From: Anaerolineae bacterium
GTDB taxonomy: Bacteria; Chloroflexota; Anaerolineae; 4572-78; J111
Assembly: GCA_016926805.1 (NCBI GenBank)
Contig: JAFGNV010000061.1
Location: 1-52,542, forward strand
Direction of reading: 5' to 3'
DNA: 52,542 nt
Under the pieces are notes generated by a model. The model searched no databases and was not told the origin of the DNA. It saw nothing but the letters and a program-made list of their open reading frames with translations. Positions 1 through 52,542 of this stretch are shown here, in pieces (the stretch's first letter is position 1; every line of letters starts with the position of its first letter). The position numbers and the translations under genes are program-made.

Positions 1-1577
1 CACCACCGCTTGTACACCGCGGGTGAAGCGGTCTGCTCGAACCCGCCGATGTCGTGACTCCAGAAACCGAAGCCCGACAGGCCCAACGACAGGCCGCCCC
101 GCAGGCTTTCGGCCATCGACTCAAAGGTGGCGGTGTTATCCCCACCCCAATGCACGGGGAATTGCTGGCAGCCGGCCGTGGCCGAACGGGCAAATACAAC
201 CGCTTCCCCCCGCCCCAACTTATCTTCTAGCACTTCAAACACGGTTTTGTTGTACAGGTAGGGATAATAATTGTGCATCTTGACCGGATCGGAACCGTCA
301 AAATAGACCACGTCGGTCGGGATGCGCTCGCCAAAATCGGTCTTAAAACAATCCACGCCCATATTCACCAGCACCCGCAGTTTGTTACCAAACCAGCGGC
401 AGGCCGCGGGGTTGGTGAAGTCTACCAGGCCCATCCCGGCCTGCCATCTATCCCACTGCCACACGTCACCGTTGGGCCGTTTTAGCAGATAACCGCGCTC
501 CATGCCTTCGTCAAAAAGGGCCGACCGCTGGGCAATGTAAGGGTTGATCCAGACACAAATGTGCAAGCCGCGTTCCTTCAATCGTTTCAGCATTGCCTCC
601 GGTTTGGGAAAGACTCGCTCATCCCACTCAAAATTGCACCAGTGGAATTCTTTCATCCAGAAGCAGTCAAAATGGAACACGTGCAACGGCAGGTCACGGT
701 CGGCCATGCCCTGGATAAAGCCGGTGACCGTGTCTTCGTCGTAATCGGTGGTGAAGGAGGTAGACAACCACAGACCAAACGACCAGGCCGGGGGTAGGGC
801 CGGACGGCCGGTGAGGGTGGTGTAACGGGTCAATACATCTTTGGGCGATGGCCCGTAGATGAAAAAATACTCCAAATATTCACCGGGTACGCTGAACTGC
901 ACCCGTTGGACTTTTTCCGAGGCTATTTCAAAGGACACTTGCTCCGGGTGGTTGACAAAGACCCCATAGCCCCGGTTGGTCAGGTAGAAGGGAACATTTT
1001 TGTAGGCTTGTTCGCTACTGGTGCCGCCGTCTTTGTTCCACAGGTCCACCACCTGGCCGTTTTTGACAAAAGGGGCGAAACGCTCGCCCAGGCCGTAAAC
1101 GCACTCGCCCACGCCCAGGGCCAGTTGTTCGTGGATGTATCGGCCTGTGTTAGTGTCAACAAAACCCATCGCCCGCCAGCCGCTGCTGGTAATCACCCGG
1201 TCGCCGTCTTTGAACTCGATCTGCCAATCGCCCTCCTTTTCCACGCGCACGGTTAAACGCCCGCTGGTCAGGGTGGCTGCCTGGGCATTGTTGTGGATTT
1301 CCATATCTGGCGCCGGTTGCGCCTTGAGTTGGAATTCGGGCTTTTTAGGTTGTGCGCCTTTGTGATGATACAATTGCACGCGGATAACGTTGGCCATGGG
1401 CGAGGAAAGGCGAACCGTCAGCAGGGGCAGGTTGAGGGTGTCGCCGCGATGCGCCAGTTGCCTGGTTGGGCCATAAACAAGCAACGCCTTCGGCTCAACC
1501 TCCACCTCGTGCGCGTGAACGGGATAATGAGGGGTAACTCCCGGGCGCATTTGCCAATAACCACTGGTGAATTTCAT
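1..1577 (-). CDS. yicI: GH31 alpha-xylosidase, 3' end outside window
   Basis: A glycoside hydrolase family 31 enzyme, expected to release xylose from alpha-xylosides such as isoprimeverose in the cytoplasm. The frame is open from an ATG at 1577 (MKFTSGYWQMRPG) to the window edge, giving 525 codons of a protein usually about 770 aa. The N-terminal beta-sandwich is followed by the barrel. Visible family signatures are FHFDCFWMKEFHWCNFEWD and the nucleophile motif FKTDFGERIPTDVVY, where the Asp of KTDFGE is the expected catalytic nucleophile, then GFWSHDIGGFE near the edge. FKTDFGERIP is typical of YicI-type alpha-xylosidases rather than alpha-glucosidases. No signal peptide is seen. It lies 42 bp downstream of a lipoprotein gene on the same strand, so the two may be cotranscribed. 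The subfamily is fairly sure; the exact substrate is inferred. Confidence 0.88.
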   Translation of the reverse strand, partial: MKFTSGYWQMRPGVTPHYPVHAHEVEVEPKALLVYGPTRQLAHRGDTLNLPLLTVRLSSPMANVIRVQLYHHKGAQPKKPEFQLKAQPAPDMEIHNNAQAATLTSGRLTVRVEKEGDWQIEFKDGDRVITSSGWRAMGFVDTNTGRYIHEQLALGVGECVYGLGERFAPFVKNGQVVDLWNKDGGTSSEQAYKNVPFYLTNRGYGVFVNHPEQVSFEIASEKVQRVQFSVPGEYLEYFFIYGPSPKDVLTRYTTLTGRPALPPAWSFGLWLSTSFTTDYDEDTVTGFIQGMADRDLPLHVFHFDCFWMKEFHWCNFEWDERVFPKPEAMLKRLKERGLHICVWINPYIAQRSALFDEGMERGYLLKRPNGDVWQWDRWQAGMGLVDFTNPAACRWFGNKLRVLVNMGVDCFKTDFGERIPTDVVYFDGSDPVKMHNYYPYLYNKTVFEVLEDKLGRGEAVVFARSATAGCQQFPVHWGGDNTATFESMAESLRGGLSLGLSGFGFWSHDIGGFEQTASPAVYKRW

Positions 1578-1619
1578 CGTTCTAACCTTTCATTACAGGA
1601 TAATGTTCTTATCTTTTTT

Positions 1620-2336
1620 TCACCGCACCAATTGCAGCGACATACTGTTGAGGCTGCGTTTGTCTTCACCTACAAATACCAGACTTGGTTCCAGGTCTGT
1701 CTCGCTTTTAATGTTCAGGTTCAACCATAACGTATCTCCGGTAAAGCTGAAATCCAGACCTTCGGGACCGCCCGTGGCAGCCCATTGAAAATCTAATCGG
1801 TTGACCGCCTCGCCAATATTGATTTGCATCGGTTCTTGGGTTAGCCAATTTACATTGACGATGGCGCCATCGCCGGTGGCCTGTCCGCTAAAGGTGTATC
1901 GTTCGCCTTTGGTGGCGGCCCTGATGAAGACCTTATCGCCGTCTGTCCAGATAAAATAACCCTCGTCCTGCCCCGCAACGATAAAGGGCTGGCCGTCGGT
2001 ATCCTCCCAGTCAATTCTTGACGCCCGGCCTGGTAACGGCACTTCGGGCGAGGTTTCAGGGAGAAGAGTTGGCGTCTGGGTGGGTTCTGGGGCAGGCGTG
2101 GGAGTGTCGGCGGGAGGTTTGGGAGTGTAGGAGGCTTGTACAACCGCGGTGTTGGTTGGGGTTGGCTCGCTGGTGGGGGTCGCCGTGACGTTAGGCGGGA
2201 GGCGGATGGGGGTAGGGGTTGGTTCCACGGTAAATGTTGGTGGGGAAGGGGGTGTGTCTGTTTGGCTAACCTGACATGCGCCAATCCATAATAAAATGGC
2301 AAGGAGGATAAGGGTTTGGGTAACTTTGTTGTCCAT
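1620..2336 (-). CDS. Putative lipoprotein with Pro/Thr-rich linker
   Basis: Unrecognised 238-aa exported protein. It begins MDNKVTQTLILLAILLWIGAC, a hydrophobic signal ending in a Cys that fits a lipobox, so a membrane-anchored lipoprotein is likely. Residues about 25-100 are a low-complexity linker rich in Pro and Thr. The C-terminal ~135 residues form a compact domain (RIDWEDTDGQPFIVAGQDEG onwards) with no motif I can name. A GGAG ribosome site lies 8 bases before the ATG. The linker architecture is common for cell-surface proteins in Chloroflexota. The gene precedes the GH31 gene on the same strand, but a functional link is not shown. Confidence 0.75.
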   Translation of the reverse strand: MDNKVTQTLILLAILLWIGACQVSQTDTPPSPPTFTVEPTPTPIRLPPNVTATPTSEPTPTNTAVVQASYTPKPPADTPTPAPEPTQTPTLLPETSPEVPLPGRASRIDWEDTDGQPFIVAGQDEGYFIWTDGDKVFIRAATKGERYTFSGQATGDGAIVNVNWLTQEPMQINIGEAVNRLDFQWAATGGPEGLDFSFTGDTLWLNLNIKSETDLEPSLVFVGEDKRSLNSMSLQLVR

Positions 2337-2376
2337 TGTTCTCTCCTCAATTATTTTCGTTTGAGATGATTATCAA

Positions 2377-2406
2377 ATTATAACTGTACCAGGGTATGTC
2401 TTACAA
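2377..2406 (-). promoter_or_regulatory. Predicted sigma-70 promoter for the lipoprotein gene
   Basis: On the minus strand a TTGTAA -35 (2406-2401) and a perfect TATAAT -10 (2382-2377) are separated by 18 bp, about 40 bp before the ATG at 2336. This probably also drives the GH31 gene. Confidence 0.55.
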
Positions 2407-2582
2407 ACCACGCCTCCGAACAATTTGCGAAAATTCTGATTTTGCTTCTATCTTAAGACAGGTTGTTCGACTCTTCAGGGGAGATGCAGTATACTGGGAT
2501 GAGTTTTTAAGATTCCCATGTCTGTCGAATTATGTATACCCGTATCTTCTCAGTAAATAGGGGCGAATTCATATATTTACTC

Positions 2583-2613
2583 GGTAGGGACAGAATATTA
2601 TTCTGTCCCTACC
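2583..2613. repeat. 31-bp perfect palindrome (copy 1)
   Basis: Two perfect 15-bp arms, GGTAGGGACAGAATA and its complement, flank a single T. It sits 30 bp before the Crp/Fnr-type regulator gene. A second element with the same skeleton (GGTAGRGACAG..CTGTCYCTACC) lies at 14148-14182. This suggests a dispersed REP- or MITE-like palindrome family rather than a private operator, although it could also act as a hairpin in the leader. Confidence 0.75.
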
Positions 2614-2643
2614 CCAAAATATTGAGAGGATACGTATATCCTT

Positions 2644-3243
2644 ATGAAAAATCAAAAAGGTCTCGAAAAATTCAAAAGTACCGTTGAAAAAATAGTTTCT
2701 ATTCCTGAAGACGAGTGGGAACTTTTTGTTCAGCATCTCTCTGAACGCACGTTTGCAAAAAATGACTACCTGGTCAGAGCCGGCGACGTAGTCGACAACT
2801 TTTACTTCATCGTTACAGGGCTGGTTAGGTTTTTCTATGGCACCGAAGACGGGAAAGAATTCAACAAGCATTTTGCTATGGAACGTGGTTTTGCCGGTTC
2901 TTTTCATTCATTAATTTTGCGTGAACCTTGTGGGTTCTTCATCCAGGCCCTTGAAATAACCGAAACAATTGTCCTGCCTAACCACGTATTAAATGGGTTT
3001 TACAATCGACATGCGTGCTGGGAGCGAATTGGTCGTAAAAATGCAGAAAATTTGGCTCTGATAAAAGAAGCACGAGAAAAAGAGTTGCTGCTTGATTCCT
3101 TAGAGACCCGCTACCGCCGGTTCTTAAAGGAATTTCCTGGTTTGGCCGATAGAATTCCTCAGTATCATATTGCCTCTTATTTAGGTGTCACCGACGTAGC
3201 TTTATCCCGCATCCGCAAAAAAAATCAAATAATCAAAAATTAA
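2644..3243 (+). CDS. Crp/Fnr-family transcriptional regulator
   Basis: A 199-aa protein with an N-terminal cyclic-nucleotide-binding-like beta-roll (about residues 20-125, including FAKNDYLVRAGDVVDNFYFI and the following VTGLVRFFY) and a long dimer helix. A short C-terminal helix-turn-helix follows (QYHIASYLGVTDVALSRIRK). The HTH segment is typical of the small Crp-like regulators found in Bacteroidota and Chloroflexota. There is no Fe-S cysteine cluster as in Fnr. GAGAGG lies upstream but spacing to the ATG is long. It is 100 bp upstream of the HXXEE/dehydrogenase gene pair on the same strand, so it may control them; this is inferred from position only. Confidence 0.85.
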   Translation: MKNQKGLEKFKSTVEKIVSIPEDEWELFVQHLSERTFAKNDYLVRAGDVVDNFYFIVTGLVRFFYGTEDGKEFNKHFAMERGFAGSFHSLILREPCGFFIQALEITETIVLPNHVLNGFYNRHACWERIGRKNAENLALIKEAREKELLLDSLETRYRRFLKEFPGLADRIPQYHIASYLGVTDVALSRIRKKNQIIKN

Positions 3244-3343
3244 CCCAGGTTAATGATATTTTTGGTGGTGTCTGCTATTGTAAGCGTATGCTTTCGAAAT
3301 ATATTCACGCAGATAATCAAACTACTGTAAGGAGTTTATAAAA

Positions 3344-3889
3344 ATGAACCACATCTTGACTGTATTTGAACATCTTAACTTCCTGAGTATGCTGTGGCTG
3401 TTTCTCATCGCCTTTGTTATTCACGAGGTTGAAGAATGGAATATCACCGATTTTGAACGACGCAACTTTGTTGGCGTGCCAGCTACCGTAACAAAGAAGA
3501 ACGCTCGAATGTGGATTGGCATCGTCTGTGTGGTGGGTTTTGCCTGGTGTACTGCGGCCACATTGTCCGGCAACCCGACGGTTGCCGCGTATGTGTTTCT
3601 TCCAGCAATTGCTCTGGCCCTGGGTAATGCCCTTCAGCACATCTTTTGGACGTTCTATTTTAGACAATACGCCCCAGGCCTTGTCACGGCGGTATTGCTG
3701 CTGATCCCGCTAGGCGGTTACGTGTTTATTCGGGCGGTACAGCAGGGATATGCGCCATTGTGGTATGTAGCAATTCTGGCCGGGCTGATTGCACTACTGC
3801 TGGTCCATACCGTGCGGGCGGGTAATGAGATGACACCCCCCATCCGCGCCATCTATACCCTCGGCAACTGGCTTGCGGAGAAGTTATAA
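3344..3889 (+). CDS. HXXEE-domain membrane protein
   Basis: A 181-aa integral membrane protein with four to five hydrophobic segments. The motif that names the family is visible near the N terminus (FVIHEVEEW, H-x-x-E-E), with a second polar patch around NALQHIFWTFYFRQY. Biochemical function of the HXXEE family is not established. AAGGAG lies 9-10 bases before the ATG. The stop codon overlaps the start of the following dehydrogenase gene (TAATGG), which points to translational coupling and a shared operon. Confidence 0.82.
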   Translation: MNHILTVFEHLNFLSMLWLFLIAFVIHEVEEWNITDFERRNFVGVPATVTKKNARMWIGIVCVVGFAWCTAATLSGNPTVAAYVFLPAIALALGNALQHIFWTFYFRQYAPGLVTAVLLLIPLGGYVFIRAVQQGYAPLWYVAILAGLIALLLVHTVRAGNEMTPPIRAIYTLGNWLAEKL

Positions 3890-4623
3890 TGGACATCGAA
3901 AATAAAACTATTGTGATAACCGGCGCCTCAAAAGGACTGGGCCGAGAAACTGCAATTCATTTGAGTCAAAAAAATGCGAATGTAATCCTGGTAGCACGGA
4001 CTGAACTCTTATTACAGCAGGTTCAGGAAGAGATAAAAACTCTCACGGGCAAGGCTCCGTTGATTATCAAATGCGACGTCGCTTCTGAGAGCGAGGTGAA
4101 TCAGATGGCTACCATCATCAAAGAAAAATATCATCGGATTGATGTGCTGGTTAATAATGCCGGTTTTGCCCTATATCGGGTATCGGAGAACATCTCCAAT
4201 CAGGAGATGCGCCGGCATTTTGAGGTGAATTTCTTTGGGGCGTATTATTGTATCAAAGCTTTGCTCCCCTTGATTAAACAAAGTGAAGCAGGATATATTT
4301 TGAACATCGGCTCTTTGTTTAGCCAAATCGCTCTGGCGGAGAATAGCGTTTATGCAGCCACCAAATTTGCCTTAGCCGGTTTTACGGAAGGTTTGCGCCA
4401 TGAGTTGAGACCATTGAGTATTGGGGTTGGTATTCTCCTGCCGGGGCCGATGAACACCTCTTTCCAGGATAGCCGGGAAGAAAATGCGCTCAAAGCCCCG
4501 GAATTTATCGCCCTTGACCCCAAAAAGGTGGTCGTAGTGCTCGAAAAAATGATTCGGCGACGAAAGAAAAAGGTGATCTTACCGAGATGGATGATGATGG
4601 CCCTTAAGATGAGATATAGGTGA
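3889..4623 (+). CDS. Short-chain dehydrogenase/reductase
   Basis: A 244-aa classical SDR with the Rossmann NAD(P)-binding motif TGASKGLGRE (residues 11-20), the NNAG structural motif, a catalytic Ser in LNIGSLFS, and the active-site YAATK. The C-terminal end is rich in Arg and Lys. The substrate cannot be read from the sequence. It overlaps the HXXEE gene by one base and is probably translated with it. Confidence 0.87.
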   Translation: MDIENKTIVITGASKGLGRETAIHLSQKNANVILVARTELLLQQVQEEIKTLTGKAPLIIKCDVASESEVNQMATIIKEKYHRIDVLVNNAGFALYRVSENISNQEMRRHFEVNFFGAYYCIKALLPLIKQSEAGYILNIGSLFSQIALAENSVYAATKFALAGFTEGLRHELRPLSIGVGILLPGPMNTSFQDSREENALKAPEFIALDPKKVVVVLEKMIRRRKKKVILPRWMMMALKMRYR

Positions 4624-4676
4624 ATTATATCGTTGATCGACGCCCCGGGCCAGCCTAGGGTGATGGAAACGATTCC

Positions 4677-4709
4677 CCACACCTCTCCCCAGTTCGTAAT
4701 CGAGTAGGT
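4677..4709. repeat. 33-bp direct repeat, left copy
   Basis: The 33 bases starting CCACACCTCTCCCCAGTTCG and ending CGAGTAGGT recur exactly at 5830-5862. The two copies bracket the toxin-antitoxin-like genes. The left copy is followed immediately by the relic of a recombinase 3' end. It could be a duplicated target or attachment site or the end of a mobile element. Confidence 0.85.
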
Positions 4710-4710
4710 G

Positions 4711-4740
4711 TTAATTGCTTGCAAAAATGCTTATGTTGAT
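4711..4740 (+). pseudogene. Relic of a serine-recombinase 3' end
   Basis: These 30 bases encode LIACKNAYVD and differ at only two positions from the 3' end of the large serine recombinase remnant at 18888-18917. Similarity stops on both sides. It looks like a scar of an element related to the one that left the remnant next to recA. The rest of the 4624-4921 gap shows no gene. Confidence 0.6.
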
Positions 4741-4921
4741 AGACATAATCAACAGGAATTTATCATCACTGATCGGCTGATTCTGTGATGACAATCCGTA
4801 TTGTTTGGCAATACATTGCTTGCAGTTTGAAAACAGATTATAATGCATCCCCTTGAATGTTTCTATTGGATTGGTAATAAATAAAGATATACGTACAATT
4901 AATGCATAGCTGAGGTTCGAT

Positions 4922-5281
4922 GTGGCAAAAATCTCCAATCTGGGGCAAAGTTTTAGTTTTAATATCGATAAACTACGTAAAGATATTGCTTCCGGTAAAC
5001 GAACCTTACGAATTACAACTCATGCCCAGATTGAAGCGTTCAAAGACGGACTCTTATTGAAGCATTTGCGGCAAGTTTTTGAGCAAGGTGAGGTCATAGA
5101 AATATACCCGGATGATCGTCGGGGATTGCTCTATGATGAAATAGTCGAATATAATGTACCCGTTCATATCGTTGTTGAAGATACCCCAGAAGAGGGTGTG
5201 GTGATAACGGCTTATATTCCTGACAAAGGAAAGTGGATTGCTGATAAACAACGACGAACTCAAAGAAAGAAAAAGAAATGA
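4922..5281 (+). CDS. DUF4258-type protein, candidate toxin
   Basis: A 119-aa basic protein. After a poorly conserved N terminus it shows ITTHAQIEAFKDGL, followed by the pattern VIEIYPDDRRG and VHIVVEDTPEEGVVITAYIP that is characteristic of DUF4258. This RelE/MqsR-like fold is often the toxin partner of YgiT-type zinc-finger antitoxins. The start codon is GTG. Its stop overlaps the following YgiT-type gene by 4 bp (ATGA), the usual arrangement for such pairs. The toxin role is inferred from family and context. Confidence 0.75.
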   Translation: MAKISNLGQSFSFNIDKLRKDIASGKRTLRITTHAQIEAFKDGLLLKHLRQVFEQGEVIEIYPDDRRGLLYDEIVEYNVPVHIVVEDTPEEGVVITAYIPDKGKWIADKQRRTQRKKKK

Positions 5282-5541
5282 TTTGTTCAGTCTGTTCCGG
5301 GAAAACAAAGAGTAATGGAATAGCCACCCAGGTCTTTCGCCGTGATGGACTTACGGTAACCGTTACCGGCATACCGGCAGTGGCAACATGTTCTCACTGT
5401 GGAAATGCCGTGTTAGACTGGGAAGTAGCGCAACAGGTTGAAGATCTGATTCAACCCCTATTTGAGTGGACAAAAACACACACCCTCCCCAAGCCAGTCA
5501 TCAGCATCACCTTTCCAGAAATGCAGGCTTTGGCTGCATAA
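5278..5541 (+). CDS. YgiT-type zinc-finger protein, candidate antitoxin
   Basis: An 87-aa protein with two CxxC knuckles (CSVC at residues 3-6 and CSHC near residue 39) flanking a beta-hairpin (GLTVTVTGIPAVATC). This is the N-terminal zinc domain of MqsA/YgiT-type antitoxins. No clear Xre-type helix-turn-helix follows, as in many short YgiT proteins. The 4-bp overlap with the DUF4258 gene suggests co-translation. Confidence 0.8.
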   Translation: MICSVCSGKTKSNGIATQVFRRDGLTVTVTGIPAVATCSHCGNAVLDWEVAQQVEDLIQPLFEWTKTHTLPKPVISITFPEMQALAA

Positions 5542-5600
5542 GAACATGCGCCTCAACCACCCCAACGGGTATCGCCAACCCAACGCGAAGGTAAAGAATA

Positions 5601-5852
5601 ATGAAATGTACGGTTCAGGGCTATCCCGGAGAAATGGAAGCACGAAAGATTGTGCACACGTTTATGCGTGAAGGCCAGCCGATTGTAGTGGAAGATTTGC
5701 CTGCGCTTGTATGTCCGGTTTGTGGGTACACCGTGTTGGATTTAGAAGTGCTGGACATCTTATTTACCCTTGACCCCAAAATAGCCTCACCTGTTGGTCA
5801 AGCCCCTGTATTTCGATTCCCCTTGATTTCCACACCTCTCCCCAGTTCGTAA
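5601..5852 (+). CDS. Degenerate YgiT-type zinc-finger protein
   Basis: 83 aa resembling the preceding antitoxin-like protein, but the first knuckle reads CTVQ instead of CxxC, so one zinc ligand is missing; the second knuckle (CPVC) is intact. The last residues (STPLPSS) are encoded by the right copy of the 33-bp direct repeat, so the original C terminus has probably been replaced. It has no adjacent toxin of its own. It may be a decaying antitoxin. Confidence 0.55.
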   Translation: MKCTVQGYPGEMEARKIVHTFMREGQPIVVEDLPALVCPVCGYTVLDLEVLDILFTLDPKIASPVGQAPVFRFPLISTPLPSS

Positions 5853-5862
5853 TCGAGTAGGT
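5830..5862. repeat. 33-bp direct repeat, right copy
   Basis: Exact repeat of 4677-4709. It overlaps the 3' end of the degenerate YgiT-type gene and supplies its last codons and stop. Together the copies define a ~1.19-kb unit. Confidence 0.85.
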
Positions 5863-5944
5863 TGGATACAACCAGATAAAGTCCAACATCCCTTTTCGGT
5901 CGGGCAATCGTTGGGGTGGAAAAATTGTAAAGCGGAGTAGCCCA

Positions 5945-6022
5945 ATGACTGCTCGGCAAACAATCGTTTGTTACTGGTTTGTTTTACTGAGCGTGGGGAT
6001 ACTATTTGCGCTGATAATTTGA
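5945..6022 (+). CDS. Possible 25-aa transmembrane peptide
   Basis: A short frame beginning MTARQTIVCYWFVLLSVGIL and ending FALII. It would form one hydrophobic helix with an Arg on the N-terminal side. A GCGGAG lies 9 bases before the ATG. It sits alone in the gap before the NACHT-associated genes. It may be a chance frame; the composition and ribosome site are the only support. Confidence 0.25.
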   Translation: MTARQTIVCYWFVLLSVGILFALII

Positions 6023-6082
6023 CATCTTATTCATCATCAAGGAACATGGAGATGGAATTGATCTCGTCGAGGTAGGGCCACA

Positions 6083-6730
6083 ATGACCGACTTCAAAGAT
6101 TTTTTAAGCAAACTTTACCAAAACCTCAATCTCCTTGAGGAGCGCAAAGCCAAATATGCTACCAACCCACCCCTTGATCTGCTCAACCAGATCGATGACC
6201 ATCGGCAGGCCATTACCCTGACCCAACAGGCCATTGCCAACGAAATCAGCGAAGCCAGGTGGTTGGCCGAACTGCAACCGCTGCTCATCAGCCGCAGCGA
6301 TTGGCTGGGCGTTAGCCTGGCGGTGCAGTTGTTATTGGCACAGGTTGCGGCTGGAGAAGGGACTGCAATCTCCGGGCCGGAGGCAAGCCAGGCGGCGGAA
6401 CAGGTGGTCCAAACCAGCCTGGCCCACCTGCGCCAGTCCCCCAAAGGGGAATGGTTGGCCAATGAATTTGAACAAGATCCGGTCACCTACCAGAAACCCA
6501 TTGAGAAAGAATTGATTGCCTTGCTTGCGGCCAACAGCGATTTGGTGGCCCAACTCAAGGCGTTGTTGGCGCAGTATCACCAGGCCTTGCAAGCGCATCT
6601 CCAGCAGACCGGCGGCGTACAGGTGCAAGGTGACGGGGCTACGGTCATTCAGCAGGGCGATCAGAGCCAGGCCATCACCGGCAGTTCCATTGGCGGCGAT
6701 GTGTTGGGGCCGGGGGCCAGCAAAAGTTAA
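6083..6730 (+). CDS. NACHT-associated companion protein
   Basis: An unrecognised 215-aa protein. The N-terminal half is helical and probably coiled. The C terminus (about residues 175-215) is Gly/Gln-rich and repetitive: VQVQGDGATVIQQGDQSQAI, then IGGDVLGPGASKS. Nearly the same tail, IVQGDRAIGIQQ and IEGDVLGPGASK, occurs inside the adjacent NACHT protein, and a shorter form (VTGDVLAANARK) in the second NACHT protein. This suggests a shared beta-strand interaction module. The gene ends 15 bp before the first NACHT gene and is almost certainly cotranscribed with it. An adaptor or effector-docking role is inference. Confidence 0.7.
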   Translation: MTDFKDFLSKLYQNLNLLEERKAKYATNPPLDLLNQIDDHRQAITLTQQAIANEISEARWLAELQPLLISRSDWLGVSLAVQLLLAQVAAGEGTAISGPEASQAAEQVVQTSLAHLRQSPKGEWLANEFEQDPVTYQKPIEKELIALLAANSDLVAQLKALLAQYHQALQAHLQQTGGVQVQGDGATVIQQGDQSQAITGSSIGGDVLGPGASKS

Positions 6731-6745
6731 CGTGGAGGGCATAAA

Positions 6746-9700
6746 ATGTCATTAACCCCGCAGCAGTGGAAACAGCAGGCGCAGCAGAAACTCCGGCAGG
6801 CCGGAGGTTGGTTCAAACGCCGGGCGACGCAGGAGGCACCCTATCTGGTTTATGGTACGCTCGGCGGTTTGAGTCTGTGGCCGCTGGTGCAAGCGGCGCA
6901 AACGGGTGGCCTAACCCCGGTCGAGGTCGGCATCGCCCTGGGCGGTGTGGCCGGGTCGGTGGGCACCAATTTGCTGGCCAACCAGATTCAAAGCTGGAAA
7001 GACCGGGCTAAAGGTCCGGACGAGGACGAGGTGGCCCGCTGGCTGGCCAAAAATGCAACTGAGAGTGAAGCATTGCGTGAAGCCCTGGATACGCTCCTGG
7101 AACAAATGGACGCGATCACCCAGGCTCAGGCCGGCTTAAGCGAGGCCGACCGGCAGTGGTTTCTGACCACGCTGCACGCCGAATTGGCCGGGCTGGGCAA
7201 TTTGCCCCGTTTTGAGGCTACCCTCAAAGGCTCCGGCCTGATTGTGCAGGGAGACAGGGCGATCGGTATCCAGCAGAAAAAAGAGAGCCTGGCCATTGTT
7301 GGCAGCCGGATTGAGGGCGACGTGTTGGGGCCGGGAGCCAGCAAAACCGAGGTCCTCGCACCGAAAGAACCCGGCCCCACGCCCGATGACCTGCGCCGGG
7401 CTTATTTGAACCAGTTATTTGAAACCACTGGTCGCCTCTCGTTGGCCGGGATTGACCCCAAGGCGGCCAGCGAAGCCGAAGCCCGGCTGAACCTGAGCGC
7501 CATTTACACCGCCCTGCTTACCCAACGTGCCGACGTTGAGCGAGACATCGAACTGCGCCCTCGCGAAACCTTGGCCCGGCGGATGGAGGCGGAAGCCGCC
7601 CGCGAGCCGCGCCGTTTGTCGGCCCTGGCCCAGTTGAACCGCCAGGCCAGGTTGGTGCTGTTGGGCGATCCCGGCAGCGGCAAAAGCACCTTTGTCAACT
7701 TTGTCACCATGTGCCTGGCCGGAGAAGCGTTGGGACGCCCCCGCACCAATTTGACCAAACTGACCGCGCCTTTACCCGATGATGAGGGCCAGGACCAAGA
7801 AGAATTGCAACCGTGGGAGCACGGCCCTTTGCTGCCGGTGCGGGTGATTTTACGCGACTTTGCCGCGCGCGGTCTGCCGCCGGTGGGCCAAACGGCCACG
7901 GCCAGACATTTGTGGGATTTTATTGTGGCCGAGTTAGACAGTGTGGGCCTGGCCGACTTTGCCCCCTGCCTGCGGCAGGAATTGATGCAGCAGGGCGGTT
8001 TGTTGCTGCTGGACGGGTTAGATGAAGTGCCCGAGGCCCATCAACGCCGGGTACAATTGCGGGAGGCCGTGGAAGGTTTTGCCAGCGCCTACCCCCGCTG
8101 CCGGGTGTTGGTCACCAGCCGCACCTATGCCTACCAGCAGCAGGCGTGGCGTTTGCCCTCCTTTAGCGAAGCCGTGCTGGCCCCCTTTAGCGCCGGGCAA
8201 ATCCGGCGTTTTGTGGACGGCTGGTACGCCCACATAGCCGAGTTGCGCGGCCTGCACCCCGACGATGCCCAGGGCCGGGCCGAGTTGTTGAAGCGGGCCA
8301 TCTTTGGTAGTACTCGCCTGGAAGCCCTGGCCGAACGCCCCCTGCTGCTGACGCTGATGGCCAGCCTGCACGCCTGGCGCGGCGGCAGCCTGCCGGAAAA
8401 ACGGGAGGAACTGTACGCCGATACTGTGGACTTATTGCTGGATTGGTGGGAAAGCCCCAAAACCGTGCGCGATGCCGGGGGCCAGGTGATGGTGTTGCAG
8501 CCCAGTCTGGCTGAGTGGCTCAAAGTGGACCGGGCCAAAGTGCGCGGTTTGCTCAATCAGTTGGCCTACCAGGCCCACGCTGCCCAACCTGATTTGAGGG
8601 GCACGGCCGACGTGGATGAGGGGTTGCTGGTTAGTGAGCTGATACGCCTGAGCCAGAACCCCGAGGTGAACCCGGCCCGGTTGATTGAATACCTCAGCCA
8701 GCGGGCCGGGCTGTTGCTGCCGCGGGGGGTGGGGGTGTATACCTTTCCCCACCGCACCTTTCAGGAATACCTGGCCGCCTGCCACTTAACCGACCACGAT
8801 TATCCCGACGCCGTGGCCGAACTGGCCCGCGCCGAACCGGACCGCTGGCGTGAGGTGGCGCTGCTGGCCGGGGCCAAGGCGGCGCGGGGCACGGCTTCGT
8901 CCATCTGGTTGTTGGCCGAGGCGTTATGTTTTAGAAAACCGGGGGCCGCCAACGCCGCGCTGGCTGATGTGTGGGGCGCGTTGATGGCCGGGCAGGCCCT
9001 GACTGAAACAACCGATTTGACGCAAATCAGCGAGCGCAACCAGGCCAAAGTGGCGCGGGTGCAGCATTGGCTGGCGCATCTTATCTCCGGCAGCGACCTG
9101 CCGGCAGTGGAGCGGGTATCTGCCGGGGTAATGCTCGCCTACTTGGGCGACCCCCGCCCAGGGGTGGGATTGCGGGCCGATGGCTTGCCCGATATTACCT
9201 GGTGCGAGATACCGGCCGGGCCATTTTTGATGGGAGATGATAAGCAAAAAGTAACCCTGCCCGCTTACAAGATGAGCCGGTATCCGGTAACCAATGCCCA
9301 ATTCAAGGCGTTTGTCGAGGCCGGGGGGTATCAAGAGGCAGCATTCTGGACGGAGGCCATTGAGGCGGGTGATTGGCGCAAGGGACAGGTAAAACGATCT
9401 GTTCCCTTTTTTGAAAGCGGCGATGTTAAGTGGCGGGATGAATGGGCCAACGCCCCCTATGATTATGGCTCCCCGTTTAACCTGGCCAACCATCCGGTGG
9501 TTGGCGTTAACTGGTATGAAGCGTTGGCTTTCTGCCGTTGGTTGTCGGCCCAATTGGGGGAGCAAGTGATACTACCGGATGAAACTCAGTGGGAAAAAGC
9601 GGCCCGGGGTGACGATGGGCGGGAGTACCCCTGGGGAGATGAGGCCGACCCGGAGTGGGCTAATTACGACGAGACCGGCCTTGGTGCTACCAGCGCGGTG

Positions 9701-9928
9701 GGCTGTTTTGGCGGTGGGGTCAGTCCTTATGGCTGTCTGGATATGGCCGGGAATGTGTGGGAGTGGTGCCAGGATTGGTATGATGAAGATAAGGATTTCC
9801 GGGTGTTGCGGGGCGGGTCGTGGCTCAGCTATCAGTTCAGCGCTCGCTGCTCCTACCGCGGCAGCAGGTGGCCGCTCAACGTCAGGGACTACGACTTTGG
9901 TTTTCGGCTGGTGGTCTCCCCCCTTTGA
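6746..9928 (+). CDS. NACHT NTPase with C-terminal FGE/C-type-lectin domain (DGR target A)
   Basis: A 1060-aa STAND-type protein. Order: amphipathic N terminus with a hydrophobic Gly-rich stretch (residues 35-80, GIALGGVAGSVGTNLLANQI), the Q-rich module ending GDVLGPGASK (~165-205), a NACHT ATPase with Walker A GDPGSGKS (307-314), Walker B LLLLDGLDE (419-427) and a VTSR sensor, a helical arm (YTFPHRTFQEYLAACHL), then a formylglycine-generating-enzyme-like domain (~818-1060: IPAGPFLMGD, PVTNAQFKAFVEAGG, HPVVGVNWYEALAFCRWL, DMAGNVWEWCQDW, LRGGSW). FGE-family domains adopt the C-type lectin fold used by known DGR variable proteins. Residues 1028-1058 are the variable repeat. GGAGGG lies before the ATG. 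Likely role: ligand-sensing conflict protein; function is inferred from family. Confidence 0.88.
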   Translation: MSLTPQQWKQQAQQKLRQAGGWFKRRATQEAPYLVYGTLGGLSLWPLVQAAQTGGLTPVEVGIALGGVAGSVGTNLLANQIQSWKDRAKGPDEDEVARWLAKNATESEALREALDTLLEQMDAITQAQAGLSEADRQWFLTTLHAELAGLGNLPRFEATLKGSGLIVQGDRAIGIQQKKESLAIVGSRIEGDVLGPGASKTEVLAPKEPGPTPDDLRRAYLNQLFETTGRLSLAGIDPKAASEAEARLNLSAIYTALLTQRADVERDIELRPRETLARRMEAEAAREPRRLSALAQLNRQARLVLLGDPGSGKSTFVNFVTMCLAGEALGRPRTNLTKLTAPLPDDEGQDQEELQPWEHGPLLPVRVILRDFAARGLPPVGQTATARHLWDFIVAELDSVGLADFAPCLRQELMQQGGLLLLDGLDEVPEAHQRRVQLREAVEGFASAYPRCRVLVTSRTYAYQQQAWRLPSFSEAVLAPFSAGQIRRFVDGWYAHIAELRGLHPDDAQGRAELLKRAIFGSTRLEALAERPLLLTLMASLHAWRGGSLPEKREELYADTVDLLLDWWESPKTVRDAGGQVMVLQPSLAEWLKVDRAKVRGLLNQLAYQAHAAQPDLRGTADVDEGLLVSELIRLSQNPEVNPARLIEYLSQRAGLLLPRGVGVYTFPHRTFQEYLAACHLTDHDYPDAVAELARAEPDRWREVALLAGAKAARGTASSIWLLAEALCFRKPGAANAALADVWGALMAGQALTETTDLTQISERNQAKVARVQHWLAHLISGSDLPAVERVSAGVMLAYLGDPRPGVGLRADGLPDITWCEIPAGPFLMGDDKQKVTLPAYKMSRYPVTNAQFKAFVEAGGYQEAAFWTEAIEAGDWRKGQVKRSVPFFESGDVKWRDEWANAPYDYGSPFNLANHPVVGVNWYEALAFCRWLSAQLGEQVILPDETQWEKAARGDDGREYPWGDEADPEWANYDETGLGATSAVGCFGGGVSPYGCLDMAGNVWEWCQDWYDEDKDFRVLRGGSWLSYQFSARCSYRGSRWPLNVRDYDFGFRLVVSPL
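9827..9920 (+). other. DGR variable repeat A (VR_A)
   Basis: The last ~31 codons of the first NACHT-FGE gene align with the template at 13973-14064. Outside one 3-base insertion (GTC at 9881) all 16 differences are at template adenines, for example AAC to AGC, TTC, GGC, TAC, CTC and GAC, and ATT to TTT. The A-free blocks GCTCGCTGCTCC (9842-9853) and GGTTTTCGGCTGGTGGTCTC (9899-9918) are unchanged. The latter, at the 3' end of the gene, is in the position of an initiation-of-mutagenic-homology site. Confidence 0.85.
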
Positions 9929-9937
9929 GCTTCTGGC

Positions 9938-10436
9938 TTCTGGAATCACTGAATCACTGAAAGGAATGAATTCACTGAAGAGTTCATCAGCGTCCTCAGA
10001 AACTCAGTGTCTAGTGTTTCTGAGTCACTGAATCACTGAAAGGAATGAATTCACTGAGACATTCATCAGCGTCCTCATCAAACTCAGGGTCTCAGTGTTT
10101 CTGAATCACTGAAAGGAATGAATTCACTGAGACATTCATCAGCGTTCTCATCAAACTCAGGGTCTCAGTGTTTCTGAATCACTGAAAGGAATGAATTCAC
10201 TGAGACATTCATCAGCGTCCTCAGAAACTCAGTGTCTAGTGTTTCTGAGTCACTGAATCACTGAAAGGAATGAATTCACTGAAGAGTTCGTCAGGGTCCT
10301 CACCAAATTCAGTGTCTCAGTGTTTCTGAATCACTGAATCACTGAAGGAAAATGATGTCACTGAATCCTTTGTCAGTGCCCTCAAAAAATTCAGCGTTTC
10401 AGTGCTTCAGGGCTTCAGTGTTTCAACAACCCTATC
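9938..10436 (+). repeat. Tandem 73/79-bp hairpin repeats, array 1
   Basis: Five close copies begin with AAGGAATGAATTCACTGA at 9961, 10040, 10113, 10186 and 10265, giving periods of 79, 73, 73 and 79 bp. A diverged sixth copy starts near 10345. The 79-bp units differ from the 73-bp ones by an extra 6 bp of the GAATCACT motif. The 73-bp units contain the 9-bp inverted repeat CACTGAGAC and GTCTCAGTG about 28 bases apart, so each can fold as a hairpin. The array follows VR_A directly. No gene is seen inside it. Confidence 0.9.
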
Positions 10437-10454
10437 CAACAAAAGGAAACCGAT

Positions 10455-10841
10455 ATGAGTCAACCATACGTAAAGACAGAATATCCCCTCTCGGAAATAA
10501 CATCCCGGATTATCGCGGCAGCCCAAGAAGTTCACCGCCAGCTTGGCCCGGGTTTTGAGGAAGTTATCTACCAGCGCGCCCTGGCCCGCGAGTTGCCCGC
10601 GCAGCAACTCGAATTCAGCCGCGAGGTCTGGATTGACGTGCTTTACAAGGGCGAAAAAATAGGACGCAAGCGAGTCGATTTTATGGTTGAGGAAGTTATG
10701 GTAGAAATCAAAGCCAAAGCAGAACTGGATGCCGTTGCTTTTGTTCAAACGTTGTCCTATTTGAAAGCCAGTGGCTACAAGATAGGTTTGCTGCTCAACT
10801 TTGGCGGAGTAAAATTGGAAATCAAGCGGCTGGCTAATTGA
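10455..10841 (+). CDS. GxxExxY-family protein
   Basis: A 128-aa protein of the GxxExxY family, named for the motif visible as GPGFEEVIYQRAL (G-F-E-E-V-I-Y). The later pattern RVDFMVEEVMVEIKAKAEL (D-x(n)-E-I-K) resembles a PD-(D/E)XK nuclease core, so a nucleic-acid-cleaving role has been suggested for the family but is not proven. AAAGGA precedes the ATG. It lies between two repeat arrays and between the two NACHT-FGE genes. It is not a reverse transcriptase and does not resemble the small helical DGR accessory protein Avd. Confidence 0.82.
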   Translation: MSQPYVKTEYPLSEITSRIIAAAQEVHRQLGPGFEEVIYQRALARELPAQQLEFSREVWIDVLYKGEKIGRKRVDFMVEEVMVEIKAKAELDAVAFVQTLSYLKASGYKIGLLLNFGGVKLEIKRLAN

Positions 10842-10847
10842 AACGGG

Positions 10848-11098
10848 ATTTTGAATCACTGAATCACTGAAGGAAAATGATGTCACTGAAGCCCTTGTCA
10901 GTGCCTTCAAAAAATTCAGTGTTTCAGTGCTTCTGGAACATTGGACCACTGAGGGAGGATGAGGACCCTGAGCCTTCCTATCAGCGTCCTCACCAAATTC
11001 AGTGCCTCAGTGTTTCTGAATCACTGAATCATTGAAAGGAATGAATTCACTGAGACATTCATCAGTGCCCTCAGAAATTCAGTGTCTCAGTGTTTCAT
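10848..11098 (+). repeat. Repeats related to the 73/79-bp array, array 2
   Basis: Diverged units of the same family lie between the GxxExxY gene and the second NACHT-FGE gene. The stretch from 10850 closely matches 10330-10405 (GAATCACTGAAGGAAAATGA with TGATGTCACTGAA), and the one from 11020 matches the canonical unit (AAAGGAATGAATTCACTGAG). ATGAATTCACTGA gives an in-frame upstream ATG for the NACHT gene, but this is repeat DNA and not the likely start. Confidence 0.85.
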
Positions 11099-11121
11099 CG
11101 CCCTCACCCAAAGGAGTCATC

Positions 11122-13779
11122 ATGACCGATGATCAAACTGAACTACAGAAAGTAGAAGCTGCCATCGCCGCCCAGCAAGCCCTGCTGGGCAGCGGGGTAT
11201 TGCCCGACGCGCAAATTGAAGCCACCCTGGCCGCGCTGCACAACAGGCGGGACATCCTGATCAAACAGGGTCACCAGGCGCAGGCGGTGGTAAAGAGCCA
11301 GGTGACGGGTGATGTGCTGGCCGCGAATGCCCGCAAAACAACCTATATCATTAACGTTACCGCCGAAGCCTTCTGGCAACAGTATTCCGCCGTTCTGGCC
11401 GAGTTATCAACGGCGGATTTGCAGCAGGCCACCAAAGTCTATTTAACCCAGTTGGTCGACCGTTACCAATATCTGGATTTTAAGGGCATGGGGGTGTCTG
11501 ACCGCGTGCCGTTGCGCATGCCGTTGTTAGAGATGTATGTGCCGCTAAAGGCCCGGATAGAAATGCCCGAAGGCGACACCTGGAGCCACCAACTGCGGCT
11601 GGCCGGGCGGCAGGTGAGCCAGGAGGAAGCCGAGGCTATGGGCCAGCGCTTGAGCGAACCACAGCCATTGGTAACTTTGTTGGGCCAGCACGATGGCCTG
11701 ATAATCTTGGGTGATCCCGGCGCAGGTAAAACCACATTTCTTAAAGTGCTGACCTTACGCCTGGCCCTGGGCGAAGGCGAAGCCCTGGGTTTGGGCCAAC
11801 GGCTGCCCATTTTGGTGCCGTTATCGGCCTATGCCAACGCCCTGGATGCCCACGATATTCCCCTGGACGAATTTGTGGCCACTTACTACCGGGAACGCGG
11901 CTTGAAATTGCCCATTGCCGCCATGCTCAGCGAAGCCCTGGCCCAAGGGGGCGCCTTGTTGTTGTTGGATGGCCTGGATGAAATCCGGGACCTGGCACGT
12001 CGCCAGTTGGTGATGAGCCGCCTGGTAGACTTTTTTACCTTTCAGCGCCGCCAGGGTAACAAATTTATCCTCACCAGCCGGATTGTGGGCTACCGCGACG
12101 TGCGGCCCACCGTGGCCGGACTGGCCGAATGTACCCTGGTTGATTTTGATCACGCTGAAATTACCCAATTTGTCAATCAATGGACCGCCGCCGTGGAACG
12201 CGCCGCCCGGGGCGATACCGCCATTGCCGCCGCCGAAGCCGCCCGCGAACGCAGTGAATTGCTGGCATCGGTGGAGCGCAATCCGGGCGTGCGCCAGTTG
12301 GCGGCCAACCCGCTGCTGCTCACCATTTTGGCCCTGATGAAACGGCAGGGCATCACCCTGCCGGAACGGCGGGTGGAGTTGTACCAAAAATATGTGGAAA
12401 CCCTGCTGCGCCACTGGAACCTGGCCCGCGGCCTGGATGGCCGGGCCAGCCGCGATTTAGACGTGGTGGAAACCACGCGGGTGCTGGCCCCCCTGGCCCT
12501 GTGGATGCACCAGACCAGCCCCGGGGTGGGCCTGGTGAAACGGGAGGCGGTGCGGCGCAAACTGGAAGAGATTTACGCCGAACGCGGCGAACCCGACCCC
12601 GAACAGGCAGGGCGACAACTGCTCAGCGATGCCCGTGAATACGCCAGCCTGTTGCTGGAGCGCGGCGCGGGCATGTACGGTTTTATCCACCTCACCTTTC
12701 AGGAATATCTGGCCGCGGTGGCCATTGCCCAGCGCGGCCAGCAAGATGTAAAACCCGTGGTCCAGGCCCTGGCCGACCATATTGCCGACGACAACTGGCA
12801 CGAAGTGAGCTTGCTGGCCATTGGCTACCTGGGCATTGTCCAGCAACGTGACGAAGCCGCCGGGATGGCCCTGCGCGATTTGATTCAATTAGCGCCGGGT
12901 GAGCCGGGCCAGGCCACCATCCTGGCCGGAGAAGCCGCGCTGGACGCCTGGCCGGGCGGGGTGACCCCGGCCTGCAAAAAGGCTGTGATCGAGGCGTTGC
13001 AAACCGCTATGGTGGACACCGCCGTGAGCCTGCCCCGGCGGGCCAAAGCCGGGCAGGTGTTGGGCCGGTTGGGCGACCCGCGGGCAGGGGTAACGACGTT
13101 ACCCCCATTATTGACTCCCGTCCTTGAAGGCGAGTTTTTGTATGGCGATAGCAAAAAGAAACGCGGGGTAAAACCTTTTCAGGCGGGTATCTACCCCATC
13201 ACCAATTCCCAATTTGCCCATTTTATTGAAGCGGGGGGATACAATGAGGCAACGTGGTGGAGCAGGGAAGGCTGGCAGTACCGGCAACAGGCGAAATGGA
13301 CGCAACCAAGATTATGGGATGATAGTAAATGGAATATCCCCAACCATCCGGTAGTGGGGATCAGTTGGTTTGAGGCCGAGGCTTTTTGTAATTGGCTCTC
13401 GGCGGAGTATGGACAGGCCTACCGTTTACCGGCTGAAGCGGAGTGGGAGCGGCTAGTGCGGGGGCAGGATGGGCGCGAATTTCCGTGGGGGGATAGGTGG
13501 CAGGATGGCGTTAGTAACACCATAGAAAGTAGAATTGGACAGACCTCGGCGGTGGGCATGTTCCCGGCCGGGGTTAGCCCCAGTGGGGCCTACGACTGCG
13601 CCGGGAATGTGTGGGAGTGGGGCGCGGATTGGTATTATGAAGATAAGGATAGCCGGGTATTGCGGGGCGGCGCGTGGGACTACGATCTGGACTACGCTCG
13701 CTGCTCCTACCGCAGCAGGGACTATCCGAGCCTCAGGGTCGACGACCTCGGTTTTCGGCTGGTGGTCTCCCCCATTTGA
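11122..13779 (+). CDS. NACHT NTPase with C-terminal FGE/C-type-lectin domain (DGR target B)
   Basis: An 885-aa protein with the architecture of the first NACHT-FGE protein but a shorter N terminus: a coiled helical pair (residues 1-50), the module VVKSQVTGDVLAANARK (~53-72), a NACHT ATPase with Walker A GDPGAGKT (197-204) and Walker B LLLLDGLDE (279-287), a sensor LTSR, a helical arm with FIHLTFQEYLAAVAIAQ, and an FGE-like domain (~665-885: YPITNSQFAHFIEAGG, HPVVGISWFEAEAFCNWL, DCAGNVWEWGADW, LRGGAW). Residues 854-884 form the variable repeat. The start at 11122 has AAAGGAG 8-9 bases upstream. The earlier in-frame ATG at 11032 lies in repeat DNA. Probably an ATP-dependent ligand-sensing switch; the output effector is not evident. 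Confidence 0.88.
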   Translation: MTDDQTELQKVEAAIAAQQALLGSGVLPDAQIEATLAALHNRRDILIKQGHQAQAVVKSQVTGDVLAANARKTTYIINVTAEAFWQQYSAVLAELSTADLQQATKVYLTQLVDRYQYLDFKGMGVSDRVPLRMPLLEMYVPLKARIEMPEGDTWSHQLRLAGRQVSQEEAEAMGQRLSEPQPLVTLLGQHDGLIILGDPGAGKTTFLKVLTLRLALGEGEALGLGQRLPILVPLSAYANALDAHDIPLDEFVATYYRERGLKLPIAAMLSEALAQGGALLLLDGLDEIRDLARRQLVMSRLVDFFTFQRRQGNKFILTSRIVGYRDVRPTVAGLAECTLVDFDHAEITQFVNQWTAAVERAARGDTAIAAAEAARERSELLASVERNPGVRQLAANPLLLTILALMKRQGITLPERRVELYQKYVETLLRHWNLARGLDGRASRDLDVVETTRVLAPLALWMHQTSPGVGLVKREAVRRKLEEIYAERGEPDPEQAGRQLLSDAREYASLLLERGAGMYGFIHLTFQEYLAAVAIAQRGQQDVKPVVQALADHIADDNWHEVSLLAIGYLGIVQQRDEAAGMALRDLIQLAPGEPGQATILAGEAALDAWPGGVTPACKKAVIEALQTAMVDTAVSLPRRAKAGQVLGRLGDPRAGVTTLPPLLTPVLEGEFLYGDSKKKRGVKPFQAGIYPITNSQFAHFIEAGGYNEATWWSREGWQYRQQAKWTQPRLWDDSKWNIPNHPVVGISWFEAEAFCNWLSAEYGQAYRLPAEAEWERLVRGQDGREFPWGDRWQDGVSNTIESRIGQTSAVGMFPAGVSPSGAYDCAGNVWEWGADWYYEDKDSRVLRGGAWDYDLDYARCSYRSRDYPSLRVDDLGFRLVVSPI
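13681..13772 (+). other. DGR variable repeat B (VR_B)
   Basis: The last codons of the second NACHT-FGE gene align with the same template. 15 of 16 substitutions outside one 9-base block are at template adenines (AAC to TAC, AGC, CTC, GTC, GAC; AAT to GAT; CAG to CTG). The exception is the last base of ATT to CTC. Template codons 14009-14017 (AAC AGG AGG) do not align base by base with AGG GAC TAT here, so a slightly different template version or an indel pair is implied. The invariant blocks GCTCGCTGCTCC and GGTTTTCGGCTGGTGGTCTC are intact. Confidence 0.82.
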
Positions 13780-13789
13780 ATTTCTGGCT

Positions 13790-13972
13790 TCTGGCATCAC
13801 TGAAGCACAGAGAGGGATGAATTCACTGAAGGTTTTATCGCAATACCGCGAAAGTAACACAGGAAAGTGGCATAAACCCCCATTTTTCCCTGAGAAATAG
13901 GGGAGCGTTGGGCGACTTTTGCTGAACTGCGTTTTATCAGTGTTATCAAAAAGATCAGTACCTCAGTGTTTC
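13790..13972 (+). repeat. Degenerate repeat array 3 leading into the template
   Basis: Starts with TTCTGGCTTCTGG then ATCACTGAA, the same sequence that follows VR_A at 9930. It continues with a degraded unit (GATGAATTCACTGAAGG) and an unrelated insert with a GGAAAGTGG stretch. It ends CCTCAGTGTTTC, the usual end of a 73/79-bp unit, directly abutting the template repeat. No gene is seen. Confidence 0.7.
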
Positions 13973-14064
13973 AACAATCAGAACAACGCTCGCTGCTCCA
14001 ACCGCAACAACAGGAGGCCGAACAACAGGAACAACAACATTGGTTTTCGGCTGGTGGTCTCCCA
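13973..14064 (+). other. DGR template repeat (TR)
   Basis: Eleven AAC codons and one AAT, in the frame that aligns with the two NACHT-FGE gene ends, are interrupted by invariant GCTCGCTGCTCC (13988-13999), CGC, AGG and CCG. It ends with GGTTTTCGGCTGGTGGTCTC (14042-14061). The translated pattern is N-N-Q-N-N-A-R-C-S-N-R-N-N then R-R-P-N-N-R-N-N-N-I-G-F-R. AAC codons are typical of DGR templates because adenine-directed mutation of AAC can reach many residues without making stop codons. Differences from both gene ends are almost wholly at adenines. The block after the match changes from TCTCCCCC in the targets to TCTCCCAC, like the IMH versus IMH* distinction. There is no start codon or function as a gene. 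Confidence 0.85.
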
Positions 14065-14147
14065 CGTTTTGTTAATTGGGCATTTATCGTCCCCCGCCAG
14101 CAATGCCACGGATCAAACATTGGCTATAGCTGTTCAGATAATGTTTT

Positions 14148-14182
14148 CAGGTAGAGACAGGACATTGTCCTGTCTCTACCTG
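14148..14182. repeat. 35-bp perfect palindrome (copy 2)
   Basis: Two perfect 17-bp arms, CAGGTAGAGACAGGACA and its complement, flank a single T. It has the same skeleton as the palindrome at 2583-2613, with compensating changes in both arms (GGG to GAG; GAAT to GGAC). Conservation of pairing rather than sequence indicates a dispersed hairpin family. It lies 84 bp after the template repeat. Confidence 0.8.
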
Positions 14183-14362
14183 GCAGAAATCCAAATTTTT
14201 TCTGAATATCTATCGATGCGTGGCCGAGGCCGTCTGATACAATCAGAATAACAAAATGGCGCGGCCTGTCAGTCTCCTGCGGGAGGTTGTTTTTGGTGGG
14301 CAAACCCGCCAAAACGCCCGGCCGGTGCTGGGCGCGGGATGGCACCGGGCGCATAAACAAAA

Positions 14363-14433
14363 GCCACGCCCCCTCTGGTAGCGTCGCACGCTTCGCCTGC
14401 TTACGCCGCAAAGGTTGGGGCGTGGCGTTTTTT
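14363..14433 (+). terminator. Candidate terminator closing the DGR region
   Basis: A perfect 10-bp stem, GCCACGCCCC (14363-14372) with GGGGCGTGGC (14417-14426), encloses a 44-base structured loop and is followed by GTTTTTTG. A second hairpin, CCCCAA-CT-TTGGGG, follows at once. It could end transcripts that run through the NACHT gene and template repeat. The rest of 14183-14468 holds no gene I can recognise. Confidence 0.5.
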
Positions 14434-14468
14434 GCCCCAACTTTGGGGTAACCATTTTTCGGATCAAA

Positions 14469-15047
14469 CTATATCCTCATTGCCACCTCTATCGGTTTTC
14501 TCTGGCCCAGATAAGCATAGAGCGTCGGCCTGGAAATCCCCAAAACCCGGCAAATCTCCTTGATGGTATGCTTCTTTTCATTATATAATTTATAGACCAA
14601 CTCTATCTTGGTTTTGTCCAGGGCCTTTGGCCTGCCCCCTTTTCGCCCTCTGGCCCGCGCCGCAGCCAATCCTGCCTGGGTGCGCTCCCGGATAAGATTG
14701 CGCTCAAACTCGGCCAACGCGCCAAAAATCTGAAATACCAAGCGTCCACCACTGGTCGTGGTGTCGATAGCTTCCTGCAAACTCCGAAAGCCAACCCCTC
14801 GTTCTTCCAATTGGGTCACGGTTTCAATCAGGTGCTTGAGGGACCGGCCCAAGCGATCCAGCCGCCAGACCAGCAAGGTATCCCCTTTTCGGGTGTATTG
14901 CAAGGCTTCTTGCAGGCCCGGACGTCCGGTCTTGCTGCCGCTGATTTTATCCCGAAAGATTTTTTCACATCCCGCCTTCTGCAAAGCATCCACTTGCAGG
15001 GATAGATTTTGGTCGAGGGTGGAAACACGGGCATAACCAACCAGCAT
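14469..15047 (-). CDS. Serine recombinase (resolvase/invertase family)
   Basis: A 192-aa small serine recombinase. The catalytic domain starts MLVGYARVSTLDQNLSLQVD, with the nucleophilic Ser in YARVST, and continues with GCEKIFRDKISGSKTGRPGL, LLVWRLDRLGRSLKHLIE and GGRLVFQIFGALAEFERNLI. The C-terminal Hin-type helix-turn-helix is KHTIKEICRVLGISRPTLYA. Length and order match complete resolvases. It faces the DGR region and may be part of a transposon or an inversion system, though no paired crossover sites were identified. Confidence 0.92.
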   Translation of the reverse strand: MLVGYARVSTLDQNLSLQVDALQKAGCEKIFRDKISGSKTGRPGLQEALQYTRKGDTLLVWRLDRLGRSLKHLIETVTQLEERGVGFRSLQEAIDTTTSGGRLVFQIFGALAEFERNLIRERTQAGLAAARARGRKGGRPKALDKTKIELVYKLYNEKKHTIKEICRVLGISRPTLYAYLGQRKPIEVAMRI

Positions 15048-15052
15048 AAACG

Positions 15053-15087
15053 GTTAAGAAAGTCGTCTGAGTGTGGATTTTCTTAAC
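15053..15087. repeat. Inverted repeat upstream of the resolvase gene
   Basis: GGTTAAGAAA at 15053 and TTTTCTTAAC ending near 15087 form 9-bp arms (GTTAAGAAA and TTTCTTAAC) around GTCGTCTGAGTGTGGA. It sits just outside the resolvase start codon, a place where resolvase binding sites or the gene's operator are usual. The remaining gap to 15265 shows no gene. Confidence 0.45.
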
Positions 15088-15265
15088 ATAGTTTTATTAA
15101 ACGGGTTTCTTTACCACATTGCAAGCGCAATTTCAGGCAACGGCAATAGTAAGGTGCAGCAGTAAAATAAACCCACGTTTTTTTAACTCCTCCCTCTACA
15201 GGCGTCAACAGAAAGCCGGTTTTATTATGGCTCTCTGTTTGCTATAATGGGGACAATCCCAATAT

Positions 15266-15493
15266 ATGCCAGCACCCTACCGAAAACCCTACCTTGAAAT
15301 TCTCCCTGCCGCGTTATTACCCCACCGGCAAATTTGGCGAAAGAAGGCGGAATCACTCCCTGCCGGAACGTGTCTATTGGTCACGGATGCTCACCATACC
15401 CCACAAGCCAAGTTTATGCAGAGTCTGGCTCAATCATTTTTAGAAAAGGGTCGGCGGGTGGTGCTTTGGCATCTTGACCCCACCGAGCATTAA
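15266..15493 (+). CDS. Small hypothetical protein
   Basis: Unrecognised 75-aa protein starting MPAPYRKPYLEILPAALLPH. The central CLLVTDAHHTPQAKFMQSLA and the following RRVVLWHLDP read like one beta-alpha-beta unit of a larger protein. No ribosome site is clear. The next gene starts 28 bp downstream. Confidence 0.5.
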   Translation: MPAPYRKPYLEILPAALLPHRQIWRKKAESLPAGTCLLVTDAHHTPQAKFMQSLAQSFLEKGRRVVLWHLDPTEH

Positions 15494-15521
15494 CGCTCAT
15501 ATCCGTGATACAATCTTCTCA

Positions 15522-16133
15522 ATGGAACGAAAATCATCCCCTCCCCCACTCCCGGAAAAACTGGTCGAGGCTGTTGCCAGGGATTATGCCAGGGCCGAGG
15601 TTCGGGTCAGTTTCCCTGATAACTGGCAGTTGGTGCAAACGCTGCGCCAGTCCAGCGGGCCACGTTACCTGGCCGGATTTCCGCCCAGCCAGGAGCCAAT
15701 ACGGAATGATCACTTCTCCGGCCTGCCGCCAGAAATCAACCGTTGTTTGACCACCTACCGGTTGTATAAACTTTTCGAACCCCGCCCAACGCCCGTGTTT
15801 GAGGTGGCCTGGAACAGTTACCTTGGCGAAGGACGCCTGATTGGGGCGGGACGGCCCCAGGTACATCTCTACCCGCGTGGCCAGGCCCAGATTTGGCGAG
15901 GAGAAATCTATGGAGTGTTATGGGATTGTTATCTGACCGAACAGGTGGAGCAACCCCACGGGCCGGAAGAATTAGCGCAATTTTGGCAGGCCGTGGAGGA
16001 GGATATGGCCGTATCCACCATTTTCACCCTGCCCCTCGAACCTGCTTTTGGGGGAGACTACCCTGAGTTCTTGCGCCAATTAGGTTACGCGCCGACGCTC
16101 GCTTATGCCGGGTGGTGGTCAAAGCAGCGGTGA
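15522..16133 (+). CDS. Hypothetical protein
   Basis: Unrecognised 203-aa soluble protein starting MERKSSPPPLPEKLVEAVAR. An in-frame TTG at 15474 would add 16 residues and overlap the preceding gene; the ATG is preferred, but neither has a strong ribosome site. Many Trp, Tyr and Pro residues and an alpha/beta pattern are visible. No membrane segment or catalytic motif is recognisable. Confidence 0.55.
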   Translation: MERKSSPPPLPEKLVEAVARDYARAEVRVSFPDNWQLVQTLRQSSGPRYLAGFPPSQEPIRNDHFSGLPPEINRCLTTYRLYKLFEPRPTPVFEVAWNSYLGEGRLIGAGRPQVHLYPRGQAQIWRGEIYGVLWDCYLTEQVEQPHGPEELAQFWQAVEEDMAVSTIFTLPLEPAFGGDYPEFLRQLGYAPTLAYAGWWSKQR

Positions 16134-16159
16134 GAGAGGGACTTTTTTTGAAGGCAGAT

Positions 16160-16660
16160 TTACTCAAACCCCAAGCCTTGTTGTTTCAACGACACCCAAC
16201 CATAGTGACCCACAATGATATGATCCAACAACTCAATATCCAATAAAGCGGCGACTTCTCTGAGGTGCCGGGTCACCTGCACATCTTCGGGCGAGGGGGT
16301 CGGGTCGCCGGAGGGGTGGCAGTGCGACAGAACAAAGGCCGGGGCGTTGACCCGCACGGCTTCTTTGAGGATTTCCGCCGCCCGGATTTGCACGGTATTG
16401 ATTGTGCCCCGGTAGATCATCGCTTCGTGAGTGATCAAGTTTTTGTTGTTGAGTAGCAGGGCGTATAACTCCTCCTGGTCGAAAGACTCAAACGGAGTGT
16501 AGATGTTCTCTTGCAGATAGCGGGCCAGGTCGGCGGGACAGGCGATCTTAACCCCTTCGCTCACTCTGCGGACGAACCGGCCCAGGTTTTCTGGGGGTGG
16601 GCCAGGTTCTTGCGGGTGAAGATTGAGGGGTAACTGGTACCGTCGCTCGCGTTCGGGCAT
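16160..16660 (-). CDS. radC: RadC-family JAB-domain protein
   Basis: A 166-aa protein of the RadC/JAB (MPN) family. The metal-binding signature is present in HCHPSGDPTPSPED, with upstream YALLLNNKNLITHEAMIYRG and RAAEILKEAVRVNAPAFVLS, and LDHIIVG near the C terminus. The helix-hairpin-helix region of longer RadC proteins is missing. Such short forms are common in mobile islands. The cellular role of RadC is uncertain; the old DNA-repair assignment is not supported for the E. coli protein. Confidence 0.88.
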   Translation of the reverse strand: MPERERRYQLPLNLHPQEPGPPPENLGRFVRRVSEGVKIACPADLARYLQENIYTPFESFDQEELYALLLNNKNLITHEAMIYRGTINTVQIRAAEILKEAVRVNAPAFVLSHCHPSGDPTPSPEDVQVTRHLREVAALLDIELLDHIIVGHYGWVSLKQQGLGFE

Positions 16661-16753
16661 AAGGCCATCATATCATATTTGGGAAAGAGGACGGCGAGCC
16701 TCGGGAATGAAACGTGAGCGGGGAACTGAACTTCAGCCGGAGCAGCCATACCC

Positions 16754-17161
16754 TCACGGTTCGTGGCGGGTGAGACTGGCTACCCGGTCAAAGCCCTGGT
16801 CGTAGCTGTACAACTCGTTGATCTTTTGCCGTTCCATCTGGGCCACAATCACGGCATCTTCAAAATCGAGGGGATACAGGGTGTAGAGGTCCAACGCCCG
16901 TAGATAAGTCTGGCGGTGGGGCAGCCGTAAGCCTGACACGGAAAGTAAGGGGTAAAGCCGGGCGCGGACGTCGGCGCGGGCCAGGCCGTAGGTCTTTTGA
17001 GAGGAGAGCACGTAGACCACTTCGGTGATGACGGCCTCGGTGGTGGTCAACGCTACCTGGTTGGCCGCGGCCTGCTGGAACAACTCAAAACAAGCTTGGG
17101 CCTTGGCCGGGTCGTCTTTGGTCAGGTAACGGATGAAGATATTGGTATCAACAAAGGGCAT
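16754..17161 (-). CDS. PIN-domain ribonuclease, VapC-type toxin
   Basis: A 135-aa PIN-domain protein. Expected acidic residues are visible: Asp in MPFVDTNIFIRYLTKDDPAK, Glu in TTEAVITEVVYVL, Asp in LDFEDAVIVAQME, and the C-terminal YSYDQGFDRV. It should cleave RNA in a metal-dependent way and be inhibited by the antitoxin encoded just upstream on the same strand (6-bp gap). Confidence 0.88.
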   Translation of the reverse strand: MPFVDTNIFIRYLTKDDPAKAQACFELFQQAAANQVALTTTEAVITEVVYVLSSQKTYGLARADVRARLYPLLSVSGLRLPHRQTYLRALDLYTLYPLDFEDAVIVAQMERQKINELYSYDQGFDRVASLTRHEP

Positions 17162-17167
17162 AATCGC

Positions 17168-17491
17168 TTATTCCTTTTCCTTGTCCATCACTTGCTGTAC
17201 ATGGTCTTCAATAGCCGCTTCGTGCAGGGTGGCGAAATCTTCAGGCCGGTGGATGGGCGTGACCGAGCCAAAGGCCTCGGCCAGGCTCATAGTGGACGGC
17301 AGGTTTTCAGGGCTGACCATCTCCCCGCGGGATTGGCTGAGTTGCTCATATTCTTGATAGGACATCAACACGGCCACTGGGAAGCCATCGCGCTCGACAA
17401 TCAGGTGTTCATCCGAGCCATAGACCCGTTTGAGTAGCTGACCGAATTTCCGGTGCCCCTCCGAGGCGTTGATAACAACTTGGTGCGCCAT
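17168..17491 (-). CDS. Phd/YefM-type antitoxin
   Basis: A 107-aa antitoxin starting MAHQVVINASEGHRKFGQLL and continuing IVERDGFPVAVLMSYQEYEQL, the standard Phd/YefM DNA-binding fold. The C-terminal third should wrap the toxin. The ATG at 17491 has AGGAG nine bases upstream; a longer in-frame ATG at 17536 lacks one. It should repress its own operon together with the PIN toxin. Confidence 0.85.
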   Translation of the reverse strand: MAHQVVINASEGHRKFGQLLKRVYGSDEHLIVERDGFPVAVLMSYQEYEQLSQSRGEMVSPENLPSTMSLAEAFGSVTPIHRPEDFATLHEAAIEDHVQQVMDKEKE

Positions 17492-17576
17492 TTGCTCTTG
17501 CTCCTCTGCTGGTAAGATCAATGTGGATGATTGCATATCAGTATGTATTATAGCGTATATTCCGGTGGTATCAAGT

Positions 17577-18146
17577 TCAGATCAACCCCAACTTGAGCAA
17601 CCAACTCGGCTGCCCGTGCTGACACACTCCATCTGGCTCAACCCAACAATGGTGGGGACAGGCCGCCTCGCAGCCGCCTTCGGCCTCCCACTCCATCAGC
17701 GTTTCCAGGTCAGGTGGTTTCAGGGCTGCCCCGGCCTGATCTCCGGTAACTTCTACTTTGGGTCTGTAATCGGCATCACGATATGCCCTGACCGCCTCGA
17801 CCAACACCGGTCCTACTTCCACTTGATAGGTGCTGACGTGCATCTGTGGCCTGAGGATCGCCGCCACAAATTGTCGCTCCGGATCGTAGGTTGAGACAAG
17901 CCGGGCCAGGCTGATCGAAGCCTCATCCTGGGCAGCTTCGATGACGGCTTGGGCCGCATAGTGAAAGGGCGTGTCCTCACCCAGCGGAGACGAGACGGCC
18001 TCAATGACAACGGCTCCCCTGCCCTGTTGTTCGTAGCCAAAATGGGCCGTGGGCCAGAAGATGGTCAAGTTTTCCTCCAACCAGGCCAATTCCCTGGCTG
18101 TTTCTTGCTCCTGTGCTGATGAGGGTTGGTCTTGCGTTTCTTTCAT
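17577..18146 (-). CDS. Hypothetical protein
   Basis: Unrecognised 189-aa protein starting MKETQDQPSSAQEQETAREL. It has an alpha/beta region (AVVIEAVSSPLGEDTPFHYA and FVAAILRPQMHVSTYQVEVG) and a Cys-rich end (CEAACPHHCWVEPDGVC) that could bind metal. An in-frame start at 18224 would extend into the recombinase remnant on the other strand and is unlikely. Confidence 0.5.
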   Translation of the reverse strand: MKETQDQPSSAQEQETARELAWLEENLTIFWPTAHFGYEQQGRGAVVIEAVSSPLGEDTPFHYAAQAVIEAAQDEASISLARLVSTYDPERQFVAAILRPQMHVSTYQVEVGPVLVEAVRAYRDADYRPKVEVTGDQAGAALKPPDLETLMEWEAEGGCEAACPHHCWVEPDGVCQHGQPSWLLKLGLI

Positions 18147-18164
18147 CCAGACGATGGTAACATA

Positions 18165-18923
18165 TTTGTCCAATGTTTTGCGATTGAAAATAGAGAGTGG
18201 AATTCTGGTAATACAAAATACCATTATCTGATGGGTAAACGCTGCACTTGTGGGTGTTGTGGATATAAAATGACTTCATGCACAAAGTCGAACAGTTCGG
18301 GACGTTATATGTATTATCGTTGCCCCACTAATTCCCGTCATGATTATTATCGGGCGTGTAACTTGCCAAACTTTCGAATTGACAGGGTTGATGAGGTTAT
18401 GTGGAACTGGGTAGTGTCTCTTCTTTCTGATCGAACAGTATTGAGAAAAAAATTGATGGCATACAAAACGCAGGCTCATGAAATCACGCAACCAATTAGA
18501 GAACAGTTACATATCACCGAAAACCTAATCAAGGAAAAAGAGCAAGAATTACAGGGTGAACTTGCCAATTTGCGAAGTGTCAATAGCCAACGTGCCAAGG
18601 CCGTGATAGCTCACGATATTGAGCAAATAGAGAGGGCCATAGACGGGGTTGAACTACAAAAGGAAGAACTGACCAAGCGGCTTAACATTCAAATGCCAAG
18701 CGATGAGCAAATCCAGGATATTGAAACATTGGCTGCCGACCTAGCTGCCGATCTTGATGAAATTAGCCAAGATTTTGAAAGTCGTCGTCGCCTTGTTGAG
18801 ATGTTAAACGTTCGAGCGACGCTCAAAGTGGAAGATGGTCAAAAGGTAGTTTATGCAGAGTGTATTCTAGGTAGCGAAAGTTTGTTAATCGCTTGCAAAA
18901 ACGCTTATGTTGATGTAAACTAG
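18165..18923 (+). pseudogene. Large serine recombinase, 5'-truncated remnant
   Basis: Only the C-terminal half of a large serine recombinase remains. The region from IENREWNSGNTKYHYLMGKR is the usual linker into the recombinase zinc-beta-ribbon domain (CTCGCCGYKM, then CPT and CNL as the second ligand pair). A long coiled coil follows (about 18480-18760) and a final beta segment LLIACKNAYVDVN. The N-terminal catalytic domain with its YxRVS motif is absent, so it cannot recombine. It may still be read from an ATG at 18126 within flanking DNA. Its 3' end lies 43 bp from recA. Confidence 0.85.
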
Positions 18924-18966
18924 CCTAATCGGTGTTAAAATGTAACTTTGGGAGTTCCTACCTCTT

Positions 18967-20055
18967 ATGGCAGCAGATAACGGACAGGAAAAAGCCCTGG
19001 AAACAGCCCTGGCTAACTTGAAGAAGCGGTTTGGCGAGGGCGCGATCATGAAACTGGGTGAGGCTCAACACCTGCAAGTGGCGTCTATTCCTACCGGCTC
19101 GTTATCCTTAGACATTGCCCTGGGAGTAGGCGGTGTGCCCAAAGGCCGCGTCGTCGAGATTTATGGTCCGGAAAGTTCTGGCAAAACCACCCTCTGCCAA
19201 CACATTATTGCCGAAGCGCAAAAAACAGGCGGCATTGCCGCTTTTGTGGATGTTGAGCACGCGCTGGACCCCATCTATGCCGGAAAATGCGGCGTTCAGA
19301 TCAATGAGTTATACGTGTCACAGCCGGATACCGGCGAGCAGGCCCTGGAAATCACCGAGGCGTTGGTGCGCTCCGGTGTTCTGGCTGTAGTGGTGGTCGA
19401 CTCGGTGGCGGCGTTGGTACCCCGCGCCGAGATTGAAGGCGAGATGGGTGATTCTCATATGGGCTTACAAGCTCGGCTGATGAGTCAAGCCTTGCGAAAA
19501 CTGGCTGGAGCCATCAAAACCAGCAATACTTGCGTGGTCTTCACTAACCAGCTTCGCCAGAAAATTGGGGTAATGTTTGGTAACCCGGAAACAACCACCG
19601 GCGGGATGGCATTGCGCTTCTATGCCTCGGTACGGTTGGATATCCGCCGAATTCAGGCTATCAAAGATAGCGGTGAAGTGGTGGGCAACCGTACCAGAGT
19701 AACTGTAAAAAAGAATAAAGTAGCCCCACCGTTCAAAGTGGCCGAATTTGATATTATGTATAACGAGGGCATCTCCAAAGTTGGCGATATTCTGGATTTG
19801 GCGGTAACCGAGGAGATTGTTGATAAACGGGGCGCTTTTTTCTCTTATGGCGATACTCGTTTGGCCCAGGGCCGCGAGAACGCCAAGAAATTCCTGATAG
19901 AAAATCCAGAGTTGACCCTGGAAATCGAGAACAAAATCAGAGAAAAGTTTGAATTGCCGCTGAGAGACCCGGCCACGGTTGATTATGGCCCCAGCCAGCA
20001 ACAACCGGCCCGGAAAAAGTCTCCTTATGGCGCGGCAACCGAGACAGAAGATTAA
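18967..20055 (+). CDS. recA: Recombinase RecA
   Basis: A 362-aa RecA that forms filaments on single-stranded DNA, drives strand exchange and triggers the SOS response. Visible are Walker [10 protein letters not shown] (about residues 68-76), the Walker B strand [14 protein letters not shown]1 [21 protein letters not shown]2 [20 protein letters not shown] and [17 protein letters not shown], and a short acidic tail ending ATETED. Length is normal. The start ATG follows GGGAG at long spacing. The recombinase remnant ends 43 bp upstream. A weak -10-like TAAAAT lies in the gap. No GAACN4GTTC LexA-type box was seen before it. recX follows after a long gap. Confidence 0.97.
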
Positions 20056-20760
20056 GGTTGTACTAAAGTTGTACTTATTGGGGCATTTAATTTATTTTAT
20101 TGCCTCACCCAAAAATTAAGAGGTTCAGACGAACCGGTCACAGCTTTTAATGATTTGAAGCAAGTATCAAACCCTTGTGGTTTGGTGTGGGTGTAAAACC
20201 CGTTGAAACTCTATCTCTTTATCAATCCAATGGAATCGTTAACCTGCCGCATTACCTGGAGTAGAGTGTTACTGCTAAGCAGAGCGTTTTGAACAAATCG
20301 GTTGAGGGAGAAATAGGCAACTGCCAACGTCGATATGATCGTAATTCAAGACTGTCTTAAAGTGGTTTTTGACCATACCCAAGATCATCATTCGGTACCC
20401 AAACCGCGAACGGTGGGTCACCCACTTTCTGAATGTTTGTGGGGTATTGGATATGTCCGGTTATTCTGACAGTCGGCACTTTGAAAAATTGAGCGTTCTG
20501 CCGCACATCGATGTTGGGTTTGATGACTGGTTAACGAGATAATTAGCAGATTCTTGATGAGGTAGATTTGTTTCAAACTTTGCGCTGGACTTGGCTTGAA
20601 TTTGATTGATCTGACCGTTGATGGCCTGTTGTGGGCGTGGGTGCTTGATAACCATCCATGTCATCGGTGCAGGCCGGGAGTCAGATTAACTGATTTCTAA
20701 CCGTCAGATTGTATTGTAGTCTCTATCAACTTCAAGCTGAGTTGGTTAAACAATTCTAAA
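20056..20760 (+). other. Long recA-recX intergenic region without a recognised gene
   Basis: About 700 bp with lower GC than the flanks. I see no tRNA, no credible coding frame and no transposase remnant. Small features are TTGTAC direct repeats at 20060-20075 and stem AAACC-CTTGT-GGTTT near 20170. It might hold an unannotated RNA or simply be decayed sequence. Confidence 0.4.
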
Positions 20761-20823
20761 AATTGTTTACTTTGGTGAATCTAAAAAGCTGTGACGCCAG
20801 GCGTTGCAGCTTTTGTTTTTTCG
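20750..20823 (+). terminator. Two hairpins in the recX leader; intrinsic terminator or attenuator
   Basis: AACAATT-CTAAA-AATTGTT (about 20748-20767) is followed by AAAAGCTG (20784-20791), CGCC-A-GGCG and CAGCTTTT, then GTTTTTT. The second structure has the form of an intrinsic terminator and ends 15 bp before the recX ATG, overlapping the region just ahead of its ribosome site. It may stop recA-side transcription or attenuate recX. Confidence 0.6.
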
Positions 20824-20837
20824 CAGGAGAGCGGCTG

Positions 20838-21467
20838 ATGGCCGGAACAATTACGGCCTTACAAGCGCAAAAGAATAATAAAGAGCGCGTCAATGTATTT
20901 GTGGATGGTGAATATGCGCTGGCCGTAACCATGTTGGTGGCCGCCACCCTGCGCAAAGATCAATATCTGAGCGACGCCGAAATTGAAAAACTCAAGCAAG
21001 AGGATGAACGTAACAAAGCCTACGATCGAGCCATCCGTTTTTTGGGGTATCGTTCTCGCAGCCAGGCCGAAGTAACGCGTTATTTGCGCGACAAAGGTTA
21101 TCCTGCCGACGTGGTCGATGATACGGTGAGCCGGTTGATTGAACGGCAATATTTAGACGATGTAGCCTTTGCCCATTTCTGGCTCGACAATCGCCAGCAA
21201 TTTAGGCCGCGCGGCCAACAGGCCTTGCGGTACGAGTTGAAACAAAAAGGACTTTCCGACGAAATCATTGATACCGTCTTGGCTGATGTAGATGAGGCTG
21301 CCTCGGCCTGGACCGCCGTGGAGAGCAAACTCAAACGTTGGCAAGGTTTAGGTGAAACGGAACTAAAGAAAAAAATAGTAAGTTTCTTAAATAGACGAGG
21401 TTTTGGTTATGAGGTGGCTTATCAGGTTTTTGATCGGGCCTGGTCTGCCAAAGATTTAACGGAATGA
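20838..21467 (+). CDS. recX: Regulatory protein RecX
   Basis: A 209-aa RecX, a modulator that binds and usually restrains RecA filaments. Three-helix RecX repeats are visible: AYDRAIRFLGYRSRSQAEVT, then YPADVVDDTVSRLIERQYLD with DDVAFAHFWLDNRQQF, and RGQQALRYELKQKGLSDEII. The N-terminal RVNVFVDGEYALAVT segment is common in Gram-positive and Chloroflexota RecX proteins. CAGGAGA precedes the ATG. A hairpin with a T-run lies directly before the ribosome site. Confidence 0.92.
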   Translation: MAGTITALQAQKNNKERVNVFVDGEYALAVTMLVAATLRKDQYLSDAEIEKLKQEDERNKAYDRAIRFLGYRSRSQAEVTRYLRDKGYPADVVDDTVSRLIERQYLDDVAFAHFWLDNRQQFRPRGQQALRYELKQKGLSDEIIDTVLADVDEAASAWTAVESKLKRWQGLGETELKKKIVSFLNRRGFGYEVAYQVFDRAWSAKDLTE

Positions 21468-21569
21468 TCGAACGCCGTTTTAGGTGCATCTAAGATGGAT
21501 TAACTGATGGGGTAAAGGCGCATGGTCATTTGCCCCTCCTTAGAAAACTGAAAAAAACGAGGACAGAAA

Positions 21570-23099
21570 ATGGATATTTTGGGATATATTTTGGTGGCTG
21601 TAATTACCCTGGTGTTGGGCGCTGCCGGAGGCTATTTCTACTATCGCCAGGTGAGCGAACAAAAAGTAAAATCTGCCGACGTTTTGGCCAAAGGAATTAT
21701 CGCCGAGGCCGAAGCCAAAAGCAAAGAACTGGAGCTTCAATCCAAAGAGGAGGCCATCCGTCTACGTGGCGAAGCGGAAAAGGAAATCAATCGCAAGCGG
21801 CAGGAACTTGACCGGATTGAGGAGAGGTTACAACGGCGTCAAGAAAGTTTAGATAGGCGTTTTGAGAACATAGAAAAACGAGAGCGTAATCTCAACAAGC
21901 GCCAGAGCCAAATTGACCGACGGGCCAATGAGATTGAAAAACTCAACGAAGAACGCCTGGCCGAATTAGAGCGAGTTTCGAGTATGAGCCGGGACGAAGC
22001 CAAGGAGATGTTGCTGGAAGCCGTAGAAACCGAGGCCCGGCAAGACCTGGCCCGCATTTTGCGGCAGGTGGAGGCTGACGTGAAAGAAGAGGCCGACCGC
22101 AAGGCTCGCAAAATCATTGCCCTGGCCATGCAGCGCATTGCTTCGGATCAGGTATCGGAAACCACGGTCTCGTCGGTACCCCTGCCCAGCGATGATATGA
22201 AGGGCCGCATTATTGGCCGGCAGGGACGCAACATCCGCGCTTTTGAAAATGCTACGGGGATTGATGTGATTGTTGATGATACGCCGGAAGCCATTATTTT
22301 GACCGGTTTTGACCCGGTCCGTCGCGAGGTGGCGCGGTTGGCCATGAGCCGCCTGATTACCGATGGCCGGATTCACCCGGCGCGGATTGAAAAACTGGTG
22401 CAAAAAGTGCGCGAGGAAGTCGATCAGATTATTCAAGAGGAAGGTGAGCGGGCCGTCTACGAGGCCGGGGTGCATCGATTGCATCCTGATCTGATAAAAC
22501 TACTGGGCCGTCTCAAGTATCGTACCAGCTATGGTCAGAACCAGCACGCCCACGCCGTTGAGGCTTCACGGTTGGCTGTGATCATTGCCAACGAATTGGG
22601 GGCCGAGATTGAAATTTGTCGAGAGGGCGCGCTGCTGCACGATATTGGCAAGGCGGTTGACCACGAAGTTGAAGGCCCCCACGCCATCATCGGAGCCGAC
22701 ATTGCCAAACGCTGTGGCGTTAATCCTCAGGTTATCAATTGCATTGCTTCACACCACCACGAAGTTGAGCAGGAGTCGCTTGAGGCGGTTATTGTTGAAG
22801 TGGCCGACGCCATTTCCGGTGCTCGACCGGGGGCGCGCCGGGAAAGTCTGGAGAATTACGTCAAACGGATCAGGGCTTTGGAAGAAGTGGCCAATTCATT
22901 CAAAGGTGTCGAGGAGTCCTTTGCCATTCAGGCCGGCCGGGAAATCCGTATCATTGTACGGCCTGAGGAAGTGGACGACTACGAGGCCATCAAAATGTCT
23001 AAGGACATTGCCCGCCGGGTTGAGGAAAGCCTGGAATATCCTGGCCAGATTAAGGTGACCGTTGTCCGCGAGACGCGGGCGATAGATTATGCCAAGTAA
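21570..23099 (+). CDS. rny: Ribonuclease Y
   Basis: A 509-aa membrane-anchored endoribonuclease that initiates mRNA decay. Order: N-terminal transmembrane helix (residues 3-22), a long charged coiled coil (~30-180, EAEAKSKELELQSKEEAIRL), a KH RNA-binding domain (~200-270, KGRIIGRQGRNIRAFENATG), and an HD phosphohydrolase domain with CREGALLHDIGKAVDHEVEG and the second metal region IASHHHEVEQ. The C terminus IKVTVVRETRAIDYAK is typical. GAGG precedes the ATG. It follows recX by 102 bp and may share its transcript. Confidence 0.96.
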   Translation: MDILGYILVAVITLVLGAAGGYFYYRQVSEQKVKSADVLAKGIIAEAEAKSKELELQSKEEAIRLRGEAEKEINRKRQELDRIEERLQRRQESLDRRFENIEKRERNLNKRQSQIDRRANEIEKLNEERLAELERVSSMSRDEAKEMLLEAVETEARQDLARILRQVEADVKEEADRKARKIIALAMQRIASDQVSETTVSSVPLPSDDMKGRIIGRQGRNIRAFENATGIDVIVDDTPEAIILTGFDPVRREVARLAMSRLITDGRIHPARIEKLVQKVREEVDQIIQEEGERAVYEAGVHRLHPDLIKLLGRLKYRTSYGQNQHAHAVEASRLAVIIANELGAEIEICREGALLHDIGKAVDHEVEGPHAIIGADIAKRCGVNPQVINCIASHHHEVEQESLEAVIVEVADAISGARPGARRESLENYVKRIRALEEVANSFKGVEESFAIQAGREIRIIVRPEEVDDYEAIKMSKDIARRVEESLEYPGQIKVTVVRETRAIDYAK

Positions 23100-23102
23100 G
23101 TT

Positions 23103-23675
23103 TTAGCTGACACCCTGCCAGCGCGGGAACAGGTCTTGTTCTAACTCAATATCTAATACATCCAAAACCCGGTTGATCGTTTGGTCGATGATGTCGTTGA
23201 TGCTTTGGGGGCGATGGTAGAAAGCAGGTATTGGCGGCATAACGATGCCCCCCATCTCGGTGACCCGGGCCATCAGCCGAATGTGGCCCAAATGCAGCGG
23301 GGTCTCGCGGAAAACCAACACCAATTTACGTCGTTCCTTGAGCACCACGTCGGCGGCGCGGAGAATGAGATTGTCGCTATAGGCGTGGGCGATCCCGGAG
23401 AGCGTTTTTACCGTGCAGGGAATAACAACCATCCCCGTGGTCTGGTATGAGCCGGAGGAGATGGCCGCGCCGATGTCGTTAAAGTGATACGGCTTATCGG
23501 CCAGCGCCTCAACCTGCTCTAAAGCGTAATCTGTTTCCAGCCGGATGGTGCGTTTGGCGGCGCTGCTGATAATTACGTGGGTTTCAATGTGGTTCACCTC
23601 ACGCAACACTTCCAATAGCCGGATGCCGTAAATCACCCCGGTTGCGCCAGACAATCCCACAATGAGTCTTTTCAT
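23103..23675 (-). CDS. ubiX: Flavin prenyltransferase UbiX
   Basis: A 190-aa UbiX/Pad1-type enzyme that attaches a dimethylallyl group to FMN to make the prenylated cofactor for UbiD decarboxylases. Visible are the N-terminal flavin site VGLSGATGVIYGIRLLEVL, the middle SSGSYQTTGMVVIPCTVKTL, and RRKLVLVFRETPLHLGHIRL with MARVTEMGGIVMPPIPAFYH. The ATG at 23675 overlaps the stop of the DUF2085 gene by one base (TGATG), implying coupled translation; a GTG one codon earlier is possible. Convergent with rny, with a 3-bp gap. No ubiD is in the window. Confidence 0.95.
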   Translation of the reverse strand: MKRLIVGLSGATGVIYGIRLLEVLREVNHIETHVIISSAAKRTIRLETDYALEQVEALADKPYHFNDIGAAISSGSYQTTGMVVIPCTVKTLSGIAHAYSDNLILRAADVVLKERRKLVLVFRETPLHLGHIRLMARVTEMGGIVMPPIPAFYHRPQSINDIIDQTINRVLDVLDIELEQDLFPRWQGVS

Positions 23676-24439
23676 CACCTGTTTTTGGGCGAGAATTCGT
23701 TATCCATAATAGGCCACAAAAAGGCCACCACCCCAAAGCCAAAAAGAATGCCGGTGACAAGGCGAAGCATCGAATTGAGCGAGCCGAACCTATCGTCAGC
23801 GTAAAAATCGGGGGAGAAGGCATTATTGGTGAGAATAGCGGCCCATTCGTTGGTTTGGCGAAAGTTGAGCCGCAGGGCATCGCTGACCAGATGGGTGATG
23901 CCGTCGATGGCCATAGGCGTAAGCAGGAGAACAAAGAGCCACCAGGGGATACTTTTGACCCGGCTGCCCCGTTGGCGTAGCAAGGCATACAGCAGGCCAA
24001 ATAAAAAAATACTGCCGTACATCGACACCATTCGGTCGGACCAGGCCACTTTCCAGCCGAGTTCCGGCGTGCCGATAAACTGGCGGCGGATAAGTTCATC
24101 GCCGATGTCGCTTAAAGTTAGACCCCACGCGGCGGCAATTTGAGCCTGGCTGTAACTGAAACTGGAGCCAAACAGAAACCAGGAACGTTCTGGCAGTTGG
24201 TGGCAAAAAAAGTTGTAAACAAAGTAGATCGCTTTCCCAAAACCGGGGAGGTTCACCTGCATAAATATGGGGGCCAACCAGGGCAGAATAACAAACAGGC
24301 CCCAGGCAGCATTGAAAGTTAAGAGCCAGTGTTTGGCAAACCAGCGATTGATTTTGGCGGCCCGAATCGAACCAGGCCGAACGACTTGCCTGGCTGGTGG
24401 CGATGATTTTGCCGGGCCAGGCGTGCTCTTGATAGTCAT
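23675..24439 (-). CDS. DUF2085 membrane protein
   Basis: A 254-aa protein with about four to five membrane segments. DUF2085 features are visible: FFCHQLPERSWFLFG, the Asp-Arg before YGSIFLFGLLYALL, and PMAIDGITHLVSDALRLN. The conserved Cys-His and Asp-Gly-x-Thr residues suggest a metal or catalytic site, but the function of the family is unknown. The N-terminal 30 residues are Pro/Ser/Arg-rich and cytoplasmic. It is the first gene of an operon with ubiX. Confidence 0.83.
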   Translation of the reverse strand: MTIKSTPGPAKSSPPARQVVRPGSIRAAKINRWFAKHWLLTFNAAWGLFVILPWLAPIFMQVNLPGFGKAIYFVYNFFCHQLPERSWFLFGSSFSYSQAQIAAAWGLTLSDIGDELIRRQFIGTPELGWKVAWSDRMVSMYGSIFLFGLLYALLRQRGSRVKSIPWWLFVLLLTPMAIDGITHLVSDALRLNFRQTNEWAAILTNNAFSPDFYADDRFGSLNSMLRLVTGILFGFGVVAFLWPIMDNEFSPKNR

Positions 24440-24500
24440 TACCTGAGGTTATCCTTTGATAGCTTTGGGGACATCCGCCAGTTGACTTTGAACGGTAAAT

Positions 24501-24529
24501 ATCATACCGGGAATAGGTAGGGATGTCAA
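24501..24529 (-). promoter_or_regulatory. Predicted sigma-70 promoter for DUF2085-ubiX
   Basis: On the minus strand a perfect TTGACA (24529-24524) and TATGAT (24506-24501) are separated by exactly 17 bp, about 60 bp before the DUF2085 start. Confidence 0.7.
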
Positions 24530-24600
24530 CAAGGCGCTGATGGTAACGGTTGCCTCCCCAAAATGGAAAGGTTTATCAGGCTCGTCCAATCTCCTCCCAA

Positions 24601-26543
<1,943 letters not shown>

Positions 26544-26716
26544 TGGGCTTCTCCTTGCCGCAAAAAGGGCGTTTGTCAAGGCTTGATTGGCTACACTACC
26601 GCCCGTAGCACCTTCTCGCCCCGGAATGCGGCACATTATAGCTTAGTTTGACTCCAGCCGCAAAGTTCTCAGATATGCCCCAAGTAAACATAACCTTAAA
26701 AAATTTTCAACCCGAC

Positions 26717-26745
26717 TTTACAAGTGGGAGAAAATGAGTTATAAT
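26717..26745 (+). promoter_or_regulatory. Predicted sigma-70 promoter of the dcw cluster
   Basis: TTTACA (26717-26722) and a perfect TATAAT (26740-26745) with a 17-bp spacer, 110 bp before mraZ. The MraZ-type boxes start two bases after the -10, so transcription would begin inside them. Confidence 0.8.
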
Positions 26746-26746
26746 G

Positions 26747-26781
26747 TGGGTCAGCGTGGGGGTAAATGGGGGAAAGTGGAG
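26747..26781 (+). promoter_or_regulatory. MraZ operator, four TGGGN-type boxes
   Basis: TGGGT (26747), TGGGG (26757), TGGGG (26767) and TGGAG (26777) recur every 10 bp, one helical turn. This matches the known MraZ site of direct TGGGN repeats with 5-bp spacers. Binding here would block the promoter just upstream, giving autoregulation of mraZ and the downstream cluster. Confidence 0.8.
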
Positions 26782-26784
26782 ATA

Positions 26785-26798
26785 AGAACATTTGTTCT
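26785..26798 (+). promoter_or_regulatory. LexA-box-like palindrome
   Basis: AGAACATTTGTTCT is a perfect palindrome with a 2-bp centre and fits GAACN4GTTC, the Gram-positive-type SOS box also reported for the Chloroflexota member Dehalococcoides. It lies four bases after the MraZ boxes. SOS control of the division cluster is inference from this motif. Confidence 0.45.
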
Positions 26799-26806
26799 AT
26801 GCCCCC

Positions 26807-26827
26807 AGTGGGGAATATTGCCCCACT
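26807..26827 (+). promoter_or_regulatory. Leader hairpin upstream of mraZ
   Basis: AGTGGGG-AATATTG-CCCCACT, a perfect 7-bp stem with a 7-base loop, lies 27 bp before the mraZ ATG. There is no T-run, so it is not a standard terminator. It could affect leader RNA stability or translation. Confidence 0.5.
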
Positions 26828-26854
26828 CTACCATCACCACCAGGATGCACGATC

Positions 26855-27286
26855 ATGTTTTTGGGTGAATACGAACACACCATTGATGACAAAGGCCGGT
26901 TGACCATTCCCGCCAAATTCCGTGACGAACTGGAAGGCGGCGTGGTCATCACCCGCGGGTTGGACGGGTGTTTGTGGGCGTTCAGTCGTTCGGAGTGGGA
27001 AGTGATGTCTGAAAAAATTCGTCAACTTCCCACTACAAATCCGGTGGCTCGCAACTTTGCCCGTTTTATGTTTTCCAGTGCCTCCGACTCCGTTCCCGAC
27101 CGCCAGGGACGAGTGCTGCTTCCTCAGAATTTGCGTACCTACGCCGGTATTGAAAGCGAGACGGTGGTTATTGGGGTCATGAACCGGGTTGAAATCTGGA
27201 ATCCGGCCAAGTGGTCTCTGGTTGTGGGCCAAGTTGAGGAAGACCCGGAAGCCCTGGCGGCCCAGTTACAGGATTTAGGAATTTGA
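26855..27286 (+). CDS. mraZ: Transcriptional regulator MraZ
   Basis: A 143-aa AbrB-fold DNA-binding regulator that controls the dcw cluster. Both tandem domains are visible: MFLGEYEHTIDDKGRLTIPA and SDSVPDRQGRVLLPQNLRTY, with the conserved DxxGR in each. An upstream in-frame ATG at 26792 is inside the leader palindromes and is not the start. Its predicted binding boxes lie about 75-108 bp upstream. It is the first gene of the cluster. Confidence 0.95.
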   Translation: MFLGEYEHTIDDKGRLTIPAKFRDELEGGVVITRGLDGCLWAFSRSEWEVMSEKIRQLPTTNPVARNFARFMFSSASDSVPDRQGRVLLPQNLRTYAGIESETVVIGVMNRVEIWNPAKWSLVVGQVEEDPEALAAQLQDLGI

Positions 27287-27328
27287 CCGTTAGAATGTTT
27301 GGCGTTCTAACGTTCTGACATTCTGACG

Positions 27329-28276
27329 ATGGTACACAAACCTGTTCTTTTAACAGAAACAATAGAAGCCTTGCAGCCCCACGCCGGTGGCGTTTATCTT
27401 GATGGTACCATTGGTGCCGGGGGCCACGCCGCCGCTATACTCAAGGCATCAGCGCCGGATGGCCGGTTGTTTGGCCTTGACCGGGACGAGAGCGCGTTGG
27501 CTGTGGCTAAACGCCGGTTAAGCGAATTTGGTTATCGAGTACACCTCCTGCATGCCAATTTTGACCAGTTGGCTCAGATAGCCCGGCAGCATCAGCTTCC
27601 CCCAATTAATGGTGTCTTACTCGATTTGGGGGTGTCGTCGATGCAACTTGACCAGCCAGAACGTGGCTTTTCATTTCAGGCAAACGGTCCGCTCGATATG
27701 CGGATGGATCCTACCACTGGCGAGTCGGCGGCTGACCTGGTCAACCGCTTACCGGAAAGCCAATTGGCGGACCTGATTTATCGCTACGGTGAAGAGCCAC
27801 GCAGCCGCCGGATTGCCCGGGCCATTGTTCAGGCGCGCCCCATCGCCCGCACACGGGAACTGGCCGACGTAATTGCGAGCGTGGCCAGCTTTAAGCCGCG
27901 AAAAGGTGATCGGCGACGGGATCAGCCCAAAATTCACCCGGCCACGCGCACGTTCCAGGCGTTGCGTATTGCCGTAAATGATGAACTGGGCGCCCTGGAA
28001 CGCGCCCTACCCCAAGCCATTAGATTGCTTGCTCCCGGGGGGCGGTTGGCTGTCATCAGTTTTCATTCGTTAGAAGATAGGATTGTCAAACAATATTTCA
28101 AACAGGAATCCCAAAATTGTATCTGTCCACCTGAGCAACCAATCTGTATTTGTAGACATAAAGCAACTATACATATTATAACCAAAAAACCAATAACGCC
28201 TAGTTTGGCTGAGATAGATGAGAACGCAAGGGCCCGCAGCGCAAAACTGCGGGTCGTTGAGTCAATAGGGGAATAA
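27329..28276 (+). CDS. rsmH: 16S rRNA (cytosine1402-N4)-methyltransferase
   Basis: A 315-aa SAM-dependent enzyme (MraW) that methylates C1402 in the ribosomal P site. Visible are [20 protein letters not shown], the SAM loop [50 protein letters not shown] with [35 protein letters not shown], and [19 protein letters not shown]. The length is typical. It follows mraZ by 42 bp. Confidence 0.97.
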
Positions 28277-28280
28277 CATT

Positions 28281-28778
28281 ATGTCAACTAATACCATGAT
28301 TAACTGGAAACCCGAAAACGTTGTCCGCCAACTCCCCTGGCGACTGGATAGCAAGGCTGCCCTGGGTTTTTTACTGATTTTGGCCACATTCAGTTTGGTA
28401 GGTTGGTTATATTTATCGCAGGCCAGCGCAGTGACCACCACCCGGTATCACATTGATAAATTGCGATTGGAATTGAATCAATTGGAGAACCAAAATGCGG
28501 CCCTGGCGCTGGAGATTGCCGAGCTTGAAAATCTGGCCCGGATCGAGGAGCGCGCTCGCGAACTTGGCCTGGGGCCAACAACCAATGTGCGTTATTTGGC
28601 GGTACCCAATTATCCGCTCCCCCTGGAAACGGAACAGGAGCGATTGGACATAGATGAGTCGTCACCACCCACCGAATTTGCCACCACCCAAACCTTGCTT
28701 TCCAATTCTGAATCGCTCATCGCTGACTGGTGGGTGAAAACTTTAGACGATATCGCCGCCTGGCTGGCCGAAGAGTAG
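28281..28778 (+). CDS. ftsL: FtsL/DivIC-like cell division protein
   Basis: A 165-aa single-pass membrane protein at the FtsL position between rsmH and ftsI. The N-terminal cytoplasmic segment is followed by a membrane helix (ALGFLLILATFSLVGWLYL, residues ~30-48) and a coiled coil (IDKLRLELNQLENQNAALAL onwards) ending in an R-x-x-E-x-A-R-E-L-G-L motif typical of septum-formation initiators. The periplasmic C terminus continues about 60 residues further than usual. Its expected role is to bridge FtsQ/DivIB and FtsWI. The stop codon abuts the ftsI start. Confidence 0.82.
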   Translation: MSTNTMINWKPENVVRQLPWRLDSKAALGFLLILATFSLVGWLYLSQASAVTTTRYHIDKLRLELNQLENQNAALALEIAELENLARIEERARELGLGPTTNVRYLAVPNYPLPLETEQERLDIDESSPPTEFATTQTLLSNSESLIADWWVKTLDDIAAWLAEE

Positions 28779-30491
28779 ATGAAAGAAGTAGAACAGTACA
28801 GATTTCGAATATATACCATTATGGCCGTGATGTGTGCCGCCGGTCTGGTGTTGATTGGCCAGCTTGTGCGCTGGCAAATTATTGAACACGCCCGGTTTAA
28901 GGCTCTGGCTAATGAGGAACATCACGATGAGTTGGTTATTCCGGCGCGACGCGGTGAAATCCGGGATAGGAATGGTCATTTGTTAGCGGTTGACGTGATC
29001 GAATACAATATTTCGGTTAGCCCCCAAATCATCAGCGACCCATACGCCACGGCTGACCGCTTGTCTCGTTTGCTAAATAGGCCGCGTGATGAATTGCTGC
29101 AATATTTGACTCATGAGGAACTCTGGGTACCTATTGCCTTTGCTGTGCCGCAGTCTGTGGGTGAAACGATTATCGATTGGGATATTGTTGGCCTTCAGGC
29201 CGAGCCGCAGGCCAAGCGCGTCTATCCCGAAAGTGAGATGGGCGCGCATCTGTTGGGGTTTGTTAACGGTAATGGTCGCGGTTTTTATGGCGTGGAAGGT
29301 TACTATCAAAACATGCTGAGCGGCAAACCCGGTCTACAAACCGGCGAACGCAGTCCTTTTGGCGAAATGATCCCCCTGGGAATCAGTCATTATGTACCTC
29401 CCGTCAGTGGCACCACACTTTATCTGACCATCGATCGCTCGCTTCAGTTTCTGGTGGAACGGGAGTTAGAGCGGGCTGTGCGTGAGTATCGGGCGCAGGG
29501 AGGTTCGGTGGTTATTTTGCAGCCCCAAACCGGCGCTGTTTTGGCCATGGCCAGTTACCCTACCTATGATCCAAATGATTACGGGTCGAGTGATGAGCGT
29601 CTTTATTTTGACCCCGCTGTCAGCGAGCAGTATGAACCTGGTTCTGTACTCAAGATTATCACCATGGCTGCCGGTCTGGATGCGGGGGTAGTTACCCCAG
29701 ATACTACAGTTTTTGATAGCGGCGCGATTGAGTTTGGGGGACGGGTTTTTTACAATTGGGATCGTCAGGGACATGGTACGGTGGATATGGTTACCGTATT
29801 GGCTCAGAGTTTGAATGTGGGCATAGCTCAGGTGGCAACGTTGCTGGGCAAAGATCGGTTCTATACCTATATGCGCCGTTTTGGTTTTGGTCGCCTGACC
29901 GAGGTCGACCTGGCCAGTGAGGGGCCGGGTACGCTCAAGACGCCCAAGGATGCCAACTGGCATGAAAGTGATCTGGGGGCCAACTCGTTTGGTCAGGGTA
30001 TTGCGGTGACGCCGATCCAAATTGGTGTGGCCGTGGGCGCCATAGCCAATGATGGCTTATTAATGAAGCCTTATGTGGTAGACCGGGTAGTTGATGGGCA
30101 GCGAGAAATTCAAGTGAAGCCAGTGGTCGTGCGGCGAACGGTTTCGCAGGAAACCGCGGCCACGCTAACCAACATGCTGGTGGCCGCGTTGGAACAGATC
30201 GACTCGGAAGCAATGGTCCCGGGTTACAAAGTGGCTGGAAAAACGGGTACGGCCGAAATTCCCGTACCTGGTGGTTATCACCCCACCCTTACCCTGGCCT
30301 CTTTTGTTGGCTATCTGCCGGCCGATGATCCACAGGTATTGGTATTGATCATCATTGACCGTCCGATGACCTCTCGCTGGGGTAGTAAGACGGCAGCCCC
30401 AACGTTTCAACGCATTGCCGAGCAGTTGGTGGTTTTGCTGGATATTCCGCCGGATAATGTGCGGTTAGCCCAGGGTCAAGGAGCCAATTAG
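28779..30491 (+). CDS. ftsI: Division-specific transpeptidase FtsI/PBP2-type
   Basis: A 570-aa class B penicillin-binding protein that crosslinks septal peptidoglycan. It has an N-terminal membrane helix (MAVMCAAGLVLIGQLVRWQI), a dimerisation/pedestal domain with RRGEIRDRNGHLLAVDV, and a transpeptidase domain with the catalytic SxxK in EPGSVLKIITMA, SxN in AQSLNVGIAQ and KTGTAE. The start ATG directly follows the ftsL stop (TAGATG). No PASTA domain is present. The next gene is murF; a murE gene usual in this place is absent. Confidence 0.94.
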   Translation: MKEVEQYRFRIYTIMAVMCAAGLVLIGQLVRWQIIEHARFKALANEEHHDELVIPARRGEIRDRNGHLLAVDVIEYNISVSPQIISDPYATADRLSRLLNRPRDELLQYLTHEELWVPIAFAVPQSVGETIIDWDIVGLQAEPQAKRVYPESEMGAHLLGFVNGNGRGFYGVEGYYQNMLSGKPGLQTGERSPFGEMIPLGISHYVPPVSGTTLYLTIDRSLQFLVERELERAVREYRAQGGSVVILQPQTGAVLAMASYPTYDPNDYGSSDERLYFDPAVSEQYEPGSVLKIITMAAGLDAGVVTPDTTVFDSGAIEFGGRVFYNWDRQGHGTVDMVTVLAQSLNVGIAQVATLLGKDRFYTYMRRFGFGRLTEVDLASEGPGTLKTPKDANWHESDLGANSFGQGIAVTPIQIGVAVGAIANDGLLMKPYVVDRVVDGQREIQVKPVVVRRTVSQETAATLTNMLVAALEQIDSEAMVPGYKVAGKTGTAEIPVPGGYHPTLTLASFVGYLPADDPQVLVLIIIDRPMTSRWGSKTAAPTFQRIAEQLVVLLDIPPDNVRLAQGQGAN

Positions 30492-30568
30492 TCGGTGGTC
30501 AAAGGCCAATGGGTCAATTGTCAAAGCGCCAAGGGTTGAAAAAGAAATTAAAAATTGGAATTTGAAGA

Positions 30569-32020
30569 TTGAATTTGACATTAGCTGAGGTAATCCAGGG
30601 GTTAACTGAATATAAACTCGATGCGCCGCAGCCGGTTAGTTCGGTGGTGATTGACTCGCGGGAGGTTGGAGAAGGTTCGTTGTTTGTGGCTTTACCCGGT
30701 GAAAACACCGATGGACATCTATTTGTGGGTGAGGCGTTTCAACAGGGCGCAATTGCCGCCATTGTCCACCAACCTGTTGAGGCGTGTAGGCCGGGTCGGG
30801 TGATAAAAGCAGAACAGCCCCTTGCATTTTCGGCCTTAACCAACGACGATGTACCGGTTTGCCTTCAAGTTAAAGATAGCCTGACCGGATTACAACAGTT
30901 AGCCGCTTTTTGGCGCAGAAAGTTCAACCCGCGTGTGATTGGCATCACCGGCAGCGTGGGGAAAAGTACCACCAAGGAACTAATCCGAGCGGTGCTCTCT
31001 ACCCGGTTCAACACGCTGGCCAACGAGGGGAACCTTAACAACGAAATCGGTCTGCCTCTGACCCTGCTCAAGCTGACGCCTGCGCACGAACGGGTGGTGT
31101 TAGAAATGGGGATGTACGACCTGGGTGAAATTTCTCTTTTGTGCGACATTGCCTGTCCGCACGTGGGAGTCGTCACCAATGTTGGTGAGTCGCACCTGGA
31201 TCGTTTGGGCACCATCGAGCGGATCGCCCAGGCCAAAACCGAGTTAGTACAAGCGCTCCCCCCGGCAGCGGAAGGCGGCGTGGCCATTCTCAATTACGAT
31301 GACCCGCGGGTAATGCCGATGGTCCAAGAAACTCAGGCCCGGGTGTTAACCTATGGCCTTTCGCCCGAGGCGGATTTGTGGGCCAGTGATGTCACCAGCG
31401 CCGGGTTGGAAGGGATACGTTTTGTCTTTCATTATCAAGCCGAAACGCTCCACGTTCGCGTGCCCTTGTTGGGTCGCCACAGCGTCCATACGGCGCTGCG
31501 GGCGGCCCTGGTTGGTTTGTCTGAGGGGTTGGATTGGGAAGAGATTATCAACGGTTTGCAATCGCTGCCCAGCGCCGCGCAATTGCGCCTGGTAGCAGTG
31601 CCTGGCCCCAATGGTTCAATTCTGTTGGATGACACCTACAATGCCAGCCCGGCCTCAACACTGGCTGCCTTGAATCTACTGGACGACCTGGCCGCCGCCA
31701 AAAAAATTGCGGTGCTGGGCGATATGCTGGAACTGGGCAGTTATGAAGAAGAAGGACATCGCAAGGTTGGCTGTCGCGCCGCTGATGTGGTTGACCTGTT
31801 GGTGGTGATCGGCCAACGGGCCAGATGGATAGCTGAAGGCGCCCAGGCCTGCGGATTGGATTCCTCGCTGATTTTGGAACTGGAAAGCACCCAGGCTGCT
31901 ATCGCCTATCTGGAAAAGAGTTTGGGGCCGGAAGATATAGTTTTGCTCAAAGGTTCTAACGCTCAAAGACTCGATCAAATTGTTTCGGCTTTAGCGGCCA
32001 AAAAATCGGAGCCAAACTAG
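30569..32020 (+). CDS. murF: UDP-N-acetylmuramoyl-tripeptide--D-alanyl-D-alanine ligase
   Basis: A 483-aa Mur ligase adding D-Ala-D-Ala to the UDP-MurNAc-tripeptide. Visible are the N-terminal domain VSSVVIDSREVGEGSLFVAL, the ATP loop GITGSVGKSTTKELIRAVL (~125-143), NEGNLNNEIGLPLTLLKLTP, the metal/ATP region VTNVGESHLDRLGTIERIAQ with AKTE, and the C-terminal LDDTYNASPASTLAALNLLD with AVLGDMLELG. These patterns distinguish MurF from MurE. The start is a TTG at 30569, the first codon in frame with full family homology; ribosome site is weak. Confidence 0.94.
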   Translation: MNLTLAEVIQGLTEYKLDAPQPVSSVVIDSREVGEGSLFVALPGENTDGHLFVGEAFQQGAIAAIVHQPVEACRPGRVIKAEQPLAFSALTNDDVPVCLQVKDSLTGLQQLAAFWRRKFNPRVIGITGSVGKSTTKELIRAVLSTRFNTLANEGNLNNEIGLPLTLLKLTPAHERVVLEMGMYDLGEISLLCDIACPHVGVVTNVGESHLDRLGTIERIAQAKTELVQALPPAAEGGVAILNYDDPRVMPMVQETQARVLTYGLSPEADLWASDVTSAGLEGIRFVFHYQAETLHVRVPLLGRHSVHTALRAALVGLSEGLDWEEIINGLQSLPSAAQLRLVAVPGPNGSILLDDTYNASPASTLAALNLLDDLAAAKKIAVLGDMLELGSYEEEGHRKVGCRAADVVDLLVVIGQRARWIAEGAQACGLDSSLILELESTQAAIAYLEKSLGPEDIVLLKGSNAQRLDQIVSALAAKKSEPN

Positions 32021-32023
32021 CTC

Positions 32024-33001
32024 ATGGCTTATTCGCTAACCTTAGGCACAATTGCATTTTTACTGGCCGTAATTTGGGGCCGTCCTCTCATCCATTTGTT
32101 ACGGCATCGGGGTATTGGCAAGAGAATTCGCATCGAAGGACCCAGTACCCATCAAGTGAAAAAGGGTACGCCCACCATGGGGGGGTTGATGATTTTAATC
32201 CCGGTTTTAATTATCACCAGTGTTTTGAACATTGCCAATCTGCTGGGTTTTACCCTGATTGGGCGCTCCATCCTGGTGCCGATGGGGGTGATGGTTGCCT
32301 TTGGTGTTTTGGGTGCGATTGACGATTTGATGGGCGTCAAGGTGATTACAACAGGGCTGATGGGCCGTTACAAGCTATTATGGCAGGTGATTTTTGCCAC
32401 CATCACCGCCCTTTTTCTACATTATGTGCTTGATTTACGCAGTATCGCCATTCCGGGTGTTGAGCAAAAAATTGATATTGGCTGGCTCTACATTCCGATT
32501 GCTGTTTTTTTCATCGTCGGTATGTCTAACGCCGTCAACCTGACGGATGGGCTGGATGGCCTGGCCGGCAGTATTGCCGCCGTTGTATTTGTGGCCTATG
32601 GCGTGATTGCCTTTTTGCAGGGACAGATCTGGCTGGTGGCCTTTGTGTACACCGTGGTGGGCGCAACTTTGGCTTTTCTCTGGTACAACGCTTACCCCGC
32701 CGAACTCATTATGGGTGATACCGGCTCGCTGGCCGTGGGCGCTACCCTGGCCGTGGTGGCCTTGATGACCGGCCAGTGGTTACTGCTGCCGGTGGTGGGT
32801 TTTGTGTTCGTGGCCGAAGCGGCGTCGGTAATTTTGCAGGTTGGCTATTTTAAGCTGACCAAAGGTAAGCGTCTATTCAAAATGGCTCCGCTTCACCATC
32901 ATTTTGAACTGCTTGGCTGGTCGGAAACGCATGTGACACAGCGGTTCTGGTTGATTGGCATTTTATCGGCCATGCTGGGCATTGCCCTGGCCTTAATCTA
33001 G
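32024..33001 (+). CDS. mraY: Phospho-N-acetylmuramoyl-pentapeptide-transferase
   Basis: A 325-aa polytopic enzyme making lipid I from UDP-MurNAc-pentapeptide and undecaprenyl phosphate. About ten membrane helices are seen. Key motifs: GKRIRIEGPSTHQVKKGTPT with TPTMGG, the catalytic Asp pair region GAIDDLMGVKV, SNAVNLTDGLDGLAGS, MGDTGSLAVGATLAVVALMT, and MAPLHHHFELLGWSETHVTQ. The ATG is 3 bp after the murF stop. A short stem AACGCC-AAATCA-GGCGTT lies about 20 bp after the stop. Confidence 0.97.
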   Translation: MAYSLTLGTIAFLLAVIWGRPLIHLLRHRGIGKRIRIEGPSTHQVKKGTPTMGGLMILIPVLIITSVLNIANLLGFTLIGRSILVPMGVMVAFGVLGAIDDLMGVKVITTGLMGRYKLLWQVIFATITALFLHYVLDLRSIAIPGVEQKIDIGWLYIPIAVFFIVGMSNAVNLTDGLDGLAGSIAAVVFVAYGVIAFLQGQIWLVAFVYTVVGATLAFLWYNAYPAELIMGDTGSLAVGATLAVVALMTGQWLLLPVVGFVFVAEAASVILQVGYFKLTKGKRLFKMAPLHHHFELLGWSETHVTQRFWLIGILSAMLGIALALI

Positions 33002-33083
33002 AATTGGGTTTGTTAATAACGCCAAATCAGGCGTTCAAAAATAAATTTTATTTAGTTTAGCCAGCAATAGGAGGTTCATTCAA

Positions 33084-33389
33084 ATGGAACGCGTTCAATT
33101 GCGAAACTCAAACAATAATCACCGGCGCAATAATCACCGGGCTTATCCAGAGTTGGTTGTAACCCATTCGGTTTCCGAAAGTGATGCGGCTTATTATGCT
33201 GCCCTTAAGCTGGTGGCGCGCATTGACGAGGATTTGACCCGGGGCGTCCGGCATTATCGCAACAAGGCCGGGATATTGCTAACCACCCTGGACCAGGTTG
33301 TGCATGCCATTCTCACCGACGATTTATCGGTGCCCGAAGTGCGTGAAGAAGCTGAAGTGATGTGGCTCCCCCAGGAGTTAGCGGCCTGA
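33084..33389 (+). CDS. Small hypothetical protein in the dcw cluster
   Basis: Unrecognised 101-aa protein starting MERVQLRNSNNNHRRNNHRA. The N terminus is rich in Asn, Arg and His; the rest looks helical (YYAALKLVARIDEDLTRGVR). AGGAGG lies ten bases before the ATG, a strong ribosome site, so it is probably translated. It sits between mraY and murD where no standard gene occurs. No membrane segment is seen. Confidence 0.65.
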   Translation: MERVQLRNSNNNHRRNNHRAYPELVVTHSVSESDAAYYAALKLVARIDEDLTRGVRHYRNKAGILLTTLDQVVHAILTDDLSVPEVREEAEVMWLPQELAA

Positions 33390-33445
33390 CGCGCGGTACT
33401 GCGCAAGGTTAGATATCTAATTTGTCGAACTTAGGAAAATAACCT

Positions 33446-34882
33446 TTGACAGACCTCGGTGCGTTATCGGGCTTGCGTGCACTGGTCGTTGGTTTGGGGC
33501 GAGAAGGTACCGCCCTGGCCGTCTTTCTGGCCGAGCATGGGGTAACCGTAATCGCCACTGACCAACAGCCTGCTCAAGAAATAACAGCAGCCGTGACCTC
33601 GTTGCAGGAAGCGGGCGTTGCGCTGATACTGGGAGAGCATCCGGTATCTCTGCTGGATGAGGCTGACATTCTGTTTGTCAGTCCCGGTGTCCCCTTGGAG
33701 ATTCCTATCCTGCAAGCGGCCCGGGCGCGGAAAATCCCGCTCAGTACCGAAAGCAGACTCTTTTGTCATCTCTGTCCGGCCTCGATTGTGGCGGTAACCG
33801 GCTCCAGTGGCAAAACAACCACGACCACGCTGGTGGGCAAAATGATGGAAGCTGATGGCCGTAAAACCTGGGTTGGTGGCAATATAGGCCAACCGCTCAT
33901 CAGCGTGATCGATCAGATTGAACCGGGTGACGCTGTGGTGATGGAGTTAAGCAGTTTTCAATTGACATATTTTCACGCCAGACTCAACAAAGGGGTTGAG
34001 GTAAGCGCCTTATCCGGTTTGCTTGACAATTGGAGTCCGTTGATTGGGGCCATTCTGAACATTACCCCCAATCATTTAGACCGCCATCCCTCGATGAAGC
34101 ATTACGTCCAGGCCAAACGGGCCATCGTCGACTACCAGGGGCCGGAGGGTCGGGCCATTATGGGGCTGGATAACGATCTGTCGCGTACCATTGGCCATCA
34201 GCTTGGCTCGAGAACCCGCTGGTTTAGCCTGGAGGTGCTCACGCCTGGTGGAGCAGGCCTGATTAAAGATGAAGTGATGCTGCTTGACCTGGATGGCGCA
34301 TCGCATCATGTAATGGGTCGGCAGGAAATAAAACTGCGTGGTGAACACAACCTGAGCAATATTCTGGCGGCTTGTTTAATAGCCCGAGAAGCCGGGGTCT
34401 CGCTGGAGGCGATGCGGCAGGCGGTAACCGGTTTTACCGGCGTGGCGCACCGCTTGCAGTTAATACGGGAGGTTAACGGGGTGAGCTATTATAACGACAG
34501 TATCTCTACTACCCCGGAGCGAATGATGGCCGCTCTGCGCTCGTTTGACGAGCCGATTGTGTTGTTGGCTGGTGGGCGGGATAAGCATCTACCCTGGGGC
34601 GATGCGGCACATTTGATGATGAAGAAAACTCAACACATCATTCTCTTTGGTGAAGCAACGGAGATAATTGCCCGCGCCGTTGATAAAGCGCGACAAAGGG
34701 CAAAAAAAATTGTCCCTGCCCTTCATCGCTGTGTTAATCTTGAGGAAGCCGTTCACCTGGCGGCTCAAGTCGCCCGACCGGGCAATGTCGTTTTGCTATC
34801 TCCCGGTTGTGCCAGTTTTGATGCGTTTCGTGATTTCGCCGAACGAGGCGAGCGGTTTGGAGAGTATGTGCAAAGGTTGTAG
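33446..34882 (+). CDS. murD: UDP-N-acetylmuramoylalanine--D-glutamate ligase
   Basis: A 478-aa Mur ligase adding D-Glu to UDP-MurNAc-L-Ala. It has an N-terminal UDP-binding Rossmann domain (ALVVGLGREGTALAVFLAEH), ATP loop VAVTGSSGKTTTTTLVGKMM, LNITPNHLDRHPSMKHYVQA with AKRAI, GEHNLSNILAACLIAREAGV, YYNDSISTTPERMMAALRSF and LLAGGRDKHLPW, then LLSPGCASFDAFRDFAERGE. A TTG start at 33446 follows AGGA. The length is normal. Confidence 0.96.
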   Translation: MTDLGALSGLRALVVGLGREGTALAVFLAEHGVTVIATDQQPAQEITAAVTSLQEAGVALILGEHPVSLLDEADILFVSPGVPLEIPILQAARARKIPLSTESRLFCHLCPASIVAVTGSSGKTTTTTLVGKMMEADGRKTWVGGNIGQPLISVIDQIEPGDAVVMELSSFQLTYFHARLNKGVEVSALSGLLDNWSPLIGAILNITPNHLDRHPSMKHYVQAKRAIVDYQGPEGRAIMGLDNDLSRTIGHQLGSRTRWFSLEVLTPGGAGLIKDEVMLLDLDGASHHVMGRQEIKLRGEHNLSNILAACLIAREAGVSLEAMRQAVTGFTGVAHRLQLIREVNGVSYYNDSISTTPERMMAALRSFDEPIVLLAGGRDKHLPWGDAAHLMMKKTQHIILFGEATEIIARAVDKARQRAKKIVPALHRCVNLEEAVHLAAQVARPGNVVLLSPGCASFDAFRDFAERGERFGEYVQRL

Positions 34883-34949
34883 GTATCACGCAGCGTCTAA
34901 AACGCAATATTCAGTGGGGTGAGTATTTCTAATTTTTGACGTTCTAATA

Positions 34950-36173
34950 ATGGGCCAATCAAAATCAGAAGACGGTCATAAATATGATTACCTGCTCATC
35001 ATCGCCGTAGTAGCCCTGCTCATTGTAGGGTTGATGATGATTTATAGTGCCACCTTTGCCCTGGGCTATCAGTTGCACAATCAGCCTACCTATTATTTTA
35101 TCCGCCAACTATTGTGGTTGGGGATTGGCTTGCTGGCGATGATTATCTGTGCCCGAGTTGAGTATCACACCTGGCGACGTTTTTCTATTCCTATTATGGC
35201 CTTCGTCATTCTCTTGCTGGGTTTGGTGTTGGTCATTGGCGAAATGCGATTTGGCGGGCGACGGTGGCTGCTGCACGGTTCCATCCAGCCTTCCGAATTG
35301 AGCAAGTTAGCCATCATCATTTACATTGCCGACTGGTTGTCGTCGAAAGGCGACGAGCAAATCCGAAAAATAAACTATGGGCTTATTCCCTTTGCCATTT
35401 TATTGGGCTTTATTTCGGGCCTGATCATTTTACAACAAGATTTGAGTACGGCTGTTTTGATTGCCGGTACCGCGCTGGCCATGTTTTTTATTGCGGGTGG
35501 CAGCCTCTGGCAAATTGTTGTCAGTGTGGGGGTGGCCGGAACGATGATTGCCTTTTTCATTACGCGTTCCTCCTATCGTTTGGCCCGCATCGTTACTTTT
35601 TTAGACCCTCTGAACAACGACCCCACTGGCGATGGATACCAGATTTACCAGATATTGATTGCTCTGGGATCGGGGGGATTGACCGGCCTGGGGCTAGGAT
35701 CCAGCCGACAAAAGTTTGGCTATATTCCGGCTTCTCACACCGACGGAATTTTCGCCATTCTCGGGGAAGAACTTGGCCTGCTGGGTTGCCTGGTTGTGAT
35801 TGGCTTATTGGCGTTCCTGGCGTATCGGGGATTTCGGATTGCTCTGGAGGCTGGCGATCCGTTTGGTCGTGTGCTGGCGGCAGGCATCACCTGCGGTCTG
35901 ATTTTTCAAGCCATTGTTAACGTAGGGGTGATTACGGCCAGTTTGCCGTTTACCGGGATCCCGTTGCCCTTTATCAGTTTTGGGGGTTCGTCGTTGGTGG
36001 TGAGTATGGCCAGCATTGGCCTGTTATTGGCCGTGTCTCGCCAGACCATGCCGGATGAGGATGGGTCCAAAAAAGAGAGGGATCGTGAGGCTAATCATAT
36101 CCGGCGGCGGGACCGGGGGGCACGTTTATCCGGCGCTGTCCGTCGTCCCAGAGCTGGCGCATCGGCTCGCTGA
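34950..36173 (+). CDS. ftsW: Lipid II polymerase FtsW
   Basis: A 407-aa SEDS-family glycosyltransferase for septal peptidoglycan, partner of FtsI. About ten membrane helices are visible with MIYSATFALGYQLHNQPTYY, the conserved GGRRWLLHGSIQPSELSKLA, LQQDLSTAVLIAGTALAMFF, the catalytic-loop region PASHTDGIFAILGEELGLLG and LPFTGIPLPFISFGGSSLVV. After the last helix a 40-residue Arg-rich tail (IRRRDRGARLSGAVRRPRAG) is read in a second frame over the first 89 bp of murG. This tail has no family equivalent, so it may be an overlap artefact of a displaced stop codon. Confidence 0.95.
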   Translation: MGQSKSEDGHKYDYLLIIAVVALLIVGLMMIYSATFALGYQLHNQPTYYFIRQLLWLGIGLLAMIICARVEYHTWRRFSIPIMAFVILLLGLVLVIGEMRFGGRRWLLHGSIQPSELSKLAIIIYIADWLSSKGDEQIRKINYGLIPFAILLGFISGLIILQQDLSTAVLIAGTALAMFFIAGGSLWQIVVSVGVAGTMIAFFITRSSYRLARIVTFLDPLNNDPTGDGYQIYQILIALGSGGLTGLGLGSSRQKFGYIPASHTDGIFAILGEELGLLGCLVVIGLLAFLAYRGFRIALEAGDPFGRVLAAGITCGLIFQAIVNVGVITASLPFTGIPLPFISFGGSSLVVSMASIGLLLAVSRQTMPDEDGSKKERDREANHIRRRDRGARLSGAVRRPRAGASAR

Positions 36174-37194
36174 ACTTGATATTCTCTGGGTCGGTAGCCG
36201 GGGAGGTATGGAAGAAACCCTGGTTGACCGGGCCGGTTTAAAAATTGAATGTATTCCGGCTGCCGGTTTGCGTGGCAAAAACCCGGTGGCGTTTGGGCGA
36301 GGCCTATGGGCTTTAGGGCGAGGTTATCTGGCCAGTCGGCAGATTATCCGGCGGTTTCAACCGGATGTGTTGTTTGTTACCGGCGGCTATGTCTGTGTCC
36401 CGATGACGTTGGCCGCCTGGAGAATCGGAGTGCCGATCATCATCTATCTGCCGGATATTAAGCCGGGACTGGCTATAAAATTCCTGGCTCAATTTGCCAA
36501 CCGGGTGGCGGTTACGACAGCTGAGGCACAGAAATTCTTTAAACCTGGCTTAACTGTGGTCACGGGGTATCCGGTGCGGGCAGAATTGTTTTCGATGCAC
36601 AAAAAGGGTAAAACTGCTGCCCGCCGAGAACTGGATTTACTCGACGACCTGCCGGTGTTGCTGGTGTTTGGCGGCAGTCGGGGGGCGCGGAGTATCAACC
36701 AGGCCATCACCAGACAGATTGAAGATTATTTGCAGGTGTGCCAGGTGGTCCATGTTACCGGAACGCTCGATGAGCAGTGGGTTTGGGCCAGATGGGCCGA
36801 GTTGCCGGAGGAATTACAGGGCCGTTATCATCTATGGGCTTATTTGCACGACAAGATGATTGCAGCCCTGGCAGCGACGGACCTGGTTGTTTCGCGGGCC
36901 GGGGCCAGCGTGATGGGCGAGTTCCCGGCGGTGGGGCTGCCGTCGGTGTTGGTGCCTTATCCGCATGCCGGAGCGCATCAAACCCTGAACGCGCAGTATC
37001 TGGCCCAATACGAAGCTGCCGTTATGGTTGATGATGCGGATTTGCTGAAGCAGTTGAAGGACACGGTGATCAACTTGATTACGGATAGAGAACGATTGGC
37101 GGCCATGAGTGAAGCCGCCCATCGGTTGGCCAGGCCGCAAGCGGCGGCTTGTCTGGCGCAAGAGATTGTGGAGATGAAAAATGGTGGGCATTGA
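36085..37194 (+). CDS. murG: UDP-GlcNAc--lipid I GlcNAc transferase
   Basis: A 369-aa GT-B glycosyltransferase converting lipid I to lipid II at the membrane face. Visible are the N-terminal Gly-rich loop LIISGGGTGGHVYPALSVVP, IPAAGLRGKNPVAFGRGLWA, the second Gly-rich loop VFGGSRGARSINQAIT, and the UDP-GlcNAc site region VVSRAGASVMGEFPAVGLPS with ALVPYP-like VLVPYPHAGAHQTLNAQYL. I choose the GTG at 36085, which follows GAGAGGGATC and starts right at the family N terminus; upstream in-frame codons lie in ftsW. Confidence 0.95.
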   Translation: MRLIISGGGTGGHVYPALSVVPELAHRLAELDILWVGSRGGMEETLVDRAGLKIECIPAAGLRGKNPVAFGRGLWALGRGYLASRQIIRRFQPDVLFVTGGYVCVPMTLAAWRIGVPIIIYLPDIKPGLAIKFLAQFANRVAVTTAEAQKFFKPGLTVVTGYPVRAELFSMHKKGKTAARRELDLLDDLPVLLVFGGSRGARSINQAITRQIEDYLQVCQVVHVTGTLDEQWVWARWAELPEELQGRYHLWAYLHDKMIAALAATDLVVSRAGASVMGEFPAVGLPSVLVPYPHAGAHQTLNAQYLAQYEAAVMVDDADLLKQLKDTVINLITDRERLAAMSEAAHRLARPQAAACLAQEIVEMKNGGH

Positions 37195-37933
37195 TTCGAC
37201 AGCTTTAGCCTTGTTAGTCATCGGCCTTTTTGCTTTGATTGGCTTTCTTAAGGGCTGGTGGAAAGAGGCCATTACCACTGTTTTTCTGGCTATTCTTGTT
37301 TTCTTTCTGCTGGTGCCGGAGGCGGCTCAGTTGTTTATCAACGCCATCAATTCTGTTATCGCTTTCATCTGGCAGATACTGCCCAGTCTTATTATTGATT
37401 TTTTGAACTCGGGGTTGGGTACCGGCGTAAGTGGTGATGTCCCACCTCAGCTCAACGCCGGTAGCAGCCAGACATGGATCATCATACTCATTATCTTTAT
37501 TGGTCTGGCCATTTTGATTGGCCGGGTGGGTTTACCCAATTCAGGGCGCAGGACTGCCGCCTACAATAGCTATTTGGTAACCTGTGGTGGCGCGTTGTTT
37601 GGCGGATTGCTTGGCGCTTTGAATGGTTGGCTCATTATTAGTTTAGTTCGGGCCTATCTACAGGGCAGTAAACTCCCCGGCGGCGGTGAACCGTCCATGG
37701 CGTCCACTGCATTTTCTGCTGCGTCACCGGGCAATGACGTGGTCATTCAGGCTGTGGATGTGCCCACGGCCACAATTTTGGATAGCTTTTTACCCTGGCT
37801 CTTTGCCGCGATTGGTCTGGCCGTGTTTATTGCGGCCTTAAAGAGTAGATATGGCATTCATGAGCAAAACGGTTACCGTAAGATAGCTTACAAGTCGCCA
37901 GCGGGCCATGAAAGGATTGAGATAGGATCGTAG
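37181..37933 (+). CDS. CvpA-family membrane protein, paralogue 1
   Basis: A 250-aa protein with four membrane helices in a CvpA-like arrangement. It begins MVGIDSTALALLVIGLFALI and continues GFLKGWWKEAITTVFLAILV. The GxxxGWWKEAITT segment, which also occurs in both following genes, marks the family. A Pro/Ser-rich loop follows the third helix, and the tail after helix four is short and cytoplasmic. CvpA proteins are linked to envelope functions, but their activity is unknown. The start overlaps the murG stop by 14 bp, so translation is coupled. Confidence 0.72.
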   Translation: MVGIDSTALALLVIGLFALIGFLKGWWKEAITTVFLAILVFFLLVPEAAQLFINAINSVIAFIWQILPSLIIDFLNSGLGTGVSGDVPPQLNAGSSQTWIIILIIFIGLAILIGRVGLPNSGRRTAAYNSYLVTCGGALFGGLLGALNGWLIISLVRAYLQGSKLPGGGEPSMASTAFSAASPGNDVVIQAVDVPTATILDSFLPWLFAAIGLAVFIAALKSRYGIHEQNGYRKIAYKSPAGHERIEIGS

Positions 37934-37962
37934 ATGCCAGGCGGCTTGACTAGGATGTGAGA

Positions 37963-38727
37963 GTGAACAACGTAGAAATCAACTGGACGGTTATTTCTTA
38001 TTTTGTTATCGGTTTATTTGCGCTGTCGGGTTTTTTCAGAGGGTGGTGGAAAGAAGCTATCACCGCTTTCCTGCTGGGGGTTCTTGTATTTTTGCTTAAA
38101 ATGCCTGAGGTAGCCCAACAGGTTATTGATGGTCTCAATAGAATCTTGCAGATGGTGTGGGGGTGGTTGCCGGCCTCGGTGAAAGAGTCTCTGGCGGTTT
38201 ATTTGGGGATTACCTCTTTTCAAGTTGATGCCAGCAGCGGACAAACGTGGTTGGTCATTTTGCTTTTGGTGCTTGGGTTTTCTATTGTGCTGGGGCGTCT
38301 TCTTTTGCCCAATCAAATCAGAAATATCAGGTCGTACAGCACCTACGTGGTCACTCCCCTCGGTAGTTTCTTGGGCGGGTTACTGGGTGGTCTCAACGGT
38401 TTTTTAATTATCAATCTGGTCAGAGAGTACTTGAATGGCAGCAATCTGCCCACCGGCAGCCAGGGACCGGCGACAGAAGTGGCTGTGGCCGGGGGGCAAA
38501 CCGTGGGAGTCGCCTCGTCTGGGGTGGGTTTTGCGCTGACCGATTTGCCCGGTTTCACCAACCTGCCCGGGTATGCGGGCTGGATCATTGTTGGGTTTGG
38601 TCTTCTGCTGCTGATTCTGATTGTGCGTAGCCGGGTGGCCGGGGCTGGATTCCCCGTAGGTTACCGGAAAGCGGAGTTAAAAAGGAAAGAACAAGGTGTT
38701 TTTGTGCCGGTTGTTGTCAAAAAGTAA
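37963..38727 (+). CDS. CvpA-family membrane protein, paralogue 2
   Basis: A 254-aa paralogue of its two neighbours, starting MNNVEINWTVISYFVIGLFA and containing SGFFRGWWKEAITAFLLGVL. Helix pattern and loop positions match paralogue 1, including LGGLLGGLNGFLIINLVREY in the middle. The GTG at 37963 has AGGA seven bases upstream; a GTG two codons earlier is also possible. The C terminus is basic (RKAELKRKEQ). Confidence 0.72.
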   Translation: MNNVEINWTVISYFVIGLFALSGFFRGWWKEAITAFLLGVLVFLLKMPEVAQQVIDGLNRILQMVWGWLPASVKESLAVYLGITSFQVDASSGQTWLVILLLVLGFSIVLGRLLLPNQIRNIRSYSTYVVTPLGSFLGGLLGGLNGFLIINLVREYLNGSNLPTGSQGPATEVAVAGGQTVGVASSGVGFALTDLPGFTNLPGYAGWIIVGFGLLLLILIVRSRVAGAGFPVGYRKAELKRKEQGVFVPVVVKK

Positions 38728-38792
38728 AAGCTATTGGGCTTTATTATTGGCGCCAGTGGACTAGGCTGGTTATAGGAGTGCTTGGGTGAACA

Positions 38793-39560
38793 ATGGTCAT
38801 TGACTGGATGCTTCTAACTTACGTAATTGTTGGTTTTTTTGCCCTGCTTGGCTTTTTCCGAGGTTGGTGGAAAGAGGCCATCACCACCTTTTTGTTGGCC
38901 TTTTTGCTTCTTCTTTTGCAACGACCGGACTGGGCGCAGGCGGTGGTTGACTTCTTGAACTGGATCATCGCTTCTATCTGGCAACTGGTGGTTCAACTGT
39001 TTGGCCTGACCACCACAGTACCTTTTCAGCTCGATGCGACCAGCGCCGGTACGTGGATCATGATTCTGATTTTGGTTTTGGTTTTTTCCATCTTCATCTC
39101 CCGTCTGGTTTTGCCGAGTCACGCCTATAGAATTCCGGGCCAGTATTATGCGGTGAGCATCATTGGCCGGGTATTGGGGTTGTTGTTGGGCGCGTTAAAT
39201 GGCTTCCTTGTTTTGAGTCTGGTGCGAGAGTATCTGGATGGACGAGCCTTGCCCGGCGGCGTAGCTCCAGAAACAGAGATAACCATTGCCGGAGGTAGCG
39301 CGTTTGGCCCGGCCGCAACGAGTGTTTCGATCCAGGCCGTGAATCTACCCACCGTGACAATTCTGGATAGTTATCTACCCTGGCTCATTATTGGTTTGGG
39401 TCTTTTGATTTTCTTCGCCGCTCTGAAAACTCGGGTCAGGCTGTTGCGGTCTTCAGCGGGCAGCAAGATCGAATATGCGTCGCCCTACGGCTATAGGCCG
39501 GTAGCAGTTGAGCGAGCCAAACCAGCTCGGCCGGCCCCGGAAGTGCCGGGGCCGGGTTAG
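38793..39560 (+). CDS. CvpA-family membrane protein, paralogue 3
   Basis: A 255-aa third paralogue, starting MVIDWMLLTYVIVGFFALLG and containing FRGWWKEAITTFLLAFLLLL, with LLGALNGFLVLSLVREYLDG in the middle. The tail is Pro- and Ala-rich (RAKPARPAPEVPGPG). All three keep the same spacing of helices and the variable Gly/Thr-rich loop before the last helix (VNLPTVTILDSYLPWL here and VDVPTATILDSFLPWL in paralogue 1), evidence of tandem duplication. murC starts 6 bp downstream. Confidence 0.72.
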   Translation: MVIDWMLLTYVIVGFFALLGFFRGWWKEAITTFLLAFLLLLLQRPDWAQAVVDFLNWIIASIWQLVVQLFGLTTTVPFQLDATSAGTWIMILILVLVFSIFISRLVLPSHAYRIPGQYYAVSIIGRVLGLLLGALNGFLVLSLVREYLDGRALPGGVAPETEITIAGGSAFGPAATSVSIQAVNLPTVTILDSYLPWLIIGLGLLIFFAALKTRVRLLRSSAGSKIEYASPYGYRPVAVERAKPARPAPEVPGPG

Positions 39561-39566
39561 GGTTTG

Positions 39567-40937
39567 ATGATGCCTAAGGTTCATTTGATTGGCATTGGCG
39601 GGGCAGGCTTGAGCGCCATTGCCATGGTACTTTTACAACAGGGTTATATCGTTTCCGGCTCGGATCTGCAGGCGTCGGCGGCCACGCAGCGATTGGAGGA
39701 GTTGGGGGTGACGGTTTTCATCGGGCACCGGCCTGAAAACCTGGTCGGTAACCTGGCTGCCGTCATTGTTTCCTCGGCCATTCCCCCCACCAATCCGGAA
39801 CTGGTTGCGGCTCGACAGCGCGGGTTGAACGTGGTCAAACGGGCGGCATGGTTGGGCCAAATGATGCAGAACAAAGTGGGTATTGCCATTGCGGGAACCC
39901 ACGGCAAAACTACCACCACCGCGATGACCGCATTTCTGTTCCAGCAAGCCGGGCAGAACCCCACTTACCTTGTGGGCGGTTTTGTCCCGCAGCTGGGCAC
40001 CAACGCGGCTGCCGGCCAGGGTGATGTTTTTATTATCGAGGCTGATGAATACGACCACACCTTTTTGGGTTTGCGCCCAACCGTGGCAGTGGTGACCGTG
40101 GTGGAATGGGACCATCCCGACATCTTCCCAACTCGCCGGAGCCTGACCCAGGCCTTCACCGATTTCGTCCGGTTGGTCCCGGCGGATGGTCTGGTCATCG
40201 GCGGCGGTGATGACCCGGCGGCCCGGGACGTTGTTCGGCGGACCCAGGCCAGGTTTACCACCTACGGTTTGCAGGCCGGTAACGACTGGCAGGCGGTCAA
40301 CATGCATCCTAACCGGCGGGGCGGGTACGATTTTCAGGTTGTGCACCATCCAACTCGCCCGGCGCCTCTGGCAGCGATGTCGTTGGCCGTGCCGGGCCTG
40401 CATAACGTTAGCAACGCCCTGGCGGCGCTGGTTATTGCTCATCACCAGGGATTGGATGTAGCGCAGGCCGCCGAAATTTTGGGACGTTTTGCCGGAGTGG
40501 GGCGCCGTTTTGAGCTAAAGGGCGAGGTGAATGGGATTATGGTGATTGATGATTATGCCCATCATCCCACCGAAATCAAAGCCACGCTGGCCGCCGCTCG
40601 CGCCCGTTTTGGCGACCGTCCGCTTTGGGCGGTGTTTCAACCGCACACCTTTAGTCGGACGGTTACACTGCTGGATGATTTTGTCGGCGCTTTTGCCGAC
40701 GCCGATCACGTGATTTTGCTCGACATCTTCGCCTCTCGGGAAAAAGACGAGGGGTTGATTAACAGTAAAGATATAGTTGACCGGATGACCCATCCGGATG
40801 CTCGCTACATCGGTCCCCTGTCTCGGGCCGCCGATTACCTGGTTGAGCATCTCTCGCCGCCCGCCGTGTTACTCACCCTGGGTGCTGGCGATGGTTATCG
40901 GGTGGGCGAGTGGGTGTTAGAGCGTTTGAGCGGCTAA
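39567..40937 (+). CDS. murC: UDP-N-acetylmuramate--L-alanine ligase
   Basis: A 456-aa Mur ligase adding L-Ala to UDP-MurNAc. Visible are the N-terminal GIGGAGLSAIAMVLLQQGY, VSGSDLQASAATQRLEELG, VIVSSAIPPTNPELVAARQR, ATP loop IAGTHGKTTTTAMTAFLFQQ, FIIEADEYDHTFL, LHNVSNALAALVIAHHQGLD, IDDYAHHPTEIKATLAAARA and FQPHTFSRT. Two consecutive ATG codons at 39567 and 39570 can start it. The gene follows the CvpA-like trio directly. Confidence 0.96.
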   Translation: MMPKVHLIGIGGAGLSAIAMVLLQQGYIVSGSDLQASAATQRLEELGVTVFIGHRPENLVGNLAAVIVSSAIPPTNPELVAARQRGLNVVKRAAWLGQMMQNKVGIAIAGTHGKTTTTAMTAFLFQQAGQNPTYLVGGFVPQLGTNAAAGQGDVFIIEADEYDHTFLGLRPTVAVVTVVEWDHPDIFPTRRSLTQAFTDFVRLVPADGLVIGGGDDPAARDVVRRTQARFTTYGLQAGNDWQAVNMHPNRRGGYDFQVVHHPTRPAPLAAMSLAVPGLHNVSNALAALVIAHHQGLDVAQAAEILGRFAGVGRRFELKGEVNGIMVIDDYAHHPTEIKATLAAARARFGDRPLWAVFQPHTFSRTVTLLDDFVGAFADADHVILLDIFASREKDEGLINSKDIVDRMTHPDARYIGPLSRAADYLVEHLSPPAVLLTLGAGDGYRVGEWVLERLSG

Positions 40938-40967
40938 CGTTTGAACGCCTCAGAAAGGAGTTGCCCA

Positions 40968-41174
40968 ATGGCTACTAATGGAACCCTTAAATTAATTAAA
41001 TCTAAAAATGGACACAAGCCGCGGCCCAAGAAGTCACCTGTTCTGACTCCGGCTGAAACGGCCGAGGCCGCGCGTTTCAAAGCTTTGACCGCCGCCAGGG
41101 CGGCGCGACAGGCCATGCTTTACCGGATTATGGCCGAGTTTGAGGAACTGGATCAAACTTCCCCGGCAGCATAA
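40968..41174 (+). CDS. Small basic hypothetical protein between murC and murB
   Basis: Unrecognised 68-aa protein starting MATNGTLKLIKSKNGHKPRP, with a basic N terminus and an Ala-rich helix (ETAEAARFKALTAARAARQA). GAAAGGAG lies 7-8 bases before the ATG at 40968, a strong ribosome site. It is the second small unknown gene in the cluster. Confidence 0.6.
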   Translation: MATNGTLKLIKSKNGHKPRPKKSPVLTPAETAEAARFKALTAARAARQAMLYRIMAEFEELDQTSPAA

Positions 41175-41224
41175 CCTGGCCCGGCGGCTGAAGAACAGCA
41201 TTGGCTGTTTTGGAGATATGTAGG

Positions 41225-41246
41225 ATGGCGGCATTTCTATGCCGCC
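41225..41246 (+). promoter_or_regulatory. Hairpin before murB
   Basis: GGCGGCAT-TTCT-ATGCCGCC, a perfect 8-bp stem, contains the furthest upstream in-frame ATG of murB. There is no T-run. Because this ATG would be locked in the stem, a downstream start for murB is more likely. Confidence 0.5.
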
Positions 41247-41334
41247 CGCTGACGCACGGGTTGCGCCAGCTACCGTCCAAAAAATTGGATCTGCTGAGTC
41301 TCTGCGGCAAATCTATGTAACAGGGAGCAATATT

Positions 41335-42270
41335 TTGCCTCTAGAATCATTTCTGGCGGCGCTGACCACGACGTTTGGCGACAGGCCCCGGCGTAACGAG
41401 CCAATGTTGAACCATACCACGCTGCGGCTTGGCGGCCCGGCGGAGGTGTGGCTGCCGGTGGAAAACATTGCTGAGTTGGTCACCGCCGTTAACCTGGCCC
41501 GGCAGCATCAGGTTCCTCTGCTTGTGCTGGGAGGCGGGGCCAACTTGCTCATCGGCGATGCGGGTATTGGGGGTGTGGTCATCCAAAATCGAAGCAGCCG
41601 CGTCGAGTTTCCGCCACAACCAAAGAGCGAGTCGGAGCAGGTGGCCAAGGTGGTGGCGGATAGCGGGGTTCTTTTGCCCAACTTCGCCCGTCGCTGTGCC
41701 CGGCGGGGTCTGAGTGGCTTGGAATGGGCGGTTGGAGTGCCGGGTACCATCGGCGGGGCGGTGGTCAACAATGCCGGGGCTTACGGGAGCGACATGGCTC
41801 ACAGCCTGGTACGGGCTGAATTGCTCTCGCCGGATGGTGAGCAAGTATGGCAGCCGGTCGGCTGGTTTGATTATGATTATCGTACTTCAAAGCTGAAGGG
41901 TCGGGAAAAGGGATGGATTGTTCTCAGAGCCGAACTGGAAATGGCTTTCGCCCCGGTGGCCGAAGTCAAAGCGCGGGTGGACATTTTCAACGCGCAGCGC
42001 CGGGCCAGCCAGCCGCCAGGGGCGACCAGTGGTAGTATGTTCAAAAACCCGCCCGGCGATTACGCCGGACGCTTGATTGAGGCCGCCGGGTTGAAAGGAC
42101 ACCGGCTTGGCCAGGCCCAGATTTCGCCGATTCATGCCAACTTCTTTCAAAACCTGGGCGGTGCTTCGGCGGCAGAAATACTCCGGTTGATCGAGATGGC
42201 GCAGGAAACGGTGAGAGCCAGATTTGGTGTTGAACTCGAATTAGAGATTGAGGTGATGGGTGAGTTCTAA
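41335..42270 (+). CDS. murB: UDP-N-acetylenolpyruvoylglucosamine reductase
   Basis: A 311-aa FAD-dependent enzyme reducing UDP-GlcNAc-enolpyruvate to UDP-MurNAc. Visible are [20 protein letters not shown], the FAD loop [40 protein letters not shown] with [27 protein letters not shown] with the catalytic Ser in SGSMFKNP, and [20 protein letters not shown]. The TTG at 41335 follows AGGGAG by seven bases. The ATG at 41239 would give 343 aa, but it sits in a hairpin and lacks a ribosome site. Confidence 0.93.
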
Positions 42271-43384
42271 GCGGAAGTTACGCGTTGGCGTGATTTTTGG
42301 CGGGCGCAGCGGCGAGCACGAGGTCAGTCTGACGTCGGCCAAAGGAGTCATGAACGCGATTGATAAAGATAAATATGAGGTAGTACCTATTGGTATTACC
42401 AAAGAAGGTAAATGGTTGACCGGCGGGGATGTACACCAACACTTGTTAGAGGCGGCTGTCGGGCATCCCATTCTGGCGGATCATATCAATCAGGCGAAGA
42501 CTTTGGCCGAAGAGACGGAAGCCGCGCTGGCCCTGGGTGTGACTGAAACCGGCCCGCTTGATGTGGTCTTTCCGGTGTTACACGGCACATTTGGCGAGGA
42601 CGGTACGGTGCAGGGCTTCTTTGAGTTGGTAGATGTGCCTTACGTTGGTGCGGGGGTGATGGCCAGCGCCGTGGGCATGGACAAAGCCATTGCCAAAGAT
42701 ATTCTTCGGGCGCACGGCCTGCCAATTGTCATTCATCGTGTGTTTCTGCGTAAGCAGTGGCACAGCAACCCGGAGGCCGTTATCGCCGAGTGTGAGGCCG
42801 CCATGCCGTATCCTATGTTTGTCAAACCGGCCAATCTGGGCAGCAGCGTGGGTATCCACAAGGCCAAAAACAAGGCCCAGTTACAGGCGGGGTTAAACGA
42901 TGCGGCCCGCTACGACCGCAAGTTGCTGGTGGAGCAGGGGATCGACGCCCGCGAGATAGAGGTAAGTGTGCTGGGCAATGATGACCCCATTGCCTCGCTG
43001 CCGGGGGAAATTATCCCCTCTAAAGAATTTTACAGTTATGCCGCCAAGTATCTTGAAAGTGATTCGGAGCTTTTGATTCCGGCTCCCATCAGCCCGGAAC
43101 ACACTGAGATAATTCAACAATTGGCCGTGCTGGCGTTTAAGGCTCTGGATTGCTCCGGCCTGGCTCGCTGCGATTTTTTACTGGAAAAGACAACCGGCGA
43201 GGTGTTTGTCAACGAGATCAACACCATGCCCGGTTTTACGCCCATCAGTATGTATCCCAAATTGTGGGAAGCCAGCGGACTTTCGTATAGTGAATTAATT
43301 GATCGGTTGATTGAATTGGCTATTGAACGGTTTGAGGATAAGCAGCAATCACAAACCACGTTTGATGTAAATACGGCGGAATGA
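42260..43384 (+). CDS. ddl: D-alanine--D-alanine ligase
   Basis: A 374-aa ATP-grasp ligase supplying D-Ala-D-Ala to MurF. Visible are [60 protein letters not shown], the ATP-grasp strand [20 protein letters not shown] and the metal-binding end [20 protein letters not shown]. The GTG start at 42260 overlaps the murB stop by 11 bp, so translation is coupled. Confidence 0.97.
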
Positions 43385-43393
43385 GAAGCCAAA

Positions 43394-44317
43394 ATGGACA
43401 GCCATAAACCGCGCCGTCGTCGGCGCCGTTCGGAGATGCGGTTGGGGGTAAAAACCATTAATTATGAAGCCACCGCCACCCAACCACGTCTCTCCATCGC
43501 CCCGGTGCTGAAAATCTGGCAAATGCGGGGCACCACCCGGCTGATTGGGCTGGTTACCCTGGCCATGCTGGGCTGGGCCGCGTACACCTTATTTACGGAA
43601 CCACGCTTTTTTGTAAACGGCGCGGAAATCCACGGTAATATCGCAATCTCGGCCCATGAGATTTATAGCGTCAGCGGGATTGATAACCAGAGCATTTTTT
43701 GGATAAACCCGGCAAAGGTGGTGAAAAGAATAACCAGTTTGCCCAACATCAAATCGGCCACCCTGTCGGTTACATTTCCGGCTAAAGTGGTGATTGAGCT
43801 GGTCGAGCGGCGGCCTGAGTTGTTGTGGCAAACCGGAGAAACCATCTGGTGGGTTGACGATGAAGGGATGATTGTGCCGCCCCGGGGTGATGTCAGCGGG
43901 ATGATGCGGATTATTGATGATGATTTGCAACCCCTGGAGCCGGGGTACCAGATAGACTCAACCATTGTCGAGGGCGCCCAGACATTGCGGATGCTGGTGC
44001 CCGATGTATCGGTGGTGCGTTATTCCCGGTCACAGGGCTTAACAGTGGCCACCCCCGAAGGCTGGCCGGTGTATCTTGGTGATGGTAGTGAGATCCGGGC
44101 CAAGTTGGTGGTCCTCACGGCATTGTTGGCTGATTTAGAGGATCGCAACCTCACCCCGGTTTTTATTGATGTGCGTGATCCCCTGCGGCCTTTTTACCGG
44201 CCGCAGTCGATCATTCATATCGGCCAGCCCGGCCAACGTCAACCCGCGTTGCAGCCTGCGCCGCAGCCTATCCAGGGGTCTCCGGCCGGTTTGGGCACGG
44301 CGCCCGTGCAACCGTGA
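43394..44317 (+). CDS. ftsQ: Cell division protein FtsQ/DivIB
   Basis: A 307-aa bitopic divisome protein. It has a basic cytoplasmic N terminus (DSHKPRRRRRRSEMR), one membrane helix (LIGLVTLAMLGWAAYTLF, about residues 50-68), a POTRA domain (FFVNGAEIHGNIAISAHEIY, then TLSVTFPAKVVIELVERRPE) and an FtsQ-type C-terminal domain. A Pro/Gln-rich end (RQPALQPAPQPIQGSPAG) is unusual. It starts 9 bp after ddl. Confidence 0.88.
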   Translation: MDSHKPRRRRRRSEMRLGVKTINYEATATQPRLSIAPVLKIWQMRGTTRLIGLVTLAMLGWAAYTLFTEPRFFVNGAEIHGNIAISAHEIYSVSGIDNQSIFWINPAKVVKRITSLPNIKSATLSVTFPAKVVIELVERRPELLWQTGETIWWVDDEGMIVPPRGDVSGMMRIIDDDLQPLEPGYQIDSTIVEGAQTLRMLVPDVSVVRYSRSQGLTVATPEGWPVYLGDGSEIRAKLVVLTALLADLEDRNLTPVFIDVRDPLRPFYRPQSIIHIGQPGQRQPALQPAPQPIQGSPAGLGTAPVQP

Positions 44318-44505
44318 CGATGGGGTATAGCGTTTGGGCATAGCGTATTGCGTAAAAAGTCCAACTATTCCGTAATACGAGGTAAGTTCTGGATTATCAA
44401 GAAAACTTTACCAAAATTTGGACAAGAATTTGTCTGAGTCGGCAAAATAAGGACTGATTAGCGCATAATTTTAAGGAAAAACACAATATGTCGTGGTATA
44501 ACCCC

Positions 44506-44534
44506 TTGCAAAATACTATATATTGTGGTACACT
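44506..44534 (+). promoter_or_regulatory. Predicted promoter for ftsA-ftsZ
   Basis: TTGCAA (44506-44511) and TACACT (44529-44534) with a 17-bp spacer lie 75 bp before ftsA in the otherwise gene-free 44318-44609 gap. This would give ftsAZ a promoter separate from the main cluster. Confidence 0.55.
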
Positions 44535-44609
44535 GAACTTTACCACTTACCACATTTATTGGGGGAAGAGCCAGCGCGACGCCAAAACATCCCAGAGAGG
44601 AGGCCCGGT

Positions 44610-45833
44610 GTGGACCGAACCGTTGTTGCCTTAGACGTAGGCACTACCAAAATCTGCACCCTGGTCGCCGAAGTTGGTCCTCCCCCGGAAAATGCCTTGC
44701 GGATTGTGGGTGTGGGCACGGTCCCGGCCAAGGGTATCCGTAAGGGTGTAGTGGTCAATGTGGCTGAGGTCACCACGGCCATTACCGAGTCTATTCAGCG
44801 GGCCGAACGGACCTCCGGTTACGAGATTGCCAGCGCGTATGTTGGTCTGGCTGGAGCGCATGTGAGCGCGATGAACAGCCGGGGAGTGGTCGCCATTAGC
44901 CGGGGTGACCGGGGTATTCGACCGGTGGATGTGGAACGGGCGCTCGAAGCGGCCCGGGCCATCGACATGCCGCATAACCGTGAAATCCTGCATATCATTC
45001 CTCGTGATTTTACGGTAGATGGTGATAGCGGGGTGCGTGACCCGCTTGGCATGCAGGCTTATCGGCTGGAAGTTGAGGCTCATATTGTTACTGGCTCTAC
45101 GCCATCTATTCGTAACTTGGTCAAGTGCGTGCAGAATGCCGGCATCTATATCGACGCCCTGGTCTTAGAGCCGCTGGCCTCTGGTGAAACTGCGTTGACT
45201 GATATTGAGCGCGAAATGGGGGTTGCCCTGGTTGATATTGGAGGGGGTACCACCGATATTGCTATTTTTATCGAAGGCAGTATTTGGCATACGGTGGTTT
45301 TACCCACCGGCGGTGAGCAAATTACCAACGATGTGGCGGTAGGGTTACGCACGCCCTTTAGTATGGCCGAAGAAATAAAAATCAAATATGGTCATGCCCT
45401 GCCCGATACTCTCATGCCGGAGGAGATGGTCAAAGTAAGCACGTTTGGCGAGGATGGACAGCAGCAGGTTCCGCGTCGTTTTCTGGCCGAAATTATCGAA
45501 GCCCGCGCCGAAGAGATGTTAGAGATGGTGCAGAAAGAAATCAAGCGGAGTGGGTATGATGGTTTATTGCCGGCAGGCGTGGTGTTATGCGGAGGTACGG
45601 CCGAATTGCCCGGCATTCGTGATTTAGCTCGGGAAGTGATTAATTTACCGGCCCGGATTGGTCAACCGCAAAACTTGCGCGGACTGGTTGACACCTTACA
45701 AAGTCCGGCTTTTGCAACCAGTGTGGGGTTGCTGGAATGGGGAATCAGACACGACCTACCCGCGCCGGTCCACCAGCCATCTTCCGGCCAGTTGAAAGTG
45801 CCGGGGTGGTTAAAGCCATTCTTACCCGGATAA
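44610..45833 (+). CDS. ftsA: Cell division protein FtsA
   Basis: A 407-aa actin-fold ATPase that tethers FtsZ to the membrane. Visible are the phosphate-1 region VVALDVGTTKICTLVAEVGP, the SHS2/1C domain with VGLAGAHVSAMNSRGVVAIS, phosphate-2 VALVDIGGGTTDIAIFIEGS, and the adenosine motif GVVLCGGTAELPGIRDLARE. The C-terminal SGQLKVPGWLKPFLPG resembles the amphipathic membrane helix. The start is the GTG at 44610 with AGGAGG six bases upstream. Confidence 0.96.
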   Translation: MDRTVVALDVGTTKICTLVAEVGPPPENALRIVGVGTVPAKGIRKGVVVNVAEVTTAITESIQRAERTSGYEIASAYVGLAGAHVSAMNSRGVVAISRGDRGIRPVDVERALEAARAIDMPHNREILHIIPRDFTVDGDSGVRDPLGMQAYRLEVEAHIVTGSTPSIRNLVKCVQNAGIYIDALVLEPLASGETALTDIEREMGVALVDIGGGTTDIAIFIEGSIWHTVVLPTGGEQITNDVAVGLRTPFSMAEEIKIKYGHALPDTLMPEEMVKVSTFGEDGQQQVPRRFLAEIIEARAEEMLEMVQKEIKRSGYDGLLPAGVVLCGGTAELPGIRDLAREVINLPARIGQPQNLRGLVDTLQSPAFATSVGLLEWGIRHDLPAPVHQPSSGQLKVPGWLKPFLPG

Positions 45834-45900
45834 TGCTTAACAATTAACGGTTAGAACATTAAACGAGAAATTGTTTAGGGTATGTTTAGGAGGACTCACG

Positions 45901-47058
45901 ATGGCAAATAACGGAAAAAATTTTATGACATCTCCTGAGAATTTTGCCCAAATAAAGGTCATTGGGGTTGGGGGTGGCGGCAGCAATGCCGTTAACCGCA
46001 TGATTGCCGAGGGACTGCGCGGCGTTGAGTTTATTGCCGTCAACACCGATGCCCAGGCCTTGTTGATGAGCGATGCGCCCCAGCGCATCCGCATCGGCGA
46101 CAAATTGACCCGGGGTTTGGGTGCGGGCGGCAATCCCGAAGTTGGTTCCAAAGCCGCCGAGGAGTCGGTGGAAGAGTTGGAAGATCTCTTACGTGGCACG
46201 GATATGGTTTTTGTGACCTGTGGGATGGGCGGCGGCACGGGTACCGGCGCGGCCCCGATCATTGCCGAGCTGGCCAAAAGCAATGGTGCCCTGACCGTAG
46301 GGGTTGTTACCCGACCGTTTACCTTCGAAGGCAGCCGCCGCCAGAATGTGGCCGTTGAAGGGATTGAGCGGCTCAAGGAAAAGGTTGACACCCTCATTGT
46401 CATTCCTAATGATCGCCTGCTGGAGATTGTCGATAAAAAGGCCAGCATGACCCAGGCCTTCCGCACTGCCGATGATGTGTTGCGCCAGGGCATTCAGGGT
46501 ATCTCTGAACTGATAACCGTGCCCGGTCTGATAAACCTAGACTTTGCCGATGTGCGCTCGATTATGAGCGGCGGCGGCACATCGTTGATGTCGGTGGGTG
46601 TGGCCGATGGTGAGAGTCGCGGGGTTGAAGCAGCGGAAAGCGCCGTGTCCTCCTCCCTGCTTGATGTCACGATTGACGGGGCGCAGGGCATTCTCTTTAA
46701 TGTGACCGGCGGCACCGACCTGAGCCTTTTTGAAGTGAATGAAGCCGCCGAGATTATCAAGCGCAAGGCTCATCCCGATGCCAACATCATCTTTGGGGCG
46801 GTTATTGATGAAAACCTCACCGATGAATTGCGGATTACCCTGATTGCCACCGGCTTTGATGCCGTGGCTCAGCGACGGCCTTATGTGGCTGGCAAGCGTC
46901 GCGAAAGAGACGCCAAAACAATTGTTTTCCCTCAGGAAAAAGTTAAAGAAACCTACGGGCGCGTTGAGTCTTCCCGTGAGGAGCCGGTTTACGATCCTGA
47001 GGATTTGGAAGTTCCGGCTTTTTTGCGCAAGCGAATGCAAAATCGTCGCGCGTCTTAA
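45901..47058 (+). CDS. ftsZ: Cell division protein FtsZ
   Basis: A 385-aa tubulin-like GTPase that forms the Z ring. Visible are [40 protein letters not shown], the tubulin signature [20 protein letters not shown] (about residues 108-127), [20 protein letters not shown] and the T7 loop region [20 protein letters not shown]. The C-terminal [14 protein letters not shown] matches the conserved peptide that binds FtsA. TAGGAGG precedes the ATG. A strong terminator follows, so it is the last gene of the cluster. Confidence 0.98.
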
Positions 47059-47070
47059 ATTAATAACATT

Positions 47071-47107
47071 TTTTGTAAGGGCGGGTTTTGGATCCAACCC
47101 TACAAAA
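47071..47107. repeat. Imperfect palindrome after ftsZ
   Basis: TTTTGTA and TACAAAA enclose AGGGC, then GGGTT-TTGGATCC-AACCC. The outer GTA/TAC and GGG/CCC pairs recall the palindromes at 2583 and 14148, but the resemblance is loose and this may be unrelated. Confidence 0.4.
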
Positions 47108-47207
47108 TCTAAAAGTCGACATCGTTTTCTGAAACTCTGTTGAAAGCGTTTCCTCCTATGGCCCGGGTGTGGCGGGTCAAAAAATACCACACACCGCATC
47201 CCCGCTG

Positions 47208-47242
47208 CGCCTCTGGTTTTCCCCAGCCAGAGGCGTTTTTTT
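47208..47242 (+). terminator. Intrinsic terminator of the dcw cluster
   Basis: CGCCTCTGG (47208-47216) pairs with CCAGAGGCG (47227-47235) around a 10-base loop and is followed by seven T residues. It is a strong intrinsic terminator after ftsZ. Confidence 0.92.
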
Positions 47243-47269
47243 ATTATGACCGACCCCCATTTTGTGGTG

Positions 47270-47298
47270 TTGACGGGGGGTATCAGGAGTTGTACAAT
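47270..47298 (+). promoter_or_regulatory. Predicted sigma-70 promoter of the response regulator
   Basis: TTGACG (47270-47275) and TACAAT (47293-47298) with exactly 17 bp between them, 27 bp before the ATG. Confidence 0.75.
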
Positions 47299-47325
47299 AT
47301 TTTTGAATGAACAAGGGAATTAGTA

Positions 47326-48654
47326 ATGAATGCTGCTCAACCGAATTCGTCAACTAAGGCCAGTATCCTGATTGTTGATGATACACCTGAGAATTTACAG
47401 TTGTTAACCCGGATATTGACGCGACAGGATTACGAAGTTCATCTGGCCCACAATGGACAAGCCGCCTTGGCCACCGCGCAATCAACTCACGCCGACTTGA
47501 TCCTGTTGGATATCTTGATGCCGGATATGGATGGTTATGACGTTTGCCTGCATTTGAAGGCAGATGAGCGAACCCGTGATATTCCGGTTATCTTTATTAC
47601 GGCCTTGGATCAAGTGATGGATAAGGTTAAAGCCTTTTCCGTGGGGGGAGTAGATTATATTACCAAACCGTTGCGGGTTGAAGAGGTTTTGGCTCGGGTT
47701 GAAACCCACCTGGCGCTAAAACGGCGCACCTATGAATTGGACCTGCTCAACCGGGTGGGTAGAGAACTTGCCGCAACTCACGACCTGCAACGCATTGCCG
47801 AACAGATCCAACAGACTGTCACCGAAATTGTGGGGGCAGCCGGTACCTCGGTTTGGCTCAAAGAACGGAAACGGGAGGAATGGCTGGCCTGTAAGGTAGC
47901 TTTTCAGCATGATGCCGACCATTACTGGACCGACTTGCGGGTACGTTTGGGCGAAGGGGTGGTGGGTTGGGTCGCCCAGACCGGCGAGAATGCCATCATT
48001 ACTCAGGCTTCGGCGGATTCTCGTTTTTTCTCCGGGATTGATGAACAGACCGGCTTTCAGACCCACTCACTGCTGGCTGTGCCCTTACGGGTCCGCGACA
48101 AGGTAATTGGGGTGTTAGAGGTGGTTAACAAACTGAGCGGCGACTTTGATATAAATGACCTTGAGCTGGTTGAAACTATTGCCGCTTCGGCTGCTATTGC
48201 CATTGATAATACCTGGCTGGTAGATGCCTTACACCAACACGCCGCCGACCTGGAACACAGTAACACCCAACTACACGAAGCCCTTAATAAGGTGAAACTC
48301 CTTAGCGGCCTGTTGCCTATTTGTAGCCATTGCAAAAAAATCCGCAACGACCGCGGCTACTGGGAGCAGGTTGAAATTTACATTGCCCAACACACCCAGG
48401 CCGAGTTTAGTCATGGTGTTTGCCCTGATTGTATGCAGCAGTATTATCCTGAATTGTATGAAAAATTGATCGAGCGCAGGCAGAATATCTGGCAGGTTTT
48501 GCAAAGTTTTGGCCGGGCCGATCTTGGCACCATTGCCGCGGAAGTGGGCTTGCCCGAATGTAATACCTTAAATCGGCTACAAGATATGGTAGAGGAGGGA
48601 CTGATAAAGCGTTTAGAGATCAGCGGACAAATTTTTTACGAGTTATCGAATTAG
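47326..48654 (+). CDS. Response regulator with GAF and Cys-rich C-terminal domains
   Basis: A 442-aa signalling protein. Residues ~12-130 are a receiver domain (ASILIVDDTPENLQLLTRIL, phospho-acceptor Asp in LILLDILMPDMDGYDV, Thr in IPVIFITALD, Lys in YITKPL). Residues ~140-300 are a GAF domain (WVAQTGENAIITQASADSRF). A coiled linker and a Cys-rich segment follow (LLPICSHCKKIRNDRGYWEQ, then FSHGVCPDC), a module often found at the end of such regulators, and then a small helical end that could bind DNA. No histidine-kinase or GGDEF domain is present. Its partner kinase is not in the window. Confidence 0.87.
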   Translation: MNAAQPNSSTKASILIVDDTPENLQLLTRILTRQDYEVHLAHNGQAALATAQSTHADLILLDILMPDMDGYDVCLHLKADERTRDIPVIFITALDQVMDKVKAFSVGGVDYITKPLRVEEVLARVETHLALKRRTYELDLLNRVGRELAATHDLQRIAEQIQQTVTEIVGAAGTSVWLKERKREEWLACKVAFQHDADHYWTDLRVRLGEGVVGWVAQTGENAIITQASADSRFFSGIDEQTGFQTHSLLAVPLRVRDKVIGVLEVVNKLSGDFDINDLELVETIAASAAIAIDNTWLVDALHQHAADLEHSNTQLHEALNKVKLLSGLLPICSHCKKIRNDRGYWEQVEIYIAQHTQAEFSHGVCPDCMQQYYPELYEKLIERRQNIWQVLQSFGRADLGTIAAEVGLPECNTLNRLQDMVEEGLIKRLEISGQIFYELSN

Positions 48655-48677
48655 TCAGTCATAGTCAGGCCTATCTT

Positions 48678-48706
48678 TTGACAAACTGAAACGATGCTTT
48701 TACTAT
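48678..48706 (+). promoter_or_regulatory. Predicted sigma-70 promoter of the peptidase gene
   Basis: TTGACA (48678-48683) with TACTAT (48701-48706) at 17 bp; an overlapping perfect TATAAT lies three bases later at 20-bp spacing. It is 35 bp before the ATG. Confidence 0.65.
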
Positions 48707-48740
48707 AATCCCAATTTGAGTCCAAGGAGAGGACCACCCC

Positions 48741-49820
48741 ATGAGTCGTTTGGAAAAATTTCGCCAGCAAATGGCTGAAGCAAATCTCGACGGTTTTCTG
48801 ATTACCCAGCCGGAAAACCGTCGTTATCTTTCTGGTTTTACCGGGAGCGCCGGTGTCCTCATAATTACCGCCGATAAACAGGTTTTGGCCACGGACTCGC
48901 GGTATTACGAACAGGTCCGGCAGCAGTGCCCCGCCTGGGAGTTGGTTGAAGTGGGTTACGATTTTGTCGAGAACATGCTGGAGTTGTTACGGAGTATGGG
49001 GCTGGGAGCGCGACGGGTTGGTTTTGAAGCCGGGGATGTCAGCGTGGCCACCTTGCATGCCTGGGAACGAGCCTTGCTGGGACGGCTGATTTTGGTCCAT
49101 GTTGATGGATTTGTGGAGCAGATGCGGATGCGCAAGGATGATACCGAACTTGCCAGCATCAAAAAGGCTATTACTCTGGCTGATGAGGCCTTTGCCCACG
49201 TCGCCGCCTGGATTCGGCCGGGGGTGACGGAGCGGCAAGTTGCCTGGGAATTGGAGAGCTACATGCGCATTCATGGCGCCGAGGCGGTTTCCTTTGCGCC
49301 GATTGTGGCCGCTGGTCCCAATAGCGCCAAACCTCACGCCGCGCCAACCGACCGGCCAATAAAAGTAGGCGAGCCGCTCATTATGGATTTTGGCAGTCTG
49401 GTCAATGGTTATTGCTCAGACATCACCCGTACCGTGTGTTTGGGCAGTCCCGCCGACGACAAATATATGAAGGTTTGGCATATTGTGTTAGAGGCCCAAC
49501 AGGTTGCGATCGAGGGTATCAAAGCCGGTGTGGAGGGGAATGTGGTGGACAAACTGGCCCGTGCGGTGATTGACGGGGCCGGGTACAAGGAGAATTTTGG
49601 ACACGGTTTGGGACACAGTTTGGGTTTGGCCATTCACGAGAATCCTCGCTTTAGCTACCTTTACAAAGAGGAAATTCCCGCGGGCGCGGTGATGACGGTT
49701 GAACCGGGAATTTATATCCCCGGTTGGGGTGGGGTGCGTCATGAAGATGTTGTTTTGGTGCAAGACGGAGGCGTTGAAATTTTGACGAGCGCGCCAAAAG
49801 AGGCGGTTATACAGCTATAA
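48741..49820 (+). CDS. pepQ: M24-family Xaa-Pro aminopeptidase
   Basis: A 359-aa metallopeptidase that releases N-terminal residues preceding proline in short peptides. It has a creatinase-like N domain (PENRRYLSGFTGSAGVLIIT) and a pita-bread catalytic domain with metal ligands in IMDFGSLVNGYCSDITRTVC (Asp pair), FGHGLGHSLGLAIHENPRFS (His), MTVEPGIYIPGWGGVRHEDV (Glu and Glu region). The length fits Xaa-Pro aminopeptidase or dipeptidase; the two are hard to separate by sequence. AAGGAGAGG precedes the ATG. Confidence 0.93.
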   Translation: MSRLEKFRQQMAEANLDGFLITQPENRRYLSGFTGSAGVLIITADKQVLATDSRYYEQVRQQCPAWELVEVGYDFVENMLELLRSMGLGARRVGFEAGDVSVATLHAWERALLGRLILVHVDGFVEQMRMRKDDTELASIKKAITLADEAFAHVAAWIRPGVTERQVAWELESYMRIHGAEAVSFAPIVAAGPNSAKPHAAPTDRPIKVGEPLIMDFGSLVNGYCSDITRTVCLGSPADDKYMKVWHIVLEAQQVAIEGIKAGVEGNVVDKLARAVIDGAGYKENFGHGLGHSLGLAIHENPRFSYLYKEEIPAGAVMTVEPGIYIPGWGGVRHEDVVLVQDGGVEILTSAPKEAVIQL

Positions 49821-49857
49821 AATGAGATGGAAATAATGATAACTTCAAAACGATGCC

Positions 49858-49886
49858 TTGCGCTAAACCCTCAAGTATGGTAATAT
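49858..49886 (+). promoter_or_regulatory. Predicted promoter of the membrane-protein gene
   Basis: TTGCGC (49858-49863) and TAATAT (49881-49886) with 17 bp between them, 53 bp before the ATG at 49940. Confidence 0.5.
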
Positions 49887-49939
49887 ACTATACATAAGAT
49901 TATGTTAAGGCGATGAGCGCCTCAAGTGAGGAGTTTGTT

Positions 49940-51127
49940 ATGGCTGGATCGAGACCCTCAATGCAATCTGTGCAACGAAGTTTAATTATTGGTGTTGTGG
50001 CTGGTCTCATTTTTGGCTGCCTGTTTGGTTTGGGCTTTGGACTTTATTATGCCTGGAATCTGAATCCGACAACTTACGCCGGAGGTTCGTACCCGGCGGA
50101 GATGGCCCCAGGCTATCGAGCGGATTACATTAATATGGTCATCAATTCTTACATAGTTAATCGCAATGCTCAGGATGCCCAAAAGCGATTACAAACATTT
50201 GATGCGGCCACCCAGATTCGGGCTTTAGGTGAGCGCTCGGTTGCCTTTGCTGCCAACGGACAGGCCGTGGAAGCTCAGGCGACCAATGAGTTGGTTGCCC
50301 AATTGCAGCAGGCCGAAGGCTGGAATGCTGATACGGTTTCGGCTGAGATTGGCAAGCTGGCCACCAAATATCAGGGTGATGCAGCCAGAGCGCAAGCGGT
50401 GGCCAGTTATGGGGCTGCTTTGAGTGTGGTGCAACAGCCACTTCCGGCGGCAGATACCTCTGGGCAGGCCCAACCGGCCCAACCTCCTCTCTCACCCGCC
50501 GAAGAAGGGGGCGGTTTTTCTTGGTCGTGGTTGATTTATTGTTTGCTGCTGGTAGTCCTGATTGTGATTGTGGTTCTGCTGATTGGCCGCTGGAATTTTG
50601 CCAGAACCAGAAAAGCCCCGGCCCGACCCCAGGTTGAATGGGTGGGCGAAGGGCCAGCGCCCATCAAGCAGTGGAGCGGTACCTATACCTTGGGCCAGGA
50701 CAACTACGACGAATTCTTTACCATCGAAACCCTTGAGGGCGACTTTTTGGGCGAAAGCGGGATGGGAATTTTAGAAACCATTCCGGGCAGTAGCCCCAAA
50801 CAGGTGGTGGCCTTTGATGTTGGTCTTTTTGACAAAACCGATATCACCACCCTCTCCAGGGTGTTGATGAGCGAATATGCTTTCAACGACCCAACGATTC
50901 GGGCGAAAGTTGAGGCCAATCCTCAAGCTGAGGCGGTGTTAGCCCAACCAGGAGCCGAGTTTACCCTGGAAACCTCAGCCTTGCGAGTGGTTGCTACCGT
51001 TGACGACATGGAATATGGTGAAGATAACATTTACTTTAATAAGTTAGGCTTAACCCTGAATGTTTTCGTCAAAGAAGGCGTCGACCTGAGAATTGGCACG
51101 ATGGATGTGCCGGAACAATACCAATAA
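49940..51127 (+). CDS. Two-helix membrane protein of unknown function
   Basis: Unrecognised 395-aa protein. The first membrane helix is SLIIGVVAGLIFGCLFGLGF (residues ~14-33), an external helical region follows (about 35-165), then a Pro-rich stretch and a second helix WLIYCLLLVVLIVIVVLLIG (~195-215). The cytoplasmic C-terminal ~170 residues form a beta-rich domain (WSGTYTLGQDNYDEFFTIET) that resembles no family I know. GAGGAG precedes the ATG at 49940; an ATG nine codons earlier has none. Confidence 0.7.
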   Translation: MAGSRPSMQSVQRSLIIGVVAGLIFGCLFGLGFGLYYAWNLNPTTYAGGSYPAEMAPGYRADYINMVINSYIVNRNAQDAQKRLQTFDAATQIRALGERSVAFAANGQAVEAQATNELVAQLQQAEGWNADTVSAEIGKLATKYQGDAARAQAVASYGAALSVVQQPLPAADTSGQAQPAQPPLSPAEEGGGFSWSWLIYCLLLVVLIVIVVLLIGRWNFARTRKAPARPQVEWVGEGPAPIKQWSGTYTLGQDNYDEFFTIETLEGDFLGESGMGILETIPGSSPKQVVAFDVGLFDKTDITTLSRVLMSEYAFNDPTIRAKVEANPQAEAVLAQPGAEFTLETSALRVVATVDDMEYGEDNIYFNKLGLTLNVFVKEGVDLRIGTMDVPEQYQ

Positions 51128-51150
51128 CCTTATCAGGCCTGCAAGACCAG

Positions 51151-51180
51151 GAGCGATGGTGAAAAGCCATCGCTCTTTTT
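51151..51180 (+). terminator. Intrinsic terminator
   Basis: GAGCGATGG and CCATCGCTC form a perfect 9-bp stem around TGAAAAG, followed by TTTTT. It ends the plus-strand gene and lies in the convergent gap before the dGTPase-family gene. Confidence 0.9.
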
Positions 51181-51183
51181 GGT

Positions 51184-52338
51184 TTAAACTCGTTTGATGG
51201 GATCAAAAAGTTTACTATGTTCTTCCATCGCAAAGCGATCGGTCATTCCGGCAATGTAGTCGCAAATGATGCGATGGAGATCGTTCTGCTCGGCCTGGCG
51301 CTGGATGTTCTCGGGTAGCACAAAGGGTGAAGTCACGTAAGTTTCAAACAATTCTTTAAGCAGACGTTCCGCCTTGAGGTGCATACGCATCACCCGCCAA
51401 TGCTGGTAAAGGTTTTGGAATAGAAAGTCTTTCAACTGGCGATTTAGATTTTTGACCGTTTCCGAATGAGTAACCAGATTTTCGGGGAAATTGCGCACAA
51501 GTTCAACACTTTGGATGTTATGTTCAACCAACCGCTGGCTGGTGGCCTGGACCACATCGCTTACCTCTTTGCCCACCAGTCGCCGGATAATGCGATGCCG
51601 GTCCATATCGGTAAAGGTTCGATCCGGCTCAATCCCCAGCTCGTCGGTAACCAGCCGCCAGAATTCAACCTCCTTCAGTTGTTCCGGGGCAATCATCCCT
51701 GAACGCAGACCATCATCCAGATCGGCGGTAGTGTAGGCAATCTCGTCGGCAAAATTGACAATCTGGGCCTCCAACCCGGCCCGCCATTCCGGTTCAAAAT
51801 CGGTTACATTGCTCTGGTCATATTCTGTTTCGTGCTTCAGAATGCCTTCTCTGACCTCCCAGGATAGATTCAGCCCCCGGAAATCGGGAAAACGATTTTC
51901 CAGCTTTTCTACAATGCGAAAACTTTGATAGTTATGGTCAAAGCCGCCCCGGCCTGTCATCAGTTCGTTAAGCGCGGTCTCGCCGCTGTGGCCAAAGGGG
52001 CTGTGGCCCAAATCGTGAGCCAGGCAAATGGCCTCGGTCAAATCCTCGTTGACCCGCAGGGCGCGAGCCATGGTCCGGCCAATTTGGGCCACTTCAACGG
52101 TGTGGGTCAACCGGGTCCGGTAATAATCGCCCTCGGTGATGATGAACACCTGGGTTTTGTATTCCAGCCGCCGGAAGGCGGTGGTGTGGATAATCCGGTC
52201 TCTATCGCGCTGGTAGGCGGTGCGGTAGAGATGTTCGTCTTCGGGAACATTGCGCCCTTTAGAATCGCGGCTGCACATAGCATAAGCGGCCAGCCGCCCG
52301 GCTTCTTCGGCCTCAATTTCTTCACGGGTAATCAACAT
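51184..52338 (-). CDS. dgt: Deoxyguanosinetriphosphate triphosphohydrolase-like protein
   Basis: A 384-aa HD-domain dNTP triphosphohydrolase that splits dNTPs to deoxynucleoside and triphosphate. Visible are DRDRIIHTTAFRRLEYKTQV, YYRTRLTHTVEVAQIGRTMA (first His), CLAHDLGHSPFGHSGETALN (HD pair and following His), GGFDHNYQSFRIVEKLENRF and FADEIAYTTADLDDGLRSGM (last Asp). This is the short form typical of many bacteria. Substrate specificity is not predictable from sequence. Confidence 0.95.
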   Translation of the reverse strand: MLITREEIEAEEAGRLAAYAMCSRDSKGRNVPEDEHLYRTAYQRDRDRIIHTTAFRRLEYKTQVFIITEGDYYRTRLTHTVEVAQIGRTMARALRVNEDLTEAICLAHDLGHSPFGHSGETALNELMTGRGGFDHNYQSFRIVEKLENRFPDFRGLNLSWEVREGILKHETEYDQSNVTDFEPEWRAGLEAQIVNFADEIAYTTADLDDGLRSGMIAPEQLKEVEFWRLVTDELGIEPDRTFTDMDRHRIIRRLVGKEVSDVVQATSQRLVEHNIQSVELVRNFPENLVTHSETVKNLNRQLKDFLFQNLYQHWRVMRMHLKAERLLKELFETYVTSPFVLPENIQRQAEQNDLHRIICDYIAGMTDRFAMEEHSKLFDPIKRV

Positions 52339-52542
52339 GGTCTGTCTCCTTTAATCATAAGCCTGATAGGGACTAATTATAGCATAATTTTAACAATTTG
52401 TACTTGTGCAATAGCGGCACAGGGAAGGGGGGATAATGGGGGGAACTCCCCCCAACCCCCAGGGCAATCGGATGAATTATGTTAACAAGTTAATATTTTG
52501 AGCAGGTAATCATTGTCCCATCCGGCTTTCAGTCGTTTGTTA
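52339..52542. promoter_or_regulatory. Upstream region of dgt to window end
   Basis: AAGGAGACAGACC (minus strand) gives dgt a good ribosome site. A TATAAT on the minus strand lies at 52384-52379 within an AT-rich palindromic stretch; no convincing -35 box accompanies it. From 52420 onward a G/C-rich stretch is seen and no gene is recognisable. Confidence 0.4.

Follow-up and report, generated by a model that had tools for sequence, protein, structure and literature searches.

Introduction

In the diversity-generating retroelement (DGR) of Bordetella phage BPP-1, the variable repeat (VR) lies at the 3′ end of a target gene encoding a protein of the C-type-lectin fold. The sequence between its template repeat (TR) and the brt gene folds and recruits bRT-Avd, and an internal adenine primes cDNA synthesis (PMC12875486, accessible portion). 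Action in trans and loci without a reverse transcriptase (RT) gene have been proposed earlier (PMC10907252, accessible portion). In the literature that we searched, which took in little of the subscription literature, we came across no account of RT-less loci in which a local TR is retained together with the folded RNA.

Here we analyse a locus of this kind. The window is the whole of one contig (C114; 52,542 bases) of a draft Anaerolineae genome (G000; 222 contigs, 95.6% complete, 5.17% contamination). A preliminary description had taken an adenine-rich segment of the window for the TR of a DGR. The segment is indeed a TR, paired with two VRs, and the way in which they differ is accounted for by adenine-directed mutagenic retrohoming, but the locus is not a self-sufficient DGR, as neither RT nor Avd was found on the 52.5-kb contig.

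Results

The TR (13973..14064, plus strand) is rich in AAC and ends in TCCCACG, like a second TR in this genome, on contig C26; the VRs read TCCCCC at this place. Its eleven AAC codons and one AAT are, as originally described, in register with the ends of two genes, which form VR1 (9827..9920, plus strand) at the 3′ end of target gene 1 and VR2 (13681..13772, plus strand) at the 3′ end of target gene 2. We tabulated mismatches against TR positions 13971-14063, which hold 29 adenines among 93 bases, and calculated hypergeometric probabilities. All 16 of the mismatches in VR1 fall on template adenines (P 1.8e-10), in agreement with the initial count, and VR1 equals the TR at every one of the 64 non-A bases; one additional 3-base unit of VR1 relative to the TR had gone unmentioned. 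If the comparison starts 5 bases further upstream, it takes in two non-A differences (P 7.9e-9). VR2 has 25 mismatches, 18 of them on template adenines (P 7.7e-7), and the seven others are the edge base 13971, five positions inside a 9-base block, and T14041, which bears out the earlier statement that VR2 differs mostly at template adenines outside that block. The A-free blocks GCTCGCTGCTCC and GGTTTTCGGCTGGTGGTCTC have the same letters in TR, VR1 and VR2, again as first reported. An IMH-like A-poor block is thus present at the 3′ ends of the TR and both VRs in the form of GGTTTTCGGCTGGTGGTCTC, which may act as the IMH.

The TR is the exact template of neither VR, given the 3-nt unit in VR1 and the 9-base block in VR2. 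By inspection, changes at A only would turn AACAGGAACAAT into this block; AACAGGAACAAT is the form found in the C26 TR and is also close to that of many relatives, so VR2 may predate the present form of the template, and was perhaps written while the template still carried the AACAGGAACAAT form. The block was considered as an argument against a DGR and rejected, since by inspection it would be accounted for by a template form already known. The C26 TR in its present form was likewise rejected as the template of VR2, as the two show 17 non-A differences over 84 bases; VR2 is closer to the local TR, with 7 over 93 bases. When VRs of the C26 TR were sought in this genome, the only match above noise was the TR at 13973-14064.

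Both VRs terminate genes whose products combine a NACHT domain with a C-terminal FGE-sulfatase (C-type-lectin-like) domain. Target gene 1 (6746..9928, plus strand) encodes a 1060-aa protein (Pfam PF03781, E 2.4e-47; PF05729, E 3.2e-10), and target gene 2 (11122..13779, plus strand) an 885-aa NACHT-FGE protein (PF03781, E 1.7e-44; PF05729, E 8.9e-11). The FGE part of target 2 resembles formylglycine-generating enzymes, EgtB and the Treponema variable protein 2y3c (E 1.4e-8), which, with the Pfam matches, places the VR at the 3′ end of a gene of the C-type-lectin/FGE fold. PADLOC has no family for either target, and their role as immune sensors is a predicted one; antigen sensing has been proposed for such targets by Dore et al., who call testing still needed (PMC10907252, accessible portion). 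Protein searches gave no near-identical alleles of the targets among the matches listed, the best relatives being 76% and 77% identical. Two of the related proteins, P0003 (72% to target 2) and P0123 (64% to target 1), are both listed with an 8312-nt longest contig and are possibly a conserved target pair.

The two target genes are separated by an imperfect array of 73-79-nt repeats of the CACTGAATCACTGAA type (9931..11110), the core of which has 22 matches in the window against 0.85 expected. A small PD-(D/E)XK_3 gene (10455-10841) sits within this array. Diverged pieces of the same repeats flank the 193-nt gap between VR2 and the TR (13780..13972), on its left up to 13839 and on its right at 13933-13972. 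In the RT-bearing relatives that we read, RT and avd occupy the position of this gap. Just past the cassette lies a serine resolvase/invertase gene (14469-15047, minus strand), which could bear on rearrangement of the locus.

The feature extends further than the segment delimited in the preliminary description, running on to about 14433 as a conserved structured RNA that follows the TR. A structure shared downstream of the TR was found in 21 loci, of which 19 have an RT, one (C26) has an RT piece, and one (G001:C27) lies on a contig that ends before any RT. It consists, in order, of GCC/GGC closing a hairpin, a short linker, a GGCCG hairpin, GGGCAAATA and a terminator-like hairpin. In the RNA alignment 84.5% of cells are paired, compared with 65.8% after shuffling and 31-47% after sliding, and 24 of 29 pairs show changes on both sides. 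A covariance model seeded with 20 of these loci, G001:C27 and C26 among them, and built without the window was run on 90 loci, seed loci included, and matches 79 of them with E below 1e-3. In the window this model for the RNA downstream of DGR TRs matches 14264..14426 on the plus strand with 33.6 bits (E 8.7e-9), and the next-best match there reaches 12.7 bits; in the whole genome (5.3 Mb, E up to 0.01) the only other match is C26, which scores 115.1 bits versus the 33.6 of the window RNA. The matched region comprises a GGCCGG hairpin, GGGCgcATAAACAAAA and a long-looped hairpin (14363-14372 pairing with 14417-14426), after which comes a run of six T (14428-14433).

The 5′ part of the RNA (14096..14230, plus strand) was recognised by inspection only, from the pairing of GCC 14096-14098 with GGC 14228-14230 and of GCCACG 14105-14110 with CGTGGC 14219-14224. 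It falls outside the covariance-model match, probably because a palindrome (14148..14182) sits in its hairpin loop. This palindrome, of the AGAGACAGGACA-NN-GTCCTGTCTCT type, is a genome-wide repeat with 49 forward matches at up to 2 mismatches, and 0 for the control. Relative to the consensus the window RNA carries the palindrome and also a second, hairpin-rich insert, and another terminator-like site lies inside it at 14270-14289. Folded as a single sequence, 14064-14445 greatly exceeds its shuffled versions in stability (z = -7.0), which is probably due largely to the palindrome, and single-sequence folds are otherwise unexceptional (z -1.94 for C26 and -1.03 for window positions 14310-14435). 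As single folds are weak evidence, the case for the RNA rests on covariation. A simple terminator scan did not list the 14363-14426 hairpin among those it found, because the loop exceeds the limit of the scan; a promoter scan near the TR gave no plus-strand site upstream of it. Rfam searches returned no family in the stretches scanned around three such loci (E up to 0.05), nor on C26 apart from an intron described below.

No RVT_1 match was found on the 52.5-kb contig, tblastn with six DGR RTs gave nothing there, and five Avd queries had no match in the window at E 1e-3; neither the RT nor the Avd or other accessory protein of a complete DGR was thus found at the locus. The mutagenesis must therefore have used an enzyme encoded elsewhere, or one since lost from the locus. 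RVT_1 has two matches in the genome, and both were rejected as the enzyme. The RT gene on C22 (L001, G000:C22; 331 aa) is a weak match to DGR RT (71 bits) and is presumably of the CRISPR type, with a Cas1-like ORF directly downstream; the 1005-aa ORF on C57 matches DGR RT even more weakly (24.1 bits). A search of the assembly with a full DGR RT detected a single DGR-type RT, a 3′ piece with which C26 begins, corresponding to residues 238-353 of the query and 65% identical to the full DGR RT. It is followed by Avd (NF033474, 99.1 bits against a curated cut-off of 80) and then by the A-rich TR. The 5′ part of this RT was sought in the assembly and not found. The group II intron family RF00029 aligns through its 3′ end with bases 1-86 of C26 (28.3 bits, where the gathering score is 40; the contig end truncates the match), and the RT piece (87-446; L015 / L006) resumes directly 3′ of the intron end, right after the YVDD motif. 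From this arrangement, the C26 DGR RT gene looks to be interrupted by an intron at its active-site codons, with the assembly breaking within the intron. No group II introns were found in the other broken RTs that we looked at (G181, G063 and G053), which by inspection are deletions or contig ends.

We then surveyed 298 genomes drawn from the larger group of the class, with stricter filters in the RNA search and with no more than six RT candidates scored per genome, the weakest RT matches being left unlisted. The downstream RNA occurs at 91 places in 60 of these genomes (E up to 1e-5); a DGR RT match lies within 3 kb of 52 of these places, and 39 have none listed. Direct tblastn covered 37 of the 39, all but G001:C27 (contig end) and a second partial match on G036:C368. 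It revealed an RT beside G200:C210, which brings the places without RT to 38 of 91, and RT stubs at G029:C35 and G240:C1, while 34 of the 37 have no RT within 3 kb. Among these 34, 20 are flanked on either side by 3 kb or more of contig, and the remaining 14 are closer than that to a contig end. Units of target-VR, TR and RNA without RT or Avd match account for nine of the 37 places, and eight of the nine are at least 3.5 kb from both contig ends. They occur in eight genomes: that of the window, which has VR, TR and RNA with neither RT nor Avd like the rest, together with G036, G166, G181, G227, G232 (twice), G286 and G297, the last of which holds the weakest TR-VR pair of the nine (L211). DGR RT sequence is present elsewhere in six of the eight genomes, in G000 and G181 as pieces only; in G036 and G286 there are only weaker RT matches (112.6 bits; E 1.2e-19). 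A further six of the 37 places have avd but no full RT, one of them keeping a C-terminal piece of RT.

The adenine signature could be measured at 17 of the 37 RT-less loci, where 239 of 431 template adenines and 9 of 1254 non-A bases are mismatched, and at 53 RT-bearing controls, where the counts are 856 of 1547 and 17 of 4131 (Fisher P 0.17 for the non-A rates). The pair finder penalises non-A mismatches alike in both groups. Sixty-three of the 79 model-matched loci were entered as controls (the 16 omitted include L015, L014 and L028), and 53 yielded a pair. Three of the 17 RT-less loci with a pair (L213, L218 and L222) are no more than 400 nt away from a contig end; no pair was obtained for L211 in this measurement. 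The eight RT/Avd-less units that were measured have more non-A mismatches than the controls (7/574 versus 17/4131, Fisher P 0.02), an excess that points to somewhat older copying, and the six RT-less loci that keep avd have 2/524 (P 1.0). The RT-less RNAs keep their fold, with 92.7% of cells paired and changes on both sides in 22 of 29 pairs, in an alignment fitted to the model. When nine RT-less RNAs were compared with 34 RT-adjacent copies, the best copy from the same genome ranked in the top 5 for seven of them, whereas the remaining two had theirs in 24th and 32nd place. Five duplicate loci had been removed beforehand, and only the best own copy was counted.

Decayed DGRs also occur in the class, such as G036:C110, where a gene end is fused to the RNA, and G029:C35 with its RT stub; by inspection, the RT of G063 is internally deleted and that of G053 truncated. 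At G036:C110 (L138, 3555-4570) the end of an FGE gene is joined straight to the RNA, and neither a TR of its own nor an RT is present, the outcome to be expected if the direct repeats VR and TR had recombined. At another place, L232 (G277:C3), an FGE gene has an AAC-rich, template-like 3′ end (SWNNNQDNVRAANRNRNNPTNQNNN) some 150 nt before 379540, and the RNA (35.8 bits) follows directly; this repeat could be both template and target in one.

Discussion

Our study describes a locus with a TR and a structured RNA, without RT or Avd, that is likely a non-autonomous (satellite) cassette served by RT-Avd encoded elsewhere. The TR and the downstream RNA would be transcribed as far as the hairpin and the T6 that ends at 14433, perhaps forming a 3′ tail on the message of target 2. 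RT-Avd from another locus, for which C26 is a candidate, would bind this RNA and make cDNA with random bases opposite adenines, and the cDNA would overwrite the 3′ ends of both NACHT-FGE genes, varying the lectin-like sensor face of their products. By analogy with BPP-1, we infer that the RNA would be recognised in trans and that the cassette may be active at present. The RT of C26 lacks its 5′ part in the assembly and begins right after the 3′ end of a group II intron, which speaks against the trans reading, as do the low score of the window RNA (33.6 bits), its inserts and its extra terminator-like site. Also on this side of the balance are the inexact fit of the TR to either VR, the non-A excess of the RT/Avd-less units, the weaker RT matches of G036 and G286, and the two RNAs whose own-genome copies rank 24th and 32nd.

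The low score and the inserts of the RNA also suit the main rival reading, in which an ordinary target-RT-avd-TR locus was recently orphaned by deletion of RT and avd through flanking repeats, leaving an inert TR and VRs that are frozen products. The 193-nt gap of the window, with pieces of repeats at both ends, coincides with the place that RT and avd take up in the relatives read, and MITE-like arrays have replaced RT genes in Thiohalocapsa (PMC10907252, accessible portion); decay of DGRs is seen within the class itself (G036:C110, G029:C35, G063, G053), and the RT/Avd-less units carry the non-A excess over controls reported above. We nevertheless hold such a fossil to be somewhat improbable, as TR and VR1 do not differ at any of 64 non-A bases, the RT/Avd-less layout with TR, VR and folded RNA is repeated in eight genomes, and six of those eight have DGR RT sequence elsewhere. 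The closeness of the adenine signature to that of RT-bearing loci, the kept folds, the RT sequence elsewhere and the similarity to own-genome copies lead us to favour service in trans over old fossils; recent loss remains its main rival.

An artefact of assembly or strain, by which the real locus has an RT that the metagenome assembly missed, seems improbable to us. The genome is a draft in 222 contigs with 5.17% contamination, and RT loci do break contigs, C26 starting inside an RT and G166:C13 ending just after one; the TR, however, is separated from the two ends of its contig by 14 kb and 38 kb, the sequence from VR2 to the TR is continuous, and the same layout recurs in other assemblies. 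That the locus is no DGR at all, and the TR the decayed end of a third gene or a chance similarity, is very hard to sustain: the TR does align with the coding ends of two FGE genes, but the mismatches pile up on one template base (P 1.8e-10 and 7.7e-7) and RNA of the DGR type lies downstream. The preliminary description had already judged a decayed third gene or random divergence unlikely from the concentration on one base, and the RNA strengthens that judgement.

Beyond this locus, we tentatively propose that satellite DGRs may exist in Chloroflexota, in the form of compact, enzyme-free cassettes of target, TR and RNA that would spread hypermutation to extra immune-sensor genes. Such cassettes might display the RNA handle of the RT-Avd of their host, much as non-autonomous transposons use the transposase of a partner, an idea that we put forward with similar reserve. 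The downstream RNA is in any case a handle independent of RT, as the RNA model finds template cassettes without an enzyme, and surveys anchored on RT are blind to satellite cassettes. If the cassettes act in trans, many sensors could be diversified by a single RT, and counts of hypervariable sensors per genome have so far been too low.

The locus resembles the DGR of Bordetella phage BPP-1 in its A-directed TR/VR pair, in the RNA 3′ of the TR and in the position of the VR at the 3′ end of the target; BPP-1, however, has avd, TR and brt together, whereas no RT or Avd was detected on the contig of the window. The RT-bearing DGRs of relatives, L023, L024, L025 and L027, share with it the FGE-type target end, the codon pattern of the TR and the downstream RNA, but are ordered target-VR, RT, avd, TR, and the window has no RT and avd between VR and TR. 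In cyanobacteria, remote variable proteins likewise show parts of the system lying apart, with targets away from the RT (PMC7517822, accessible portion); there a distant target matches the TR of the DGR, whereas in the window TR and target are together and the enzyme would be distant. There is a likeness also to Thiohalocapsa PB-PSB1, which has NACHT and lectin-domain targets and RT-less loci, with MITE-like repeats in the place of the RT gene, and for which action in trans was proposed (PMC10907252, accessible portion). The VRs of Thiohalocapsa DGRs 4 and 5 match the remote TR of DGR 2 (same source), whereas the window keeps a local TR and RNA, with VR1 fitting the local TR at every non-A base and VR2 fitting it better than the TR of C26.
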